Part shown: piece by piece, positions 1 through 64,000 of the stretch
Layout: the number at the start of each line of letters is the position of its first letter
How positions within the stretch are numbered: position 1 is the stretch's first letter
Assembly: GCA_002841155.1 (NCBI GenBank)
Contig: PHEH01000001.1
Span: forward strand, 124,001 to 188,000
DNA: 64,000 nucleotides
Origin: Alphaproteobacteria bacterium HGW-Alphaproteobacteria-18
GTDB lineage: Bacteria > Pseudomonadota > Alphaproteobacteria > Caulobacterales > Hyphomonadaceae
Direction: 5' to 3'
The notes under the pieces: model-generated
Told to the model about the DNA's origin: nothing
Database searches by the model: none
Seen by the model: only the letters and a program-made list of their open reading frames with translations
Position numbers and translations under genes: made by a program

Positions 1-16
1 CTGGGAGGCCGATAAG

Positions 17-1465
17 ATGAAGCGCACCGTCGAAAAGATCGGTGGCACATCGATTTCCAACACGAAAGTCGTGCTGGAAAATGTGCTGATTGGTGGCCGC
101 AAGGGCCCTGATCTCTATAACCGTATCTTCGTTGTGTCGGCCTATTCGGGCATGACGAACCGTCTGCTTGAACACAAGAAATCCGGCGAGCCCGGCGTGT
201 TCAGCCTGTTTGCGGGCGCGGGTAATAAATGGGCCTGGACTGAAGCGCTCGCCGCCGTCGCCGGATCTATGGAAGCGAAGAATGCCGAGATGTTCGGTGG
301 TGAGCCTGAGCAGGCTGCCGCAGACCATTTTGTGCGGGAGCGGATCGAAGACGTCCGCAACTGCCTGATCGACCTGCATCGTCTGTGTTCCTATGGTCAG
401 TTCCGGCTCGACGAAAACCTCACCACCGTGAAGGAAGTGCTCTCTTCGCTCGGTGAGGCGCATTCGGCGTTCAACACCGCGCTTCTGCTCCAGAAACACG
501 GCGTCAACGCCCGCGCAATTGACCTGACCGGCTGGCGGGACGAACGCGACATGACCCTGGAAGAACGTATGGAAGACGCGCTCAGCGGCATCGACCTTGC
601 CAGCGAGCTTCCCATCGTTACCGGCTATGCCAGCAGCCGCGACGGCCTCGTCCGCCAGTTTGGCCGCGGCTATACAGAGATCACCTTTTCGCGCCTTGCG
701 GCCTTCGTCAAAGCCGACGAAGCGATCATCCACAAGGAGTTCCACCTCTCCAGCGCCGATCCAAACCTCGTCGGTCAGGACAGGGTCCGCAAGATTGGCC
801 TCACCAATTTCGACGTGGCAGACCAGCTCTCCAATATGGGCATGGAAGCGGTCCACCCGAAAGCCGCCAAGATCCTGCGGCAGGCCGGCATCCCCTTGCG
901 CGTCAAGAACACCTTCGACCCCCAGGATGGCGGCACCGTCATCTGTGCCAACTACGCCCCGGAAAACCCTCGCGCCGAAATCGTCACCGGCCTCAAGGGC
1001 GTCTTCGCGCTGGAAGTGTTCGACCAGGATATGGTCGGCGAGAAGGGCTATGACGCGGCCATTCTTGACGCGTTGACCCGGCATTCCATCCGTATCGTGT
1101 CGAAATGCTCCAACGCCAACACGATCACGCATTACGTTGAAGGCAGCCGCAAGGCGCTCAAACGCGCCGCTGCCGATATCGAGGCAAAGCTCCCCGGCGC
1201 AGAAGTCTCCACCAGCCGCGTTGCCATCGTTTCGGTCATCGGCGCAGACATCAACGTGCCCGGCATCACGGCCAAAGCCCTGACCGCCCTGCATGACGCC
1301 GATGTTCCGATCATCGGTCTCCACCAGGTCTCCCGGAAAACCGACATTCAGGCGGTGATCCAGGAGGATGACTTCGACAAGGCCATCTGCGCCCTGCATG
1401 AGGCCTTGGTCGAGCAGGTGAGCGTTGCCGCGCCCCGCGCTGAGGCATTGCGCCCGGCGGCATGA
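17..1465 (+). CDS. ask: Aspartate kinase, ectoine-cluster type (Ask_Ect)
   Basis: Phosphorylates L-aspartate to aspartyl-phosphate, the first step towards aspartate semialdehyde, the precursor of ectoine, lysine and threonine. The 482-residue protein opens with the kinase motif K7-I-G-G-T-S12. It also carries SAYSGMTN, SLGEAHSAFN and HKEFHLSSADPNLVG, which I recognise as hallmarks of the specialised aspartokinase encoded in ectABC(D)-ask operons rather than of housekeeping LysC. The C-terminal third (about 330-465) fits paired ACT domains. The ATG follows a good ribosome site (gggagg). The gene begins 16 bases from the window edge, so ectABC/D would be expected just outside; that is inference. 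Its last bases overlap the next gene (ATGA), indicating translational coupling. Confidence 0.9.
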   Translation: MKRTVEKIGGTSISNTKVVLENVLIGGRKGPDLYNRIFVVSAYSGMTNRLLEHKKSGEPGVFSLFAGAGNKWAWTEALAAVAGSMEAKNAEMFGGEPEQAAADHFVRERIEDVRNCLIDLHRLCSYGQFRLDENLTTVKEVLSSLGEAHSAFNTALLLQKHGVNARAIDLTGWRDERDMTLEERMEDALSGIDLASELPIVTGYASSRDGLVRQFGRGYTEITFSRLAAFVKADEAIIHKEFHLSSADPNLVGQDRVRKIGLTNFDVADQLSNMGMEAVHPKAAKILRQAGIPLRVKNTFDPQDGGTVICANYAPENPRAEIVTGLKGVFALEVFDQDMVGEKGYDAAILDALTRHSIRIVSKCSNANTITHYVEGSRKALKRAAADIEAKLPGAEVSTSRVAIVSVIGADINVPGITAKALTALHDADVPIIGLHQVSRKTDIQAVIQEDDFDKAICALHEALVEQVSVAAPRAEALRPAA

Positions 1466-2805
1466 CGCGCCTCCTCGGCAGGCCGGGGCTGGTCCTGTCC
1501 GGACACGGCGGATTTGCGGTCTACCGGAACATCCTCGTTCTGGTGGCCGCCCTGACGCTCCTGCAAGGCGCCATGGCGGCGCTCGCCATGGTGATGTCGC
1601 TGAAGCTGCTCGCCAATGGCGTGGCGGAAACCGGCATCGGTCTCGTCGCGTCTGCCTATTCGGCGGGCTTCCTCGGTGGCACGCTGATCGCGCCACTCGA
1701 AATCCGCCGCATCGGCCATATCCGCACCTTCACGCTGCTGGCGGGCATTTGCGCGCTTGCAGCGCTGATGCTGCCCATCGCCGGGGGCGAGATCGTGATC
1801 TGGTCGCTGCTGCTGGCGCTCGCCGGGGCAGGGGCCGCCGGCATGCTCACCGCCGGAGAAAGCTGGATCGCCAATGCCGCCCCGCCCGAGAAGCGCGGCG
1901 CCATCCTCGGCTTTTACCATATGGTCTCCAAGACCGGCGCGATTGCGGCGCCCTTCCTGGTCGCGGCGGTGTTGTCCGGCCTTGGCGCCTTCATGGTGGT
2001 GGCGGGCCTGTTCATCGCCGCGCTACTCCCCGTGGCGGCCACCAATCGCAGCCAGCCTGAACTCGTCGCCGCCAAACCGTTCGGGCCCAGACGATTGCTC
2101 GCCCTGGCGCCGGCCTCTGTCTTTGCCGCTTTCTGCGCCGGCGCCGTCAACAATTCCGTCGCCCAGCTATACCCCGTCTTCGCCGCCTCTGTTCGCCCGG
2201 AAGATGCTGCGGCCTTCTCCGCCCAGCTCAATGGGGCGATCCTCGCCGGCGCGATGATCGGCCTCTGGCCCATTGGCCTCCTGTCAGACCGGCTCGACCG
2301 GCGCATCGTGATCGCCGCCGCCGCCGCCATCGGCGCGGGCGCTGCCCTCGGCCTTGCGCTGACGAGCGCGCTCAACGTCCCGCTCCTCACGCTTCTGCTC
2401 GCCGCCCTCTTCGGCGCAGGCTCGCTCAGCTACTACGCCGTCGCCGTCGCCAACGCTGCCGATCGCGCGGCTCCGGAAGAGATCACCTCCATGATGGCGG
2501 GCATCCTCGTCGTCTGGGGCATCGGTTCCGTGATCGGACCGCTGATCGCAGGCGCCTTCCTTCAGCTTGTTCCCGGCGGGGGCGGCCTCTTCCTGTTTGC
2601 AGGCCTCGCGCTTACCGGCCTCACCATCGCCTGCCTCTCCCGCGCCGCCATCTCGGCGCCTGTCCCCACGGATGCGCGCGAACCCTTCTCCGTTTCACCG
2701 GCCACCAGCCTTGCCATCGCGGAGTTTGATCCGCGCGGCGAGCCTGACCAGCCAGACCTTTTCGCCGGGCCTTTCCCTGCCGGCCCGCAGGAGACTGCCT
2801 CATGA
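1462..2805 (+). CDS. MFS transporter
   Basis: A 447-residue membrane protein with about 12 hydrophobic segments. It resembles the YcaD-like branch of the major facilitator superfamily: a GxxxxG-rich N-terminal half, TAGESWIANAAPPEKRG between helices 4 and 5, and LSDRLDRR in the central loop region. The substrate cannot be read from sequence. Its start codon overlaps the aspartokinase stop (ATGA) and its end overlaps the next transporter in the same way, so the three genes are almost certainly one operon. Context suggests export of, or a role related to, ectoine or its precursors, but only by association. The tail after residue 415 is hydrophilic and Pro-rich. Confidence 0.85.
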   Translation: MTRLLGRPGLVLSGHGGFAVYRNILVLVAALTLLQGAMAALAMVMSLKLLANGVAETGIGLVASAYSAGFLGGTLIAPLEIRRIGHIRTFTLLAGICALAALMLPIAGGEIVIWSLLLALAGAGAAGMLTAGESWIANAAPPEKRGAILGFYHMVSKTGAIAAPFLVAAVLSGLGAFMVVAGLFIAALLPVAATNRSQPELVAAKPFGPRRLLALAPASVFAAFCAGAVNNSVAQLYPVFAASVRPEDAAAFSAQLNGAILAGAMIGLWPIGLLSDRLDRRIVIAAAAAIGAGAALGLALTSALNVPLLTLLLAALFGAGSLSYYAVAVANAADRAAPEEITSMMAGILVVWGIGSVIGPLIAGAFLQLVPGGGGLFLFAGLALTGLTIACLSRAAISAPVPTDAREPFSVSPATSLAIAEFDPRGEPDQPDLFAGPFPAGPQETAS

Positions 2806-4253
2806 TTACCGCCATCAGCTTCGTCCTGATACTGCTCACCTTCGTCGCCATCGGTCTTGCCTCTGGCCGCAAGGCCACGGGCAAGCGCAAGGATTATTAC
2901 CTCGCCAGCAGCAGCGTCAGCCCCTGGCTGGCTGGCCTCTCGGCGGTGGCCACCAATAATTCCGGATACATGTTCATCGGCGTCATCGGCTTCACCTACC
3001 AGACCGGCCTTGCTGCCATCTGGCTGATGATCGGCTGGATCGTGGGGGATTTCATCGGCTCCAGCTTCATCCACAAGCGCCTGCGCCAGGCCACCGCCAA
3101 GACCGGTGAAGCCTCCTTCGCCGGCGTCATTGCCCGCTGGTATGGAGAAACCTTCGGCATCTGGCAGAAGATCGCCGGTGTGATCATGGTCGTCTTCCTG
3201 ATTGCCTATGCCGGCGCGCAGATTTCTGCCGGCGGCAAGGCGCTCGAAGGCGTGCTTGGCATCAATCCGTGGACGGGCGCCGTCATGGTGGCCGCTATGG
3301 TGCTCCTCTATTCCATCGTGGGCGGCATCCGCGCCTCGATCTGGACCGATGGCGCCCAATCCATCACCATGATGATCGCCATGTCGATCCTGCTTGTCGC
3401 GGCCTTCGCGGGCGTGGGCGGCATCAGCGGGGCGGTAGATCTCTGGCGCGCGATCCCCGGATTCCTTGATCCTTTCCCGGATGATCTTCTCTTTCCCGGC
3501 GCGCTGGGCATGGGCCTGTTTGTTGTGGGGTGGCTGTTTGCAGGCTTCTCGGTGGTTGGCCAGCCGCATGTGATGGTCCGCTTCATGGCGCTTGATCACG
3601 ACCGCAATATGGGCCGGGCCCGTGCCTGGTATTATGGCTACTTCACCATCTTCTATCTGCTGGCCACCGGCGTCGGCATGCTCTCGCGCCTCTATCTGCC
3701 AGACCTTGCCGACATAGACCCCGAGCTCGCCCTGCCGATGATGGCTGTGGAACTACTGCCCCCCGTCCTTGTCGGGCTGATCCTGGCGGGCATCTTCGCG
3801 GCCACCATGTCGACCGCCGACTCCCTCGTGCTCTCCTGCTCAGCCGCCTTCACCCATGATCTGGCGCCCGAGCGGCTAGAGACGACCTTCCTGCTCAAGA
3901 CCGCCACCGCTGTCTCCATTCTCATCGCGCTGGGGCTCGCCCTGTCGGATAATCAGAGCGTGTTCAGCCTTGTCATCCTGGCCTGGTCGACCCTGGCATC
4001 GGCCTTCGCGCCCTTGCTGACGCTGTATGCGCTGCGCCGGCGCGTTTCTGAGCCTGTGGCCATCGTCATGCTGGTGCTCGGGGTGAGCATTGCCCTCTTC
4101 TGGCGCTTCGGGCTCGGCTGGCATGAGAGCATCTATGAGGGCATGCCGGGCATCCTCGTGCCGCTCATCCTCGGCTGGTTCCTGTCGGAGCGAAGGAAGC
4201 CTTCGACAACGCCCGAACTCACTGCCCAGGTACAGCCGGAAACAGTAGAATAA
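2802..4253 (+). CDS. Sodium:solute symporter (SSS/PutP family)
   Basis: A 483-residue inner-membrane protein with about 13 hydrophobic helices and the SSS-family pattern: N-terminal KRKDYYLASSSVSPW, SAVATNNSGYMFIG, and a helix-9 region GIFAATMSTADSLVLSCSAAF that supplies sodium-binding Ser/Thr in the family. It resembles the PutP/PanF branch that takes up proline, pantothenate or related solutes with sodium. Its ATG overlaps the preceding stop. After an ectoine-type aspartokinase it may import a compatible solute or precursor; the substrate is inference. A short GC-rich hairpin follows the stop codon. Confidence 0.87.
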   Translation: MITAISFVLILLTFVAIGLASGRKATGKRKDYYLASSSVSPWLAGLSAVATNNSGYMFIGVIGFTYQTGLAAIWLMIGWIVGDFIGSSFIHKRLRQATAKTGEASFAGVIARWYGETFGIWQKIAGVIMVVFLIAYAGAQISAGGKALEGVLGINPWTGAVMVAAMVLLYSIVGGIRASIWTDGAQSITMMIAMSILLVAAFAGVGGISGAVDLWRAIPGFLDPFPDDLLFPGALGMGLFVVGWLFAGFSVVGQPHVMVRFMALDHDRNMGRARAWYYGYFTIFYLLATGVGMLSRLYLPDLADIDPELALPMMAVELLPPVLVGLILAGIFAATMSTADSLVLSCSAAFTHDLAPERLETTFLLKTATAVSILIALGLALSDNQSVFSLVILAWSTLASAFAPLLTLYALRRRVSEPVAIVMLVLGVSIALFWRFGLGWHESIYEGMPGILVPLILGWFLSERRKPSTTPELTAQVQPETVE

Positions 4254-4258
4254 GCCAG

Positions 4259-4278
4259 CCGCCCCGCTGAAGGGGCGG
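4259..4278 (+). terminator. Possible weak terminator hairpin after the ask operon
   Basis: CCGCCCC, a 6-base loop (GCTGAA) and GGGGCGG form a perfect 7-bp stem starting 6 bases after the symporter stop. Only two T residues follow, so termination may be inefficient. Confidence 0.45.
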
Positions 4279-4389
4279 TTGCGGCGCATTCACCCCCCCC
4301 GCCGTTTACTGGCCATTCTGCCTCTCCGGGGGCAGAAAACGGCCGGAAATTGTGTCATGGCGCCATCAATTGCCGCGTTCACGAGAACA

Positions 4390-4453
4390 AACTGTCAGTG
4401 GAAATCGGCTATGGCAGGCTTATCGGGGGGAGAATTGCACATGTCTGACAGTT
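4390..4453. promoter_or_regulatory. Long-range 9-bp inverted repeat upstream of macA
   Basis: AACTGTCAG (4390-4398) and its exact complement CTGACAGTT (4445-4453) lie 46 bases apart in the 266-base gap before the efflux operon. They could be paired operator half-sites for a looping regulator. No regulator gene is adjacent and the promoter itself is not clear. Confidence 0.3.
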
Positions 4454-4519
4454 CCCCGCGACGGAAATTCACCGGGCTCACGTTGAAGCCCTCAGAGACC
4501 CTTTGAAGCTGAGTTACCC

Positions 4520-5899
4520 ATGACCAAGACCAAACTGATGAACACGCGCTGGACCTGGATCATCATTGCGGCCGTTGCTGTAATCGCCGCCTGGTTTGCC
4601 TGGCAGGCGATCTGGGGCGGAGAAAAGGCTCCTGAATACCAGACAGCGCAGGTCACGCGCGGGGATATCGAAGTGTCGATCTCCTCGGCCGGCAAGGTGG
4701 CGCCCAAGGATACGGTCGCTGTCGGCGCGCAGGTTTCGGGTCAGTTGACCGAGCTTCTCGTTGAGGCCGGTGATGTTGTTGAACAGGGCCAGCTTCTCGC
4801 CCGCATTGACGCCACCATTGCCGAAACGAATGTCGAAGGCAGCCGTGCCCAGCTCCTGGAGCTTCGGGCGAGCCGCAAACAGCAGCAGGCTTCGCTGGGG
4901 CTTGCCAGGGCCGATGCGGACCGTGCCAAGATGCTGTTTGAAAATGACGCCATCGCCCGCGCCTCTTACGAAGCTTCCCAGGCCGAATATGCGGTCGCCG
5001 TGGGCCGTCTGGAAGCCATTGACGCGCAGATAACCCGTCAGAGCTCATCCCTTCGCGCGTTGCAGGCAACGCTTGAATTCACGAATATCTATGCTCCGAT
5101 TTCCGGAACGGTCGTGTCCCTGGCGGCTGTTGAAGGCCAGACGCTCAACGCCAACCAGACGGCGCCCACCATCCTGACGCTGGCTGACCTCACCATCATG
5201 ACCGTCGAAACCGATGTGTCGGAAGCCGATGTCCTGCGCGTCAAGCCTGGCCAGCAGGCATGGTTCTCCACGCTGGGCGATTCCACGCGCCGCTGGGAAA
5301 CATCCGTTCGCCAGATCCTTCCGACGCCGGAAGTTCTCAATGATGTGGTCCTCTACAAGGCCCTGCTCGACATCGCCAATCCGGACAATCTCCTGAAGCC
5401 GGAAATGACCGCGCAGGTCTTCTTCATCACAGGTTCGGCCAAGGATGCCGTTCTGGTGCCCGTGGCTGCCCTTCAGGCCAACCCTCAGCGTCCTGATCGT
5501 TCGCAGGGGCAGGGTGGTGGCAACCGTGAACGGGCGGCAAATTCGGCAGGTGGCGGTGAACGTCAGGGCCGCGCTTCGGGCGGTCTCATGCAAGCTGATG
5601 CAAGCGAGCCCAATGCCGCGCCGCCTCAGGATGACAGCCGCCGCAAAGCGTTCATGGAAGCCCGAAATGCCTTCCCGAACGCTGAAGTTGCCACAGTGCT
5701 CGTGATGGGCCCCGATGGCACACCGCTTCCGCGTCCCGTTCTCATCGGCCTCAAGACCCGCAGCCAGGCCGAGGTGCTCTTTGGTCTGGAGCCAGGGCAG
5801 ACCGTGGTGACCGGTGAAGTGTCCATCGCGCGGCCTTCGGCGCAGACCCAGCAGCAGGGGCCGCGCACGCAGATGGGACCACCTCCAGGCCGCATGTAA
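4520..5899 (+). CDS. macA: MacA-like periplasmic adaptor (membrane fusion protein)
   Basis: Links the inner-membrane ABC pump encoded next to an outer membrane channel. The 459-residue protein has one N-terminal membrane helix (about 11-31) and a lipoyl/barrel-sandwich half beginning at VSISSAGKVAPKDTVAVGAQVSG. A coiled-coil hairpin (about 95-185) and the second lipoyl half (YAPISGTVVSLAAVEGQTLN) follow, all typical of MacA. Between about residues 322 and 374 there is a Gln/Gly/Arg-rich low-complexity insert, and the C-terminus is Gln/Pro-rich; these are unusual for MacA. It is first in a three-gene efflux operon, 22 bases before macB. The start has only a weak ribosome site. Confidence 0.88.
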   Translation: MTKTKLMNTRWTWIIIAAVAVIAAWFAWQAIWGGEKAPEYQTAQVTRGDIEVSISSAGKVAPKDTVAVGAQVSGQLTELLVEAGDVVEQGQLLARIDATIAETNVEGSRAQLLELRASRKQQQASLGLARADADRAKMLFENDAIARASYEASQAEYAVAVGRLEAIDAQITRQSSSLRALQATLEFTNIYAPISGTVVSLAAVEGQTLNANQTAPTILTLADLTIMTVETDVSEADVLRVKPGQQAWFSTLGDSTRRWETSVRQILPTPEVLNDVVLYKALLDIANPDNLLKPEMTAQVFFITGSAKDAVLVPVAALQANPQRPDRSQGQGGGNRERAANSAGGGERQGRASGGLMQADASEPNAAPPQDDSRRKAFMEARNAFPNAEVATVLVMGPDGTPLPRPVLIGLKTRSQAEVLFGLEPGQTVVTGEVSIARPSAQTQQQGPRTQMGPPPGRM

Positions 5900-5921
5900 G
5901 CGCCAGGTATCAGGTATCGTT

Positions 5922-7859
5922 ATGACCCCACCCTTGATCGAACTCAAAGACGTGACCCGGTATTACGGGGCTGGTGACACGGAAGTCCGTGCGCTGGATG
6001 GCGTATCCCTGACCATTGAGAGCGGCGAATTCGTTGCCATCGTGGGGCAATCGGGCTCCGGCAAGTCAACGTTGATGAACATGCTCGGCTGTCTCGACCG
6101 TCCGACCACCGGCGTCTATTCCATCCGGGGGCAGAATGTTTCGGAGCTTGATGCAGATGGCCTTGCCGCCCTGCGCCGCCAGACCTTCGGCTTCATCTTC
6201 CAGCGCTACAACCTCCTCGCCAGTGTCAGCGCCTCTGAAAATGTCGAGATACCGGCTGTGTATGCGGGCCTCAACCTCGGTGAGCGCCGCGAGAAGGCCT
6301 CCAGCCTCCTGGCCAAGCTCGGCCTCGGGGAGCGTATCCATCACAAGCCCGGCCAGCTTTCCGGCGGCCAGCAGCAGCGCGTTGCCGTCGCCCGCGCGCT
6401 CGTCAACGACGCGGAAGTCATCCTCGCCGACGAGCCGACAGGCGCCCTCGATTCCGGCTCCAGCAATGATCTTCTGAACCTGCTCGAAGAACTCCACGCT
6501 TCGGGCCGCACCATCATCCTCATCACGCATGACCAGAAAGTCGCCGCGCGCGCCAAGCGGGTTATCGAAATCCGTGACGGCAAGATCGTCTCCGACAGCG
6601 GCAACAAACAGGCTGTCACCGATGAGGCGCCGCAATACCGCTACGCCCGGAAGAGCCCGTCGCCGATTGCCCAGGTGGCAGAGTCCGTGAAGATGGCGTT
6701 CCGCTCCCTGCGGGCCAATCTCTTCCGCACGGCGCTCACCTTGCTTGGTGTCGTCATCGGCGTCTCGGCTGTGGTTGCCATGCTGGCCATCGGCGAGGGC
6801 AGTCGCGCAGAAGTCATGGCGCGTTTTGAATCGATGGGGCCCAACCTGCTTTTCGTGCGTCCCGGCGCGCCCGGCACCCGCATGCGCGGCGGCGCCATCG
6901 CCACCCTCACGCTCGAAGATGCCCAGGCGCTCGGTGAACTCGAAAACATCCTCGCCGCCGTGCCCTCGCGCACCACGAACGCCACCCTGCGTAATGGCGG
7001 CAAAGACTATTCCAGCTCCATTGAGGGCGCCTCCGAAGCGTGGCCCCTCGCCCAGAGCCGCAATATGCTCCACGGCAGCTTCTTCACCAAGGCGGATGTT
7101 GACCATCGCATCGGCACCGTTGTCCTGGGCACCACCACCGCCGGAAACCTCTTCGACGACATCGGCAGCGCCGTCGGCCAATATGTTTTCCTCGGTGGCG
7201 CGCCGTTTGAAGTTGCCGGCATCCTGGAATCCAAAGGCGCCAACTCCTGGGGGCAGGACCAGGACGACATCGCCCTGATCCCCATCACCACAGGTATGAT
7301 GCGCCTGTTCGGCCAGAGCTATCTGTCTTCGATCACGATTGCGGTCGATGACACCAAACGCATCGCCGATACCGAGGCCGCGGCCCATGCGCTGCTGCTG
7401 GCCCGTCACGGCACGGAAGACTTCCAGATCCGCAACACTGCCTCCATCCTTGCCTCGGTCGAGGAGACGCAGAACTCCTTCTCGATCCTGCTGGGCTCAG
7501 TGGCGGCCATCTCTCTGCTTGTCGGCGGTATCGGCGTGATGAACATCATGCTGGTCAGCGTTTCGGAGCGCACCCGCGAGATCGGCGTGCGCATGGCCAC
7601 CGGCGCCCGGCGCTCCGATATCCAGACGCAGTTCATCGTGGAATCCCTCGTCGTCGGCGGGCTTGGCGGCATCGCAGGCGTGGCCATCGGCTTTGGCATC
7701 GTCTTCATCCTCGCCCAGTCCGGCATGACCGTCGCAGTCACGCCGCTGCCCGCTATCCTCGCCTTCAGTTCGGCGCTTGGCACCGGCCTTGTTTTCGGCC
7801 TCCTGCCAGCCCGCCAGGCATCGCGCCTCGACCCTGTCGCCGCGCTCGCTTCGGAGTAA
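5922..7859 (+). CDS. macB: MacB-like ABC exporter (ATPase fused to permease)
   Basis: A 645-residue ABC-type tripartite-efflux pump, close to the usual MacB length. The N-terminal ATPase has Walker A GQSGSGKST (42-50), signature LSGGQ (146-150) and Walker B with ADEPTGALD (169-177). A first membrane helix (about 265-290, LFRTALTLLGVVIGVSAVVAM) precedes a large periplasmic MacB_PCD domain. A C-terminal FtsX-like part follows, with GGIGVMNIMLVSVSERTREIG marking the coupling region. I chose the ATG at 5922 because the family profile (MTPPLIELKDVTRYY) begins there; the open frame extends upstream but that part is shadow sequence over macA. The family exports macrolides, lipopeptides or toxins; the substrate here is unknown. 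Confidence 0.93.
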   Translation: MTPPLIELKDVTRYYGAGDTEVRALDGVSLTIESGEFVAIVGQSGSGKSTLMNMLGCLDRPTTGVYSIRGQNVSELDADGLAALRRQTFGFIFQRYNLLASVSASENVEIPAVYAGLNLGERREKASSLLAKLGLGERIHHKPGQLSGGQQQRVAVARALVNDAEVILADEPTGALDSGSSNDLLNLLEELHASGRTIILITHDQKVAARAKRVIEIRDGKIVSDSGNKQAVTDEAPQYRYARKSPSPIAQVAESVKMAFRSLRANLFRTALTLLGVVIGVSAVVAMLAIGEGSRAEVMARFESMGPNLLFVRPGAPGTRMRGGAIATLTLEDAQALGELENILAAVPSRTTNATLRNGGKDYSSSIEGASEAWPLAQSRNMLHGSFFTKADVDHRIGTVVLGTTTAGNLFDDIGSAVGQYVFLGGAPFEVAGILESKGANSWGQDQDDIALIPITTGMMRLFGQSYLSSITIAVDDTKRIADTEAAAHALLLARHGTEDFQIRNTASILASVEETQNSFSILLGSVAAISLLVGGIGVMNIMLVSVSERTREIGVRMATGARRSDIQTQFIVESLVVGGLGGIAGVAIGFGIVFILAQSGMTVAVTPLPAILAFSSALGTGLVFGLLPARQASRLDPVAALASE

Positions 7860-7864
7860 TCCTC

Positions 7865-9217
7865 ATGATCCGTCCACTGCTCATATCGGCTTCCATCCTC
7901 ACCCTCGCTGGCTGCGCCAGCCTCAATCCCATCCAGCAGGAAACTGCCACCGATTCCGGCCTCATCATGCCGGGCGGCTATGACTATGCCAGTGAAGTCG
8001 CCGCCCTCAGCGGTTCCGAGCGGGCCTGGTGGCAGGGCTTCAACTCCGCCGATCTCGACGCCCTCATCACAGAGGCGCTCGCCGCCAACAACACGCTCGC
8101 TCAAGGGCTAGCCAATGTCGACGCCTCCCGCGCCTCACTCAAAATCGCGAACGCCGCCTTCCTCCCGCAAGCCAGCGGCAGCCTCTCCTCCAGCAGTAAC
8201 ACCCAGTCCGGCCTTGATGACATCGACGCCAGCGCCCGCCTTTCGGCCAGCTACCAGCTCGACCTCTTCGGCGCCAACGCGGCCAGCCGCAATGCGGCTC
8301 TGGCCAATCTCGATGCCGCCATCTTTTCCCAGCGCGCGCTGGAGCTGACCGTTCAGTCCGATGTCGCCGCTGGCTGGTTCAATCTCCTCGCCGCCCGCGA
8401 GCAGCTCGCCGTGGCCCGGCGCAACCTCGAAATCTCCGAACGCATCTTTCAGATCGTCGAGTTCCGCTACGAAGCTGGCGTCATTTCCGGCTTTGATGTG
8501 TCCAGCCAGTCGGCCCAGCTTGCCAATGCGCGGGCGCGTATCCCGCAGCTGGAATCCCAGATCACCAGCCAGGAAACCGCGCTGGCCATTCTCCTCGGCC
8601 GTGCCCCGCAAGGGTATGAAGCTCCGCAGGCAGATGTTCTGACCATCGCGCTGCCGATTGCAGACCCCGGCCTGCCGGCAGACCTTTTGCTCCGCCGGCC
8701 AGACCTGATGCAGTCAGAAGCCAGCCTGCGCGCCGCCAATGCCAATATCGACGCGGCCCGCGCCGCCTTCTTCCCCAGCATGGATCTGGGGGCAGGGCTC
8801 TCCAGCGTACTGACAGGCGGGGCTGATCTTGTCGGTTCGCTGTCGGCCTCGGTCGCCCAGACGATCTTCTCCGGCGGACGTCTCGATGCCCAGCTTGAAA
8901 GCGCCCAGGCGCGCCGCGAGGGACAACTCGCCGGATACCGCCAGTCGATCCTCAGCGCCCTGCGCGACGTTGATGTCAGCCTCAAGGCCATTGACGCAAA
9001 TGCGGCCCGCGAAGCCCAGCTTCTGATCGCCCGCGACGCCGCTCAGGAAGCGTTGCGCGCGGCCGAAATTCAGTATCAGGCGGGCACGGGGGATCTCACC
9101 AGCCTCCTCAATGCCCAGCAGAACTATTTCGATGCCGCAAACAGCTATGTGCTCGGCCGGCTCGACCGTCTGACGGCGGCGCTGAATCTCTATGTGGCCG
9201 TCGGAGGTGGCTACTAA
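7865..9217 (+). CDS. Outer membrane efflux lipoprotein, NodT/TolC family
   Basis: A 450-residue outer membrane channel subunit that would complete the MacAB pump. It starts with a lipoprotein signal (LTLAGC, Cys17) and has the duplicated outer-membrane-factor architecture, including RVLARRNLEIS-like helices (VARRNLEISERIFQIVEFRY), LLRRPDL at mid-protein, and the family's late motif YQAGTGDLTSLLNAQQNYFDA. The start lies 5 bases after the macB stop, so this is the third gene of one operon. NodT-type proteins more often pair with RND pumps; pairing with MacAB here is from position. Confidence 0.9.
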   Translation: MIRPLLISASILTLAGCASLNPIQQETATDSGLIMPGGYDYASEVAALSGSERAWWQGFNSADLDALITEALAANNTLAQGLANVDASRASLKIANAAFLPQASGSLSSSSNTQSGLDDIDASARLSASYQLDLFGANAASRNAALANLDAAIFSQRALELTVQSDVAAGWFNLLAAREQLAVARRNLEISERIFQIVEFRYEAGVISGFDVSSQSAQLANARARIPQLESQITSQETALAILLGRAPQGYEAPQADVLTIALPIADPGLPADLLLRRPDLMQSEASLRAANANIDAARAAFFPSMDLGAGLSSVLTGGADLVGSLSASVAQTIFSGGRLDAQLESAQARREGQLAGYRQSILSALRDVDVSLKAIDANAAREAQLLIARDAAQEALRAAEIQYQAGTGDLTSLLNAQQNYFDAANSYVLGRLDRLTAALNLYVAVGGGY

Positions 9218-9336
9218 ACGAGCATTCTGCCGCAGTCAGACGAGGCCGGCCTGTCTAAGCGAGGCGGGATTAAACGTGTTTTCTATCAAGGCATTATGGG
9301 CGGCTATTTCCTGCAAAGATTCTTCTGTCAAAACAT

Positions 9337-9355
9337 GAGAATGACTTGCAATTGC
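9337..9355. promoter_or_regulatory. Fur-like box before the PepSY/ApbE operon
   Basis: GAGAATGACTTGCAATTGC matches the classical 19-bp Fur consensus at 11 of 19 positions. It shares its layout with a second site at 12599-12617. It lies 15 bases before the GTG of the PepSY gene, a plausible repressor position. Iron control is inferred. Confidence 0.5.
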
Positions 9356-9370
9356 GATTAAACTCAGGCA

Positions 9371-10096
9371 GTGCCTGTTCTACACAAGATCGCTTTTGGA
9401 CCTGCCGAATTGAAACAGTTTTTCGCCACCGCACGCACTTCTGAAGCTTGGAGCAAGTCGCCGCTCCGGCATCTGGAGAAGTGGTCCACCTATGCCTTCT
9501 GGAAGCGGCAGGCGCGCACCTGGCACTGGATGTCGGGCGCCATCTGCCTCATCGGTATGCTGCTTTTCTCGCTGACCGGCATCACGCTGAATCACGCCCA
9601 TCAGATCCCCGCCAAGCCGACGGTCACAGAGCTTGAGATGGTGCTCTCGGAGGCGGCTATTGCCGCCATCGCCCCCGATATCGCGATGGCAGGCGCCGCC
9701 AGGGTTCCGCCGGAAACGGCCGCCGAAATCCGCCGCGAACTCGGCGTCGATCTCGCCGGCAAGAAGGGCGAATGGACCGATATTGATGTCTATGTAAGCC
9801 TGCCGCGCCCTGGCGGCGACGCCTGGATCAGCATCGACCGGGAAACCGGCGATGTGTTCTATGAACACACCGCGCGCGGCCCGATTTCCTATCTCAACGA
9901 CCTCCACAAGGGCCGCAGCACAGGGCCTGTCTGGTCGCTCTTTCTCGATATCTTTGCCGTGGCCACCATCGTCTTCTGCATGACCGGCCTCTGGCTTCTC
10001 CAGATCCACTCCCAGCGCCGGGGCTCCACATGGCCGCTGGTCATGGGCGGCCTGGCCATCCCCGTCATCATTCTTCTCTTCTTCCTTCACATATGA
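9371..10096 (+). CDS. PepSY-associated inner-membrane protein
   Basis: A 241-residue protein with a TM helix after KRQARTWHWMSGAICL (about 56-75), a periplasmic PepSY-like region (WISIDRETGDVFYE, about 156-169) and two further C-terminal helices. Members of this family sit beside ApbE and TonB receptor genes and are proposed to carry electrons across the inner membrane for metal or flavin reduction. The GTG at 9371 gives this length; no strong ribosome site is visible, and an internal start cannot be excluded. First of four tightly spaced genes (PepSY, DUF2271, DUF4198, apbE) behind a Fur-like box. Confidence 0.75.
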   Translation: MPVLHKIAFGPAELKQFFATARTSEAWSKSPLRHLEKWSTYAFWKRQARTWHWMSGAICLIGMLLFSLTGITLNHAHQIPAKPTVTELEMVLSEAAIAAIAPDIAMAGAARVPPETAAEIRRELGVDLAGKKGEWTDIDVYVSLPRPGGDAWISIDRETGDVFYEHTARGPISYLNDLHKGRSTGPVWSLFLDIFAVATIVFCMTGLWLLQIHSQRRGSTWPLVMGGLAIPVIILLFFLHI

Positions 10097-10106
10097 GGTG
10101 CTCTGT

Positions 10107-10622
10107 ATGCGTGCAGTTCTGACAATCGCTGGTCTCTCCCTGCTGACAGGGCAGGCGGTCGCCGATGATGTGGCTATCGAGGTCGGTATCCCGCGTCTCG
10201 ATGTGGCCGAATATCACCGTCCCTATGTCGCCATCTGGATAGCAAATCCCGATCACTCGGTCGTCTCCAATCTCGCCGTCTGGTACCAGCAGGGCGAAAC
10301 CGGCGAAGGCAAGGGCGAGACCTGGCTGAAGGACATCCGTCAATGGTGGCGCCGCACCGGGCGGGAACTTGCCATGCCGGTTGACGGTGTGTCAGGCCCC
10401 ACGAAAGCGCCGGGTACGCATGAAATCGTCCTGCCGTCAGACAAAGGCGCCTTCGGAAACCTGAAGCCGGGCAATTATCAGCTGGTCGTGGAGGCTGCGC
10501 GCGAAGTCGGCGGCCGCGAACTCGTCAGCGTGCCCTTCACCTGGCCGCTGAAGGGCGAGGCGCTCTCCACCAGCGGCGAGCGCGAGCTTGGCAAAGTCAC
10601 CCTCCGCCTTGCGGGCAAATAG
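10107..10622 (+). CDS. DUF2271 exported protein with a near-canonical flavinylation motif
   Basis: A 171-residue exported protein (signal peptide 1-19, LLTGQAVA then DD) that fits DUF2271 throughout: PYVAIWIANPDHSVVSNLAVWY, KDIRQWWRR and THEIVLP. At 93-99 it reads D-G-V-S-G-P-T, close to the D-x-x-S/T-G-A-T/S sequence on whose last Thr/Ser ApbE attaches FMN; Ala is replaced by Pro. With apbE three genes downstream, this protein is the natural candidate substrate for covalent FMN. That is inference: I do not know whether Pro is tolerated. The ATG at 10107 is 10 bases after the PepSY stop. Confidence 0.75.
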   Translation: MRAVLTIAGLSLLTGQAVADDVAIEVGIPRLDVAEYHRPYVAIWIANPDHSVVSNLAVWYQQGETGEGKGETWLKDIRQWWRRTGRELAMPVDGVSGPTKAPGTHEIVLPSDKGAFGNLKPGNYQLVVEAAREVGGRELVSVPFTWPLKGEALSTSGERELGKVTLRLAGK

Positions 10623-10658
10623 CGCCCAACCGGGCGACACCAACACGGGAGTCACACT

Positions 10659-11474
10659 ATGAAAACCACCTTTCTCAAAGCCTGCGCCGTCGCCGCCCTC
10701 GCGCTGACGATTGCCGGTTCGGCCAGCGCCCACCGCGCCTGGATGCTGCCCTCTTCCTTCACGCTTTCGGGTGAAGGCCAGTGGGTAACGGTTGATGGGG
10801 CCATCTCCAACAACCTCTTCTACCCCAACCACCACGCCATGAACCTCGACTCGGTCACCGTGTTCGGCCCCGATGGAAAACCGGTCGAAGCGCAGAACAA
10901 GGCGTCGGGCAAGTACCGCTCGGTCTTCGATATTGCGCTAGAGAAGGAAGGCACCTACCGCATCTCCTCTGGCGGCGCGGGCTATATGGCCAGCTGGGAA
11001 GAGGGCGGAGAGCGCAAGCGCTGGCGCGGCACGGCAGAGACGCTGAAATCTGAAGGCATCGAAGCCAAGCCCGGCGTTCAGGTCACCGGCAATGTCCGCC
11101 GGATCGAAACCTTCGTTACCCTTGGCGCTCCCACAACGGCCGTCTTCGCCACCGAGGGCACCGGCCTGGAGCTGAAGCCCGTCACCCACCCCAACGATGT
11201 CTATGCCGGCGAGAAAGTCTCCTTCCAGCTTCTGGTCGATGGCGCGCCTGCCGAAGGCGTCGAAGTCGATATCATCCGCGGCAGCGACCGGTATCGCGAT
11301 TCCGAAGACGGGCTGAAGCTCACGACCAACGCTGAAGGCATCCTCACATTCACGCCCGAGGAAGCAGGCGCCTACTGGCTGAGCGCCAGCGCGGAAGGCA
11401 AGAGCATGCTGAACGGCAAGGAGATTGGTGTTCGTTCCAGCTATGTGGCCACCTTCGAAGCCCTGCCGCATTGA
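10659..11474 (+). CDS. DUF4198 periplasmic protein
   Basis: A 271-residue secreted protein with a clean signal peptide (1-24, ending SASA) followed by H25-R-A-W, the start typical of DUF4198, a family linked to nickel or cobalt uptake and to TonB/ApbE loci. Two beta-rich domains are likely; the second (about 170-265) has a carboxypeptidase-regulatory-like fold pattern (APAEGVEVDIIRG, GILTFTPEEAGAYWLSA). The N-terminal His may bind metal. The ribosome site is in ACACGGGAGTCACACT just before the ATG. Its stop overlaps the proposed TTG start of apbE. Confidence 0.8.
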   Translation: MKTTFLKACAVAALALTIAGSASAHRAWMLPSSFTLSGEGQWVTVDGAISNNLFYPNHHAMNLDSVTVFGPDGKPVEAQNKASGKYRSVFDIALEKEGTYRISSGGAGYMASWEEGGERKRWRGTAETLKSEGIEAKPGVQVTGNVRRIETFVTLGAPTTAVFATEGTGLELKPVTHPNDVYAGEKVSFQLLVDGAPAEGVEVDIIRGSDRYRDSEDGLKLTTNAEGILTFTPEEAGAYWLSASAEGKSMLNGKEIGVRSSYVATFEALPH

Positions 11475-12445
11475 GCGACATCCGCCTTCTGATCCCTGAT
11501 GATTTCGGCCGCGGTGATATCACGCCGCGGCCGGAAGCTTTTATGGGGATGCGTCTTCGGGGCCTGACGATGGGCACCAGCTGGTCCGCCACATGGTGCG
11601 CCGCGCCGGGCCTGCCGGAGGAGACTGTGAGGGCGGCGCTGGAGGCAAGTTTTGCGCAGATCATCGCGTCCATGAGCCCCTGGGAACCGGCCTCCCTTAT
11701 CTCGCAGTTCAACCGCCTTGCCCCCGGCGACAGCCTCACCATCGACGCGCCGTTCGCAGAGGTGATGGCGATGGCTCTGGAGGTCGCCCGCGCTTCCGGC
11801 GGCGCGTTCGATCCCTGCCTCGGCGGCGAGGTCATGCGGCGCGGCTTTGGCCCGGCAGGCATCGGGGCCGGGGAGGCGGGCAGGGCACATGGGCCCGGCA
11901 TCTGGAGCCAGGTGCTCCCGGAGTCTGAGCGTATCTTCCAGCCGGGCGGTGTCACGCTCGACCTCAACGCCATCGCCAAGGGTTACGCCGTTGATCAGAT
12001 GGGCCGCACGCTGGAGCGCTTCGGTATCACCCAATACCTCGTCGAGATCGGCGGCGAGTTTGCCGGGCGCGGGGTAAAGCCTGACCGGTCGCCCTGGTGG
12101 GTCGATCTGGAAAACCCGTCATCGGGGGAGGCGCCCTGGCGGATTGCGCTGGTGGGTCATGGTGTGGCCACGTCTGGCGATTACCGGCAGCAGATTGTCC
12201 GGGATTGTCTCAAAGTGTCCCATATTGTCCCGGCTGTGTCCCGGTCGTGTCGCCTGGGTGACCTGGCCAGTGTCACCGTTGTGCATGAAAATTGCGCCCT
12301 CGCAGATGCCTGGGCCACCGCGATTTTCGCGATGGGGGACGGTGCCGGCCTGGCTCTAGCCGACCGTCTTGGCCTGGCCGTGCTCCTGCAATACCGCGAC
12401 GCGCCGGCCAAGACGTCCACCCGCCTCGCCGGCTGGCAAAATTGA
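11471..12445 (+). CDS. apbE: FAD:protein FMN transferase (ApbE family)
   Basis: Transfers FMN from FAD to Thr/Ser of exported redox proteins. Diagnostic pieces are MGTSW near residue 34, FDPCLGG, DLNAIAKGYAVD (about 165-176), VEIGGE and HGVATSGDYRQ, and the metal-site stretch ADAWATAIFAMG. The usual HIIDP is degenerate (SHIVPAVS). The TTG at 11471 overlaps the previous stop; ATGs at 11543 or 11549 are possible alternatives. No choice gives a convincing signal peptide or lipobox, although ApbE is normally periplasmic, so either this one is cytoplasmic or it is exported in a way I cannot see. Last gene of the Fur-type operon. Confidence 0.88.
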   Translation: MSDIRLLIPDDFGRGDITPRPEAFMGMRLRGLTMGTSWSATWCAAPGLPEETVRAALEASFAQIIASMSPWEPASLISQFNRLAPGDSLTIDAPFAEVMAMALEVARASGGAFDPCLGGEVMRRGFGPAGIGAGEAGRAHGPGIWSQVLPESERIFQPGGVTLDLNAIAKGYAVDQMGRTLERFGITQYLVEIGGEFAGRGVKPDRSPWWVDLENPSSGEAPWRIALVGHGVATSGDYRQQIVRDCLKVSHIVPAVSRSCRLGDLASVTVVHENCALADAWATAIFAMGDGAGLALADRLGLAVLLQYRDAPAKTSTRLAGWQN

Positions 12446-12544
12446 CTCGGGCCATCACGCGCTAACCCCGCGACAAAGTGGACTATCATCCATTTTTTCT
12501 CAGTCAAATTCCCTAATGCCTTGAAAAAATGTGCATTATAAAAT

Positions 12545-12563
12545 GAGAATGATAATCATTAAA
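12545..12563. promoter_or_regulatory. Fur box upstream of the TonB receptor
   Basis: GAGAATGATAATCATTAAA matches the classical GATAATGATAATCATTATC at 16 of 19 positions. It lies 65 bases before the receptor ATG at 12629. This is the strongest regulatory site in the window and implies iron repression. Confidence 0.8.
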
Positions 12564-12598
12564 GCTTGATCCTGCGCTCGGATACCCCTAGGAGGATT

Positions 12599-12617
12599 GA
12601 GAATAATTCGCAATCGC
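12599..12617. promoter_or_regulatory. Second, degenerate Fur-like site by the TonB receptor start
   Basis: GAGAATAATTCGCAATCGC has the same skeleton (GAGAAT-N4-GCAAT-N-GC) as the site at 9337-9355. It sits 11 bases before the ATG, where bound repressor could block initiation. Confidence 0.4.
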
Positions 12618-12628
12618 AGGGGTCTGCC

Positions 12629-15031
12629 ATGAAATCCTATCTCGCCCGAAAAGCCGTCATCAGCGGCTCCATGATCGCCGCCATCCTGTCAGGCCAGGCC
12701 GCGTTCGCCGATGAACCCGACGCTCCCGACCGCCAGATGCGTCTCGACGAAATCGTCGTCACCGCCGCCGGCTTCGAGCAGAAACTCGTCGATGCCCCCG
12801 CCAGCATCAGCATCGTCACGGTCGAGGAACTCAAAGAGCGTCCCTACATGACTCTCATCGATGCCGTCCGCGATCTGGAAGGGGTGGATGTCGGAGAAAC
12901 CTCAGACAAAACAGGGCAGCGCACGATCAGCATGCGCGGGATGGGATCGGACTACACGCTCGTTCTGATCAATGGCAAACGCCAGAACAATCATGGCGAC
13001 ATCTACCCGAACAATTTCGGCGGCAACCAGTTCAACCACATCCCCCCGCTGGACACGATCGAGCGGATCGAAGTCATCCGTGGCCCGGCATCCACGCTTT
13101 ACGGGTCTGATGCGCTGGGCGGGGTGATCAACATCATCACCAAGAAAGTCAGCGACCGCTGGAGCGGGTCGGGCACGGTCAGCCGCAGCTTTCAGGAGAA
13201 TGACAGCTTTGGCGACGACACAACGGTTGATCTCTCCGTCTCGGGGCCGATCATTCCGGGCAAACTCAATCTGAGTGCCCGGGGCAGCTGGTATGAGCGG
13301 GATGCGTCCAATCCGGTCTATGCTTCGGTGACAGATCCTTCGGGCGTTGTTCAGAACCGGTCGCTGGGCTTTGGCAGTGGCGGCAAGACTGTGGATAATA
13401 CAAACACCACCTATGGCTTCAGCCTGGCCTGGGTGCTGGCGGCCAACCAGACCCTCACCTTCGACTTCGACGGCTCCAAGCAGGATTATGACAACGCGAT
13501 CAAGATCAATGATGCGGGCGTCGAAGAATATCCCGTCGGCACGGTCGACAATATCAACAGCATCTTCACCGCCGGGAATTTCTGCCTGGGCGCAACGGGC
13601 AACAATGCCGCCGCCTGCGCCGGCAATGGGGGCACCTGGTCTCGCCGCGCCAATCCGCGCGTCGGCTACAGCCCGACACAGGAATTCACGCGCGACAGCT
13701 GGTCGCTGACACATGATGGCGAATGGGGCTTCGGCAACAGCTTCGTGTCGCTGGCCTATGTTGCGACGAACAATAACGGCCGTACCCTGCCGTTCACGGT
13801 GGCCGAACGGGAGCTGCTTCTGACGATGGTCGACGGGACGGGTGACTATGCCGGGCTGACCGTGGCCGAGCGCCGCGATATTGCCGAAGCGACTTTCCTG
13901 CCGCGCCCCAAGCGCACGCTGGAAAGCGCTCAATACACCCTCGACGCCAAGCTCGACATGCCGTTCGACTATGCCGGCCAGCATAGGGTTGTTGTCGGCG
14001 GCCAGGTCATTCAGGGCGAGCTGACCGATGGCGTGTTCGGTATGGAAGACGGTACACCCGGCCAGGCGCAGGAGCACAACATGTTCTCGCTGTTCGCCGA
14101 GGATACCTGGACGCCGGTTGAGCCTTTCTCGCTGACGGGCGGGGTTCGCTATGACAATCATGATGTGTTCGGCGACCAGGTCAGCCCGCGGCTTTATGCG
14201 GTGTATACGATGTCGCCGAGCCTCACCCTGAAGGGCGGTGTCAGCACGGGCTTCAAGACCCCGAAAACGACGCAGCTCTATGATGGCATCGTGGGCTTTG
14301 GTGGGCAGGGCACAACGCCGTTCTTCGGCAATCCCGACCTCAAGCCGGAAACCAGCACCAGCACCGAGATCGCCCTCTACTGGCAACATGCCAAAGGGCA
14401 TAACTTCAATGCGACGGTGTTCCGCAATGAATTCGAAGACAAGCTTGCCTCCCAGCCCTGCGGCGCGGGTCTTGCGCTCAGCTGTTCGAGCACGGGCGAG
14501 TATGCTGATCTTGGCTATTCCAACAGCACCAAGACCGTGAACATTGACAAGGTGGTGATCGAGGGCGCTGAGCTTGCCGGGCGCTATGTGATCCTCGACA
14601 ATCTGGCGTTACGCGCAAATTATACGTATACGGATAGCGAGCAGAAAAGCGGCGCGCAGGCGGGGCTGCCTCTCAATGAGACGGCCAAGCATATGGCCAA
14701 TGCGACGCTGGACTGGAGCGTCACGGAGCGCTTCAGTACGCAACTGTCTGTCGAGGCCCGCTCCAAACGCTATCGTGGGGTTAGCGCCACGACCGGCGAG
14801 CATCTCTATTACAAAGACTATGAGCTGTTTAACCTCGGCGCGCAGTACCGAGTGAATGACTTCGTGACGCTGAGCGGGCGGGTGAACAACCTGCTCGACG
14901 AGGATTTCACCACCTACCAGTACGAGTTCACAGATAATGGTGACGGCACCTGGGCGCTGAGCACACAGGACGATTACAACATCAAGGACAAGGCTCGCAG
15001 CTTCTGGGTCAGCATGAGCGTCCGCTTCTGA
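12629..15031 (+). CDS. TonB-dependent outer membrane receptor (siderophore type)
   Basis: An 800-residue outer membrane importer, likely for a ferric siderophore or heme-type ligand. It has a signal peptide (1-27, ending FA-DEP), a TonB-box-like EIVVTA, and a plug domain (about 45-170) with RGMGSDYTLVLINGKRQ and IERIEVIRGPASTLYGSDALGGVINI. A 22-strand barrel follows, ending in aromatic F (SVRF). The open frame starts earlier with a TTG, but MKSYLARK at 12629 is the only start that gives a signal peptide. A Fur box lies 65 bases upstream. The 500-residue frame on the opposite strand is a shadow of this GC-biased gene. Confidence 0.93.
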   Translation: MKSYLARKAVISGSMIAAILSGQAAFADEPDAPDRQMRLDEIVVTAAGFEQKLVDAPASISIVTVEELKERPYMTLIDAVRDLEGVDVGETSDKTGQRTISMRGMGSDYTLVLINGKRQNNHGDIYPNNFGGNQFNHIPPLDTIERIEVIRGPASTLYGSDALGGVINIITKKVSDRWSGSGTVSRSFQENDSFGDDTTVDLSVSGPIIPGKLNLSARGSWYERDASNPVYASVTDPSGVVQNRSLGFGSGGKTVDNTNTTYGFSLAWVLAANQTLTFDFDGSKQDYDNAIKINDAGVEEYPVGTVDNINSIFTAGNFCLGATGNNAAACAGNGGTWSRRANPRVGYSPTQEFTRDSWSLTHDGEWGFGNSFVSLAYVATNNNGRTLPFTVAERELLLTMVDGTGDYAGLTVAERRDIAEATFLPRPKRTLESAQYTLDAKLDMPFDYAGQHRVVVGGQVIQGELTDGVFGMEDGTPGQAQEHNMFSLFAEDTWTPVEPFSLTGGVRYDNHDVFGDQVSPRLYAVYTMSPSLTLKGGVSTGFKTPKTTQLYDGIVGFGGQGTTPFFGNPDLKPETSTSTEIALYWQHAKGHNFNATVFRNEFEDKLASQPCGAGLALSCSSTGEYADLGYSNSTKTVNIDKVVIEGAELAGRYVILDNLALRANYTYTDSEQKSGAQAGLPLNETAKHMANATLDWSVTERFSTQLSVEARSKRYRGVSATTGEHLYYKDYELFNLGAQYRVNDFVTLSGRVNNLLDEDFTTYQYEFTDNGDGTWALSTQDDYNIKDKARSFWVSMSVRF

Positions 15032-15176
15032 TCCTGTAGTAAACACAACAGATCTGAGATCTGGTGGCAGGCGCTCGCGGATTGCGGGCGGCTGCTGTTT
15101 TTCTGGGGAATTCTACCATAGGGGACATCTTTCGATTTCGGGTTTCCCGGTTAAATAGATAGCTATCAAAGTATTG

Positions 15177-16880
15177 ATGATACTAAAGGCTATGATTTCA
15201 GACGCCGCTTTGATTCGAGAGTTGAAAGCGATTGCGGGCACCGGTCAGGTCATCGCGGACGGACGGGGTATACGGCGCTTCACGCGCGGGTTCCGGTCTG
15301 GCGAGGGCAGCGCGGTTGCGGTTGTCCGGCCGGGGTCTCTGGTTGAGCTCTGGCGTTTGGCGCGAGCGTGTGTCCGGGCCGGGCGGATCATTATCCTGCA
15401 AGCGGCCAATACGGGAGTGACCGGCGGCTCGACACCCGATGGCGTGTATGATCGCGGTGTCGTGATCCTCAACACGATGCGGCTGAAGGGCGTTCATATG
15501 CTGAACGGCGGCGCGCAGGTACTGTGTCTTCCGGGTACGACCTTGCAGGAACTGGAACGGGAGCTGCGGTCGCTGCAACGCGAGTCTCATTCTGAGATGG
15601 GATCGACCTGGTTGAGTGCGTCGGTGATCGGCGGGGTCTGCAACAGTTCGGGCGGCGTTCTGGTGCGGCGGGGGCCGGCCTATACTGAAGCGGCGCTGTA
15701 TGCGCAGGTCGATGAAACGGGTGATCTCCGGCTTGTCAATGAACTCGGCATGGATCTGGGGCGAGACCCGGAGGAACAGCTGGAAAGTCTGGAGCGCGGC
15801 GAATTCTTTCGTGTGCTGAATGATCTGCATGTGCGTGTCTGTTCGGCGCATGGCTATCTCGAACAGGTCCGCGATGTGGACGCGCATTCTCCAGCCCGGT
15901 TCAATGCGGATCCGCGATACCTTAACGGCGCATCGGGCAGCGCCGGGCGGCTGATCGTGTTTGCGGTCAGGCTGGATACGTTTCCGCGGCCCGCCACAAC
16001 CCATGTTTTCCATCTGGCCACGGATGATCCAGGCGTGCTTACGGATATTCGCCGCCGGATGCTCGGGGAAGCCGCCCTGGTGCCGATCTCGGCCGAATAC
16101 ATGCACCGGGACATGTTTCAGATGGCGGCGCGGTATGGCAAGGATACGTTCATTGCCGTCTGGATGCTCGGAGCCAGCCGGCTGGGGCCGCTGCTGCGCT
16201 TCAAGGAGGCGGTAGACGGGCTTGCGAGCCGGCTTGGGCTTGGGCGCGTGCATTTGACAGACCATCTGCTTCAGGGCTTCAGCAAGCTGGCGCCGCCGCA
16301 TCTGCCGGAAGCTTTCCGGGAGAGGGGCGAGCGGTATGCGCATCACCTTTTCCTGAAGGTGGATGGTGAGCAGCTGGGCGCCGCCCGGGCGCTGCTGTCT
16401 GACATGATGCCGCCGCTGAAAGGCGCGTGTCATGAATTCACGCCTGAGGAGGGCAAGAAGGCGTTCCTCCACCGCTTTACGGCGGCCTGCGTGACAAACC
16501 GCTATACCGCGCTTGTGAAAGAGGCCGAGGATAGGCTGGTGGGGCTGGACGTTGCGTTGAGGCGTAATGACAAGGCGTGGTGGTATGTGCTGCCCGATCA
16601 TCTCAAGGCGATGGTTGAGCATACGCTCGTCTACGGTCATTTCTTCTGCCATGTGTTCCATCAGGATTTCATCCTGAAGAAAGGCGCTGACGCAGCCGCG
16701 TTCCGGCGGGGCATGCTGGCGCATTACGCCGCGCGCGGGGCCGAATGCCCTGGCGAATGCAATGTTGGGCAGGTCCACAAGGCAAAGCCGGAACTGGCCG
16801 CCTTTTACCGGAAGCTCGACCCGACCAACACGCTCAATCCCGGTCTTGGAAAGACATCGCGCAACAAGGACTGGAAATAA
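15177..16880 (+). CDS. dld: Quinone-dependent D-lactate dehydrogenase
   Basis: A membrane-associated FAD enzyme that oxidises D-lactate to pyruvate and passes electrons to quinone. It matches Dld over its full length (about 567 residues, like the 571 of E. coli). The FAD-binding part includes FRSGEGSAVAVVRPGSLVELW, LQAANTGVTGGSTP and SVIGGVCNSSGG; the membrane-binding and C-terminal cap regions include HLFLKVDG and FHQDFILKKG, and the end reads DPTNTLNPG. Starts at 15177 and 15192 are both possible; neither has a strong ribosome site. It follows the iron receptor by 145 bases with no obvious link. An imperfectly placed hairpin (15049-15063, CAGATC-TGA-GATCTG) lies between them. Confidence 0.92.
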   Translation: MILKAMISDAALIRELKAIAGTGQVIADGRGIRRFTRGFRSGEGSAVAVVRPGSLVELWRLARACVRAGRIIILQAANTGVTGGSTPDGVYDRGVVILNTMRLKGVHMLNGGAQVLCLPGTTLQELERELRSLQRESHSEMGSTWLSASVIGGVCNSSGGVLVRRGPAYTEAALYAQVDETGDLRLVNELGMDLGRDPEEQLESLERGEFFRVLNDLHVRVCSAHGYLEQVRDVDAHSPARFNADPRYLNGASGSAGRLIVFAVRLDTFPRPATTHVFHLATDDPGVLTDIRRRMLGEAALVPISAEYMHRDMFQMAARYGKDTFIAVWMLGASRLGPLLRFKEAVDGLASRLGLGRVHLTDHLLQGFSKLAPPHLPEAFRERGERYAHHLFLKVDGEQLGAARALLSDMMPPLKGACHEFTPEEGKKAFLHRFTAACVTNRYTALVKEAEDRLVGLDVALRRNDKAWWYVLPDHLKAMVEHTLVYGHFFCHVFHQDFILKKGADAAAFRRGMLAHYAARGAECPGECNVGQVHKAKPELAAFYRKLDPTNTLNPGLGKTSRNKDWK

Positions 16881-16977
16881 ATTCCGGTTTCAGGGGGCGT
16901 TCCCCAGTTGGCCTGGTGGGCGCCAGCAGTTGTGGCCGGTAAGAGGCTGGAATTGCAGGCAGGCGCGGGGGTGACGG

Positions 16978-17697
16978 TCAGGACGTGTCGGCGGTCAGGC
17001 CGTGTTGGCGGTCAGGCCGGGGCAAGGCGGCGGCCAGCGCCGCGCAATTCAGCAAGGTCCAGCGTTCAGCCGCCGGGATGACCGGTCTGGGGACGCGCAG
17101 GGTGATACCGGCCGCCTTCAGGCGCGCGGCGAATTTGGCGGCATGGGTGTGGGGATCATCCAGCAGCGCGCGCATGGCTTTCAGGCGGGCGCCCAGCAAG
17201 ACGAAGGGGTCTGCCACCGGGGCGGCGGCTGTCGGGCCGCGTGGGTCTTCGAGGTGACTGTCGGCGCGATCTGGGCGCCGGGGTTTCTCGCGAGCCTCAG
17301 GAAGGGTGAGCGGCTTGCCGCTTTTTTCAAAACCCCTGGCAAGTTGCGACAAGCTCAGCAGCGTGGGGACCGGCGCGCGGCGCAGCACAGGCCCAATGTC
17401 AGGTACAGTATCGGGCCCTATATCGGGCGCGCTGTCAGAAGAGGCGGATGCGCGGGGAACGAAGGGCGCCGGTTTGACGGGCATGAGGATCAGCAGGCAG
17501 CGGAAGATCTGTTCCAGATTGCCTGCTCTTTTGCCCAGGAATCTGAGGAGGTTGGCGCGGGCCTTGCCGCACGCGATGTGGGGGAGCCACCGGTGGATCA
17601 TCGTCAGGACAAGGAGGAGCGCGCGCGCCCGGCTCCAGGCGGCAGGGCCGGAACGGGCAGGGCGGGCGCGGGCGCGGGAGGCATTGCCGTGGATCAT
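16978..17697 (-). CDS. Uncharacterised protein, 239 residues
   Basis: I do not recognise a named family. The N-terminal part is Arg/Ala-rich with a short hydrophobic patch (ARALLLVLTMI), then HRWLPHIACGKARANLLRFLGKRAGNLEQIFRCLLIL, which looks like a real amphipathic helical unit. The middle (about 75-155) is Pro-rich and low complexity. The C-terminus has DPHTHAAKFAARLKAAGITLRVPRP, resembling segments of small uncharacterised alphaproteobacterial proteins. Coding bias supports this strand over the long overlapping frame on the plus strand, which shadows this gene and cydXBA. It lies downstream of cydX beyond a terminator, so is probably its own unit. The start is uncertain. Confidence 0.55.
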   Translation of the reverse strand: MIHGNASRARARPARSGPAAWSRARALLLVLTMIHRWLPHIACGKARANLLRFLGKRAGNLEQIFRCLLILMPVKPAPFVPRASASSDSAPDIGPDTVPDIGPVLRRAPVPTLLSLSQLARGFEKSGKPLTLPEAREKPRRPDRADSHLEDPRGPTAAAPVADPFVLLGARLKAMRALLDDPHTHAAKFAARLKAAGITLRVPRPVIPAAERWTLLNCAALAAALPRPDRQHGLTADTS

Positions 17698-17770
17698 GCG
17701 CCAGAGTGTGGCAGCAGATCAGACCCCGGCGGATTCGATGGCCGCGATGGCCGGCAGATGCAGGAAAACC

Positions 17771-17801
17771 CCCGTGGACAAGGCGGAGCCCTGTCCACGG
17801 G
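17771..17801 (-). terminator. Rho-independent terminator of cydABX
   Basis: CCCGTGGACA (17771-17780) and TGTCCACGGG (17792-17801) form a perfect 10-bp stem with an 11-base loop. Read on the minus strand it is followed by GGTTTTCC. It begins 11 bases after the cydX stop. Confidence 0.8.
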
Positions 17802-17811
17802 AATTCAGGTG

Positions 17812-17934
17812 TCAGCGATCAATCTCCAGATCGTTCTCGCCCGCTTCGCCCATCGAGAATTCGTTCCAGAGGGCGTTGAGGATGCCGAAGGTCAGCGCGA
17901 AGCCGAGGCCGAGTATCCATGCGAAGTACCACAT
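17812..17934 (-). CDS. cydX: CydX, small subunit of cytochrome bd oxidase
   Basis: A 40-residue single-helix peptide that stabilises the CydAB oxidase and its heme arrangement. It reads MWYFAWILGLGFALTFGILN and continues ALWNEFSMGEAG, then an acidic end; the MWYFAWILG start is the family signature. It begins 12 bases after the cydB stop on the same strand and is followed by the terminator, completing cydABX. It is easily missed because of its length. Confidence 0.92.
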   Translation of the reverse strand: MWYFAWILGLGFALTFGILNALWNEFSMGEAGENDLEIDR

Positions 17935-17946
17935 TGTTCCAGTCTC

Positions 17947-19089
17947 CTAGTATTTGCCTTCGCCGGTGGCTTCTTCCACGGTGATGCGTCCCCAGAGTAC
18001 CTTGAAGACCCAGGCCGTGTAGGCGAGCACGATCGGCAGGAAGATCGCGGTGGCGATCAGCATGATGAACAGCGTGATATGGCTCGACGAGCTGTCCCAG
18101 ACGGTGAGGCTCACCGAGGGGTTTGCGCTGCTTGGCAGGATGAAGGGGAACATCGAGGCGCCTACCGAGCCGACGATGCCCGCCGCAGCGACGCCCGAGC
18201 CCAGGAGCGCGAGCGGGGATTTGCGCCCCAGCGCCCAGAGGGCCAGGAGGCTGCCGCCGAAACCGGCGATCGGGGCGAGCAGCAGGAAGGGATATTTGAC
18301 ATAGTTGCCCATCCAGGCGCCCGCTTCGGTGATGACTTCCTTGCGGAGCGGGTTTGCCTGACCGTGGGGATCAATGTCCGACACGATGCGGTAGCCCATG
18401 CCCGACTGCCACAGCCAGATGCCGGCGAGGGCATAGAAGGCGATGACGGCGATGGCGGCCAGGCGGCCATAGCGGATGGCGCGGTCCATGACCGGCCCAT
18501 GCTCGATCTTCACCACCAGCCAGGACGCGCCGTGGACCACCAGCATGGCGACCGAGGCGAGACCGGCAAGGAGGGCGAAGGGGTTGAGCAGGCCCAGGAG
18601 GCCGCCATCATAGGTGGCGCGCATGGTCCGGTCGATGTCAAAGGGGACGCCCTGAAGCACGTTACCAAGGGCGACGCCGAAGATCAGCGCCGGGACGAAG
18701 CCGCCGATGAAGAGGGCCCAGTCCCAGTTGCGGCGCCATTGTTTGCTGGCGCGTTTGGAGCGGTATTTGAAGCCGACGGGCCGCAGGATGAGCGCGGCGA
18801 GGACCACGAACATCGCCAGGTAAAAGCCCGAGAAGCTGATGGCGTAGACATAGGGCCAGGCGGCAAAGAGCGCGCCGCCGGCGGTGATGAGCCAGACCTG
18901 ATGGCCTTCCCACATCGGGCCGATGGAGTTGATGACGAGGCGGCGCTCATCATCTGTCTTGCCGACGAAGGGCAGGAGGGTGGCGACGCCGAGGTCATAG
19001 CCATCGGTGACGGCGTAGGCGATGAAGAGCACACCGACGAGCGCCCACCAGATGACTTTCATCGTGGCATAGTCGAGAGGGATATCCAT
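17947..19089 (-). CDS. cydB: Cytochrome bd ubiquinol oxidase subunit II
   Basis: The 380-residue membrane subunit that pairs with CydA in the quinol-oxidising, high-affinity bd oxidase. It has about 8-9 hydrophobic helices. Family motifs include WWALVGVLFIAYAVTDGYDLG at the N-terminus, RRLVINSIGPMWEGHQVWLI (metal/structural site) and a C-terminal TLFIMLIATAIFLPIVLAYTAWVF. Located between cydA (12 bases upstream) and cydX (12 bases downstream) on the minus strand. Length agrees with the E. coli protein (379). Confidence 0.96.
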   Translation of the reverse strand: MDIPLDYATMKVIWWALVGVLFIAYAVTDGYDLGVATLLPFVGKTDDERRLVINSIGPMWEGHQVWLITAGGALFAAWPYVYAISFSGFYLAMFVVLAALILRPVGFKYRSKRASKQWRRNWDWALFIGGFVPALIFGVALGNVLQGVPFDIDRTMRATYDGGLLGLLNPFALLAGLASVAMLVVHGASWLVVKIEHGPVMDRAIRYGRLAAIAVIAFYALAGIWLWQSGMGYRIVSDIDPHGQANPLRKEVITEAGAWMGNYVKYPFLLLAPIAGFGGSLLALWALGRKSPLALLGSGVAAAGIVGSVGASMFPFILPSSANPSVSLTVWDSSSSHITLFIMLIATAIFLPIVLAYTAWVFKVLWGRITVEEATGEGKY

Positions 19090-19101
19090 GTTGCGTTCTC
19101 C

Positions 19102-20682
19102 TCAAACGTCGAACTGGACGGAGCGCCCGCCGGTCGGGCCTTCGCTGGTCACACCCTCAGGGAGGATGCGCCCACCGGGGCCGGCCTTGATGGCGCGAAC
19201 CATGAGGCTGATCTCGATCACCGCGAGGGTGCCGTAGATCAGGGTGAAGCCAACCATGGTCATGATGACCTGTGTGGCCGAGAGGCTGGAGACGCCCAGG
19301 AAGGTCGGCAGGACGCCGTCGATCACCCAGGGCTGGCGGCCGACTTCGGCCAGGACCCAGCCGAGTTCAGCGGCGATCCAGGGTAGCGGTATGGCGAACA
19401 GGGCCACCCGCAGGAACCATCTGGGCACCTGTCGCTTCATGCTCACGAAGAAGAAAGCGAGGGCGAAGATCCCGATGAACAGGAAGCCGAGCCCGGCCAT
19501 GATGCGGAAGGAGAAGAAGGCCATCATGACATTGGGCACGGTGTCAAAGGCGGCCTTCGAGATGGTTTCCCGATCAGCCGTCAGCGGATCTTCGACATAC
19601 CGTTTCAGGAGCAGGGCATAGCCGAGATCGTGTTTGGTGAGTTCGAAGGCTTCGCGGGCAGCGACATCGTTGGGATCGTCATTGAGCACCTGGACTGCCT
19701 GATAGGCGGTGAGGCCGTTCTCGATCCGGTCTTCGGCGATGGCGACCAGCGGCAGGATGCCTTCCACTTCGCCATCGAGCGAGCGCGTGGCGATCAGGCC
19801 GAGCACCCAGGGCATCTGGATTTCGAAATGGGTTTCGTGGTTTTTCTGGTCCGGGATGCCGATCAGCGTCAGCGGGGCAGGTGCCTCCTCTGTGTGCCAC
19901 ATGGCCTCCAGGGCGGCGAGCTTCATCTTCTGGTTATCGGTGAGGGCATAGCCGCTCTCATCCCCAAGGACGACGACAGAGACAGCCGAGAGCAGGCCAA
20001 AGCTGGCGGCGACAGCCATCGAGCGCTTGGCAAGGCCGAGATGGCGGCCCTTGAGGACATACCAGGCCGACACGCCGAGCACGAAGACCGAGGCGGTGAC
20101 ATAGCCGGCGCTGACGGTGTGGACGAATTTTGCCTGGGCGACGGGGTTGAAGATCACTTCCATGAAGTTGGTGATTTCCATCCGCATCGTCTCGGGATTG
20201 AAGTCCGAGCCGACGGGGTTCTGCATCCAGCCATTGGCGACGAGAATCCAGAGGGCCGAGAGGTTCGAGCCGAGGGCCACGAGGAAGGTGACCATCCAGT
20301 GGGCGGGGCGGGAGAGCTTGTCCCAGCCAAAGAACATGAGGCCGACCAGCGTTGCCTCAAGGAAGAAGGCCATGAGGCCTTCGATGGCCAGCGGGGCACC
20401 GAAGATGTCGCCGACATAATGGGAATAGTAGGACCAGTTGGTGCCGAACTGGAACTCCATCGTGATGCCGGTGGCGACGCCGAGCACGAAGTTGATCCCG
20501 AAGAGGGTTCCCCAGAATTTGGTGATCCGTTTCCAGACTTCCTTGCCGGTCATCACATAGGCGCCTTCCATGATCACGAGGATCATCGAGAGGCCGAGCG
20601 TGAGCGGCACGAAGAGGAAGTGATACATTGCGGTGAGAGCAAACTGCCAGCGAGACAGGTCTGCTACGAGGAGGTCGGGCAT
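19102..20682 (-). CDS. cydA: Cytochrome bd ubiquinol oxidase subunit I
   Basis: Binds hemes b558, b595 and d and oxidises quinol. The heme ligands can be seen: His21 in MYHFLFVPLTLG, His in KFVHTVSAGYVT and Met in SFRIMAGLGF. The quinol loop is of the long type (GDESGYALTDNQKMKLAALEAMW, then an extended segment), as in E. coli. I start at MPDLLVADLSRWQF (526 residues) rather than 15 codons upstream, because the family begins there and GGAG precedes it. First gene of cydABX, divergent from cydDC across 129 bases. Confidence 0.96.
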   Translation of the reverse strand: MPDLLVADLSRWQFALTAMYHFLFVPLTLGLSMILVIMEGAYVMTGKEVWKRITKFWGTLFGINFVLGVATGITMEFQFGTNWSYYSHYVGDIFGAPLAIEGLMAFFLEATLVGLMFFGWDKLSRPAHWMVTFLVALGSNLSALWILVANGWMQNPVGSDFNPETMRMEITNFMEVIFNPVAQAKFVHTVSAGYVTASVFVLGVSAWYVLKGRHLGLAKRSMAVAASFGLLSAVSVVVLGDESGYALTDNQKMKLAALEAMWHTEEAPAPLTLIGIPDQKNHETHFEIQMPWVLGLIATRSLDGEVEGILPLVAIAEDRIENGLTAYQAVQVLNDDPNDVAAREAFELTKHDLGYALLLKRYVEDPLTADRETISKAAFDTVPNVMMAFFSFRIMAGLGFLFIGIFALAFFFVSMKRQVPRWFLRVALFAIPLPWIAAELGWVLAEVGRQPWVIDGVLPTFLGVSSLSATQVIMTMVGFTLIYGTLAVIEISLMVRAIKAGPGGRILPEGVTSEGPTGGRSVQFDV

Positions 20683-20724
20683 TTTCCCAGCTCCGATTGC
20701 TATGCAGCGACATGCTGCGTATTT

Positions 20725-20748
20725 CACGAATCTCTAATGTAATTCGTG
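20725..20748. promoter_or_regulatory. Perfect inverted repeat between cydA and cydD
   Basis: CACGAAT (20725-20731) and ATTCGTG (20742-20748) are exact complements spaced by 10 bases, 43 bases upstream of the cydA start and 64 upstream of the cydD start. It is a candidate operator controlling both units. It does not match the FNR/CRP consensus (TTGAT-N4-ATCAA). A smaller repeat, GCAGC-GACAT-GCTGC, lies at 20704-20718. Confidence 0.5.
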
Positions 20749-20811
20749 GGTGAAGTCTCGCCGCGATAAGTCGCATGCGTCACTTGGAGCGTCCACAGTA
20801 CTACTACGTAG

Positions 20812-22494
20812 ATGGATGCAAAGCAGAAACAGGACCGAATGGGCGCGAAACACTGGCTAGGCCGCTGGAGTAGCGCGGCGCGTGGGCCGGCAGGACGGGC
20901 GCTGCTGATGCAAATTCTGGGGCTTCTGACCTGGGGCGGGATTGCGTTCGGGCTTGGGTACGGCATTGACCGCATGTCCAGGGGCGAGCCGGCGGGGTGG
21001 CTGTTGGGCATTGCGGCGGGCGGGGCGATCGTGCGGGCGCTGGCCGGGTGGTTGCAGGACGGGGCAGCTGCACGGGCGGGCCTGGAGATGGTCAGCGCAG
21101 CGCGCGCCGATGTGTTTGGCGCGCTCAGGACATCGGGTGCGGCGCTGTTTGAGGGCGCGGACGCAGGGACGCGCACATCCCAGGTGATTGACCGGACGGC
21201 TAGGCTCTCCGGTTATGCCGCACGGTGGCTGCCGGGCCGGCAGATGGCAGTCATCGGGCCGGTGATCGTGCTCATGATGGTGGCAACGCAGAGCTGGCTG
21301 GCCGCAGCGCTGTTGCTGATTGCGGTGATGGTGCTTCCCGCCTTCATATGGGTCACTCTCAGTGAGGTCACCGCAGTAGCGCGGGCGCAGCAGGCTTCGC
21401 TGGACCAGCTTTCCGGCGCGTTTCAGGCGCGGGCCGCGCAGGCCGGTATCATCCGGGCTTTCCGGGCGGTGACCCGCGAGACGGCCAAATTGCAGGAAGC
21501 GTCCAACGCGCTCCGCGAGCGGACCATGAAGGTGCTGCGGGTGGCTTTTCTTTCCACCGCTGTCCTTGAGTTCTTTGCGTCCATTTCTGTGGCGATGGTG
21601 GCGGTTTATGTCGGGTTCAAGCTGCTTGGGGTGTTCCCGTTCGAGACGGGCGAGACGTTGACGTTAGCCGAAGGGCTGACGATCCTGATTCTTGTGCCGG
21701 AATTTTTTGCGCCGATCCGCAAACTCTCCGCATTGCACCATGACCGGGGGGATGGCGCGGCCGCGGCGGGGGTGCTGGCGGACTGGCTGGAGAGCGGAGC
21801 AGCCAGGCCGCTGCCCGTGAGACTGCCTGCGCAGCAGGCGGCGCCGGTGATTGAGTTCCGGAACGTCTCGCTCTCGTTCGGCAATGGCGCTGGGCTTGAG
21901 GGCGTCAGCTTTTCAGTGCGGCCCGGTGAGATGGCGGCCTTGATGGGCCCCTCCGGGACCGGAAAGACGACATTGCTGAAACTGCTTTTGGGACAGGGCG
22001 CTGTGACCTCCGGAGACATATGGGTGGACGGTGTCCGGCTGGCGCCGGGGGCAAGCCTCGCAGACAGCGTGACGTGGATCAGCCAGACGCCGTGGCTGGT
22101 GGAGGGGAATATCGAGGAGAACCTGAAGGTCGCCTGCCCGGAAGCCAGCCTGGAAGCTTTGCGCGCGGCAGTGGTTGCGACAGGTCTGACGAAGGAGGCG
22201 GATGCGGCGGCGTTTCTTGCGCGCTCCCTTGGCCGGGGCGGAAGTGGGCTTTCGGGCGGTCAACGTCAACGGATCGGGTTGGCGCGGGTGATCCTCCGGG
22301 GCTCCGGGCTTCTCCTGCTCGATGAGCCGACAGCCCATCTCGATGAGGCGTCAGAAGCAGACTTTATCCGGACACTCCAGGACATTTCCCGGACACGCAC
22401 GGTCATTCTCGGGACACATTCGGACAGTTTGCGGTCAGTTTGCGACACGGTGGTGGATATCGCGGACTACCGCAGAGAGGCGGCGTCATGCTGA
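20812..22494 (+). CDS. cydD: Thiol reductant ABC exporter subunit CydD
   Basis: Half of the heterodimeric exporter of cysteine/glutathione needed to assemble cytochrome bd. The 560-residue protein has an N-terminal six-helix transmembrane domain (about 30-310) and a C-terminal ATPase with Walker A GPSGTGKTT, the Q-loop ISQTPWLVEGNIEENL typical of CydD, signature LSGGQRQR and Walker B LLLLDEPTAHLD. A second ATG at 20839 (MGAKHW) is an alternative start. Divergent from cydA and overlapping cydC by ATGCTGA. Confidence 0.93.
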   Translation: MDAKQKQDRMGAKHWLGRWSSAARGPAGRALLMQILGLLTWGGIAFGLGYGIDRMSRGEPAGWLLGIAAGGAIVRALAGWLQDGAAARAGLEMVSAARADVFGALRTSGAALFEGADAGTRTSQVIDRTARLSGYAARWLPGRQMAVIGPVIVLMMVATQSWLAAALLLIAVMVLPAFIWVTLSEVTAVARAQQASLDQLSGAFQARAAQAGIIRAFRAVTRETAKLQEASNALRERTMKVLRVAFLSTAVLEFFASISVAMVAVYVGFKLLGVFPFETGETLTLAEGLTILILVPEFFAPIRKLSALHHDRGDGAAAAGVLADWLESGAARPLPVRLPAQQAAPVIEFRNVSLSFGNGAGLEGVSFSVRPGEMAALMGPSGTGKTTLLKLLLGQGAVTSGDIWVDGVRLAPGASLADSVTWISQTPWLVEGNIEENLKVACPEASLEALRAAVVATGLTKEADAAAFLARSLGRGGSGLSGGQRQRIGLARVILRGSGLLLLDEPTAHLDEASEADFIRTLQDISRTRTVILGTHSDSLRSVCDTVVDIADYRREAASC

Positions 22495-24131
22495 AGCTCT
22501 GGTCAGCGCTCGGGGCGCCAGGACGCCTGCAATTCCTGCTCGCGATGGGACTGGCTGTGATTGCCTCTGTCTCTGGTGTGGTCCTGATGGGACTTTCAGG
22601 CTGGTTCCTTGTGGCCGGCGCGCTGGCTGGAGCGGCGGGGCTCGGTCACAGTTTCAACCATCTCTATCCGAGCGCCGGCGTTCGCGGCGCCGCCTTCACG
22701 AGGGTGATTGGCCGGTATGGCGAGCAACTGGCCGGACATGACGCGATCCTGCGTCTTTCGGCGCGGCTCAGGCCGCGTGTCTTCGATGCCGGGGCGCGCA
22801 GCCGGAGAGGGCTGTCGCCGATGGCCTCGGCGGAGCTGACGGCGCTGATCGATGACATGGATGCCGCAGAAGGCGCCTTCCTGAAAGTCGTGCTGCCGGG
22901 GATTGGCGTGGTCGCCGGATTTACGGTCGCGCTTGGCTTTGCGCTGGCAAGCGACATCGTCCTGTTCGTACTGGCGCTGCTTGCGGCAACGCTTGGAGCT
23001 GGCGCTTTGCCCTTTCTGGCCGTCAGGAGAGCAAGGCAGCAGGCCGCTACGCTGAGGGACACCGCAGAAGCGGCGCGGGGCGAGGTGGCGCGTCTTGTCG
23101 AGAATGCGACTGAGCTGGATGTGTATGGCGCGCTCTCGCGTTATGCTGGCGAGACAGAGGCGACGCTGCACGCCTGGCAGACGCAGGCCGAACAGCTGGA
23201 GAAGCCCTTCCGGGGGATATCGGCCATCCTCAGTGCGGCGGGTGTGTTGATCGCGGTGGTTGCGTTGTGGCGCGCCACAGTGACGGGCGGAGACCTGCCT
23301 CTGGCGGCAGGCACGGCGCTTGCCCTGATGGCTGCGTTTGAGGCTGCTTCGGCTATGCTCAAGGTTCTGGAATCCGCGCCGAAAGCCAGGGCGGCTTCGG
23401 GGCGGCTGGCCGGAAGGCTGGACATGGCGGGCGCTGCCTGGGACGCCGCGCAGGCGGGCGCGCGAAACATCACCAGCGTATTTCCGCTGGAAGTCCGGGG
23501 GCTGAGCGTATCGGCTGCGCCGGGCGCGCCGCTTACACCTGGGGTTAGCTTCCGTATCGACAGCGGCAGTCTCACGGAACTGACCGGCCCGTCAGGGATC
23601 GGCAAAACCACGCTCGCCGAAGCGCTGATGCGGCTGCACCCTGTTCCGGCCGGCGCCGTGACATATGGGGACGCTGAGGCGGGGCAGGTGCGTATCGCCA
23701 TGGTTCTGGAGCGTATCGCGATGAGCCCTCAGATGCCCGCCTTCCTGCCGGGCACGGTGGGCGACCAGCTGAGACTGGCAAAACCTGATGCCAGTGAAGC
23801 CGAGATGCGCGCTGCGCTGGAGGTGGCGCTGGCCGATAACTTTATCTTTGCCCGGACAGAAGGGCTGGACAGCTGGATAGGAGAAAACGGCGCCGGGTTT
23901 TCCGGCGGTGAACTGCGCCGGTTGGGGCTGGCACGGGCCATTCTTGCCAGCCCTGAGTTGCTGATTCTGGATGAGCCGTTTGCGGGACTGGATGAAACGC
24001 TGGGCGAGCGCCTGGCTGCCAGCCTGTCAGCATGGCTGGCAGGGGGCGGCAGGGCGCTGCTCGTGCTGCAACACAAATCCGACAGGGGCCGCTGGAACGC
24101 GGCACATATTCAACAGGTGGCGCTGCGCTGA
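22488..24131 (+). CDS. cydC: Thiol reductant ABC exporter subunit CydC
   Basis: Partner of CydD, 547 residues. The transmembrane half opens with RLQFLLAMGLAVIASVSGVV. The ATPase carries GPSGIGKTT (Walker A), signature FSGGELRRLGLARA and LLILDEPFAGLDE (Walker B). The D-loop region is followed by LLVLQHKSD, where His is the switch residue. The ATG at 22488 overlaps the cydD stop; the open frame extends upstream within cydD but the family profile begins here. Its 3' end lies 9 bases from that of the convergent ATP-grasp gene. Confidence 0.92.
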   Translation: MLKLWSALGAPGRLQFLLAMGLAVIASVSGVVLMGLSGWFLVAGALAGAAGLGHSFNHLYPSAGVRGAAFTRVIGRYGEQLAGHDAILRLSARLRPRVFDAGARSRRGLSPMASAELTALIDDMDAAEGAFLKVVLPGIGVVAGFTVALGFALASDIVLFVLALLAATLGAGALPFLAVRRARQQAATLRDTAEAARGEVARLVENATELDVYGALSRYAGETEATLHAWQTQAEQLEKPFRGISAILSAAGVLIAVVALWRATVTGGDLPLAAGTALALMAAFEAASAMLKVLESAPKARAASGRLAGRLDMAGAAWDAAQAGARNITSVFPLEVRGLSVSAAPGAPLTPGVSFRIDSGSLTELTGPSGIGKTTLAEALMRLHPVPAGAVTYGDAEAGQVRIAMVLERIAMSPQMPAFLPGTVGDQLRLAKPDASEAEMRAALEVALADNFIFARTEGLDSWIGENGAGFSGGELRRLGLARAILASPELLILDEPFAGLDETLGERLAASLSAWLAGGGRALLVLQHKSDRGRWNAAHIQQVALR

Positions 24132-24140
24132 AGCAGACCT

Positions 24141-25100
24141 TCAGAATACAGACTTTTCGCTGGTACTGTAGACAGTGACCAAAGCGTCCGCGAGAGCTTC
24201 AGCCAGGCGCAGATAGGCGGGCGGCACATAGCCAGCGTCCTTGCTGTCTGGCAGGGCGGGCGAGCGGCTGACGCTGATGACGAAGGGCTGGCCTTCGACT
24301 TCGACGAAATCAATCCGGCCATAGTCGAGACCGAGGCGTTTGCGCAGGTTGAGAAGGCCTTCAGGCGGGGTCCATTCTTCCAGGCTAAACGGGGATGCGG
24401 CGCGGATGATGGCGGCGCCGGATGTTTGCAGGCTGAGGAAACTCTCGTCGCCCAGGAAGTAATACTGACGCAGGACATAGCGGCCTGCATTTTCCTCAGG
24501 CAGGAATTTCTGCACGATATAGTCTGGCCCGAACCTGTCAGCGGGTACGTCGTTGATGGACGGGTAGATGCGGTAGTTTTCAAGGACGCTGCCGGCGGGC
24601 TCATGCCGCGGGGTGGGGCGGGGCTGGCCGCTGAACCTGCGGATGAAGGTGAGTGGAGACGCCGACGCGCGCGGAACCGGAGCGGCATATCCCTGATCGG
24701 CCCGCACGATGACTGGCCCTCTATAGGACGCGCCGGCCCTCAGGAGGCCATCGGCATAGTGATGCTTGCGCAGATCACTTGCCCCGGCATTGAACGTGAC
24801 CGGGTATTGGGCGGCAAAGCGCCTGTACTCTTCTGGAATAACCGGGCGGCTGAGATTCAGGAACAGAAGGTCGGCCTCAACAAAGGTCCGTGTACCCGAT
24901 AGCTCGATGACTTCGATGCCGTTGGCGCGCCATTGGTCTGCCATCAGCGCGGTCAGATGTGCGCGCTCACCGGGAGCGTGGCCGGAATTGTTCAGAATGG
25001 CGATCCGGTCGAGCGTGTGCCGGAGCGGACGCGGGCCGTAAGCTGTGCCTGATTGCCGGAGCGAGACCGGGCTTTGGTGAGGGACCGTAAGAGCGCGCAC
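24141..25100 (-). CDS. ATP-grasp-like protein of unknown function
   Basis: A 319-residue cytoplasmic protein. RIAILNNSGHAPGERAHL, NAGASDLRKHHYADGLLR and GPVIVRADQGY match, as I remember it, an uncharacterised alphaproteobacterial family with an ATP-grasp-like fold that ligates carboxylates to amines. In relatives the end of the active site reads like DYGKFDYV followed by DANRTPG, where Asp/Asn hold magnesium. Here it is DYGRIDFV followed by ISVSRSPALP, so the metal-binding Asn appears to be lost. The function may be altered. The GTG start has a clear AAGGA 8 bases upstream. Convergent with cydC. Confidence 0.6.
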   Translation of the reverse strand: MRALTVPHQSPVSLRQSGTAYGPRPLRHTLDRIAILNNSGHAPGERAHLTALMADQWRANGIEVIELSGTRTFVEADLLFLNLSRPVIPEEYRRFAAQYPVTFNAGASDLRKHHYADGLLRAGASYRGPVIVRADQGYAAPVPRASASPLTFIRRFSGQPRPTPRHEPAGSVLENYRIYPSINDVPADRFGPDYIVQKFLPEENAGRYVLRQYYFLGDESFLSLQTSGAAIIRAASPFSLEEWTPPEGLLNLRKRLGLDYGRIDFVEVEGQPFVISVSRSPALPDSKDAGYVPPAYLRLAEALADALVTVYSTSEKSVF

Positions 25101-25390
25101 GGCGTGTCCTTTCCAGCATTCTGAACTGAGCCGGGAGGAGACCCGGCAGGGATAAGACTGCGCTGGTGCAAGTTTGGCGCCAGAGGCGGGAGCGGCGGAG
25201 AAAAAATTCGTTCGGATGGTGAATTTTCAGGGCCGGTTTCTTAAGCTTTCTGGCGGGCCGGTAAGGCGGATGGGCAGTAATTGACACCAGGCATGCCAAT
25301 ATATACCGTTTCCCGCATATGGCTGCCTTGGGCCTTTACCATTTACCGGGCAGCAAACAGGGCGCCGCGCCGCCTGGGAGGGGTGTCTTT

Positions 25391-26671
25391 GTGTCTCTGA
25401 AAACTCTGATTGCCTCTCAGGTGATGCAATATGTGACAGGGGAGCGCCGGCAGGAGAACCGGCGCGCCGGCGCGGAACGGCGCCGGAAAAAGGAGGGACG
25501 GATGCACGAAGTTGAGTATTTCCATGTGGCGGGCGACCCGTATTCACATCTTGTTTTGCAGGTGCTGCCTGCGCTGGCGGCGCGCTATGATCTGGTGATC
25601 AGGCCGCGCCTGGCGCCCCCGCCCCCGGACTGGGCCGCGCCGGAGCGGCAGAAGCTGGAAGACTATGCGCGGGAGGATGCCGCGCGGCTGGCGGCGAAGG
25701 CGGGCCTGAGTTTTTCTGATCCGGGCGCGCAGCCTTCTGCGGCGCGCCTTGCGGCGGCGGAAATCGCGATCGCGGCGATTCTGGAGGCGCCCGATTTTGC
25801 GGCGAAGGCGCTGGCGATCAGCCAGGCGCTTTGGACCGGCGCGGCGTTGCCCTCGGGCGGTGTGTCTGCGGCAGCGGCGCTGGCGGAGGGGGGCGCGCGG
25901 CGCGAGAAGCTCGGCCATTATCTCGGCGGGATGCTGCACTATGAGGGCGAATGGTATTGGGGCGTTGACCGGCTGCACTATCTGGAGCGGCGCTTGCGGA
26001 GCCTTGGCGCGCAGAAGACGGGGGCGCCGGAGGCGTTCCTGTTCGTTCAGCCAGATAGTCCGCAGGCAGATGGGCGGGCGTCAGGCGGCGCGGCGAAGGA
26101 GGTGCATTTCTATCTCTCCTTCCGCAGCCCTTACACCTACATCGCCGCAGAGCGCATCCGCGCGCTGGCGCTGGCCTATGGCGCAGAGCTGAAGCTGCGC
26201 TTCGTGTTGCCGATGGTGATGCGCGGCCTGCCTGTGCCCCGGATGAAGGGGTATTACATCACGACCGATGTGGCCCGCGAGGCGCGGCGGATGGGCATTG
26301 CGTTCGGCAAGATTGCTGATCCCGTCGGCACGCCGGTAGAGCGGGGCTATTCCATTCTGCCGATGGCGATGGAAGCGGGCCTAGGGTTTGAATTCTGCCA
26401 GTCCTTCCTGAAGGGCGTGTGGGCCGAGGGGATTGATGCGGGCAGCGATGACGGGCTGAAGACGATCGTGGAGCGGGCCGGGCTGGACTGGAACGCGGCG
26501 CGGGCGCTGATCGGAGGCGATCACTGGCGCGCGGAAGCAGAGGCCAACCGCGCGGAGATGATGAACCTCGGTATCTGGGGTGTTCCGAGTTTCCGGGTGG
26601 GCGATGTGGCGACCTGGGGGCAGGACCGGATGTGGATTATTGAAGACGAATTGGCAAAGCCGGCGGAATGA
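25391..26671 (+). CDS. Tandem DSBA-like / 2-hydroxychromene-2-carboxylate isomerase-like protein
   Basis: A 426-residue protein with two thioredoxin-fold DSBA modules. The first begins at VEYFHVAGDPYSHLVLQVLPAL and the second at VHFYLSFRSPYTYIAAERIRALA and runs to WGVPSFRVGD. The second matches the glutathione-dependent 2-hydroxychromene-2-carboxylate isomerase branch (SPY-x-Y start, late GVPSF). Neither has a CxxC, so dithiol oxidoreductase activity is unlikely; GSH-dependent isomerisation of aromatic intermediates is the family's role. I start at the GTG at 25391 (VSLKTLIASQVMQYV) because GGAGGGG stands 8 bases before it; an ATG at 25502 is the alternative. Followed 19 bases on by DUF1330. 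Confidence 0.7.
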   Translation: MSLKTLIASQVMQYVTGERRQENRRAGAERRRKKEGRMHEVEYFHVAGDPYSHLVLQVLPALAARYDLVIRPRLAPPPPDWAAPERQKLEDYAREDAARLAAKAGLSFSDPGAQPSAARLAAAEIAIAAILEAPDFAAKALAISQALWTGAALPSGGVSAAAALAEGGARREKLGHYLGGMLHYEGEWYWGVDRLHYLERRLRSLGAQKTGAPEAFLFVQPDSPQADGRASGGAAKEVHFYLSFRSPYTYIAAERIRALALAYGAELKLRFVLPMVMRGLPVPRMKGYYITTDVAREARRMGIAFGKIADPVGTPVERGYSILPMAMEAGLGFEFCQSFLKGVWAEGIDAGSDDGLKTIVERAGLDWNAARALIGGDHWRAEAEANRAEMMNLGIWGVPSFRVGDVATWGQDRMWIIEDELAKPAE

Positions 26672-26690
26672 TCCGCTCAGGGAGGAAATG

Positions 26691-27146
26691 ATGCAGGTTA
26701 TCAACGAAGTTTTCCCGACAGACCCAGTGCAGGTTCAGGAACTGATGAAGCCTGGGCCGGAGGGGCCGATCTTCATGGTCAATCTGCTGAAGTTCAAGGA
26801 GCGGGCCGAATATGAAGACGGACGCGCCACCGACATGACGGGACGTGAAGCCTATATGATCTACGGGCGCACGGTGATGGAGATTCTGCCGAAGTTTGGC
26901 GGCAAGGCGGTTTTTGCCGGGGATGTGACCTTCCTCTCGCTGGGCAAGGCCGAGGAGTTGTGGGACGAGGTGGCTATCGGGATGTATCCGGCGCGCGGCG
27001 ATATGGTGCGGATGTCGATGTCTCCGGAATGGCAGGCGGCGGCGGTTCACCGCACGGCGGGCCTGAAAGGGCAGTTGAACATCGAAACCGTGCTGCCACC
27101 TGCGATGAAAGACGTTCTGCTGTCACAAATGGGCTTGAAGGCATAG
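26691..27146 (+). CDS. DUF1330 family protein
   Basis: A 151-residue cytoplasmic protein of the dimeric alpha/beta-barrel type. GPIFMVNLLKFKERAEYEDG, then REAYMIYGRTVMEILPKFGGKAVFAGD fits DUF1330, and WQAAAVHRTAGLKGQLNIET fits its C-terminus. Biochemical role unknown. GGAGG ends 5 bases before the ATG at 26691; a second ATG lies one codon earlier. Probably cotranscribed with the DSBA-type gene, and followed 58 bases later by a TetR gene. Confidence 0.78.
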   Translation: MQVINEVFPTDPVQVQELMKPGPEGPIFMVNLLKFKERAEYEDGRATDMTGREAYMIYGRTVMEILPKFGGKAVFAGDVTFLSLGKAEELWDEVAIGMYPARGDMVRMSMSPEWQAAAVHRTAGLKGQLNIETVLPPAMKDVLLSQMGLKA

Positions 27147-27204
27147 GCAGCGGCCGACTTAACCGCTATTAAGCGACAGGAAATTGGCCTTGCAAGGAAG
27201 TGGA

Positions 27205-27822
27205 ATGTCGGACCTTCTCGTGAACTCTGCAGATGGCGGCGATATGTCGTCTGAAACTGAAGACGGCCGCAAGCGCCGCTCGGAGCGCAGCCGTGAACAG
27301 ATCATCGAAGCGATGTTTGAACTGGTGAGCGGCGGTGAGCTGGACCCAGGCGCCGCACGGATCGCGGAGGTGGCGAATGTCAGCCTGCGTACGGTATTTC
27401 GGCATTTCGAAGAAGTCGACGGGCTGTATCTGGAAATGAACCGGCGCGTGAAGGCCGAAGTCATGCCGATTGTGGAATCGCCCTTCAATGCCACCAACTG
27501 GCGCGATACCGTGCTTGAACTGGTCGATCGCCGTGCCGAAGTGTTCGAGCGGATCATGCCGTTCCGTGTCTGTGGCAGTATCCGGCGGTTCCGATCTGAC
27601 TTCCTCATGAAGGGGCATCAGGATTTCGTGGCGCTGGAGCGCTCGATCCTCGACTCGGTGCTGCCCGAAGAAGTGCGCTCGCATGTGGTGACCGAGGCGG
27701 CGTTTGATACGGTGCTTGGCTTTGATACATGGCGGCGTCTGCGGCAGGACCGGGGGCTTTCGGTCAAGGATGCGCGGGCGACGATGCGCAAGCTGGTTGA
27801 AGCGCTGCTGGCGTCTGTCTGA
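27205..27822 (+). CDS. TetR-family transcriptional regulator
   Basis: A 205-residue DNA-binding protein. The N-terminal helix-turn-helix runs from RSREQIIEAMFELVSGGEL through RIAEVANVSLRTVFRHFEEVDGLY (about 25-75), typical of TetR. The C-terminal ligand domain is not recognisable. The ATG at 27205 follows CAAGGAAGTGG; a TTG seven codons upstream is less likely. It lies between the isomerase-like pair and the sulfatase-maturase gene (11 bases downstream), so it may control either or both. Confidence 0.82.
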   Translation: MSDLLVNSADGGDMSSETEDGRKRRSERSREQIIEAMFELVSGGELDPGAARIAEVANVSLRTVFRHFEEVDGLYLEMNRRVKAEVMPIVESPFNATNWRDTVLELVDRRAEVFERIMPFRVCGSIRRFRSDFLMKGHQDFVALERSILDSVLPEEVRSHVVTEAAFDTVLGFDTWRRLRQDRGLSVKDARATMRKLVEALLASV

Positions 27823-27833
27823 GCTGAGCGGGT

Positions 27834-28709
27834 ATGCGCGCGGAATTTGCCTTTCTGTCGTTGTGCCTGATCGCGGCATGCGGCGTGTCTCCGTCGGATG
27901 ATCCGGTTTCGGGAAGCTGCGGCCTGAACGCAGATCAGCTCGGCGCCTTTGTAGACGTTCCGGGCGGCGTTTTGCAGAAAGGCCGCGACGCGATCTATCC
28001 CGAGGAGCGGCCCGAGATGGCGCTGCATGTCGATGGCTTCCGAATTCAGGCGCATGAGGTCACCAATGATCAGTTTGCGGCCTTTGTTGCGGCGACCGGC
28101 TATGTGAGCGATGCCGAGCGCGGCGTGATCGAGAACCGGCCGGGGGCTGGCTCTGCGGTGTTCCAGGGCGCGCGCTGGCATCTGATGCGTGAGGCGAGCT
28201 GGAAAACACCAGAGGGCGCGAGCTCCACGATTGAAGGCAAGGGCAGCTGGCCGGCAGTGCATGTGTCGCTAGCCGATGCGATGGCCTATGCCGCCTGGGC
28301 GGGCGGGCGCCTGCCGAGCGAGGAAGAATGGGAGCATGCCGCGCGCCTTGGCCTGCCGGACCCGGCGCGGGACACGTCTGGCGCTTTTGAGGACGATGGC
28401 ACGCCGCGCGCGAATACCTGGCAGGGCATCTTTCCGGTCGCTAATACCGGGGAGGACGGATTTGCCGGCGCCGCGCCCGTGGGCTGTTTCCCGGCTGACA
28501 CGCTTGGGCTTTACGACATGATCGGCAATGTCTGGGAATGGACCGATACGCCGTTTGCGCCGGGCAACAATACGATCAAGGGCGGCAGCTTCCTCTGTGC
28601 CGACAATTTCTGCCGCCGCTATCGGCCCGCCGCGCGCCATCCGCAGGAGATGGACTTCTCCTCCAACCATATCGGCTTCCGGATCGTGAAGGATCTGGAA
28701 GCCGAGTAG
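27834..28709 (+). CDS. Formylglycine-generating enzyme (SUMF1 family), predicted lipoprotein
   Basis: Uses oxygen and copper to convert a Cys of sulfatases into the catalytic formylglycine. The 291-residue protein has the SUMF1 fold signatures VDGFRIQAHEVTNDQFAAFV, GGRLPSEEEWEHAAR, LYDMIGNVWEW and the active-site stretch GGSFLCADNFCRRYR, whose Cys255 and Cys260 match the two copper-binding catalytic cysteines of true FGE. The N-terminus (FLSLCLIAAC) is a lipoprotein signal with Cys16, which would place it in the periplasm; many bacterial FGEs are cytosolic. Two sulfatases with the target motif are encoded head-to-tail on the opposite strand, 7 bases away. The gene follows the TetR gene by 11 bases. 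Confidence 0.87.
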   Translation: MRAEFAFLSLCLIAACGVSPSDDPVSGSCGLNADQLGAFVDVPGGVLQKGRDAIYPEERPEMALHVDGFRIQAHEVTNDQFAAFVAATGYVSDAERGVIENRPGAGSAVFQGARWHLMREASWKTPEGASSTIEGKGSWPAVHVSLADAMAYAAWAGGRLPSEEEWEHAARLGLPDPARDTSGAFEDDGTPRANTWQGIFPVANTGEDGFAGAAPVGCFPADTLGLYDMIGNVWEWTDTPFAPGNNTIKGGSFLCADNFCRRYRPAARHPQEMDFSSNHIGFRIVKDLEAE

Positions 28710-28716
28710 GCCGGTT

Positions 28717-30378
28717 TCAGTTTGGCCAGAAGATGTATTCCTCACCTTCGACATAAGGCTCGGCGAGGGTGGTATCGATCTTGATCGGGCTTTCGATTGT
28801 ATACGGATAGAGCGGCGCGCGCGCGTCCTTCCAGTGAGCGTCGATGAGGGCCTGGAGTTCGGCGAGCTTTTCAGGCTCGGTGGCGGCAAGGTTTGTCTGC
28901 TCGGTCGGGTCTGCGTTGAGGTTGAACAGCCAGCTTTTACCCTGGCGGCCATTGACCTGCAACTTCCAGCCGGACGCGCGGACGACCTTGTAATAACCGC
29001 TCGACCAGAAAAGCGCGTCGCCAGGACGGGCGAACTCGCCGGAGCCGGTCGCGAGCGGGAGAAGGTTCTGGCCGTCGATCTCGACGCCCACGGGCAGCGG
29101 CGCGCCGGCGGCGGCGGCGAGGGTTGGCATCACGTCAATATGCGCGACGGGTTCGTCCACCACGGTGCCAGGCTCGATCACGCCGGGCCATTTCACGAAG
29201 AGGGGCACGCGGATGCCACCTTCAAACAGGGTGATCTTCCAGCCGCGAAAGGGCGCGTTGATCTCGGGAATGCCGATATAGCCCGCCCCGCCATTATCGC
29301 TGGAAAAGACGATGATGGTGTTGTCAGCGAGGCCTTCTTCTTCCAGCTTTTCCATGATGCGCCCGACGCTGCGATCGACCGCGCGCATCATGGCGGCATA
29401 GACGCGTGCCCTGTGTGGCTCGATGTCGCCGACGGCTTCATAGTCTTCCTTTGTGGCCTGAAGCGGCGTGTGGACACCCCAATGGGCGAGATAGAGGAAG
29501 AAGGGGCGGTTCCTGTTGGCGTCTATGACTTTGAGGGATTCGTCGGTCCAGTAATCGGTGAGATAGCCGGCAGGTTCAAACCAGTCGCTGTCATTATAGC
29601 TGGCGGCAAAATCCATGCGTGCCCAGAGGAATTTGTCGATGGGGTCAAAGTCCAGCCGGGCTTCCACGCCGCGGGGATCGTTCGGGGGCAGGAACAGGCC
29701 GCTCGCCATGTCGAGGCTTTCATCGAAGCCCTGGTCATTGGGTTTGAAGGGGCTGGTGTTTCCAAGGTGCCATTTGCCGATATGGACGGTGTGATAACCA
29801 CGCTCCTTCAGGACTTCGGCGATGGTCACCTCTTCGCTGGGCAGGCCCTGTTCAGCAAAGGGCGGCATCAGCTTTTCGTGTTCCTTGACCCGCTCAGTAG
29901 GCGGAAGGCCGGTGCGCATGTCATTGGCGAACATCGGCACGATGCGCGACATGCCGGGGGGCGTGGGGGTATATTCAAAGCCGGTGCGTGTTGGATAGCG
30001 GCCCGTCATCAGCATGGCGCGCGAGGGGGCGCAGGTGCCGGTGCCGGAATAGGCTGTGCTGAACAGCGCGCCTTGTGCGGCGAGCCGGTCGATATTGGGG
30101 GTTTGCAGGCGCCCGCCAGCCATACCGCCGCCAAAGGTGGAGATGTCGTTGATGCCCATATCATCCGCCAGGATGAAGATGATGTTGGGCGGGCGATCTG
30201 TCTGCGCGGGGTCTGGCGTTTCCGGCCCCTGCATCCACTCCACCGGCCTGTTGGGCGCGATCGCGGGGCGGTCAGAATGGGTGACGAGATAAAGGATGAT
30301 TTCCTTGCGGTTGAAGAAGGCGACCGCAGCGAGCGCGGCGATGACAATGAGGAGGCCAATTAGGATTCTACGAAGCAT
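28717..30378 (-). CDS. Type I (formylglycine) sulfatase, N-terminal membrane anchor
   Basis: Hydrolyses sulfate esters. The 553-residue protein begins with one membrane helix (5-22), then PPNIIFILADDMGINDIS supplies the first calcium Asp pair. C116-A-P-S-R120 with TG following is the formylglycine site, GKWHLGNTSPFKPNDQGFD is the conserved central block, and IIVFSSDNGG the second metal site. Sequence type is arylsulfatase-like; the natural substrate (algal polysaccharide, aryl or steroid sulfate) cannot be told. Its start lies inside the end of the upstream sulfatase gene (11-base overlap), so the two are translationally coupled. Confidence 0.93.
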   Translation of the reverse strand: MLRRILIGLLIVIAALAAVAFFNRKEIILYLVTHSDRPAIAPNRPVEWMQGPETPDPAQTDRPPNIIFILADDMGINDISTFGGGMAGGRLQTPNIDRLAAQGALFSTAYSGTGTCAPSRAMLMTGRYPTRTGFEYTPTPPGMSRIVPMFANDMRTGLPPTERVKEHEKLMPPFAEQGLPSEEVTIAEVLKERGYHTVHIGKWHLGNTSPFKPNDQGFDESLDMASGLFLPPNDPRGVEARLDFDPIDKFLWARMDFAASYNDSDWFEPAGYLTDYWTDESLKVIDANRNRPFFLYLAHWGVHTPLQATKEDYEAVGDIEPHRARVYAAMMRAVDRSVGRIMEKLEEEGLADNTIIVFSSDNGGAGYIGIPEINAPFRGWKITLFEGGIRVPLFVKWPGVIEPGTVVDEPVAHIDVMPTLAAAAGAPLPVGVEIDGQNLLPLATGSGEFARPGDALFWSSGYYKVVRASGWKLQVNGRQGKSWLFNLNADPTEQTNLAATEPEKLAELQALIDAHWKDARAPLYPYTIESPIKIDTTLAEPYVEGEEYIFWPN

Positions 30379-32152
30379 TGTTGATGGCCTTCTTCTTCCG
30401 GTTGCGGAGAATATTATAGAACAGCCATATCAGGCCGCCGAGCAGTATGAGACCCCCAATGCTGAAGGCGATGATCTTTGGCATCGCGCGTTTCAGCACG
30501 GCGGCGGTCATGTTTTTCTCCACCTGCAAGACAGAATTGTAGCCTGCGGGCACTTCGAGGACACCGACGCGTGCGGCATAGGCGGCGTAATCGGCCTGAA
30601 GCGTGTCTAAGATATCGGGATAGGCGGCGCTCAAATCCTGAGTTTCACCGGGGTCTGTTTCAAGATTGAACAGGCGCCAGTGGCCATCACCCCAGGGCGC
30701 GAGATTGCGGGTGATTTTCCAGGGGCCCTTGTAGAGCGCGGCATTGCCGGAGACCTCGATGCCGACAGCGTCCTCATGGGTGTAGACCGCAGGCGCGGCG
30801 CCCGAGAGGACGGGCAGGAGGCTGCGGCCGTCGATGGAGACACTGCCCTCGGGCGCCGGGCCAGCGCTTACCATGTCGAGCAGGGTGGGCGTCACATCGG
30901 TGACCAGGGCGAAAGCGTCGATCCGGGCGGGCGCGATTCCCGGGCCGGAGATGATCAACGGCACACGCAGCCCGCCTTCGGACACGAAGAATTTGAAGAG
31001 GTAGCTGGGTGAGGAGGCAGCGCTGGCAAATTCCGGGCCGATGAAGCCATAGCTGCCTTTCTCGCCGATGCGCTCGATGCCGGTATGATAGCCATTGGCG
31101 CGCAGCCATGTCTCGAAGCGTGGGTCTTCGGCTGAGGAGGGCTCCGGGCCGTTATCGGATGTTACGACGAAGACGGTGTTCTCATAGACGCCCTTGGCTT
31201 TGAGATGATCAATCAGGCGGCCGATATGATGGTCCATCGCTTCGAGCATGCCGGCATTGACGGCCATGCGGGCGGCGAAGAGGCGTTGCTGGTTTTCGCT
31301 GAGATCGTCCCAGCTGCGCAGGTCGGGATGGAACGCAGGCTGGGCAGAGCCGGCGGGCACAAGGCCGATCTCCTGCGCCCGTTGCCAGCGGCGTGTCTGC
31401 AAGGCTTGCCAGCCATCGCGGTAGGTATCGAGATAATTGGCGGTGAATTCGGGCGGGGCCTGAACGGGAATATGCAGCGCCTGGAAGCCGAGATAGGCGA
31501 GGAAGGGCGCGTCGCTGGTGTCTTCACCGAGATAGTCCAGCATCTTGTCGACGATGAAGGCGGAGGAATAGAAATCCTCCGGCAACGCGGCGGCTTTGCC
31601 ATCTTCATACCAGGGCGCGTCGGCATAGAAGGGCATGTAGGACTTGTCTTCCCAATTATCCGCCCCCGACGCATCGAGCGCAAAGGAGCGGTCGAAGCCA
31701 TGACTGTCGGGCAGGTCGCCATGGCCGCTGCCCATATGCCATTTACCGGTCATCAGGGTGCGGTAGCCCAGCGGTTTGAGGCGGGCGGCCAGCGTTTTGA
31801 CGCCGGGCTCAAGGCGCATCGTGTAGCCCGGTTTGCCGACATGTTCGGGGGGAAGCACCTCGGGGATGGTGGAAATGCCGGTGCGGTGATTGTCGACGCC
31901 AGTGAGTAGCATGGCGCGCGAGGGCGAGCAGAGCGGCGAGGAGCGGTATTGCGTGAACATGGCGCCCGCGCCTGCGAGCGCGTCAATGTGGGGCGTGGCC
32001 GCTTCCCCGCCATAGATGCCGATATCCATCAGGGCGGCGTCGTCGATCAACAGGATCACGATGTTGGGCTTTTCAGGCAGCTCCCGGGCCTGGGCTTCCG
32101 ACAGGAAGGCCAGCGCCGCAACGAGTGCGAGCGAGTGCAGGTGACGCAGCAA
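30368..32152 (-). CDS. Type I (formylglycine) sulfatase, C-terminal membrane anchor
   Basis: A 594-residue exported sulfatase. It has a signal peptide (1-22, ending AQA), KPNIVILLIDDAALMDIGIYGG, the modification site C75-S-P-S-R79 followed by AMLLTG, TGKWHMGSGHGDLPDSHGFD, and VFVVTSDNGPEPSS. Near the end is a hydrophobic helix (AFSIGGLILLGGLIWLFYNIL) and a basic tail RNRKKK, so the enzyme would be held in the inner membrane facing the periplasm. First gene of the two-sulfatase operon; 192 bases separate it from the divergent alkylsulfatase. Confidence 0.92.
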   Translation of the reverse strand: MLRHLHSLALVAALAFLSEAQARELPEKPNIVILLIDDAALMDIGIYGGEAATPHIDALAGAGAMFTQYRSSPLCSPSRAMLLTGVDNHRTGISTIPEVLPPEHVGKPGYTMRLEPGVKTLAARLKPLGYRTLMTGKWHMGSGHGDLPDSHGFDRSFALDASGADNWEDKSYMPFYADAPWYEDGKAAALPEDFYSSAFIVDKMLDYLGEDTSDAPFLAYLGFQALHIPVQAPPEFTANYLDTYRDGWQALQTRRWQRAQEIGLVPAGSAQPAFHPDLRSWDDLSENQQRLFAARMAVNAGMLEAMDHHIGRLIDHLKAKGVYENTVFVVTSDNGPEPSSAEDPRFETWLRANGYHTGIERIGEKGSYGFIGPEFASAASSPSYLFKFFVSEGGLRVPLIISGPGIAPARIDAFALVTDVTPTLLDMVSAGPAPEGSVSIDGRSLLPVLSGAAPAVYTHEDAVGIEVSGNAALYKGPWKITRNLAPWGDGHWRLFNLETDPGETQDLSAAYPDILDTLQADYAAYAARVGVLEVPAGYNSVLQVEKNMTAAVLKRAMPKIIAFSIGGLILLGGLIWLFYNILRNRKKKAINNAS

Positions 32153-32344
32153 TGAAACCTCCCCTGGAAGGTTAAGTGTTCTCGTTTTTATGTATCTGAC
32201 ATTATGACACGTGCCGCGTCAATTGATCTGTGAGCCGGAGCGGATATGAAGGGGGACGCCGCTTGGCGGAGCGCCGCGCAGGCAGTAGGCATATGACAAG
32301 GGATGCAGCCTGCATGAGAGTGGGCGCGATCCGGGAGGAGACCA

Positions 32345-34297
32345 ATGAAGAAGATACTTATGGCGGGCATCGCAGCCCTGCTGGTGCCTGTGTCGGCCGC
32401 GCTGGCCGAACCCGCCAAAGCGACCAGGGCGACCATCGAGGCAAACCGCGCCTTCGCAGAGGGCCTGCCCTGGGGCGACACGTCCGAAGCTGAGCTCTCA
32501 GATCGCGGCTTTGTGGCCACGCGGGAAGACCGGGTGATCCTGGGGGCAGATGGCGAGAAGGTGTTTGATCTCGACGCCTATGATTTCGCTGACGGGCCTG
32601 CTGCCGAGACGATGAATCCCAGCCTCTGGCGGCATCTCAGCCTGCTGAAGAAGCATGGCCTCTATGAAGTCACACCGGGCCTCTGGCAGGTGCGCGGATT
32701 CGACATATCGGTGATGAGCATCATCGAGGGCGAGACGGGCTACATCATCGTTGATCCGCTCACGGTAACAGAATCAGCGGCTGCGGCCTTCGATCTGGTG
32801 AAACAGCATCTGGGCGACAAGCCGATCCATGCGGTGATCTACACCCACAGCCACGCCGATCATTTCGGCGGCGTCAAAGGCATCGTTTCTGTGGAAGATG
32901 TGGCCGCTGGCAAGGTGCAGATCATCGCGCCGGAAGGCTTCATGGAGCATGCGGTCAGCGAGAATCTGATCGCCGGCGGGGCGATGAGCCGGCGGGCGAA
33001 CTTCCAGTTCGGATCGCGCCTTGAGCCCGGCCCGGCGGGGCAAGGCGGGGCAGGCATCGGCACCGGCATTCCGCGTGGCACAATGAGCCTTATTCCACCC
33101 ACCCATTCGGTGACCGCCACCGGTGAGACGATGGTGATCGACGGGATCGAGATTGAGTTCCAGCTGACACCCGGCACCGAAGCGCCTGCGGAGCTGAACT
33201 TCTATTTGCCCCAGCTGCGCGCGCTGTGTCTGGCGGAGAACGCCAATGCAACTATGCACAATGTGTTGCCGCCACGCGGGGCGCTGGTGCGCGATGCCAA
33301 GGCCTGGGCAGACTATCTCACCGAGTCGATTACGCTGTATGCGGACAAGACGGATGTGATGTTCGTCTCGCATGGCTGGCCGCGCTGGGGACAGGCGGAG
33401 GTGACAGAGTTCATGAGCCATCACCGCGATGCCTACAAATACCTGCACGACCAGACCATCCGCCTGATGAATAAAGGCTACACCGCCAGCGAGATTGCCG
33501 AAGTGATTGCGCTGCCAGACAGCCTCTCCAGCAAATGGTATAATCGCGGCTATTACGGCACGATGTCCCACAACTCCAAAGCGGTGTATCAGCGCTATCT
33601 CGGCTGGTATGATGGCAATCCGGCCAATTTGAATGCCTGGCCGCCCGAAGAGGCTGGCAAGCGCTATGTGGCGGCCATGGGCGGGGCCAGAAAGGCGCTG
33701 AAAGTGGCGCAGAAGGCCTATGATGGGGGCGATTACCGCTGGGCGGCGGAGGTGGCGAGCCATATCGTGTTTGCTGACGATACGAACGTGAAGGCGCGCG
33801 AAGTGTTGGCCAAGGCCTTCGAGCAGATGGGCTATCAGGCTGAAGGGTCTCTCTGGCGGAACATGTATCTGACCGGCGCGGCTGAAGCGCGCGAGGCGCC
33901 GAATGATCGTCAGATCACGACCGTTTCGCCCGACATGATCGGCGCCATCACGACGCCGCAGGTGTTTGACATGCTGGCCATCCGCGTAGACCCCGAAAAG
34001 GCAGAAGGCATCGATACGGCGGTTGCATTCGTCTTCCCGGACCGGGGCGAGACGCGGCGCGTTTCCCTTCGCAATTCCGTGCTGGTGCATGAAGACGGCG
34101 TGACCGGGCCAGTGGCGGCAACCGTCACGATTCCGCGCCCGGCTTTCCTGGCGATGCTGTTTGCCGGGCAGACACCTGCGGCGCTGATGGAAGCGGGCGT
34201 CATGACGGTGGAGGGGCAAGCCGGCGCGACGGCGGCGCTGATGTCTGCCTTCGAGCCAGCCGATACGGGCCCGCCTTTTGCGATCGTCACCCCTTAG
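32345..34297 (+). CDS. Alkyl/aryl-sulfatase, metallo-beta-lactamase fold (SdsA/BDS1 type)
   Basis: Cleaves alkyl sulfates such as SDS-like esters to alcohol and sulfate with a two-zinc centre. The 650-residue protein has a signal peptide (1-21, ending ALA) and T-H-S-H-A-D-H at 167-173, the zinc motif of the fold. LAENANATMHNVLPPRGALVRDAKAW, with the Glu and His residues typical of SdsA1, follows, then an alpha-helical dimerisation region and a C-terminal SCP2-like domain (about 530-650). It needs no formylglycine. Divergent from the type I sulfatase operon and ended by a strong hairpin. Confidence 0.92.
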   Translation: MKKILMAGIAALLVPVSAALAEPAKATRATIEANRAFAEGLPWGDTSEAELSDRGFVATREDRVILGADGEKVFDLDAYDFADGPAAETMNPSLWRHLSLLKKHGLYEVTPGLWQVRGFDISVMSIIEGETGYIIVDPLTVTESAAAAFDLVKQHLGDKPIHAVIYTHSHADHFGGVKGIVSVEDVAAGKVQIIAPEGFMEHAVSENLIAGGAMSRRANFQFGSRLEPGPAGQGGAGIGTGIPRGTMSLIPPTHSVTATGETMVIDGIEIEFQLTPGTEAPAELNFYLPQLRALCLAENANATMHNVLPPRGALVRDAKAWADYLTESITLYADKTDVMFVSHGWPRWGQAEVTEFMSHHRDAYKYLHDQTIRLMNKGYTASEIAEVIALPDSLSSKWYNRGYYGTMSHNSKAVYQRYLGWYDGNPANLNAWPPEEAGKRYVAAMGGARKALKVAQKAYDGGDYRWAAEVASHIVFADDTNVKAREVLAKAFEQMGYQAEGSLWRNMYLTGAAEAREAPNDRQITTVSPDMIGAITTPQVFDMLAIRVDPEKAEGIDTAVAFVFPDRGETRRVSLRNSVLVHEDGVTGPVAATVTIPRPAFLAMLFAGQTPAALMEAGVMTVEGQAGATAALMSAFEPADTGPPFAIVTP

Positions 34298-34301
34298 ACT
34301 C

Positions 34302-34330
34302 AAAAGGCCGGGGGATGAGCCCGGCCTTTT
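34302..34330. terminator. Bidirectional rho-independent terminator
   Basis: AAAAGGCCGGG (34302-34312) and CCCGGCCTTTT (34320-34330) form an 11-bp stem with a 7-base loop and T runs when read from either side. It lies between the alkylsulfatase and the convergent small secreted protein. Confidence 0.9.
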
Positions 34331-34355
34331 CAATTCTGGTTGTGATGTGAGGCGC

Positions 34356-34736
34356 TTATTTCCTGGCGCAGCGGCTGTTGAAGGCGGCGACGTCGTCATT
34401 GTATTGGCGAACGCTGGCCTGCAAGGCCAATTCGCGGCGGGCCAATACCTGCCTGGCGTCATCATAAGCCGCTTTGGCCGTGTCTGCGGTGGCGGCGTGA
34501 CTGGCCGAAACGAGGCGGTGTGTTTCGGCGTCTTCCCAGGCATCGCCAGTGGTTTCAAGCGTGGCCGCTGCCGCGTCTCGGGTCGTGGTCATTTCTGTGA
34601 TGTCGGCCTGTTTCGGCGCCAGCGTTGCCGCCATCGCTTTGCAGGCTTTCATATCCGATGCGCCATTGGCGTCTGCGGTAGCCGCATGGGCACCGAAAAT
34701 GAAAACGGCAAGCATCAAGGGGCGGATGACAGGCAT
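34356..34736 (-). CDS. Small secreted protein, unknown function
   Basis: A 126-residue protein with a signal peptide (1-22, ending TADA) and an Ala/Thr-rich helical body with heptad-like spacing (KAAYDDARQVLARRELALQ), suggesting a periplasmic coiled coil. Two cysteines, one near residue 32 and one near the C-terminus (SRCARK), could form a disulfide. I recognise no family. It is followed by a bidirectional terminator. Confidence 0.55.
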   Translation of the reverse strand: MPVIRPLMLAVFIFGAHAATADANGASDMKACKAMAATLAPKQADITEMTTTRDAAAATLETTGDAWEDAETHRLVSASHAATADTAKAAYDDARQVLARRELALQASVRQYNDDVAAFNSRCARK

Positions 34737-34820
34737 ACGAGAACTCCGGATATCTGCGCGGCAGTATCGAAAACCGCGATGAAGCCAAGCTGAACGGGGG
34801 CGCCGCGAAACGGCCCCATT

Positions 34821-35843
34821 TCAGTCGTGGTGTTGCTCCACCCGTATCCGGCCTGCGGTGATTTCGTCGATGATGCTGAACACGGCGTTGAAATCCTGAA
34901 GCAGCTCGCGGACGCGGTCTGGGCTATCGAGGGGTTTGAACATGCTGCCCGGCTCGAAGAGGTTGCCGCCCTGGACGGTGATCAGGCATTCGCCGCCATC
35001 GAAACAGGCTTTGAGCTTCCCGCCCTTGAACACCTGTTCGAGGTCCACCAGTTTTTGCATCACGTCCGGGGTTAGCAGGTAGCGGCTTTCGACCTGATCG
35101 GTGGTGTAGACTTCAAAGATCTTTTCGAAGGTCGGGTCTTCAAGGCCTGCGCGCTGCATGCCTTTACCGCCGCCGCCGAAGCGATTGAAAAAGCCGGCAT
35201 CGCGGGTGACCAGCGTGCGGCCATAGAAGGTCTTGTGGAAATCGAGCCGCAGGCACTGGCCTTTGAATACCGTCACCCAGGTCGTCCGTGTGCGGCCTTT
35301 GGAGTCGGTTGTGGTGCGCTTTTCTTCGAGATGCGCCTCGAAGAGTTCGAAATTCACCTCGCGGCGGATACCCGTGATGAAATCCTCATATTTGGCGCGG
35401 TCCCAGCCCGGCACCACGCCGACTTCCTTATGCCGGCTGATCGAGCCGACGGGGCCGGGATTGGCGGTGAAATTCAGGCCGAGTTGCTCAGCGATGGGCA
35501 GGACGATCAGCGACTTGGCCTCTTTGGCCAATTGCGTCACGAGATGTTCGCCGCCAGCATATACCATCAGGCCGATGAAGCCGATGACGATGGCGACCCA
35601 GAATTGCTGCGTGAGGATGCCCGCCAGGATGCCCAGGGCGATCAGGCCGCCGGCGATCCACCGGCACAGGATGGCGCGTTTGGTGGCCTTGATCCGGTCG
35701 GCTTCCCGCTCCAGCAAAGCCGGGCGGATGCGCTCCTCGAAAATCTGGCCGAACCCGTGGAACTCTTTGGGAAGGCCTGAGAGCGCTTGCTGAATGGCCA
35801 TTTCTGCCGGGGAGGGCGCCGCTCTGGCTGTTTCATCCGTCAT
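34821..35843 (-). CDS. DUF3137 membrane protein
   Basis: A 340-residue protein with two adjacent hydrophobic helices (about 45-85: CRWIAGGLIALGILAGILTQ, VAIVIGFIGLMVYAGGE) and a large soluble C-terminal domain typical of DUF3137. That domain contains a YEDFITGIRREVNFELFEAHLEEKRTT-like stretch, VFKGQCLRLDFHKTFYGRTLV, DPTFEKIFEVYTTDQVESRYLLTP and a late FEPGSMF. Members resemble Galanin-associated/membrane-bound carrier-like proteins of unknown role; no catalytic motif is seen. Single gene, convergent with nothing and 85 bases downstream of the GNAT gene on the same strand. Confidence 0.78.
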   Translation of the reverse strand: MTDETARAAPSPAEMAIQQALSGLPKEFHGFGQIFEERIRPALLEREADRIKATKRAILCRWIAGGLIALGILAGILTQQFWVAIVIGFIGLMVYAGGEHLVTQLAKEAKSLIVLPIAEQLGLNFTANPGPVGSISRHKEVGVVPGWDRAKYEDFITGIRREVNFELFEAHLEEKRTTTDSKGRTRTTWVTVFKGQCLRLDFHKTFYGRTLVTRDAGFFNRFGGGGKGMQRAGLEDPTFEKIFEVYTTDQVESRYLLTPDVMQKLVDLEQVFKGGKLKACFDGGECLITVQGGNLFEPGSMFKPLDSPDRVRELLQDFNAVFSIIDEITAGRIRVEQHHD

Positions 35844-35928
35844 TCAAACTGTCCCAACTGCGAGTCTTATCGGGTAAGCTTAAGGGGAGTTGGCGCAGCC
35901 TGAAAGGGCCCCATTCGGGGGGCGAAGA

Positions 35929-36465
35929 TCAGAGTTTCAGGCATAAGAGGAATTCAAGATCCTCATGGCGGCCAACAGGGAACATGAATTCTCCGACCTT
36001 TTCCCAGCCATAGCGGGCATAGAGACGCTGGGCGCCCTCATTTTCCGAGAAGACGCTGAGATACATTTCCGGCGCGCCGCGCTGGCGCGCCCAGGCGAGC
36101 GCTTCATCGACAAAGCGGGAGCCCAGCCCGCGGCCCTGAAGGGGGCTGTCGACATAGAGGCGTTTCAGCTCCACCGCGCCGGGCAGGGCGCTCTCAGCGG
36201 GCAACGAGAGCGGGCTGCAAAGGAGATAGGCGCCGAGTTTTCCGGTATGGTCTTCGGCGACGCGGATGAAATTTTCCGGGTCTGCCAGATAAGCCTGATA
36301 GGCGGCCTCGCCGTGGGATTCCTGAAGGAAGGTGGCGAGGTCTTCCGGAGTGTAAAGCGGGCCGAACTTGTCGATGAAGGTTTTCTGCGACAGGGCGGTG
36401 AGCGCGGCGAGATCGCCGGGCGCCGCGTTGCGCACTGTCAGGGGAATTGCCTCATTCGGCATCAT
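35929..36465 (-). CDS. GNAT-family N-acetyltransferase
   Basis: A 178-residue acetyl-CoA-dependent acyltransferase. The acetyl-CoA loop is LQGRGLGSRFVDEAL (motif A, Q/R-x-x-G-x-G/A) after strand VELKRLYVDSP, and LSVFSENEGAQRLYARYGWEKVGE is motif B. It resembles RimI/spermidine-type enzymes, but the substrate is not evident. I chose the start MMPNEAIPLTVRNA at 36465, overlapping the end of the isoaspartyl peptidase gene by 14 bases; the open frame extends further upstream only as a shadow of that gene. Probably translationally coupled to it. Confidence 0.8.
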   Translation of the reverse strand: MMPNEAIPLTVRNAAPGDLAALTALSQKTFIDKFGPLYTPEDLATFLQESHGEAAYQAYLADPENFIRVAEDHTGKLGAYLLCSPLSLPAESALPGAVELKRLYVDSPLQGRGLGSRFVDEALAWARQRGAPEMYLSVFSENEGAQRLYARYGWEKVGEFMFPVGRHEDLEFLLCLKL

Positions 36466-37471
36466 CTTCGCCATAGATCGCTGTGCCCGAGCCTGAAGCG
36501 TCGATCCAGCCGCGATACATGCCGGCGGCGTTGAAGACGAAACCATAATCGCCCTCGCCGCTGAGCACGATCACGCCGCCATCGCCGCCGAGGGCCGCGA
36601 CTTCGTCGAGGGCCGCGCCGGCGGCGGTCTTCACGTCCTCTCCGGCGAGCTTCACCCGGTCGCAGATCGTCTTGGCGACGCCGACACGGATGAAATATTC
36701 GCCATGCCCGGTGGCGGAGACGGCGCAGACGCCGTTTTCAGCATAGGTTGCCGCGCCGATCAGCGGCGCGTCGCCCACGCGGCCAGCCGCCTTCGCGGTC
36801 ATGCCGCCGGTCGTGGTCGCGGCGGCGAGATTGCCGCCACGATCCAGCGCGATGGCGCCCACCGTGCCATGCCGGTCTGCGGCTGTGCGGGCGCGCTCCT
36901 GCAGGACGCGCTCGAGCGCTTCGCGGCGGCGGTCGGTGTCGAAATAGGCGTTCTCGACCATCTCCAAGCCTTGGGCCTGCGCAAACGCATCGGCGCCTTC
37001 GGCGGCAAACATAACGTGTTCGGACTTTTCCATAACGGCGCGGGCGGCCAGGACCGGGTTCTTCACGCGCATCACGCCGGCAACAGCGCCCGCATTCCGG
37101 TCGCGCCCGTCCATGATCGAGGCGTCAAGTTCATGTGTGCCCGAAGCGGTGAATACGGCGCCATGGCCGGCATTGAAGAGGGCGTCGTCTTCCATCGTCA
37201 ACACGGCGGCCTCGACGGCGTCGAGCGCGCTGCCGCCGGCGCGCAGCACCGCGGCGCCTGCTTCCAGGGAGACGTTGAGCGCGGTGATGTAGGCGGCTTC
37301 CATCTCTGGCGTCATGGAGCCGGGGAGGATCACGCCCGCGCCGCCATGGATCACGAGGCGCCATTCGGGCGCTGTAGAGGCCGGGGCGGGGGCAGATTCA
37401 GAAGAAACGCTGGCGCAGGCTGTTGCGATCAGTCCGCCTAGGGCGAGGGCAGCATGCGTCAGGCGTTTCAT
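36452..37471 (-). CDS. Isoaspartyl peptidase / L-asparaginase 2 family (Ntn hydrolase), lipoprotein
   Basis: A 339-residue threonine Ntn hydrolase that cleaves isoaspartyl dipeptides and/or asparagine. The N-terminus is a lipoprotein signal (GGLIATAC). The core starts WRLVIHGGAGV, with GHGAVFTASGTHELDASIMDG following, and self-cleavage would occur before Thr in DRHGTVGAIALDRGGNLAAATTTGGM. GATGH-like SATGHGEYFIR follows. Self-processing into alpha and beta chains is family knowledge. It is 3 bases downstream of valS on the same strand and overlaps the GNAT gene, so these form one transcript. Confidence 0.9.
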   Translation of the reverse strand: MKRLTHAALALGGLIATACASVSSESAPAPASTAPEWRLVIHGGAGVILPGSMTPEMEAAYITALNVSLEAGAAVLRAGGSALDAVEAAVLTMEDDALFNAGHGAVFTASGTHELDASIMDGRDRNAGAVAGVMRVKNPVLAARAVMEKSEHVMFAAEGADAFAQAQGLEMVENAYFDTDRRREALERVLQERARTAADRHGTVGAIALDRGGNLAAATTTGGMTAKAAGRVGDAPLIGAATYAENGVCAVSATGHGEYFIRVGVAKTICDRVKLAGEDVKTAAGAALDEVAALGGDGGVIVLSGEGDYGFVFNAAGMYRGWIDASGSGTAIYGEDDAE

Positions 37472-37474
37472 GGG

Positions 37475-40312
37475 TCAGATCCCTTCCAGGCTTGTCCGGG
37501 CAGCTTTGAGTTTCTCGCGGCGGGCGCTCCAGTCGCGGATACGCTCACGGTTTTCCTCGACGATCTCTTCGGGCGCCTTGGCCACGAAATCGGCATTGCT
37601 CAGTTTTTTCTCGGTGCTGAGGATGTCCTTGTCGAGGGTGGCGATCTCCTTGTCGAGGCGTTTGCGCGCTTCGGAGACGTCGATCAGATCGGCAATGCTC
37701 ATTGCGGCGACCGTTGATCCGACCACGGCAGAGACGGCGCCTGCGGGCATCGTGTTCGGCAGGGTCAGTTCGTCCACCCGCGCCATGCGGCGCAGAATTT
37801 CTTCGTGCGATCCGACGCGCATGAGATCGGTGGTCGACGCATTGACGATGGCAAGTGGCACCTTGGCCCCGGCAGGTACGCCGAGATCGTTGCGCAGGGA
37901 GCGGATCTCGGTGATCAGGTCGATCAGCCACTCGATCTCGGCCGTTGCGCCTTCATCGCGCCAGCCAGCGGCCTTCGGCCAGTCCTGACGCATCAGGAAC
38001 CCCTGCTCATTGGCGCGGCCGGGCGCACGGCGCTCCCACAGTTCTTCGGTCACGAAGGGCATGAACGGGTGAAGCAGTTTCAGGGCTTCATCGATCACAT
38101 AGCCGCAGACCATGCGCGTCTCGCTCTTGGCGCTGTCGTCCATGCCGGCAAGCAGGGGCTTGATCAGCTCCAGATACCAGTCACACAGCGTGTTCCAGAT
38201 GAAGCGGTAGAGCGCGCCGGCGGCCTCATTGAAGCGGTATTCTTCCAGGCCGCGCGTGACTTCTGCGACGCAGGCATCAAGCTCGCTCAGAATCCAGCGG
38301 TTCACGGGTCGTTCAATCGTGGACGGATCAGTCGGGCCGGGCGCACCGCACTCGTTCATCTCGGCAAAGCGCACAGCGTTCCAGAGTTTGGTAGAGAAGT
38401 TGCGGTTGCCTTCCACCACCTGTTTGGACAGGCGGATGTTGCGGCCTTGCCCGGCCAGACGGCTCATCGCAAAGCGCAGCGCGTCGGCGCCATACTCGTT
38501 GATGAGGTCGAGCGGGTCCATGACGTTGCCCTTGGACTTGGACATCTTCTGGCCCTTCTCGTCGAGGACGAGGGCATGGATGTAAACGTCCTTGAACGGA
38601 ACCTGACCGGTGAACTCGATCCCCATCATCATCATCCTGGCAACCCAGAAGAAGATGATGTCAAAGGCGGTGACCAGCGTGGCCGTGGGGTAGAAGGTTT
38701 TCAGCGCATCGGTTTCATCCGGCCAGCCCTGCGTGGAGAAGGGCCAGAGGGCGGAGGAGAACCAGGTGTCGAGGACGTCTTCGTCCTGCTTGAGTTCGAC
38801 TTCTTTGAGAGTGCCGTTATTAAGTTTATAGGCCCACCCGCCCTCAGTCTTAGAGATGCTGAGCTTCACGTCGTTGCCGTAGTAGCTCTTGGCTTGAGCT
38901 AGTGCCTCTTCTTCATTTCTGGCGACAAAGAATTTTTGGGCGCTGTACGGATCTTCAGTATAGTTTTTGTCGATGTCAGGACCGTACCAAACTGGAATCC
39001 GATGACCCCACCAGAGCTGGCGCGAGACGCACCAAGGCTGGATATTGTCCATCCAGTTGTAATAGGTTTTCGTCCAGTTCTCCGGCACGAAGCGGGTGGC
39101 GCCCTCCTGCACAGCCTTGATCGCAGGCTGCGCAAGTGTATGCGCATCGACATACCACTGATCAGTGAGCCAGGGCTCGATGACCACGCCGGAGCGGTCG
39201 CCGAAGGGCTGTTCAATCTTGAGCTTTTCGATCCGTTCAAGGAGTTCAGTCGCTTCGAAGAATTCCACGACCTTGTCGCGTGCCTTGAAGCGGTCGAGGC
39301 TGCGGAAGTCTTCCGGGATGCCCGCCGCATCGGCTTCAGCGCCGCTGACGATAGCGGCCACTGCGTTGAGAATATTCAGCGGCGTATGCCCCGCGCGCTT
39401 GCCCACTTCAAAGTCGTTGAAGTCGTGCGCCGGGGTGATCTTCACGGCGCCGGAGCCCTTCTCGGGGTTGGCATATTCGTCCGCCACAATCGGCACGCGG
39501 CGGCCAACGATGGGAAGCTCCACGAATTTGCCGACGAGGCCAGCATAGCGCTCGTCCTCAGGGTGAACGGCAACGCCGGTATCACCCAGCATCGTTTCCG
39601 GGCGCGAGGTGGCCACCACAATATAGTTGCGCGTCTCGGTGCCGGCCGGATTGCCGTCTTCATCCTTGACCGGATGTTCGTAGGTGACGCCATCGGCCAG
39701 CGGATAGCGCAGGTGCCAGTAATGCCCGTCGACTTCCTTCTGCTCGACCTCAAGATCAGAGATCGCGGTCTGGAAATGAGGGTCCCAGTTCACGAGGCGT
39801 TTGTCGCGGTAGAGCAGCTTCTTGCGGTAAAGGTCCACGAACACCTTGGTGACGGCCTTGGAGAGGCCTTCATCCATGGTGAAGCGTTCCACGCTCCAGT
39901 CACACGACGCGCCGAGGCGTTTGAGCTGACCCACAATGGCGCCGCCGGATTCTTCCTTCCATTCCCACACGCGCTCAACAAAGGCCTCACGGCCCATGGT
40001 GCGGCGATCGGTATTGCCCGCCTGGGCAAGCTGGCGCTCAACCACCATTTGGGTCGCGATACCGGCATGGTCGGTGCCAGGCTGCCAGAGCACATTCTTG
40101 CCGCGCATCCGCTCAAACCGGATCAGCACATCCTGAAGCGTGTTGTTGAGCGCATGGCCCATGTGCAGCACGCCGGTAACGTTCGGCGGGGGAATGACAA
40201 TGGAATAGGCTTGGGCGCTGGTATCGCCCGATGGATGGAAGCATCCCGCTTCCTCCCAGGCCTTATAGAGGCGTGGTTCGGCTTCGGCGGGGTCAAATCT
40301 CTGATCAAGCAT
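37475..40312 (-). CDS. valS: Valyl-tRNA synthetase
   Basis: A 945-residue class Ia aminoacyl-tRNA synthetase. H50-M-G-H53 is the HIGH motif (after PPPNVTGVL), and GQKMSKSKGNVMDPLDL holds KMSKS. The editing domain includes TSRPETMLGDTGVAVHPED, and a C-terminal coiled coil (RKRLDKEIATLDKDILSTEKKL) ends the protein. Around positions 38,800-39,000 the gene encodes an unusually Lys/Asn/Tyr-rich stretch (YTEDPYSAQKFF to KLSISKTEGGWAYKLNNGTL), visibly lower in GC than its surroundings and possibly an insertion between VWYGPD and the ED-VLDTWFSS block. Confidence 0.97.
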   Translation of the reverse strand: MLDQRFDPAEAEPRLYKAWEEAGCFHPSGDTSAQAYSIVIPPPNVTGVLHMGHALNNTLQDVLIRFERMRGKNVLWQPGTDHAGIATQMVVERQLAQAGNTDRRTMGREAFVERVWEWKEESGGAIVGQLKRLGASCDWSVERFTMDEGLSKAVTKVFVDLYRKKLLYRDKRLVNWDPHFQTAISDLEVEQKEVDGHYWHLRYPLADGVTYEHPVKDEDGNPAGTETRNYIVVATSRPETMLGDTGVAVHPEDERYAGLVGKFVELPIVGRRVPIVADEYANPEKGSGAVKITPAHDFNDFEVGKRAGHTPLNILNAVAAIVSGAEADAAGIPEDFRSLDRFKARDKVVEFFEATELLERIEKLKIEQPFGDRSGVVIEPWLTDQWYVDAHTLAQPAIKAVQEGATRFVPENWTKTYYNWMDNIQPWCVSRQLWWGHRIPVWYGPDIDKNYTEDPYSAQKFFVARNEEEALAQAKSYYGNDVKLSISKTEGGWAYKLNNGTLKEVELKQDEDVLDTWFSSALWPFSTQGWPDETDALKTFYPTATLVTAFDIIFFWVARMMMMGIEFTGQVPFKDVYIHALVLDEKGQKMSKSKGNVMDPLDLINEYGADALRFAMSRLAGQGRNIRLSKQVVEGNRNFSTKLWNAVRFAEMNECGAPGPTDPSTIERPVNRWILSELDACVAEVTRGLEEYRFNEAAGALYRFIWNTLCDWYLELIKPLLAGMDDSAKSETRMVCGYVIDEALKLLHPFMPFVTEELWERRAPGRANEQGFLMRQDWPKAAGWRDEGATAEIEWLIDLITEIRSLRNDLGVPAGAKVPLAIVNASTTDLMRVGSHEEILRRMARVDELTLPNTMPAGAVSAVVGSTVAAMSIADLIDVSEARKRLDKEIATLDKDILSTEKKLSNADFVAKAPEEIVEENRERIRDWSARREKLKAARTSLEGI

Positions 40313-40340
40313 CGTTTCTTATGGGCTTTACGGGCAGGGC

Positions 40341-40371
40341 AAAAAGAAAAAGCGCGCCTGTGAAGACGCGC
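40341..40371 (-). terminator. Rho-independent terminator of popZ
   Basis: On the minus strand GCGCGTC-TTCACA-GGCGCGC forms a 7-bp stem (one G-U pair) followed at once by TTTTTCTTTTT. It separates popZ from valS. Confidence 0.85.
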
Positions 40372-40401
40372 CGTTCCCTATAGCAAGTTTGAGGGATGAG
40401 G

Positions 40402-41067
40402 CTAGCGCGCCATGCGGGCAATCCGCTGTACTTCTGCCTCTACCTTCTCTTCGACGATGCGGGCGAGGTTGGCATCGAGCCATTCCTTGACCATCGGCTT
40501 GAGAAGTTCGCGCACGAGGCCTTCCAGCGTGTTGTCGCTTCCCATGTCCATCTTCGAGATCAGCTTGCCGAGGGCGCCAGCGGCGGCATCGGCTGTATTT
40601 GCGTCTGTCAGAGGCTCATTTGCGTAGCGCGGGGCGGCAGGCATTGTGGGCTCCGGTTCGGGCGGGGGTTGGACGGCGCGGGCAACAGGCTGGGGCGCCG
40701 GGCGGTAAGGCTCCGGCTCAGGTTCCGGTGGGGGAGCAGGCGCGGGCGCAGCGTCGCGAGCCTTCGAGGCACCCAGAATTGCCTCGAAAGAGTATTCCGG
40801 GCCCTTGATTTCGGTGGTGAACTCTTCAGCCAGCTCCTCGGCGATCTCCTCGGCAAGATCAGGCTCATCGCCTTCAAACATGCCAAGATCGTCGGCGTCA
40901 TTGTCGTAGGAAAAGTTCGGCCGGCCGCTCATCGGCTCAGATGCCGATACTTCGCGCATGACGGGCCGGCCCGCAGTCGGGGCAGTAGGGCCGTCATCCG
41001 CGATGATCTTGCGAATCGATGCGAGGATTTCCTCCATCGTCGGTTCTTTATGCGCTTCGTTGGCCAT
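40402..41067 (-). CDS. popZ: PopZ-type polar organising protein (DUF2497)
   Basis: A 221-residue self-assembling scaffold that forms the polar microdomain anchoring the chromosome origin and signalling proteins in alphaproteobacteria. It shows the three-part layout of PopZ. The N-terminal helix reads EPTMEEILASIRKIIADDG. A long acidic/Pro-rich disordered linker follows (about 50-155, with repeated PEPEP). The C-terminal helices read NTLEGLVRELLKPMVKEWLDANLARIVEEKV, used for oligomerisation. Its place between valS and tolC/pcm is conserved in relatives, as I recall. Confidence 0.88.
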   Translation of the reverse strand: MANEAHKEPTMEEILASIRKIIADDGPTAPTAGRPVMREVSASEPMSGRPNFSYDNDADDLGMFEGDEPDLAEEIAEELAEEFTTEIKGPEYSFEAILGASKARDAAPAPAPPPEPEPEPYRPAPQPVARAVQPPPEPEPTMPAAPRYANEPLTDANTADAAAGALGKLISKMDMGSDNTLEGLVRELLKPMVKEWLDANLARIVEEKVEAEVQRIARMAR

Positions 41068-41122
41068 CTCAGCCCCTCGCTGACGGAATCACATTCTCTG
41101 ATACCACCGATAGGGGGCTGGG

Positions 41123-41148
41123 GTTAACAAGCGTTTGACGATGTTAAC
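41123..41148. promoter_or_regulatory. Twin GTTAAC sites in the popZ upstream region
   Basis: GTTAAC occurs at 41123-41128 and 41143-41148, one period of 20 bases apart, in the 99-base gap between tolC and popZ. Each contains TTAA, the CtrA half-site core, but the 14-base spacing is not the usual 7, so CtrA binding is only a suggestion. Confidence 0.3.
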
Positions 41149-41166
41149 ACCTTACAGGCGAGTTGT

Positions 41167-42447
41167 TCAGCCGATAGACCCTAATGCGCCGGTTGCCCGC
41201 AACAGGTTGTGGGCCGCAACATACGCGTCCCGTTCCGCCGCGACCAGTGCCAGGCGTGCATCAAACAGCTGTTGTTCCTGATCCAGGGTATCGAGCGTTG
41301 AGCGCACACCCACGGCCAGTTCTTCCTTGGCGCCTTCATACGCTATTTCGGAGGCTTCGACCTGGCGCTTGGAGGCCTCGATCGAACGCAGGGCGGCGCT
41401 GTAGCTATACCATGCCTGGGTCACCTGGGCGCGGACCTGGGTTTCCAGATTGTCGACGAACCGGCGGGCCTGTTCACGGCGCAGCTTGGCGCCTTCGGTC
41501 TGCGCTTTGACAACGCCTCCCGAAAGCAGCGGAATACGTGCCTGGGCGAGCGCCGAAACGCTCGTGTCGCGTTGGCTTGTGTCTCCGAAGGTTTCCTGGA
41601 CGCCGGCCGTGCCAACGAGGCTGACCTGAGCCCGGCCATCGGCGCGGGCCGAATCAACGGCAGCCTCTGCCGCGCGCAGATCTTCACGAGAGGAGGCTAT
41701 GGATGGGTTGTCCCGGATCGCCGCCACCAGCGCTTCTTCAAGGCTGGCCGGCAGGGGCGGCACGGGCGGTGGGGGAGCAAGGTCGCCAGGACGCAGCCCT
41801 GTCAGATATTGATAGTTCGCTTCGCTGGCTTGCAGGGCGGCTTCTGCCCCCGCCAGAGCCGCGCGCGCTCCCTCCAGACGGGCCTGCGCCTGCGCGACAT
41901 CGGTGCGCGTCACGACGCCGACATCAAACCGGTCCTGTGCTGCGCGAACCTGCTCGCCTGTAACATCCACATTGTTCTGACGTATCGAGACGGTCGCCCG
42001 GTCGCGCACGACATCCATATAGGAGGTGACCACTTGCAGCATCAAATCCTGACGCGCGGCGGCAAAGCCAAGATCGGCTGAGCTGATGCCAGCCTCGGCC
42101 TGACGGATGCCAGCGGAGATCTTACCGCCGGTATAGATCGGCTGGATGGCCTGCAATTGCGCGGAGGCGAGCGGGCGATCCCCGAGGCCGAAGGAAATCG
42201 GGCTGTTGGAATCGATGTATTCATATCCGCCGCTCGCCGAAAAGTTCACCGTTGGCCGGCCTGCGCCACGCGCAGCCTCAAGGTTCTGGCGCGCGATGTC
42301 CGTGCGGTAGCGCTCGATCTCAAGCTGTGGGTTGGTCGCAAACGCCGAGGCGATCGCTTCTGGAAGCGTCTCGGCAAAAGCGGGCGACACGCAGAAAAGT
42401 GTGAGGAGGCTGGTCCCGAGCAGCAGACGGGGCGAAAGCTTACGCAT
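41167..42447 (-). CDS. tolC: TolC-family outer membrane channel
   Basis: A 426-residue outer membrane efflux/type I secretion channel. Signal peptide 1-25 (ending AFA), then ETLPEAIASAFATNPQLEIERY, the typical first helix of the TolC repeat. The two repeats each end in long helices, with RAAQDRFDVGVVTRTDVAQAQARLEGA in the first and YEGAKEELAVGVRSTLDTLDQEQQLFDARLALVAAERDAYVAAHNLL in the second. Unlike the efflux protein at 7865, it has no lipobox. Lies between pcm and popZ on the same strand. Confidence 0.9.
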   Translation of the reverse strand: MRKLSPRLLLGTSLLTLFCVSPAFAETLPEAIASAFATNPQLEIERYRTDIARQNLEAARGAGRPTVNFSASGGYEYIDSNSPISFGLGDRPLASAQLQAIQPIYTGGKISAGIRQAEAGISSADLGFAAARQDLMLQVVTSYMDVVRDRATVSIRQNNVDVTGEQVRAAQDRFDVGVVTRTDVAQAQARLEGARAALAGAEAALQASEANYQYLTGLRPGDLAPPPPVPPLPASLEEALVAAIRDNPSIASSREDLRAAEAAVDSARADGRAQVSLVGTAGVQETFGDTSQRDTSVSALAQARIPLLSGGVVKAQTEGAKLRREQARRFVDNLETQVRAQVTQAWYSYSAALRSIEASKRQVEASEIAYEGAKEELAVGVRSTLDTLDQEQQLFDARLALVAAERDAYVAAHNLLRATGALGSIG

Positions 42448-42541
42448 GATGAATACCCTGTTGGTCCTTACAGCAGGATATATAAGCTTTTCTTTTAATA
42501 AGGTGAACGCTGTTCACCAAACCATATAGCCGCAGGCAGTT

Positions 42542-43198
42542 TTAGAAGGTGAAGCTGGGCTTGCGGTCAAATTCCACAAGACGTGGCGGGCTGGCATCAA
42601 ACCCATCGCGCGAAGACAGCGTATCGCCAGCCTTCGTGAACACCTTGCCGCGGCCAAGCCTGCGGCCTTCGTCGGCGACCACAGCCACCAGGCGTCCGCC
42701 TTCGGCAAGCTGCGCGCCCCAGGTCTCGGGCAGCGTTTCGACCATGCCGCATACATAGATGACATCAAACGGCGCTTGCCCGGCGAGGCCTTCGGCGATC
42801 TTGCCTTCCACCGGGGCGATGCGGTCAATCCCAAGCTCGGCGAAGCGCGATGCCATGGCGTCCACAAGGCCCGCGCGGTCTTCCAGCGCGATGACGGTGT
42901 CGGCCATATGGCTGAGCAGGGCGGCCTCATAGCCCGAACCTGCCGCGATCACGAGCACGATGTCGGTCGGCTGGACCTGAGCGAGCTTCAGAAGCTTGGC
43001 GGTGTCGCGCGGCGTCCACAGGGCGCGGCCCGGAGCGGTTTCGATCTCGAGCTCCGAATAGGCAACAGAACGGCGCGCGCTGGGCACAAAATCTTCGCGC
43101 GGTGTGCGCATGAAGGCCGCCACAATGGCCGGGTCAGTCACATCATTTGGGCGGATCTGACTGTCCACCATGATTTCGCGCGCTAGGTCGAAGTCCAT
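42542..43198 (-). CDS. pcm: Protein-L-isoaspartate O-methyltransferase family protein
   Basis: A 218-residue SAM-dependent methyltransferase of the PIMT family, which repairs isoaspartyl residues. The start MDFDLAREIMVDSQIRPNDVTDP and PREDFVP are typical of the alphaproteobacterial branch. SAM motif I reads VLVIAAGSGYEAALL (canonical VLEIGTGSGYQ), so the first Gly and acidic neighbour are changed. The RP-x-D and FD-VIYV segments remain. Activity is therefore likely but not certain. The start at 43198 is chosen by family alignment; the open frame extending upstream runs through antisense tRNA-Cys and is not real. Confidence 0.85.
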   Translation of the reverse strand: MDFDLAREIMVDSQIRPNDVTDPAIVAAFMRTPREDFVPSARRSVAYSELEIETAPGRALWTPRDTAKLLKLAQVQPTDIVLVIAAGSGYEAALLSHMADTVIALEDRAGLVDAMASRFAELGIDRIAPVEGKIAEGLAGQAPFDVIYVCGMVETLPETWGAQLAEGGRLVAVVADEGRRLGRGKVFTKAGDTLSSRDGFDASPPRLVEFDRKPSFTF

Positions 43199-43360
43199 CT
43201 TGAAAACGCCGTTTCTGAATCGCTGGATCGGTATGCCCCCTCTATCATGACGGCGCGCCTGTGCAATGCGCAGCATCGCCGCGATATGCTTCTTCTGTGA
43301 AAGCTGGTGAAAGGCCGATTGTCTCCGCCGCGAAGCGCTGCTAGAGGGCCTTTCTCCTGA

Positions 43361-43434
43361 GGCCCTATGGCGGAGTGGTGACGCAGCGGATTGCAAATCC
43401 GTGCACCCCGGTTCGATTCCGGGTGGGGCCTCCA
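43361..43434 (+). tRNA. tRNA-Cys (anticodon GCA)
   Basis: A 74-base tRNA with CCA encoded. The acceptor GGCCCTA pairs with TGGGGCC, the anticodon loop reads ATT-GCA-AA between GGATT/AATCC, and the T arm is CCCGG-TTCGATT-CCGGG. It is divergent from pcm. Confidence 0.97.
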
Positions 43435-43513
43435 CCGACTTTCCCTGACAATTCAATGCCTCAACGTGCAGCCCGCCATGCTGAACGGGAATATTCGCAT
43501 TTGTTGCAAACTG

Positions 43514-43529
43514 TTTACTTGCGATTAAC
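43514..43529. promoter_or_regulatory. CtrA-like box between the tRNA genes
   Basis: TTTA-CTTGCGA-TTAAC differs at one position from the CtrA consensus TTAA-N7-TTAA, and the downstream half extends to TTAACCAT, the classical strong half-site. It lies about 60 bases before an orphan terminator, with no gene between. Confidence 0.45.
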
Positions 43530-43590
43530 CATTTCGGGCGAATTTGGGCAGGTCTTCTCTTGGAGACACCCACCATCACCCAACGCCTTC

Positions 43591-43622
43591 GGCGGGAGCT
43601 TGTCTCCCGCCTCTTTTCTTTT
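43591..43622 (+). terminator. Strong orphan rho-independent terminator
   Basis: GGCGGGAG-CTTGT-CTCCCGCC is a perfect 8-bp stem followed by TCTTTTCTTTT. It lies 156 bases after tRNA-Cys and 132 before tRNA-Asn. It may end the tRNA-Cys transcript or an unannotated small RNA. The rest of the 320-base gap (43435-43754) shows no convincing protein gene. Confidence 0.85.
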
Positions 43623-43754
43623 CGGGGCAAGGTTTTGGGCAGGCGCTGCCGCATTCCACAATTCTGGCCACCCTCCCACCCGATTTTCTGCACAAGGCGC
43701 TATTTGCCTCTTGAACCGGCGGGCCGCTCTGGCTATTCCCCCGTCTCCAGCTGT

Positions 43755-43830
43755 TCCGCGATAGCTCAGTTGGTAGAGCAGGCGACTGTTAATCGCCCGG
43801 TCGCAGGTTCGAGTCCTGCTCGCGGAGCCA
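43755..43830 (+). tRNA. tRNA-Asn (anticodon GTT)
   Basis: A 76-base tRNA with CCA encoded. Acceptor TCCGCGA pairs with TCGCGGA, the D arm is GCTCAGTTGGTAGAGC, the anticodon loop is CT-GTT-AA between GCGA/TCGC, and the T arm GCAGG-TTCGAGT-CCTGC. Confidence 0.97.
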
Positions 43831-43903
43831 CTCTCTTCTCACTTTTGCACTTTCTAAGTCAGCCGCCGCTGTTGCAGGCTGAGCTGTGCAGGGCATCTCC
43901 GCC

Positions 43904-45742
43904 CTAGAACGGAAAGATCCACGGCGTCATTACGACCGAGACTACCAGTGCGACCAGGGCGAAGGGCGTTCCCACCCTGATGAAATCCATAAATGTGTAT
44001 TTGCCTGGTCCCACCACCAACGTGTTCACAGGGGAGGAGACCGGGGTCATGAACGCGGCAGAGGCCGCGAGCGCCACCGTCATCGCGAACGGATAGGGCG
44101 ACACCCCAAGTGCGTCTGCGACTGTCAGCGCGATGGGGGCCATCAGCACTGCTGTCGCCGTGTTGGAAATGAACAGGCTGAATATGGCGGTCGTGATGAA
44201 GATGGCCGCCAGCGCCACGCGGGGGCTGGCCTCGCCCGTCGCCGCCAGCAGGCCCTGCGCAGCGAGGTCTACCCCGCCGGTCTTCTGTAGGGCGATGGAG
44301 AAGGGTAGCATCCCCACGATCAGGACCAGGCTCTGCCAGTGGATCGACCGGTAGGCGGCGTTGAGGTTGACGCACGCGAACAGGCCCATCAGCAGGCAGG
44401 CGATCAGCGCGGCCTGGACATTCGGGATCACGCCCCAGACCATCAGGACGATCATCACCCCGAGGCTGAGCAGTGCGAAAGGGGCGCGGGAGGCTGCAGG
44501 CGGTGCTTCGTCGAACTCTGTGGGCAGGTTGAGAACGATCATCTCCCGCGCGTCGTCAAGCGCCCGGATTGCCCGCCACGGTCCGATGACAAGCAATGTG
44601 TCGCCCAGCTCCAGCTCGGTGTTCAGGATATTGCCTTCAACGGCTTCCCGCCCGCGCTTGAGACCGATGACGGTGACATCGTGCCGGGAGCGGAACCGCG
44701 TTCCGATCACTGTTCGCCCGATCAATGGCGACGGGTCGGGGACCATCACCTCTGCCATGCCGATGTCCTGGGCGTGGTCTGAAAAATAGGCGCCCGCCAG
44801 GATCTGCCGTTCCAATCCGTAATCCCGCGCAATTGCATCAATGTCCGGCGCGCGCCCGGAGAGATCGAGCAGAAGGATGTCCCCCGCGCCCAGTTCGCTG
44901 GAGGCGCGCGGCTGGATCAGCCGCCTGGAGAATCGCCAGCCGCGTTCGATTGCCAGGATATTTACGCCTGCGCCCCCGCGCAGGTCCATTTCCCCGATTG
45001 TCCGGCCCACGAGCGGGGAGGCGGGCTTTACCCGGAGGCGATGCTCGCGGCCGGCCAGCCGGTATTCCTCGACCCAGTCGGACAGGCGGGGGCGGGCTGG
45101 CGGCGGGGCCGGCGGGGTTTCCCCAGGCTTTGGCGCCGGCACAAGCCAGCGCCGGGCGAACAGCATGTAGCCTACCGCCAGGATGAGGATCGGTATCCCG
45201 AAGGGTGTGAAGCTGAAGAAATGAAACCCGTCATGCCCCCGGCGGACAAGTTCTGCATGGATGACCAGGTTGGGGGCTGTGGCCACCAGTGTCATCATTC
45301 CGCTGATCAGCGCTGCCATGGAAAGCGGCATCATCAGCCGCCCCGGCGCGATGCCGGAATTGGCGGCAATGCGCAGCACCACGGGGATGAAGATCGCGAC
45401 CACGCCGGTCGAACTCATGATCGAGCCGACGAGCGCCACGATGATCATCAGCAGCGTGATCAGCCGCGCTTCGCTCCGCCCCGCTTTTGCGACCAGCCAG
45501 TCCCCCAGCCGCTGCGCGACACCGGTGCGGACCAGGCCTTCGCCGATCACGAAGAGGGCGGCGATCAGAATGATATTCGGGTCGGCGAATCCGGCCAACG
45601 CCTCGTTCATGGTGATCACGCCGGTCATGGGCAGGGCGGTGATCATGATCAACGCGACCGCGTCCATGCGCGGCCGGTTCATGGCGAACATAATGATTGC
45701 CGCAGCCAGAAGGCCGAGCACGAGAGCCAGATCGAGGGTCAT
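43904..45742 (-). CDS. SLC13-type permease with two TrkA-C (RCK_C) domains
   Basis: A 612-residue sodium/anion symporter-like protein. Two membrane halves (about 1-200 and 415-612) flank a cytoplasmic insert with two RCK_C modules: SPLVGRTIGEMDLRGGAGVNILAIERG and SPLIGRTVIGTRFRSRHDVTVIGLKRG, each ending in an acidic GD-xLLL strand. Membrane motifs such as NPNIILIAALFVIGEGL-like and SSTGVVAIFIPVV, and late SNTATAVLMAPIAL, fit the SLC13/CitM-type superfamily; similar proteins carry sulfate, dicarboxylates or other anions. Sulfate is attractive given the sulfatases 10 kb away, but that is speculation. Single gene downstream of nothing on its strand. Confidence 0.82.
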   Translation of the reverse strand: MTLDLALVLGLLAAAIIMFAMNRPRMDAVALIMITALPMTGVITMNEALAGFADPNIILIAALFVIGEGLVRTGVAQRLGDWLVAKAGRSEARLITLLMIIVALVGSIMSSTGVVAIFIPVVLRIAANSGIAPGRLMMPLSMAALISGMMTLVATAPNLVIHAELVRRGHDGFHFFSFTPFGIPILILAVGYMLFARRWLVPAPKPGETPPAPPPARPRLSDWVEEYRLAGREHRLRVKPASPLVGRTIGEMDLRGGAGVNILAIERGWRFSRRLIQPRASSELGAGDILLLDLSGRAPDIDAIARDYGLERQILAGAYFSDHAQDIGMAEVMVPDPSPLIGRTVIGTRFRSRHDVTVIGLKRGREAVEGNILNTELELGDTLLVIGPWRAIRALDDAREMIVLNLPTEFDEAPPAASRAPFALLSLGVMIVLMVWGVIPNVQAALIACLLMGLFACVNLNAAYRSIHWQSLVLIVGMLPFSIALQKTGGVDLAAQGLLAATGEASPRVALAAIFITTAIFSLFISNTATAVLMAPIALTVADALGVSPYPFAMTVALAASAAFMTPVSSPVNTLVVGPGKYTFMDFIRVGTPFALVALVVSVVMTPWIFPF

Positions 45743-45836
45743 GCCGGCAGGTTAAGCGCGCTGGCCCGGACTCGGAACCCCCAAACCGGCGACACCTGTG
45801 CATGGCCAATGATGGGCGCGGATCACGCCATCGCCG

Positions 45837-46409
45837 TCACTCCCTCGGGAGAGACCATTCACCTTCGCCCAGATGGCGCTGCATCATTACGGTGTCTTCC
45901 CACTGGCCGAATTTCAGGCCGACAGCTTTCAGCGTGCCGACATTGCTGAACCCCAGGCTCCGGTGAAGGGCCATGCAGGCTTCGTTGCGGCTGGTGCCCA
46001 TCACTGCCAGCATCTGCCGCCAGGGACCAGCCTCACACCGTGCGATCAACTGCGAGAGAAGCGCGCTGCCCACGCCGCGCCCGCCAAACGCTTCGCTGAC
46101 ATAGATCGAATCCTCGACCGTGTAGCGATAGGCGGGGCGGCTGCGATAGGGCGAGGCATAACAGAAGCCGACCACATGACCGTCCGCCTCCGCCACCAGG
46201 AAGGGCAGGTTGCCCGCCAGCACATTGGCCCGCCGCATCTTCATCTCGGGAACGGAGGGGGGCACCTCTTCAAAGGTCGCCGGACTGGTCAGGACGTAAT
46301 ATGCATAGATGGCCTGAATGGCTTCCATATCGGCATCGTCGGCATCGCGGACAGTGAAGGCGGCGTCGGGCCAGCCCGTCGAGGTATCGGATTTCAGCGC
46401 GTATCCCAT
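45837..46409 (-). CDS. GNAT acetyltransferase, phosphinothricin-acetyltransferase-like
   Basis: A 190-residue N-acetyltransferase similar to PAT/YncA. FTVRDADDADMEAIQAIYAYYVLTSPATFEEVPPS is the family's N-terminus, RYTVEDSIYVSEAFGGRGVGSALLSQLI the acetyl-CoA site, and MGTSRNEACMALHRSLGFSNVGTLKAVGLKFGQWEDTV the C-terminal block. Such enzymes acetylate methionine sulfone/sulfoximine or related small amines; the true substrate is unknown. I take MGYALKSDTS at 46409 as start because the family profile begins there and GGAG precedes it; the open frame upstream carries no recognisable domain. The 216 bases before the LysR gene hold no clear feature. Confidence 0.82.
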   Translation of the reverse strand: MGYALKSDTSTGWPDAAFTVRDADDADMEAIQAIYAYYVLTSPATFEEVPPSVPEMKMRRANVLAGNLPFLVAEADGHVVGFCYASPYRSRPAYRYTVEDSIYVSEAFGGRGVGSALLSQLIARCEAGPWRQMLAVMGTSRNEACMALHRSLGFSNVGTLKAVGLKFGQWEDTVMMQRHLGEGEWSLPRE

Positions 46410-46625
46410 GGGGTCTCCAGCTGGGGTGTTCAGTTTCCCCAGAGTGAGCCCAGACTGTGGCCCCAAAGCAACATTCCCGTGCGCAGGGAGGGAGAACCCT
46501 GCGCCCCATCCCGTTTTTTGAGCAGAGACTTGCGTGAAAACGCGTTCTCCGGGCAAAGGCACGGAAAGTCGGGATTTTTCATGTGTAGGTAATTTAAAGG
46601 AAGCGGCGCGCGGCGACACGCCCGT

Positions 46626-47540
46626 TCAGCGCTCCGGCAGCAGGCGCGCCTCCAGCAGAGTGGTAAGCCAGTCGGCAAATACCTGCAATCTGTGAGACAG
46701 ATGACGGCGGTGGGGATAGAGCAGCGTGATCGGCATAGGCCGGCACCTGAACGCCGGCAGGATTTCCACAAGCTCGCCAGAGGCCAGGTGGGCCTGAACA
46801 TCATAGGCGGGCACCTGGATCAGGCCGAGCCCGGCGAGGCAGCAAGCGATGTATCCTTCCGCGCTGTTCACGGTTACGCGCGCCGGCAAAGACAGGGTTC
46901 TCAACGCGCCGTCTTCGAGCCAGTCCCAGCTTTCGGTCCGCCCGGTGGTCGGCGATGCATAGCATACCGCCAGATGGCCATCTGCCAGATCGGCAGGCGT
47001 GCGCGGCGTGCCATAGCGCGCGAGATAGGCGCGGCTGGCGACGTTCACCAGCGGCAGCAGTCCGATATTGCGCGCGATGAGCCCCGAATCTGGAAGCTCC
47101 CCGATCCGGATGGCGCAGTCCACATTCTCACCGATCAGGTCTACCGCCCGGTCCGTCATGCCAATCTGAAGGTCGATGGCCGGATAGCGTTCCAGAAAGT
47201 CAGGCAGGGCCGGCGCCACGATCAGCCGTCCGATCCGTCCCGGCATATCGACGGCAAGCCGCCCGGCCGGCGCGCTGCTGCCATCGCGCTGGAACAGGGC
47301 GTCGAGTTCTTCGCTGTCTTCGATCAGCCTCAGGCAGCGCTCATAAAAGGCCAGTCCATCCTGAGTGGGCGACACCTTCCGCGTGGTGCGGCTGAGAAGG
47401 CGTGTTCCAAGGCGCGCTTCCAGCGTCGCGATGGCCGTCGAAACCGTTGAGCGCGGCACGTTCAGCGTCACGGCGGCCTTGGTGAAGCTTCCCGCTTCCA
47501 CAACGCGGACAAGCACGCGGTAAAGGTCGATCCGGTCCAT
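46626..47540 (-). CDS. LysR-family transcriptional regulator
   Basis: A 304-residue regulator. The N-terminal winged helix-turn-helix reads VVEAGSFTKAAVTLNVPRSTVSTAIATLEARLGTRLLSRTTRKVSPTQDG (first stretch about 13-30), and the periplasmic-binding-like effector domain begins at GRLAVDMPGRIGRLIVAP. It belongs to the CrgA/DsdC-like branch (RTTR, F-YERC). Divergent from the SDR gene with 113 bases between, so it probably regulates that gene. The start MDRIDLYR at 47540 is chosen by alignment; an ATG five codons earlier is possible. Confidence 0.9.
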   Translation of the reverse strand: MDRIDLYRVLVRVVEAGSFTKAAVTLNVPRSTVSTAIATLEARLGTRLLSRTTRKVSPTQDGLAFYERCLRLIEDSEELDALFQRDGSSAPAGRLAVDMPGRIGRLIVAPALPDFLERYPAIDLQIGMTDRAVDLIGENVDCAIRIGELPDSGLIARNIGLLPLVNVASRAYLARYGTPRTPADLADGHLAVCYASPTTGRTESWDWLEDGALRTLSLPARVTVNSAEGYIACCLAGLGLIQVPAYDVQAHLASGELVEILPAFRCRPMPITLLYPHRRHLSHRLQVFADWLTTLLEARLLPER

Positions 47541-47566
47541 TCTGCCCACGCCCATTGTTCGTAGTA

Positions 47567-47585
47567 TTCGACAACTGAAGTCGAA
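47567..47585. promoter_or_regulatory. Candidate LysR operator
   Basis: TTCGAC-AACTGAA-GTCGAA is a perfect 6-bp inverted repeat with a 7-base spacer, 26 bases before the LysR start and 68 before the SDR start, in the expected place for LysR autoregulation and activation. Confidence 0.55.
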
Positions 47586-47653
47586 AGAGCGTGATTTATA
47601 TCAGATAATCCGCCGGATACATCTCTCCCATCGACAAAGAAGGAGACGACCCG

Positions 47654-48427
47654 ATGACAGCCAACAGCCTTTCCGGAAAAACCGTCCTGATTGCTGGCGG
47701 CGCCAAGAACCTTGGCGGCCTGCTCGCGACAGACTTCGCCAGGCAAGGCGCAAAAGCCGTCGCGGTCCATTATAACAGCGTGTCTGCGGCGGCCGATGCG
47801 GAGAAGACGCTGAAAGAGATCCGCGAGCACGGGGCGCAGGCCTTTGCCTTCCGGGCAGACCTCACCACAGCGGGCGCGATGGAGAAACTCTTTGCCGACG
47901 CAAAGGCCGCGATGGGTAGCATCGACATTGCCATCAACACCGTCGGCAAGGTGCTTAAAAAACCGATGCTGGAGGTCAGCGAAGCCGAGTTTGACGAGAT
48001 GGATGCGGTCAACAACAAGTCCGCCTTCTTCTTTCTCAAGGAGTGCGGCCGGCATGTCAGCGACAGTGGCAAGGTCTGCACCCTCGTCACGTCACTGCTC
48101 GGGGCGTTCACGCCGTTCTATTCCAGCTATGCCGGCACCAAGGCGCCCGTGGAGCATTACACCCGCGCCGCGGCCAAGGAGTTTGGCGAGCGCGGTATCT
48201 CAGTGACCGCAGTCGGTCCCGGCCCGATGGACACGCCCTTCTTCTACGGCCAGGAAACGCCTGAAGCACAGGCCTACCACAAAACCGCCGCCGCCCTTTC
48301 AGGCTTCTCGAAGACGGGCCTCACCGACATCGAAGACATCGTCCCCTATATCCGCTTCCTCGTTACCGAGGGCTGGTGGATGACGGGGCAGACCATCCTG
48401 GTGAATGGCGGGTATACGACGAAATAG
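47654..48427 (+). CDS. Short-chain dehydrogenase/reductase (SDR)
   Basis: A 257-residue NAD(P)-dependent oxidoreductase with Rossmann fold. The cofactor loop is AGGAKNLGG (14-22) in place of TGxxxGxG. Asp69 in FRADL binds the adenine side. The catalytic set is Ser147, Tyr159-x3-Lys163 (YAGTK). The usual NNAG is NTVG (95-98). The C-terminal MTGQTILVNGGY is typical of classical SDRs. The ribosome site AAGGAGAC stands before the ATG. Probably controlled by the divergent LysR protein; the substrate is not evident. Confidence 0.9.
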   Translation: MTANSLSGKTVLIAGGAKNLGGLLATDFARQGAKAVAVHYNSVSAAADAEKTLKEIREHGAQAFAFRADLTTAGAMEKLFADAKAAMGSIDIAINTVGKVLKKPMLEVSEAEFDEMDAVNNKSAFFFLKECGRHVSDSGKVCTLVTSLLGAFTPFYSSYAGTKAPVEHYTRAAAKEFGERGISVTAVGPGPMDTPFFYGQETPEAQAYHKTAAALSGFSKTGLTDIEDIVPYIRFLVTEGWWMTGQTILVNGGYTTK

Positions 48428-48443
48428 TATGTATGCGGCCTAA

Positions 48444-48480
48444 ATACAGAAGGGCGGCCTTTGTGGGCGCTCTTCTGTAT
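48444..48480. terminator. Long hairpin between convergent SDR and phosphatase genes
   Basis: ATACAGAAGGGCG (48444-48456) pairs with CGCTCTTCTGTAT (48468-48480) over 13 bp with one G-T pair, leaving an 11-base loop. No long T run follows on either strand, so it may be a terminator or an RNA-stabilising structure. Confidence 0.55.
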
Positions 48481-48540
48481 CCATCTCTGCTGGTCGGGAC
48501 TGCCGATTTCCGGAGTCAGGTTGCGCTCTGCTCACCTGGA

Positions 48541-49401
48541 TTATTCTGAGAAGGGCGGAGGGCTGCATATAGGTGTTGTGGCATCAGGTGCCGGAGCGCT
48601 TTCGATTTCGATACGGGCCAGGGCCATCTGGTCTACGAAGACGGGATCCGCCTGAAGCCGGGCGAAAGTTGCCGCGCCCATTATCCGCCCCGCATCGACA
48701 TCGCTCTGCCAGTGCACGCCGCATACGACGCGGCTCTGTCCGAATTCATATCCGCGCTGCACAAGAGCATCAGCCCGGTCGGGGGCGAGGCTTGCCAGGA
48801 TCAGGCCCCATGTCCACCCAAGCGCAGCGTGGCCAGAGGGGTAGGAGCCGTCACTGGCCAGCATTTCCTCTGCTTCAGGAACGCACGTGTCTTCCGCCAT
48901 CAGGGCGAAGGGACGGGTGCGCTGATACAGTTCTTTTGCGGCGTAGGTAGACCGGCCTGCGTCAGCGAGTGTCCGGCGCAGGATCGTGTTCAGGTGAGGC
49001 GTGGTTTCGTCGGAGATCACGACGCCGAGAACGCAGGAGAATGACTGCGCGGCAGCGGGAAATTTCAGATCATTGTCCGCATGCGCCATCGCCCATCTGT
49101 CTGTATCGCGAAAGGCGCGTGTGGCCGTGTGAACTTCGCGGTCTGCGGCTTCGCGGGCGGAACCGGGTTTTGGTGGCGGCGGCAGGAGCGCTGCGCTGTC
49201 GGGAAGAGTCTCCGGGGCAAGATAGCCTGCAAGGTATCCTGATCCGGGACGCAATTCGCCGATCACGTGAGGATCTGTAGGGGGGGCAATCACCGCCGCT
49301 GCCACTGGCTGGGGCGCCGCGTCCGTGTGCGGCGCTGTCATCTGGCAGCTGGTGGAAAGGAGCAGCGCCAATGCCGCTGCGATATAGCCCGATCGGGTCA
49401 T
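48541..49401 (-). CDS. Class A non-specific acid phosphatase (PAP2 superfamily), lipoprotein
   Basis: A 286-residue periplasmic phosphomonoesterase of the PhoN/PhoC type. All three PAP2 signature blocks are present: K156-x6-R163-P164 (KELYQRTRP), P-S-G-H at 188-191, and S223-R-x5-H230-x3-D234. The N-terminus has a lipoprotein signal (LLLSTSC, Cys19) rather than the usual cleavable peptide. It would release phosphate from organic esters outside the inner membrane. Convergent with the SDR gene. Confidence 0.9.
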   Translation of the reverse strand: MTRSGYIAAALALLLSTSCQMTAPHTDAAPQPVAAAVIAPPTDPHVIGELRPGSGYLAGYLAPETLPDSAALLPPPPKPGSAREAADREVHTATRAFRDTDRWAMAHADNDLKFPAAAQSFSCVLGVVISDETTPHLNTILRRTLADAGRSTYAAKELYQRTRPFALMAEDTCVPEAEEMLASDGSYPSGHAALGWTWGLILASLAPDRADALVQRGYEFGQSRVVCGVHWQSDVDAGRIMGAATFARLQADPVFVDQMALARIEIESAPAPDATTPICSPPPFSE

Positions 49402-49702
49402 TTCGGTTTCCTCGCATCGACAGGAAGGTGTGTATGGTGGAAGTCAGATTCCTACAGAGTATGGCTCGCGTGTCTTGCAGGATTTGGGCGGGCAGGTCAC
49501 CACTCTGCTGAAGGCGCGTGGATCGCCATACCAGGTATAAAGGGCATTCAGCGTGAGCTGAGGCGTGCCGAAGAGACCGCTGGAAAAGCTCAAGCGCGCT
49601 TAGAGTATGGTGCGCCTCAGGGCGTCTGAAATCCCCTCTCCGAAAGAGATCAGACACAATGCCTCACTTGAAAGAGCGGCCATTCCGCGAGATCGACAGT
49701 CC
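49402..49702. other. 301-base intergenic region, divergent promoters expected
   Basis: Lies between the phosphatase and DUF2946 genes, which point away from each other. I see no Fur, Pho or other clear operator and no supported gene. An in-frame ATG at 49607 could extend the DUF2946 protein by 32 residues. Confidence 0.4.
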
Positions 49703-50101
49703 ATGTGGGGTATCTGGAACACGTTCCTGGTCCGTCTTGTAGCGGGCATTCTGGTTGTTGCGCATCTGGCAACCCCCTTTGCCCATGCAGCACAAATGCG
49801 CATGTCCGACGATCCGCTTGCCTTGGTATGCGCGATGCCGGGCATGTCGGAATCCAAGCCTGTTGGCGGTGAGCTGAGGGCTTTACTCGACGAGAAGCAA
49901 CAGGGAGATGCAGACGACCCTGGCATGTTTAAATGCGCATTCTGCGTACTTCTGCATGCCTATGCCATCCCACCGGCGCCTTCGGTTGATCTGGTTATTC
50001 CGGTTGCCGCAGGTGTATTTCTTCCTGCCTATGTCCGTGTCGTCGCCAGCCGGAGTGCTGGGCCGGCACTTGGCGCGCGTGGGCCGCCGTCCTTTCGCTA
50101 G
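49703..50101 (+). CDS. DUF2946-like membrane/exported protein
   Basis: A 132-residue protein. An N-terminal helix LVRLVAGILVVAHLATPFAHA, a middle with MFKCAFCVLLHAYAIPP and the end ARGPPSFR fit DUF2946, whose members carry a CxxC pair and precede TonB receptor and PepSY genes in copper- or iron-linked loci. A role in periplasmic metal handling is likely but unproven. The ATG at 49703 is preferred by length and signal sequence. The TonB receptor starts 80 bases downstream. Confidence 0.65.
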   Translation: MWGIWNTFLVRLVAGILVVAHLATPFAHAAQMRMSDDPLALVCAMPGMSESKPVGGELRALLDEKQQGDADDPGMFKCAFCVLLHAYAIPPAPSVDLVIPVAAGVFLPAYVRVVASRSAGPALGARGPPSFR

Positions 50102-50181
50102 AGACTGAAAACAGCCGCGTTGGCCAGGCCAGCGCTTCTCGCCGTTTGATCGGCACCCAGTTGAAATAGCGACGTCCAACC

Positions 50182-52230
50182 ATGAAATTCTCACTCCTGA
50201 GCCGGCGCTTCGCCGGCTGCGCGCTTGCCGTGCTCTCCCTCAATTTGCCTGCGATTGCCGAAGAGGCTGCCAATGTTGAAGCCGAGGCCCGGCTCGATAC
50301 CGTGACTGTGCTAGGCGATGATACGAATATTGCTAACCCGGTCCGTCTTCCGGTATCTGCGCGCATCAGCTCGCAGACCCTCACGGCCGAAGACATTGTC
50401 CGTATCCAGCCCGCAGATGTCTTCGACCTGTTGAATGTCGGCACCGGCGTATTCACAACGACAACCGGGAAGAAAGCACCATCAAACCTCAATATTCGGG
50501 GCGATGGCAATTTCGTGTTTGTCATCGACGGCGCCTATATGCCGTCCTTCCTCGCCTCGCGCGTATTGAAGACGTTGCCGGTGATCGCTATCGAGGAAGT
50601 CCGTATCGTGCGCTCTTCCACGGCCCTCACACTTTCGCCGCTGGTTGGTTTAGTGTCGCCCTCTGGCGCGCCGAATAACGGTTTCATCGTTGTGCGCACA
50701 CGTCAGCCCAGAGAAACCGAGCGCCTGGCGCGAGCCTTTGTCGGCGAGCACGATACCTATGAAGCCGGACTCCGCCTCGGAACCACTTTCGATGTTGGCG
50801 GCGGGGAAGGCTACGTCAACGGGGTCGCCTCGTATGCGACGACGGAAGGTCCGGAGGGGATGAACCTGTTCCGGGACTCGCGCTCGGTTGCCGCCCGTGC
50901 CGGGTATGCCGGAGACCGGCTCAAGCTCGATGCCTCCCTCATCCAGACATGGGCCGAGTTTGGATATCAACGCTCCACTCAGAAACTGCGCGATTCCACG
51001 TACAATGCCCGCTGGACGATGGACCCGCTGGATACGATGACCGTGTCACTGAACGGCGAGTTCCAATGGAACGATACCAACACGACGATTGCGACGGTCG
51101 CCCATACGGCGAGTGACGGCAAGTTCCGTCAGGCGAGCTATGTCACACCCGCCGTTACGGTGCTCGACAATGACAACAAGCTGACCAATTTCAACCTGCG
51201 CCACACGATCAGCCTGGGCGGTACAAAGATCACGGGCGGCGGCGACTTTGTCAGCTGGCACACGCCGACTGGCCAGTTTTATTACGAAGGAATCGAGCGC
51301 GAGGAAGAGGTGTTCGGCTACTTCCTTCAGGCCGAGCAGTCCCTGTTCGATGATAAGCTGAATCTCGATATTGGGGGCAGGATTGATCAGGTCACGATTG
51401 TAACCGGTATTGACTATTACCTCGCTGGGCGAGGCCCGACGAACCCGGTCACGATTACCGATCGAAAATTGCCAGAGGCCGAATTCCTCTCCGCAGGCGC
51501 GAGCTATGAACTGGCGCAGGATTGGCTTCTGAACGTTCGTTATGGCTACTCTTCCCAAGGTGCCCGGCAGGATGTGACGCCGTTCCCGGATGTGGTGCTT
51601 GAAGGCGAAACACGGGAGAAGTTCGAAATAGGTTTTGAAGGCAGGGTCAATGACTGGCTGCGCCCCTCGCTCAACTATTTCCAGGTCGAGACGACGAACG
51701 AAGCGGCGCCGCGGGATTATGTGACGGTCGGAGGAGTCCAGACTGCCCGCTATGATAACGCCGACAGCAAGCGGACAGGCGCTGAAGTGGTAGTGTCGGG
51801 TGACTGGACGTTGAGCGGGGGCGCTGGTGGGTACAGGGTCAGCGCGACGCACTATTTCGATGTGCTCGATCCTTCCGGCCTCATTGCCCGCACGCAGCCT
51901 GATACGGTGGCGGAAATCCAGCTGCGCCAGGACATTGGCAAATGGTCGGCTGCGCTGCTCGGGAAGTATGTCGAGGAGTATGAGTCAAACGCCTTCGGCC
52001 GCTGCACGCTGCCTGGCGGCGAGTGTTCGCCGGCCATGACGCCAGCCTACCTGCCGATCGGCGACTATTCTACGCTCGACTTCACGCTCTCGCGCGATGT
52101 CACTCTGGCTGATGTCGACATGAAGTTCACCGTCTCCGCCCGGAACCTCACAGACGAAAAATATGAAACGTCGCTCGGATATCCGAACGCCGGCCGTATG
52201 CTCGGTATCGAACTTCTGGCGGGCTTCTGA
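50182..52230 (+). CDS. TonB-dependent outer membrane receptor
   Basis: A 682-residue receptor with a signal peptide (ending PAIA), a TonB-box-like LDTVTVLGD, a plug domain with SNLNIRGDGNFVFVIDGAYMP and IEEVRIVRSSTALTLSPLVG, and a barrel ending LLAGF. Its ligand is probably a metal chelate given DUF2946 and PepSY neighbours. It belongs to a different branch from the Fur-controlled receptor at 12629, and no Fur box was found upstream. The PepSY gene starts 2 bases after its stop. Confidence 0.9.
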   Translation: MKFSLLSRRFAGCALAVLSLNLPAIAEEAANVEAEARLDTVTVLGDDTNIANPVRLPVSARISSQTLTAEDIVRIQPADVFDLLNVGTGVFTTTTGKKAPSNLNIRGDGNFVFVIDGAYMPSFLASRVLKTLPVIAIEEVRIVRSSTALTLSPLVGLVSPSGAPNNGFIVVRTRQPRETERLARAFVGEHDTYEAGLRLGTTFDVGGGEGYVNGVASYATTEGPEGMNLFRDSRSVAARAGYAGDRLKLDASLIQTWAEFGYQRSTQKLRDSTYNARWTMDPLDTMTVSLNGEFQWNDTNTTIATVAHTASDGKFRQASYVTPAVTVLDNDNKLTNFNLRHTISLGGTKITGGGDFVSWHTPTGQFYYEGIEREEEVFGYFLQAEQSLFDDKLNLDIGGRIDQVTIVTGIDYYLAGRGPTNPVTITDRKLPEAEFLSAGASYELAQDWLLNVRYGYSSQGARQDVTPFPDVVLEGETREKFEIGFEGRVNDWLRPSLNYFQVETTNEAAPRDYVTVGGVQTARYDNADSKRTGAEVVVSGDWTLSGGAGGYRVSATHYFDVLDPSGLIARTQPDTVAEIQLRQDIGKWSAALLGKYVEEYESNAFGRCTLPGGECSPAMTPAYLPIGDYSTLDFTLSRDVTLADVDMKFTVSARNLTDEKYETSLGYPNAGRMLGIELLAGF

Positions 52231-52232
52231 TC

Positions 52233-53750
52233 ATGAGCCTGTCGAAGCTGAAGCTACCGAGCCTCGCCTTCGTACACAAATGGCTGGGCCTCATCATTGG
52301 GGCCTGGCTGTTCGTGCTCGGATCAACGGGATTCCTGCTGCTCAATCGCCACTGGGAGTGGCAGGGGACCAGCGGCTTGCCGTTGCCTGGGCTCGCGCGG
52401 GAGTTGGGCGCCCACAATGACAAGTATCTCTGGCGTCAGTTCCAGATGGATCCGGCAAACCCTGACTGGCGCATTGCCGCCGGCGCGGCCGGTGCGTTTG
52501 TGTCTGAAGATCGCGGCGAAAGCTGGAAGCGGGTTCCGTTCGGTGATCGCTCCGGCCATGATGTGCAAGGTATCGAGATCGCAAAGACTGAGCCATTCGC
52601 GCTCTACGCGGCAACAGCCAACGGTATCTGGAAGCTCAATGCCGAACGTGAGGGTTTTGAGCCGGTTGGCCTGCAAGGCAGGCGGGTGACCTCTCTATCT
52701 TCTGACGGCGATACGTTACTCGCTGTCATTGGCAGGTCTTCAGTCATGGAAACTAAGCTTTCAGAACTGGCGCTCGACTGGACCCGTGTTGAACTGGGCG
52801 CTCCGCCAGCGGGGGCAAAGGCAAAGGAGATAGACCTCGGCCGCTTCTTGCAGGATCTGCACAATGGCCGTGGACTTTTCGGTGGCGCTGTTGATCATTT
52901 CATCTGGTCACTGACCAGCATTGGTTTAGCCCTTCTTGCCATTACAGGCTTGCTTTACTGGCTTGGCCTGAAGCGTGGCCTGGAAGCTCGCAAGCGGGCA
53001 AAGCTCCAAGGTGCCTCGAAAAAGCCCATCGAGCAGTGGCGCAAGGCCGTGCAATGGAGTTTCCGCCTCCATGCCAGCGTTATCGGCATCATTATCGCGA
53101 TCCCCCTGACAATTACATTCCTGACGGGTATCTATCAGGATCACCGCTCTGACGTGCAGCAATCCTTCCGGAAGATCATGGTGCCCGACATCGTGGCAAC
53201 GCCAGCATACAGCACAAAAGGCTGGGCAGGACGTATTTACGGCGCCGCCCTTGCGGAAACGTCCGACGGTCAAAAGATTGCGCTTGCTACGCGCAATGGT
53301 GTTTTCCTGTCACCAGATGGTGGTCAGACCTGGGCCCAGGACCTGACGTTCAAAGGGCCGGCCATGCGTATGCGGCGGATCGGGGATGAATTGATCGTCC
53401 CAGGGCGGATGATGCGCCGTGTACAGAAGCGCGATGAAGAAGGTTGGAAAGTGCTCGACGTGCCGATGGGGGCGGTCATGTCCAATGAGATGACGCTGTC
53501 ACAGGGCAAGCTTTACTGGCAGCGGGGAGAGAACATCTTCATTACCACCCCGGAAGGCGAAATGCGCGGCAAGTCAGACCATAACCCGCCAGGCCTGGAG
53601 TATGTTCCCTGGGGATTGCTGGCACTATCGGTTCATGATGGCGCACTGTTTCATGAACAATGGAAATGGATCAATGATCTGATCGCATTGGCGGGCCTTG
53701 CCTTGGTGGGCACCGGCATCCTGCGTTGGGCCAAACGAAAGAAATGGTAG
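52233..53750 (+). CDS. PepSY-associated membrane protein, long form with BNR-like repeats
   Basis: A 505-residue inner-membrane protein with at least four helices: about 15-36, 225-250, 280-302 and near the C-terminus (LIALAGLALVGTGILRW). Between them are periplasmic stretches with repeat-like beta units, such as GAFVSEDRGESWKRVPFG and GVFLSPDGGQTWAQDLTF, that look like BNR/sialidase Asp-box repeats (S-x-D-x-G-x-T/S-W). Such proteins are proposed to move electrons across the membrane to reduce imported metal. Tightly coupled to the receptor upstream. Confidence 0.75.
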   Translation: MSLSKLKLPSLAFVHKWLGLIIGAWLFVLGSTGFLLLNRHWEWQGTSGLPLPGLARELGAHNDKYLWRQFQMDPANPDWRIAAGAAGAFVSEDRGESWKRVPFGDRSGHDVQGIEIAKTEPFALYAATANGIWKLNAEREGFEPVGLQGRRVTSLSSDGDTLLAVIGRSSVMETKLSELALDWTRVELGAPPAGAKAKEIDLGRFLQDLHNGRGLFGGAVDHFIWSLTSIGLALLAITGLLYWLGLKRGLEARKRAKLQGASKKPIEQWRKAVQWSFRLHASVIGIIIAIPLTITFLTGIYQDHRSDVQQSFRKIMVPDIVATPAYSTKGWAGRIYGAALAETSDGQKIALATRNGVFLSPDGGQTWAQDLTFKGPAMRMRRIGDELIVPGRMMRRVQKRDEEGWKVLDVPMGAVMSNEMTLSQGKLYWQRGENIFITTPEGEMRGKSDHNPPGLEYVPWGLLALSVHDGALFHEQWKWINDLIALAGLALVGTGILRWAKRKKW

Positions 53751-54046
53751 GTGCCGTATTTGGCTTCGCCTGAGGTGACTGCCTGACATGAGAAGCGGCT
53801 GCGCTTCAGTTACCTTAATTTTCTGGCCAGGCTTAAGGGAACCGATTGCGGTTGAGGTCGTTAGTCTCAGACGAACGCGCCGAGAGGCGAGTTTTCATTA
53901 TGTGGGGCCTGCTTGTGGTACCCCGCCGGGTCCTTCCCATGCGGGACCTCGCGAGAGCTGGAATGGCGGGCCATCAACGCTGCGGGCTGTAAGGGCGCGC
54001 GAGTGGATATGAGGCCCTGAATGACTGCAAGCTCACGGGAAGGGAT
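53751..54046. other. 296-base gap before the oxidase cluster
   Basis: A short hairpin, GAAGCG-GCTG-CGCTTC at 53792-53807, with an imperfect outer stem (TGAGGTGACTG with CAGTTACCTTA) and a loose T-rich end could terminate the PepSY transcript. Small open frames here have no recognisable content. No clear operator was found. Confidence 0.35.
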
Positions 54047-54790
54047 GTGAATACGGTTATTCCTTATTGTGGCGCGCCGCCTGTGCCAGCGACTCTCATG
54101 AGTGACTGGAACTTTGATCTGATCCCGGTCGGTCTTGTGCTGCTTGTCCTGATGGGTGGGGTTTGGACACACAATTCCCGTGCAGGCAGCTGGCAGCGCG
54201 ATGTCTTTGTCTCGATTGCGGCCTCCGGGCTGGTCGTCGCGTTTATCTCTCCCCTTTGTGCTTTGACGGTAGCGCTCTTCTCGGCCCGAAGCCTTCACCA
54301 CCTTGTGCTCATCTGCATGATCGCCCCGGCCTTGGCGCTGTCTTTTCGGCGCTTGCGGTTCCCCGATAAGGCGGGAGGTTTGTCGTTTGCCGCCTTGTCT
54401 CTGATGCTTTGGGCCTGGCATGTTCCGGTGATCTACTCTGCGGCCTGGGACAGTCACGCCGTTTACTGGGCTATGCAGTTTGCGCTCATCGGCACGGCAT
54501 GGGCATTCTGGTCCGTGGTCCTGAGGCAAGAGGCTGGATCTGCAAGGCTTGGCATTGCACTGATGCTGGCCGGGCTCGCCGGGCAGATGGGCCTTATCGG
54601 CGCGATCCTCACATTCTCCGGAAATGTGCTTTATACTGAGCATATTCTTTTGACAGACGTATTCGGTATTTCTGCGCTGGGTGATCAGCAGCTGGCAGGT
54701 CTTCTCATGTGGGTGCCTGGCATGATCCCTCTCGGGATATTTGCCGCGCTCATCCTGCGTCGTGGCTGGCGGGAGGTTTCCGCTGCATGA
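54047..54790 (+). CDS. ctaG: Cytochrome c oxidase assembly protein, CtaG (caa3) family
   Basis: A 247-residue protein with about seven membrane helices of the caa3_CtaG type, needed for assembly of heme-copper oxidases, probably in copper delivery. FISPLCALTVALFSARSLHHLVLICMIAPAL, LWAWHVPVIYSAAW and DQQLAGLLMWVPGMIPLG are the family's blocks; the paired His and WHVP His are candidate metal ligands. GTG start at 54047 preceded by GGGAAGGG. Overlaps the next gene by ATGA. It heads the oxidase cluster. Confidence 0.87.
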   Translation: MNTVIPYCGAPPVPATLMSDWNFDLIPVGLVLLVLMGGVWTHNSRAGSWQRDVFVSIAASGLVVAFISPLCALTVALFSARSLHHLVLICMIAPALALSFRRLRFPDKAGGLSFAALSLMLWAWHVPVIYSAAWDSHAVYWAMQFALIGTAWAFWSVVLRQEAGSARLGIALMLAGLAGQMGLIGAILTFSGNVLYTEHILLTDVFGISALGDQQLAGLLMWVPGMIPLGIFAALILRRGWREVSAA

Positions 54791-55293
54791 TTGCATTTCT
54801 GAAGGCCGGACATATTGCTTCCCTGTCCTTGTGGTGTGCGGGCCTGTTAGCCTTGCCGATTATCCTTCAGGTATATGGCCGCCGGGGAAAGACGCACACT
54901 CAGGCGGGGTTTGGCGAGTTCCGTCAGGTTCTGCACGTAGGGTATACGCGGGTGGTGACGCCTGCTGCCGTGATCGCCATCATTTTCGGGACGGTTCTGA
55001 TCGTGCAACTGCAACTGCGTGCCGACTGGCTCATGGCCAAGCTTGCAGTGGTGGCAATGATGGTCTTGCTTCATGCTTGGCTTGGCCACATGATCCTGAA
55101 GACGACGGAAGGGCGGGGAAGTTACCAGATGCCGTCCCCGCTATTCGCCGTTCCCTGCGGTATATTGCTGATTTTTTTGGCTCTGGTCCTTGTGCTCGCC
55201 AAGCCGGATCTGACTGCCGTGCTCGAAAGGCTCCCGCAATTCCTTCACCAGTCTCAAGAACGGGATCTGCCTTCCGATCTGGTGCCGATCTGA
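54787..55293 (+). CDS. CopD/HemJ-like membrane protein
   Basis: A 168-residue protein with four hydrophobic helices. FLKAGHIASLSLWCAGLLALPII at the N-terminus resembles the K-x-x-H-I-x-x-x-x-W-x-AG-L-L pattern of HemJ and CopD proteins, which deal with protoporphyrinogen oxidation or copper. LHAWLGHMI adds another His. Supplying heme or copper to the oxidase would suit the context. Translationally coupled to ctaG. Its last 40 bases overlap the convergent DUF2231 gene. Confidence 0.65.
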   Translation: MIAFLKAGHIASLSLWCAGLLALPIILQVYGRRGKTHTQAGFGEFRQVLHVGYTRVVTPAAVIAIIFGTVLIVQLQLRADWLMAKLAVVAMMVLLHAWLGHMILKTTEGRGSYQMPSPLFAVPCGILLIFLALVLVLAKPDLTAVLERLPQFLHQSQERDLPSDLVPI

Positions 55294-55766
55294 TAGTCGA
55301 AGACGAGCTTTCCGCCATGCCATCCTGTTACAGCCGTCATCCCGGCCGCCATAAGCGACACGAGGATTCCCATAGGGAGAACTGCGCCCTCAGGGTCGCC
55401 GATACGGATAGTCCAGTTCGCGCCGAGAATAGCAAGGAGCATGACAGCCAGGATGAAATGGTTCCAGCTGGCCGTCCGGTTACGGATGCCGCGCACCAGC
55501 AGCAGTTCTGCCGTGCCGGTAATCCCTGCAAGCACGCCAATTGCGAAAGCCCCGAATGCGGCATAGCCCGCAGCGCGTGGCCAGAACGGATCTCCGGTCC
55601 AGAGGTAGAGTGCATCGGTCCCGAGGACGCACATCGTCAGGGCAATCGGGAAGGCAACCAGCATCGCATGCAGTGGGTGTCCGGATATTGCGATCCTGGA
55701 TTCGGTTTCGTGCAGCCCGAGATGATCTTCAATCGGATCGTCCAGTTCGTCCGGCATCTTGTCCAT
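55254..55766 (-). CDS. DUF2231 membrane protein
   Basis: A 170-residue protein with four helices. SGHPLHAMLVAFPIALTMCVLGTDALY is the typical DUF2231 start (HPLH then helix), and ASWNHFILAVMLLAILGANW the third helix with a His. The family may bind heme or act beside redox enzymes; function unproven. It is encoded against the surrounding oxidase genes and its start is only 21 bases from the oppositely directed subunit II gene. Confidence 0.75.
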   Translation of the reverse strand: MDKMPDELDDPIEDHLGLHETESRIAISGHPLHAMLVAFPIALTMCVLGTDALYLWTGDPFWPRAAGYAAFGAFAIGVLAGITGTAELLLVRGIRNRTASWNHFILAVMLLAILGANWTIRIGDPEGAVLPMGILVSLMAAGMTAVTGWHGGKLVFDYQIGTRSEGRSRS

Positions 55767-55787
55767 AGCGCAGCCCCCAGAAAAAGG

Positions 55788-56474
55788 ATGGTGTCGCTAG
55801 TCAAGCGCGCGGGAAGCGTTTCTGTTCCATTGCTTGTGGTTTCGGCATGCTCATCGCCATTGTCCGCCCTCAATCCTGCGGGCCCGGCGGCGGATGCGAT
55901 TTCCATTCTTTGGTGGATCTTTCTTATCGGCGCAGGCGTTCTCACGCTATTCGTCATGTGCCTGATTGCCATTTCCTTTGGTGGCCCGCGCCAGGTGTCG
56001 GAACGCCGCTGGACGGTCGGTCTCGGTGTCGGCTTTTCGCTTGTTATTCTCAGCGGGTTGCTGGTTTCCGGCATTGCCGTCGGGGAACGGCTTTTGCCAA
56101 AGGAAGATGCGATTGTTGTTCATGCGCATGCGCGTCAATGGAGCTGGACCTTCAGCCAGCCGGGTCCGGGCGGGGTGTGGGTTGAAACAGAGCGGGATCT
56201 TCACATTCCGGCGGGCCAGCCTGTTGATGTGCGCGTTACTTCTGGCGATGTGATCCACTCCTTCTGGGTGCCGCGTCTGGCCGGAAAGATCGACGCGATC
56301 CCCGGTCGCGAGAATGTGCTGCGTATCGAAGCGGATCGTCCCGGTATCTACGAAGGCCGCTGCGCGGAGTTCTGTGGTCTGGGATATTCAGGGCATCGTT
56401 TCAGGGTGATCGCGCACAGTCTGGATGATTGGCCGGAAAGTATTCCACTTATTCCGGCGGAGGAGGCGGAATGA
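55788..56474 (+). CDS. coxB: Cytochrome c oxidase subunit II, atypical CuA site
   Basis: A 228-residue lipoprotein-type subunit II (LLVVSAC, Cys21) with two helices (about 38-62 and 78-98) and a periplasmic cupredoxin domain. VHAHARQWSWTF and DVIHSFWVPRL (His157, first CuA ligand) are normal. The CuA loop reads C192-A-E-F-C196-G-L-G-Y200-S-G-H203. The two Cys and Glu194 are kept, but the His expected four residues after the second Cys is Tyr, and the Met expected at +7 is His. No c-type heme motif follows. Either the site is rearranged or electrons enter another way. The family start and AAAAAGG support 55788. Overlaps subunit I by ATGA. Confidence 0.88.
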   Translation: MVSLVKRAGSVSVPLLVVSACSSPLSALNPAGPAADAISILWWIFLIGAGVLTLFVMCLIAISFGGPRQVSERRWTVGLGVGFSLVILSGLLVSGIAVGERLLPKEDAIVVHAHARQWSWTFSQPGPGGVWVETERDLHIPAGQPVDVRVTSGDVIHSFWVPRLAGKIDAIPGRENVLRIEADRPGIYEGRCAEFCGLGYSGHRFRVIAHSLDDWPESIPLIPAEEAE

Positions 56475-59032
56475 CAGTGACTCCACAAGGTTCGGACACT
56501 GATCAAAATGCAAGCTCGCAGACAGCTGCCAATCTTCCTCAGCCGGCCTTGCGTCTGCATTGGGAGCTTGATCGCGTCTGGCGGAATGACCGTGGGCTGC
56601 GCGGTCAGCTGAGGGCTGTGAACCACTCGACCGTCGGTCTCCGGTTCATGTGCACATCGCTTATATTCTTCGGCATTGGCGGCATCCTCGCCATGCTCAT
56701 ACGCACACAGCTAGCGACCCGCGAAGGGGCGTTCCTCGATACAGAGCTCTATAATCAGATCTTCACGATGCATGGCACCATCATGATGTTCCTGTTCGCT
56801 ATCCCCATGCTTGAGGGGTTGGCGATGTATCTGCTTCCAAAGATGCTGGGCACCAGAGACATGGCGTTCCCTCGCCTGTCATCATTTGGCTATTGGTGTT
56901 TTCTGTTTGGTGGGCTGATCCTTCTGGTTGCGATGTTCGCCGGTGTCGCGCCGAGGGATGGCTGGTTTATGTATACACCTCTATCGAGCAGCGCCTATTC
57001 GCCCGGTATCAACGCGGATGTGTGGTTGCTGGGGGTAACCTTTGTCGAGATTTCTGCCCTGGCGGCCGCTGTCGAAATTACGGTAACCATTTTGCGGATG
57101 CGGGCGCCCGGTATGAAGCTGACCGATATGCCGCTGTTCGTCTGGTACATTCTTGGTGCCGCTGCGATGATGCTTGCAGGGTTCCCGCCGCTCATTGCCG
57201 GATCGGTCTTGCTGGAGATGGAGCGTGCTTTCGACTGGCCATTCTTCGATCCGGAACGTGGCGGTGATCCTTTGCTATGGCAGCATCTGTTCTGGTTGTT
57301 CGGTCATCCGGAGGTCTACATTATCTTTCTTCCGGCTGCTGGAGTCATATCGACGATCATTCCCGTACTGAGCCGTACACGGATACTGGGATATGGCGCG
57401 ATTGTTGCTTCCATACTGGGGCTCGTATTCCTCAGCTTCGGTTTGTGGGTGCACCACATGTTCACTGTGGGTATTCCGCATATGGCGCTGGCCTTTTTTT
57501 CGGCGGCCTCACTGCTCGTTGCTGTGCCGACGGCTGTTCAGGTATTCGCCTGGATCGGCACGATGTGGAAAGGCCGCCCGCAACTTCAATTGCCGATGCT
57601 CTATATTCTCGGTTTCTTCTTCACCTTTGTGATGGGCGGGCTAACGGGCGTCATGCTCGCTATCGTGCCGTTCAACTGGCAGGTCCATGATACCGCCTTT
57701 GTGACCGCACATCTGCACTATGTTCTCATCGGCGGATTTGTATTTCCCATGATGGCGGGTCTTACCTACTGGCTGCCAATGATCACTGGCCGGCAGCGTA
57801 TCAAGGGGATCGGGGAACTGGCCTTCTGGACAATACTCATAGGTTTCCATGGGACGTTCTTCATCATGCATCTGACCGGGCTGATCGGGATGCCACGCAG
57901 GATCGACGTTTATCCGGATAATCCTGAATGGGGCCTGCTCAATCTCGTTTCATCCGTTTTTGGATTTATCATGACGATCGGATTTGCGCTGTTCGCTTTG
58001 GGCGCCATTCTTCAGGCATGGTTGGGGAAGCGCACGGCGCGTGATCCGTGGAAAGCCCCTACACTGGACTGGGCGATGGCGTTGCCGCCGCCGTCCTATA
58101 ATTTTGCCTCGCTACCTGGGCCCGCCATAACCGGGATGGAGGATGCCGGCAAAGCGGCGCTTCCACTGGCGCGCGGAGAAGGCATGCTTCCGGGGGCGCC
58201 GCGCGGACGCCGTGAGGTTCTGGTTACGAGTGTGGGGGAGGCGAGAATGGAGCATGTGGCCATACTTCCTTCGAACACCGCTGTGCCTCTGTTCCTGGCT
58301 GCGGCCGTAGGCGTGTTCGTGCTCCTGATGCTATTTGGCCTTTATCATGCCGCGCTGGTGTCGCTCATGCCTGTTCTCTGGTTGGTCTGGCGCTGGGCGC
58401 GCAACATGGTATCGCAGAGCGCGATTCCACCCGTGCATGTCGCGCCCGGCGTTCTGCTGCCGGTGCATTATGATTGCCCCAACACGCTGACCTCAACTGG
58501 GCTCAGATGCTTTCTGTTCGCCAACGGAACATTCTTTGCGTCTCTCGTCTTTGGACTTGCTTTTCTCTCCCTGGTCTCGCCCGGGCCTCCGCCGCCTGAG
58601 CCTGCGGGCACCTTTGCCGCAAGAGCAGTGATAATCATGTTCGGCTTGCTGGCGCTTGTGCTGGCTTCGGTTGTTCCAGGCCGTCTGTTGCAGAAGGTGC
58701 CCAGCAGGGCGGTCACTGGGCGGTTGGTCCTGTTCAGCCTGGCGGCCAACCTGATCACGTTGCTGGCGGCAGGTGGTCTGGCGCTCTGGCAAATGGAAGA
58801 TCCAACCGTCCATGCGCGCGGCGCCGTGCAAGCCGCATTGCTTGGCTATGTGTGCCTGCATGTATTCATCTCCGGTGTCTTCTCGGCATTTGTGCTGGAT
58901 CAGAACCGGCGGGGCGAAGTATCAGCTGACCGGCTAGGCGCCCTGCGCCACTGGAAGCTCTGGCAAGCTTTCACAATGGCCATTGCCGTCCTCTCAAGCG
59001 CAGTCATCTTTGCGCAGGGCGTGAGCATATGA
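56471..59032 (+). CDS. coxA: Heme-copper oxidase subunit I fused to subunit III
   Basis: An 853-residue oxygen-reducing core of the A-family with a subunit III-like C-terminal region (about 600-853). Ligands: heme a His101 (TMHGTIM) and His416, heme a3 His414 (AHLHYV), CuB His279, His328 and His329. The His-Tyr cross-link pair H279-P-E281-V-Y283 is intact, as are Asp130 (D-channel entry, RDMAFPRL) and Glu281. However, the K-channel lysine position reads AVPTAVQVFAW, Gln357 instead of Lys, and the D-channel Asn pair after FPRL is Ser-Ser. So proton supply differs from the textbook enzyme. The ATG overlaps subunit II. Confidence 0.93.
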   Translation: MTVTPQGSDTDQNASSQTAANLPQPALRLHWELDRVWRNDRGLRGQLRAVNHSTVGLRFMCTSLIFFGIGGILAMLIRTQLATREGAFLDTELYNQIFTMHGTIMMFLFAIPMLEGLAMYLLPKMLGTRDMAFPRLSSFGYWCFLFGGLILLVAMFAGVAPRDGWFMYTPLSSSAYSPGINADVWLLGVTFVEISALAAAVEITVTILRMRAPGMKLTDMPLFVWYILGAAAMMLAGFPPLIAGSVLLEMERAFDWPFFDPERGGDPLLWQHLFWLFGHPEVYIIFLPAAGVISTIIPVLSRTRILGYGAIVASILGLVFLSFGLWVHHMFTVGIPHMALAFFSAASLLVAVPTAVQVFAWIGTMWKGRPQLQLPMLYILGFFFTFVMGGLTGVMLAIVPFNWQVHDTAFVTAHLHYVLIGGFVFPMMAGLTYWLPMITGRQRIKGIGELAFWTILIGFHGTFFIMHLTGLIGMPRRIDVYPDNPEWGLLNLVSSVFGFIMTIGFALFALGAILQAWLGKRTARDPWKAPTLDWAMALPPPSYNFASLPGPAITGMEDAGKAALPLARGEGMLPGAPRGRREVLVTSVGEARMEHVAILPSNTAVPLFLAAAVGVFVLLMLFGLYHAALVSLMPVLWLVWRWARNMVSQSAIPPVHVAPGVLLPVHYDCPNTLTSTGLRCFLFANGTFFASLVFGLAFLSLVSPGPPPPEPAGTFAARAVIIMFGLLALVLASVVPGRLLQKVPSRAVTGRLVLFSLAANLITLLAAGGLALWQMEDPTVHARGAVQAALLGYVCLHVFISGVFSAFVLDQNRRGEVSADRLGALRHWKLWQAFTMAIAVLSSAVIFAQGVSI

Positions 59033-59349
59033 GCGGCGGCGGTTTCCGCTGGTTGGGGCTTGTGCTTCTCGGGCCGGCAATCTGGGCCGTCACGTTCGCG
59101 GGCGTTTATGCCTTGCACGGCGCAGGCTGCGCTTTGGGTTGGTCAACCAGAATGGCTGGCCCGCTGACCTTGCATCACCTGGTCATGCTAGCGGGGTGGA
59201 CAGCAGGGATCGGTGCCGGAATATGGTTTCTCGTACGTATGCCTGCTGGGCGTGACCGGAGTGTCTGGATCCCCCGTATAGGCGGTATCATAGGTCTTGC
59301 GTCTACCGTATTCACCTTGTTGCCGCTTCTGTTTGCCAGCAGCTGCTGA
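59029..59349 (+). CDS. Small membrane protein of the oxidase cluster
   Basis: A 106-residue protein with three predicted helices (about 8-28, 46-66, 83-103), starting RWLGLVLLGPAIWAVTFAGVYALHG and ending ASSC. Its ATG overlaps the subunit I/III stop, so it is coexpressed and may be an accessory or subunit IV-like component. No family could be assigned. It is the last gene of the cluster; the next 248 bases hold no clear gene. Confidence 0.6.
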   Translation: MSGGGFRWLGLVLLGPAIWAVTFAGVYALHGAGCALGWSTRMAGPLTLHHLVMLAGWTAGIGAGIWFLVRMPAGRDRSVWIPRIGGIIGLASTVFTLLPLLFASSC

Positions 59350-59597
59350 GCCAGCAAGCTATCTATGCCTGCCTATGTGGCGGTGCGTGCCGCCGGCTTG
59401 GGGCATGACCGGACGATCAGAACATTCAGTGAGCAAATGAATCGACATCGCCGCATCAAGGGCTGGGTCTGCTGAGTCCATCCCGGCCGGATACGTGTGA
59501 TGCGCAATCCAGATTAAATGAATAGTTTCTGGATCATCCGGGCAATTGAGGCGTTGGTCCCGGAATCCCCATCATCCGCTTTGGAAGGAACCTCCTC

Positions 59598-61253
59598 ATG
59601 CCTCTTCGTACCGGCGCCCAGCACCTTCTTGATGCCCTCCTTGTGAATGACGCACACGTCGCCTACGGAGTTCCGGGGGAAAGTTATCTCGGCTTGCTGG
59701 ACGCGATCTACGAAACAGAGGGGCGGTTCCGGTTCATTGTCTGCCGGCAGGAAGCTGGCGCGGCCAACATGGCTGAAGCGCATGGCAAGATGACTGGCCG
59801 TCCGGGCATTTGCATGGTCACGCGTGGGCCAGGAGCAACTCAAGCCAGCGTTGGGGTTCACACGGCGTGGCAGGACTCTACACCGATGATCCTTTTGATC
59901 GGGCAGGTGTCGAGGAAAATGCGGGACCGTGAGGCGTTTCAGGAGATCGATTATAGAGCGTTCTTTCAGAGTCAGGCAAAATGGGTTGCCGAAATCAACG
60001 ATCCGGCCCGCGTGCCGGAATTCATGGCGCGCGCATTCGCGACAGCCATGAACGGGCGACCCGGTCCAGTGGTTTTGTCGTTGCCTGAAGACATGTTGAC
60101 GGAGAAAGCAGAGGCGCCTGCAATTCGTTTTGTGGAACCCGCCAACGCCTCTATCGCGCCGCAAGATATTCGCTGTCTGGAACAGATGTTGTCTCAGTCA
60201 AAACGTCCTTTTGTGATCTATGGTGGCACGAAATGGGACCAGCAGACTGCCGACTTTGCCAGGGAGTTTGTGGAGGCCAATGACTTGCCGGTTTCTTGCT
60301 CTTTCCGGTCAAAAGATCACTATGATAATACCGCCGCAAACTATGCGGGCGATCTCGGGGTGAGCCCGAGCTCCAAATTGGTCGACCGTATACAGAATTC
60401 GGATTTGCTGATCGTGTCCGGGGCCCGCCTCGGAGAGATGACGACTTCAGGATACTCGATCCTCCGGCCGCCGGTATTGGAGGGGCAATGTCTGGTGCAC
60501 ATTCATTCGGGGCCAGAGGAACTGGGACGGGTCTATCAGCCTGATCTTGCGATCAATGCCACAGCGCCGGCGGCCGCCCGCGCATTGTCACAAGTGCGCG
60601 TGAGTTCCCGTGCATGGAAAGGGCAGGCGGCAGAAGCCAATGCTGAGTACCGTGACTTTGCCAAACCTGTTGCAGTGAAGAGTGGGGTAAATCTTTCCGA
60701 GGTTTTCAGTTGGCTATCGGATAATCTGCCCGTCGACGCCATTGTGACAAACGGAGCAGGAAATTATGCAGCCTGGCTGCATCGTTTCTACCGCCATCGC
60801 AGGTGTCGCACCCAGCTTGGCCCGACTTCGGGCGCAATGGGGTACGGTGTCCCTGCAGCCGTCGCGGCCAAGATATGTAATCCCGAAACAACTGTTGTGT
60901 CGATCAACGGGGATGGATGTTTTCTGATGTGCGGGCAGGAACTTGCTACGGCTGTCCAATATGGCGCGAACGCTGTTTTTATAGTCTGCGACAACAGCGC
61001 GTATGGAACGATCCGTATGCACCAGGAGCGGCATTATCCTGGCCGCGTGAGCGGCACATGGCTGAAGAATCCGGACTTTGTAGCCTATGCAGAAAGCTTT
61101 GGGGTAAAAGGTATCCGGGTGTCGAAGACCGAGGATTTTCCGGCGGCCTTCCAGGCCGCACAAGAATGCGGGAAACCGGCGCTCCTGCATCTTCTCTGTG
61201 ATGTCGAAGAAATTGCGCCTGGCCGGACGATCAGCGATATCCGGCCCACCTGA
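59598..61253 (+). CDS. ThDP-dependent enzyme, acetolactate synthase large-subunit-like
   Basis: A 551-residue thiamine-diphosphate enzyme. The catalytic Glu52 lies in CRQEAGAANMAEAHGKMTGRPG, the middle FAD/DHAP-synthase-like domain includes RPFVIYGGTKWDQQ, and the cofactor-binding block is NGDGCFLMCGQELATAVQYG, extended to DNSAYGTIRMHQE. It resembles IlvB-type or related decarboxylases, but no small regulatory subunit gene is adjacent, so a biosynthetic acetolactate role is doubtful. Family relatives include benzoylformate decarboxylase-like and sulfoacetaldehyde-type enzymes. Not obviously linked with the oxidase. Confidence 0.82.
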   Translation: MPLRTGAQHLLDALLVNDAHVAYGVPGESYLGLLDAIYETEGRFRFIVCRQEAGAANMAEAHGKMTGRPGICMVTRGPGATQASVGVHTAWQDSTPMILLIGQVSRKMRDREAFQEIDYRAFFQSQAKWVAEINDPARVPEFMARAFATAMNGRPGPVVLSLPEDMLTEKAEAPAIRFVEPANASIAPQDIRCLEQMLSQSKRPFVIYGGTKWDQQTADFAREFVEANDLPVSCSFRSKDHYDNTAANYAGDLGVSPSSKLVDRIQNSDLLIVSGARLGEMTTSGYSILRPPVLEGQCLVHIHSGPEELGRVYQPDLAINATAPAAARALSQVRVSSRAWKGQAAEANAEYRDFAKPVAVKSGVNLSEVFSWLSDNLPVDAIVTNGAGNYAAWLHRFYRHRRCRTQLGPTSGAMGYGVPAAVAAKICNPETTVVSINGDGCFLMCGQELATAVQYGANAVFIVCDNSAYGTIRMHQERHYPGRVSGTWLKNPDFVAYAESFGVKGIRVSKTEDFPAAFQAAQECGKPALLHLLCDVEEIAPGRTISDIRPT

Positions 61254-61260
61254 GCAGGCG

Positions 61261-61353
61261 CTATGCGAGCGGCATGGCAAGACTGGCTGCCAGCACAAGG
61301 AGAAGTGCTGCGGCGGCGATTGAGAGGAGGAGGGCGATCCGTTGGCGAAGCAT
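61261..61353 (-). CDS. Candidate 30-residue membrane peptide
   Basis: A short frame encoding MLRQRIALLLSIAAAALLLV and then LAASLAMPLA. It is a single hydrophobic helix with a basic N-terminus. Its ATG lies 2 bases after the stop of the ferric-reductase-like gene on the same strand, an arrangement expected for translational coupling, as with CydX. No homologue is known to me, so it may be chance. Confidence 0.45.
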   Translation of the reverse strand: MLRQRIALLLSIAAAALLLVLAASLAMPLA

Positions 61354-61355
61354 CT

Positions 61356-62768
61356 TCAGACCAGCTCGAACACTTCAGAGTCGATATGTCTGGCCGGTGT
61401 ACCCATTCCGTTTAGAGCCTTGACGACCACTTTGACCATTGGCTTTGGCCCGCAAAGGAAATACGGCCAGTCCCGGCTTTCTTCTGGCAGGTGAGCTTTG
61501 AGGCTTTCAGCATTCACTCGGCCTGATTGGCCTTCCCAGCCCTGGGGCGGGTCATCAAGGTAAAGTATGGTTTTTAGGTTCAACTCTTTGGAAAGGTGTT
61601 CCAGTTCTTCTTTGAAGGCGATGCTATCTTCATCAGAATTTGTGTAGATGAGAATGATCGGACGCGGATCATTTCGTGCTGCCAGCGCATGTAGGTTGGA
61701 AATGATGGGTGTAATCCCGACACCGCCAGCGATCATGATGAAGCCCGCTGCATCAGGTTTTCGGTCCACCGAGAACCCGCCATAAGGGCCGTCCACATAA
61801 GCGATTGTCCCAGGGCTTGTTTCGATCAGTCTGGCTGTATCATCGCCGAGTGCCTTGATCGAGAAAGTGAGATTTGGGCCATGGTCTGGCGCTGTTGAGA
61901 TCGTGAAAGGATGTTCCTTCAGGGCGAAGGGAGAGCGGCCGATACTGAGCCAGGCAAACTGGCCTGCTTTCCATTTTTTCAAAGGTTTGCCGAGCGGGGC
62001 GAGTTCAAGCGTGTGTACGCCCCCGCCACTATGGGTGTTGGATACAACCTGCCAGGGGTTTCGCGACTGTAACCAGGGCCGAAGTGCGCGGCTCCAGATG
62101 AGCAGTGCTGCCCAGCTGATGGTAACGCCAATCCAGAGTGCGCGCTGTCCAGGGTCTGCCGTATAGCGGTCCACGCCGAGCACGTGGGCTATCGCGGCAG
62201 CAAAGCCCGTTACAGCGAGGGCTACGTGCAGATACCGCCACCACTCATACCTCAGCCGCAGACGCTTCCGGAATTCGGAAGAGATGATCAAGCCAATGAA
62301 ACACGCCATCGCAAGGCGGCCAGAGGTCAACTCCCAGCGCGCCGTCAGGGGATTGAGATCGCCCAGTTCTGGCTCAAACCAGATATAGAGAATGAGAAAA
62401 TGCCCGATCACCAGACCCAGCGCGATACGGCTCATATACCGATGAAAAAGATAGACAATGTCTGCCCCGAAGGGGTGCGTCATCCATCTCAGCCGGCCGG
62501 TCAGCGCAAACTGCAAGGCGATCAATGCCAGCCCCCCAAAACCGAGCCCCATGGAGAATTCGCGCAGTGGTGGACTGGGTACGGACAAAGATGACCAATG
62601 AAGGATTGCAAATGGCGCCGAGAGAGCCGCGCAGCCAGCTGCAATGAGCCCGAAAGCCCAGAGCCAGAGTATCCAGGGTTGCTCGCGAACTTTCACGCGC
62701 CCTTGCGGGGGGAGCGGATGTTCTTGCAAATTCGAAATGGCTTTGGGCTTGGGCATAGTTGAGAACAA
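61356..62768 (-). CDS. Ferric reductase-like transmembrane flavoprotein
   Basis: A 470-residue protein combining a ferric-reductase-like heme membrane domain (about 35-230, six helices, with paired His in YLFHRYMSRIALGLVIGHFLILY and WWRYLHVALAVTGFAAAIAHVLG) and a ferredoxin-NADP reductase-type module. The latter has HPFTISTAP (FAD), GGVGITPIISNLHALAAR (NAD ribose) and YFLCGPKPMV. It would pass electrons from NAD(P)H via FAD and heme b across the membrane to metal or oxygen. Starts at 62768 or 62756 are possible. Its divergent neighbour is a TonB receptor. Confidence 0.88.
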   Translation of the reverse strand: MFSTMPKPKAISNLQEHPLPPQGRVKVREQPWILWLWAFGLIAAGCAALSAPFAILHWSSLSVPSPPLREFSMGLGFGGLALIALQFALTGRLRWMTHPFGADIVYLFHRYMSRIALGLVIGHFLILYIWFEPELGDLNPLTARWELTSGRLAMACFIGLIISSEFRKRLRLRYEWWRYLHVALAVTGFAAAIAHVLGVDRYTADPGQRALWIGVTISWAALLIWSRALRPWLQSRNPWQVVSNTHSGGGVHTLELAPLGKPLKKWKAGQFAWLSIGRSPFALKEHPFTISTAPDHGPNLTFSIKALGDDTARLIETSPGTIAYVDGPYGGFSVDRKPDAAGFIMIAGGVGITPIISNLHALAARNDPRPIILIYTNSDEDSIAFKEELEHLSKELNLKTILYLDDPPQGWEGQSGRVNAESLKAHLPEESRDWPYFLCGPKPMVKVVVKALNGMGTPARHIDSEVFELV

Positions 62769-62981
62769 CGGGGCAGGACGTGACTGGTTCCACGATATTT
62801 TGAACCAGAACTTGCCAGGCGCTTGTGAACAAGAGCCTGCTCCTGCCTTTGCCGATCTCTATGTCCACGCAGAACCGGTCAGCTGCGGCCGGCGGGGCGA
62901 GGGTGCTTTTCAACCCCGGGGCGGGTGTCCGTTTGTCCTCATGTTTGAGCGGTATCGAAGCTTCTCTGAACCTTCGTCATA

Positions 62982-62999
62982 CCGTCATGTGAGTGTCAT
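62982..62999 (+). promoter_or_regulatory. Pho-box-like site before a TonB receptor gene
   Basis: CCGTCAT-GTGA-GTGTCAT matches the PhoB consensus (two CTGTCAT repeats, 4-base spacer), six of seven bases in each half, 53 bases before the ATG at 63053. A further CGTCAT lies just upstream. The same DNA also holds the perfect inverted repeat CGTCATG-TGAGTGT-CATGACG (62983-63003). Confidence 0.5.
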
Positions 63000-63052
63000 G
63001 ACGACCTGCGATGCCCCCGGTTTCTGAACCATACTCCTGCTGGGAAATTCCA

Positions 63053-64000
63053 ATGTATCGTTTTCTTATGTCCGCCTCATGCCTCGCTATCGCCGCGATC
63101 CATCCTGCATTCGCGCAGGAAACCGAAAAGGACGCGCAGCAGCAGGCACGCACACTCGACACCGTCATCGTAACCGGCACGCGCGCCGCTGAGCGCACCG
63201 CCTTCGAGACGCTCGCGCCTGTCGATGTCGTGACCGGGGATACGCTCAGACAAACAGTTTCGCCCGAGCTTGTCGATTCGCTTGCCCAGCTCATTCCCTC
63301 CTTCAATGTCCAGCGTCTTCCGATGGCTGACGGTGCGATTTTCGTGCGCCCGGCCCGCCTGCGCTCGCTCTCGCCCGATCAGACGCTCGTGCTGATCAAT
63401 GGCAAGCGCCGTCACCGCTCGGCCTTCCTTGGCAATCGCGGCGCGCAGGCGGTCGACCTCGCGCAGATCCCGAGCTTCGCGATCTCGCGCATGGAAGTGC
63501 TGCGCGACGGCGCCTCAGCGCAGTATGGCTCCGACGCCATCGCCGGGGTGATCAACATCATCCTCGACAGCGAGCCGGGCTATAGCGGCTTTGGTCAGGT
63601 TTCCCAATATTATGAAGGCGATGGCACGCAATACCAGGGTGGCGCGAAGGCCGGTTTTGATCTTGGCGGCCGGGGTTCTGCTGTGTTTACAGCCGAATAC
63701 ACCGATGCAAGCGCGACCTCGCGCTCCCGTCAGCGCCCGGATGCCATCGCGTTCCAGGCCGCCAACCCGGAACTGAACGTGGCCAACCCTGTGCAGCGCT
63801 GGGGCAAGCCGGACCGCGAAGCGCTCCGCCTCGCCATGAATGCTGTTTACGATTTCACCCCCTCCATCGAGGGTTACGCCTTCGGCACCTGGGGCGAGGG
63901 CAGCGGCGTCAACGACTTCAACTGGCGCAACCCCGACAGCACCAACGCCTACAACACCACACCGCTCGATCCGGACTATGACCTGTCGGCGATCTATCCT
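63053..64000 (+). CDS. TonB-dependent receptor, N-terminal part (runs off the window)
   Basis: The first 316 codons of a receptor that has no stop before the window edge. The signal peptide (1-22) ends AFA-QET, the TonB-box-like LDTVIVTGTRA follows, and the plug domain has IFVRPARLRSLSPDQTLVLINGKRRHRSAF and ISRMEVLRDGASAQYGSDAIAGVINI. The RHRSAF and EPGYSGFGQVSQYYEG pattern fits the receptor class with long plugs used for phosphate esters, sugars and other organics rather than siderophores. Only the Pho-box-like site hints at its substrate. Confidence 0.92.
   Translation, partial: MYRFLMSASCLAIAAIHPAFAQETEKDAQQQARTLDTVIVTGTRAAERTAFETLAPVDVVTGDTLRQTVSPELVDSLAQLIPSFNVQRLPMADGAIFVRPARLRSLSPDQTLVLINGKRRHRSAFLGNRGAQAVDLAQIPSFAISRMEVLRDGASAQYGSDAIAGVINIILDSEPGYSGFGQVSQYYEGDGTQYQGGAKAGFDLGGRGSAVFTAEYTDASATSRSRQRPDAIAFQAANPELNVANPVQRWGKPDREALRLAMNAVYDFTPSIEGYAFGTWGEGSGVNDFNWRNPDSTNAYNTTPLDPDYDLSAIYP

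Follow-up and report, generated by a model that had tools for sequence, protein, structure and literature searches.

A heme-copper oxidase with altered CuA ligands in a Hyphomonadaceae bacterium and its relatives

The gene pair at 55788-59032 raises the question of how electrons enter a heme-copper oxidase whose subunit II carries altered CuA ligands. It was found in a stretch of 64,000 nt, as a whole called the window, from Alphaproteobacteria bacterium HGW-Alphaproteobacteria-18 (assembly GCA_002841155.1, contig PHEH01000001.1, positions 124,001-188,000 of the forward strand), which belongs to the Hyphomonadaceae according to its GTDB lineage. In the following, the window genus is the genus of this host and L-numbers denote the loci that were compared. 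The oxidase is encoded in a module at 54047-59349, which contains in this order:

54047-54790, + strand: ctaG, Caa3_CtaG copper assembly factor (PF09678)
54787-55293, + strand: CopD/UPF0093 (HemJ-like) membrane protein, start inferred from an overlapping ATG
55254-55766, - strand: DUF2231 membrane protein (Pfam), on the strand opposite to the other genes
55788-56474, + strand: cox2, oxidase subunit II of 228 aa with lipobox Cys21, two TM helices and a cupredoxin domain with an altered CuA loop (Pfam COX2)
56471-59032, + strand: cox1, subunit I of 853 aa with a C-terminal extension of about 300 aa that is COX3-like by position (Pfam COX1 only)
59029-59349, + strand: small protein, final gene of the module (ORF with homologues in the modules of relatives)

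The start codon of cox1 is most likely the ATG at 56471 (TTG at 56429 in the ORF listing), and cox1 and cox2 overlap by 4 bases. A fusion of COX3 to COX1 was considered for the C-terminal extension, for which the Pfam search gave no COX3 match. The small protein was without match in Pfam and NCBIfam searches.

The identical gene order is annotated on plasmids of Roseinatronobacter, two Paracoccus, Sulfitobacter, Pararhizobium, Limimaricola, Rhodobacter and Shinella, and it is likewise present in two congeners of the window organism. Further plasmids show deviating modules: in Roseomonas marmotae the small gene is not annotated, in Pelagibacterium the module is annotated without CopD or DUF2231, in Alteromonas ctaG is located downstream and in Rhizobium phaseoli the layout differs. 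The distribution is patchy, as a subunit II match with E <1e-100 was obtained in 3 of 37 genomes of the genus and one with E 1e-40 or better in 4 of 105 genomes of the family. The window genome also encodes a canonical aa3 oxidase, the subunit I of which is locus L002.

Of the two coppers of CuA, one is bound by the bridging cysteines, the first histidine and the methionine, and the other by the cysteines, the second histidine and a backbone carbonyl. The two bridging Cys, the first His and the Glu (backbone) are present in subunit II of the window, and the second His and the Met ligand are absent:

56256-56258, + strand: His157, first CuA histidine, kept (His in 97 of 97 loci, including all 18 Cys-less ones)
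56361-56396, + strand: CuA loop with Cys192, Glu194 and Cys196 kept, Tyr200 for His and His203 for Met
56385-56387, + strand: Tyr200, codon TAT, at the second CuA His (His in most relatives)
56394-56396, + strand: His203, codon CAT, at the CuA Met (Met in most relatives)

The alignment agrees in all these positions with the initial annotation, which had described the two retained cysteines together with Tyr200 and His203. A Lys or His placed elsewhere in the same site by a correct alignment, named there as the counter-argument, was not found; the loop aligns gap-free to relatives and to E. coli CyoA, which rules out both a misalignment and a compensating His close by. Since two other species of the genus (L004 and L005; subunit II 72% identical) carry the Tyr200/His203 state as well, a sequencing error is unlikely. 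An AlphaFold model of subunit II based on 56 sequences reached a pLDDT of 90.2 (86 for residues 191-200) and consists of two long helices and a strand-rich domain, and the best Foldseek matches are subunits II of quinol, caa3, bo3 and aa3 oxidases.

The ligand states were surveyed in 97 loci, namely the window, L004, L005 and L033-L126, leaving out the repeated window (L001, L003) and canonical, quinol and other oxidases (L002, L006-L032). This set mixes hand-picked plasmid matches (14 of 60 listed, with 730 matching records) with the best 80 of a longer scan list, and all counts over the 97 loci still contain the near-duplicates L035/L053, L036/L068 and L083/L089. One of the two scan patterns includes His157 and favours members that keep it, a bias of which the plasmid matches are free.

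Both Cys are present in 79 of the 97 loci, 76 of them with His at position 200 and three, from the window genus, with Tyr. The remaining 18 loci lack both Cys, and each of them has Tyr200, His157 and Glu194; at position 203 they carry His (11), Phe (4), Met, Ser or Asp (one each). A change of Met to His with the other CuA ligands kept was detected in five loci (L038, L045, L057, L071, L072). In four CuA-intact rows the Met column shows a gap through misalignment. Among 55 further loci, which may repeat named ones, five are Cys-less with Tyr and Phe, 47 have both Cys, His and Met, and three were without motif match. The family thus spans intact CuA, Met-to-His, the Cys-Cys-Tyr-His state of the window and total loss of the Cys, and the part that varies by lineage is the CuA loop of subunit II.

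The alignment and tree of homologues suggested in the initial annotation were calculated for subunit I (57 rows) and for subunit II without the CuA loop, with topology tests under LG+G4 and changes counted on unrooted trees. Both trees require three His/Tyr changes at position 200, of which the well-supported branches of the subunit II tree alone force just two. Tyr200 occurs on three branches, in the window genus, in Paracoccus alcaliphilus L034 (loop state Ser, Ser, Tyr, Met) and in all other Cys-less rows, two of these branches being without either Cys. The window genus adjoins CuA-intact rows of Roseinatronobacter and Rhodobaculum. In the subunit I tree these other Cys-less rows, 18 in number, form a single clade, to which the Met-to-His rows are adjacent with weak support (86/37); in the subunit II tree no supported group unites the Cys-less rows.

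A topology with all Tyr rows in a single clade was rejected by the AU test for subunit I (p 2.1e-5) and subunit II (p 9.1e-4), as were clades of L034 with the window genus alone (p 3.5e-4) and of L034 with the other Cys-less rows (p 1.5e-8). The placement of L034 differs between the trees, beside the window clade for subunit I (84/35) and beside Paracoccus for subunit II (93/80). The trees being unrooted, the three changes could equally represent one gain and two reversals, but three gains fit better with intact ancestral ligands because the regain of a full CuA site is unlikely. At the codon level, TAT and CAT of the window stand against CAT and ATG in the five closest CuA-intact relatives examined, so that compared with them the His-to-Tyr change takes one base and the Met-to-His change three.

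The catalytic core of subunit I is kept, with the heme and CuB His ligands, Tyr283, Glu281, Asp130 and the arginine pair 476-477. The A1 markers, in P. denitrificans numbering the heme/CuB His, Tyr280, Glu278 and Asp124, are hence present as His, Tyr283, Glu281 and Asp130. For the proton channels the A1 residue list in the accessible part of PMC3084760 was used, and the changes are located at:

56879-56884, + strand: Ser137-Ser138 at the D-channel Asn pair (alignment)
57539-57541, + strand: Gln357 at the K-channel lysine (alignment), a trait of the family

Of the K-channel residues, Lys354 of P. denitrificans corresponds to Gln357, and Thr351 and Ser291 are retained as Thr354 and Ser294. The D-channel residues Asn113, Asn131 and Asn199 are all replaced, by Met119, Ser137 and Glu202. 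Gln357, the Ser-Ser pair and the intact heme, CuB, Tyr283 and Glu281 residues had been recognized from the sequence and were recovered here; Met119 and Glu202 had been overlooked. The alignment is correct, since the canonical subunit I L002 shows Lys and Asn-Asn in the respective columns.

Across the 97 loci including the window, the K-channel column contains Gln in 88, Lys in three, Met in two and no letter in four cases. Of the subunit I changes named initially, only Ser138 is unusual, with Ala at this position in 90 of 94 loci that have a letter in the column; Gln is common in the family, as is Ser or Thr at the first Asn of the pair. At the position of P. denitrificans Asn199, 85 of 96 family loci (3 gaps) have Glu and all 20 canonical aa3 loci used for comparison have Asn. 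The D-channel Asp and Glu are kept in 83 and 92 of 97 loci. Gln357 is present in 73 of 76 loci that retain both Cys and are readable in this column, and likewise in 15 of 17 Cys-less loci, which contradicts the proposed joint change of both genes. As D-channel Asn loss is also seen in CuA-intact members, the channel changes are traits of the family and their linkage to the CuA change was rejected.

With a probability of roughly 55%, the window oxidase is a working A-type terminal oxidase whose CuA electron-entry site has been partly dismantled. From its ligand residues it would most likely work without a normal binuclear CuA and obtain electrons by another route. One CuA copper would have lost its sole side-chain ligand besides the bridging Cys; since the ligands of the first copper are kept (His for Met) and the side chain of the second is lost, subunit II would likeliest bind a single Cys2His2 copper (Cys192, Cys196, His157, His203), or none. 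Another donor to heme a would then be likely and, less surely, heme a may be fed from a membrane donor, such as a quinol or the His-bearing DUF2231/CopD proteins, and not from soluble cytochrome c via CuA. A loss of cytochrome c docking would find no support in the net charge of the periplasmic domain, by which Cys-less and intact members were not separated (p 0.29).

A modified but binuclear CuA, with His203 for the axial Met, Tyr200 or water at the lost His and cytochrome c as donor at an altered potential, is a possible though rather unlikely alternative. It agrees with the fact that all three species of the genus retain the two Cys together with His157 and Glu194, and the five loci with the Met-to-His change alone suggest that His203 is compatible with a kept site. 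In engineered proteins, too, a CuA-like centre can survive the removal of one ligand. Against this, Tyr accompanies the full loss of the Cys in 18 of 18 loci and is therefore at least compatible with the absence of copper, and Tyr is not known to serve as a CuA ligand.

The reading as a working oxidase with a partly dismantled site can be extended, although the extended form is doubtful. The family would have repeatedly evolved a CuA-free electron entry unlike the bo3 site, Tyr200 would have been selected as a structural element or redox relay, DUF2231 and CopD would act as donors, and the window genus would stand midway with a single Cys2His2 copper. The two membrane proteins could bind heme through invariant His, judging by three such residues in DUF2231 (53 of 53 aligned) and two in CopD/UPF0093 (55 of 55 aligned). 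Apart from the window, all 21 Tyr rows have homologues of both, which also lie beside most CuA-intact members (26 of 30 rows for DUF2231, 28 of 30 for CopD). The open-access literature on DUF2231 together with cytochrome c oxidase gave only a database paper, by its listing.

Relaxed selection, by which the entry site of an accessory and seldom used oxidase drifts towards decay, is improbable. The patchy distribution (4 of 105 family genomes) would fit such a scenario, as would the location of close relatives on plasmids and the canonical aa3 oxidase encoded in the same genome. However, the dN/dS values for the window versus L004 (NG86) are low, with 0.144 for cox2 and 0.045 for cox1 (493 residues), similar substitutions occurred on separate branches, the Met-to-His change takes three bases and the catalytic residues of subunit I are intact. 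For L034 versus L051, dN/dS amounts to 0.37 and 0.40, which weakens the argument from purifying selection for that branch, and several of the pairs have dS above 1. The low dN/dS and the state shared with two congeners make decay unlikely, and with reading frames open in three species of the genus and the complete core this supports the initial interpretation as a functional variant.

The loop was also compared with quinol oxidases of the bo3/aa3-600 type (CyoAB, QoxAB), which resemble the window by an aromatic residue at the second CuA His and many Cys-less relatives by Ser or Asn in place of the Cys. In a HMMER alignment the window loop is matched to that of E. coli CyoA, in which both Cys are replaced by Ser and position 200 is Phe; Phe is also found there in the presumed quinol oxidases of four congeners, whose Qox genes were named from loop and alignment. 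CyoA has Asn at the position of His157 and Ser at that of Glu194, whereas both residues are kept in all 18 Cys-less loci, so that some site may persist in these. At the residues of the quinol site, Arg71, Asp75 (Glu in the enzymes of the congeners) and His98 in E. coli numbering, the window has Ile69, Leu73 and Leu93. The bo3-type Arg is absent from 56 of 56 rows covering this stretch in the 57-row set, and Arg, Asp/Glu and His are all missing from the window and the Cys-less rows except for a lone His in L037. A quinol donor would consequently be accepted without a recognised site.

Subunit I scores 692.6 bits against the CtaD cut-off of 670.75, which two of three Cys-less relatives also pass and the third just misses, and remains far below the cut-offs for CyoB and QoxB (424.9 of 1020.35 and 456 of 1015.5 bits). 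With 143.9 of 147.7 bits subunit II narrowly misses the CoxB cut-off, as does a CuA-intact relative (140.7 bits). Two presumed quinol oxidases of congeners that were included in the tree fall outside the family, from which a branch with support 100 separates them. Despite the CyoA-like aromatic residue and the CoxB score, a disguised bo3/aa3-600 quinol oxidase is therefore hardly credible for an enzyme on a separate branch that has a CtaD-type subunit I, lacks the bo3-type quinol site and keeps His157 and both CuA Cys, which that family lacks. Judged from these residues, the window enzyme may work like a quinol oxidase, yet is not a member of the quinol oxidase family.

According to the available part of PMC8528912, CyoA of Acidithiobacillia keeps one vestigial CuA Cys and such remnants were not found in other lineages. 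Both this CyoA and the window protein are intermediate between a CuA and a CuA-free oxidase; the former is of the bo3 lineage with one Cys, while the latter is CtaD-type with both Cys, which its relatives lost on at least two branches. By its ligand residues, the window family is another, repeated case of CuA remnants beyond the Acidithiobacillia. The A1-type subtype a COX operons with a COX1-3 fusion and Caa3_CtaG (Degli Esposti, 2014, 2019; PMC4013037, PMC6431628) match by description only, being alphaproteobacterial with a long, C-terminally extended subunit I and Caa3_CtaG nearby. The Caa3_CtaG gene of that subtype is present in the window cluster (PF09678); altered CuA ligands, as found in the window, DUF2231 and CopD go unmentioned in the excerpts of these papers. 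The ccaa3-type coxMNOP genes (PMC5492768, compared by description only) are likewise an extra A-type cytochrome c oxidase set beside another aa3-type enzyme, but no CuA loss is described in the accessible text.

Variation of the K-channel is known in general, because variants have been mapped in family A, with seven losses under one hypothesis, in the available part of PMC8239418. Deranged enzymes in the excerpt of PMC10715153 are mainly bc1, unlike the window case. In the open-access literature no report on M160H with CuA was found, and the series of intact, Met-to-His, Tyr-His and Cys-less states is undescribed in the accessible parts of the works compared. The origin of quinol oxidases from cytochrome c oxidase via loss of CuA has so far been discussed from few intermediates. 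In this mainly alphaproteobacterial family all forms coexist and Tyr is found on three branches, which makes it possible to test in which order the steps occurred and which donor served each of them, and a natural enzyme series is available for studying how oxidases may change their electron supply. The near-constant loss of the K-channel Lys and frequent loss of the D-channel Asn, with Asp/Glu kept, bear on which residues proton pumping needs.

Finally, both subunits were searched for residues that the window genus has in common with the Cys-less clade and that are rare in CuA-intact rows, and 18 columns passed, nine per subunit. Among the window's own residues in these columns, only Tyr200 and His203 are absent from 30 of 30 intact rows. 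In subunit I the search gave no residue that occurs in each of the three Tyr lineages, the window included, and is missing from intact rows; Ile607 is a near-candidate, being present in both congeners, in L034 and in 11 of 17 Cys-less rows, with Leu in the window. Glu181 was dropped as a convergent residue, since Gln is found in the congeners L182 and L183 and Glu also in some intact rows. Beside the arginine pair, Pro475 of the window is replaced by Arg in 16 of 16 rows of the Cys-less clade with a letter there, compared with 2 of 45 intact rows.

The proton channels of subunit I, encoded by cox1 (56471-59032, + strand), are remodelled in most members of the oxidase family. The K-channel lysine is replaced by glutamine in most of the family, while two loci (L036 and L068) carry methionine at this position. 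In the cox1 of the window, the three D-channel asparagines (Asn113, Asn131 and Asn199 in P. denitrificans) are changed to Met, Ser and Glu202, respectively.

The oxidase module is flanked by the following genes:

50182-53750, + strand, TonB-dependent receptor and PepSY protein, 5′ of ctaG
59598-61253, + strand, thiamine-pyrophosphate enzyme (PRK08199 subfamily), 3′ of the module
61356-62768, - strand, membrane protein resembling ferric reductases, containing an FAD and an NAD domain (domain matches)

Homologues of the ferric-reductase-like protein were found in the fetched stretches around the modules of L040, L050, L055, L059, L060 and L079, and the protein may be an electron donor. The TonB-dependent receptor and the PepSY protein, possibly metal uptake genes, had no homologue in the other searched loci (E-value 1e-5), and none was obtained there for the thiamine-pyrophosphate enzyme.

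The G + C content is 0.56-0.60 in the region 54000-62000, compared to 0.58-0.66 in the remaining 2-kb bins. The closest outside relatives belong to the Paracoccaceae, and the distribution of the module within the genus is patchy. Horizontal gain can be offered as a guess.

Among the relatives, the contig of L072 (6001-6636) is labelled Bacillus sp. 2B10, and its module is closely related to that of Sphingomonas sp. Leaf10 (L071). This contig is possibly mislabelled or contaminated, and L077, labelled Chloroflexi, may be a similar case.
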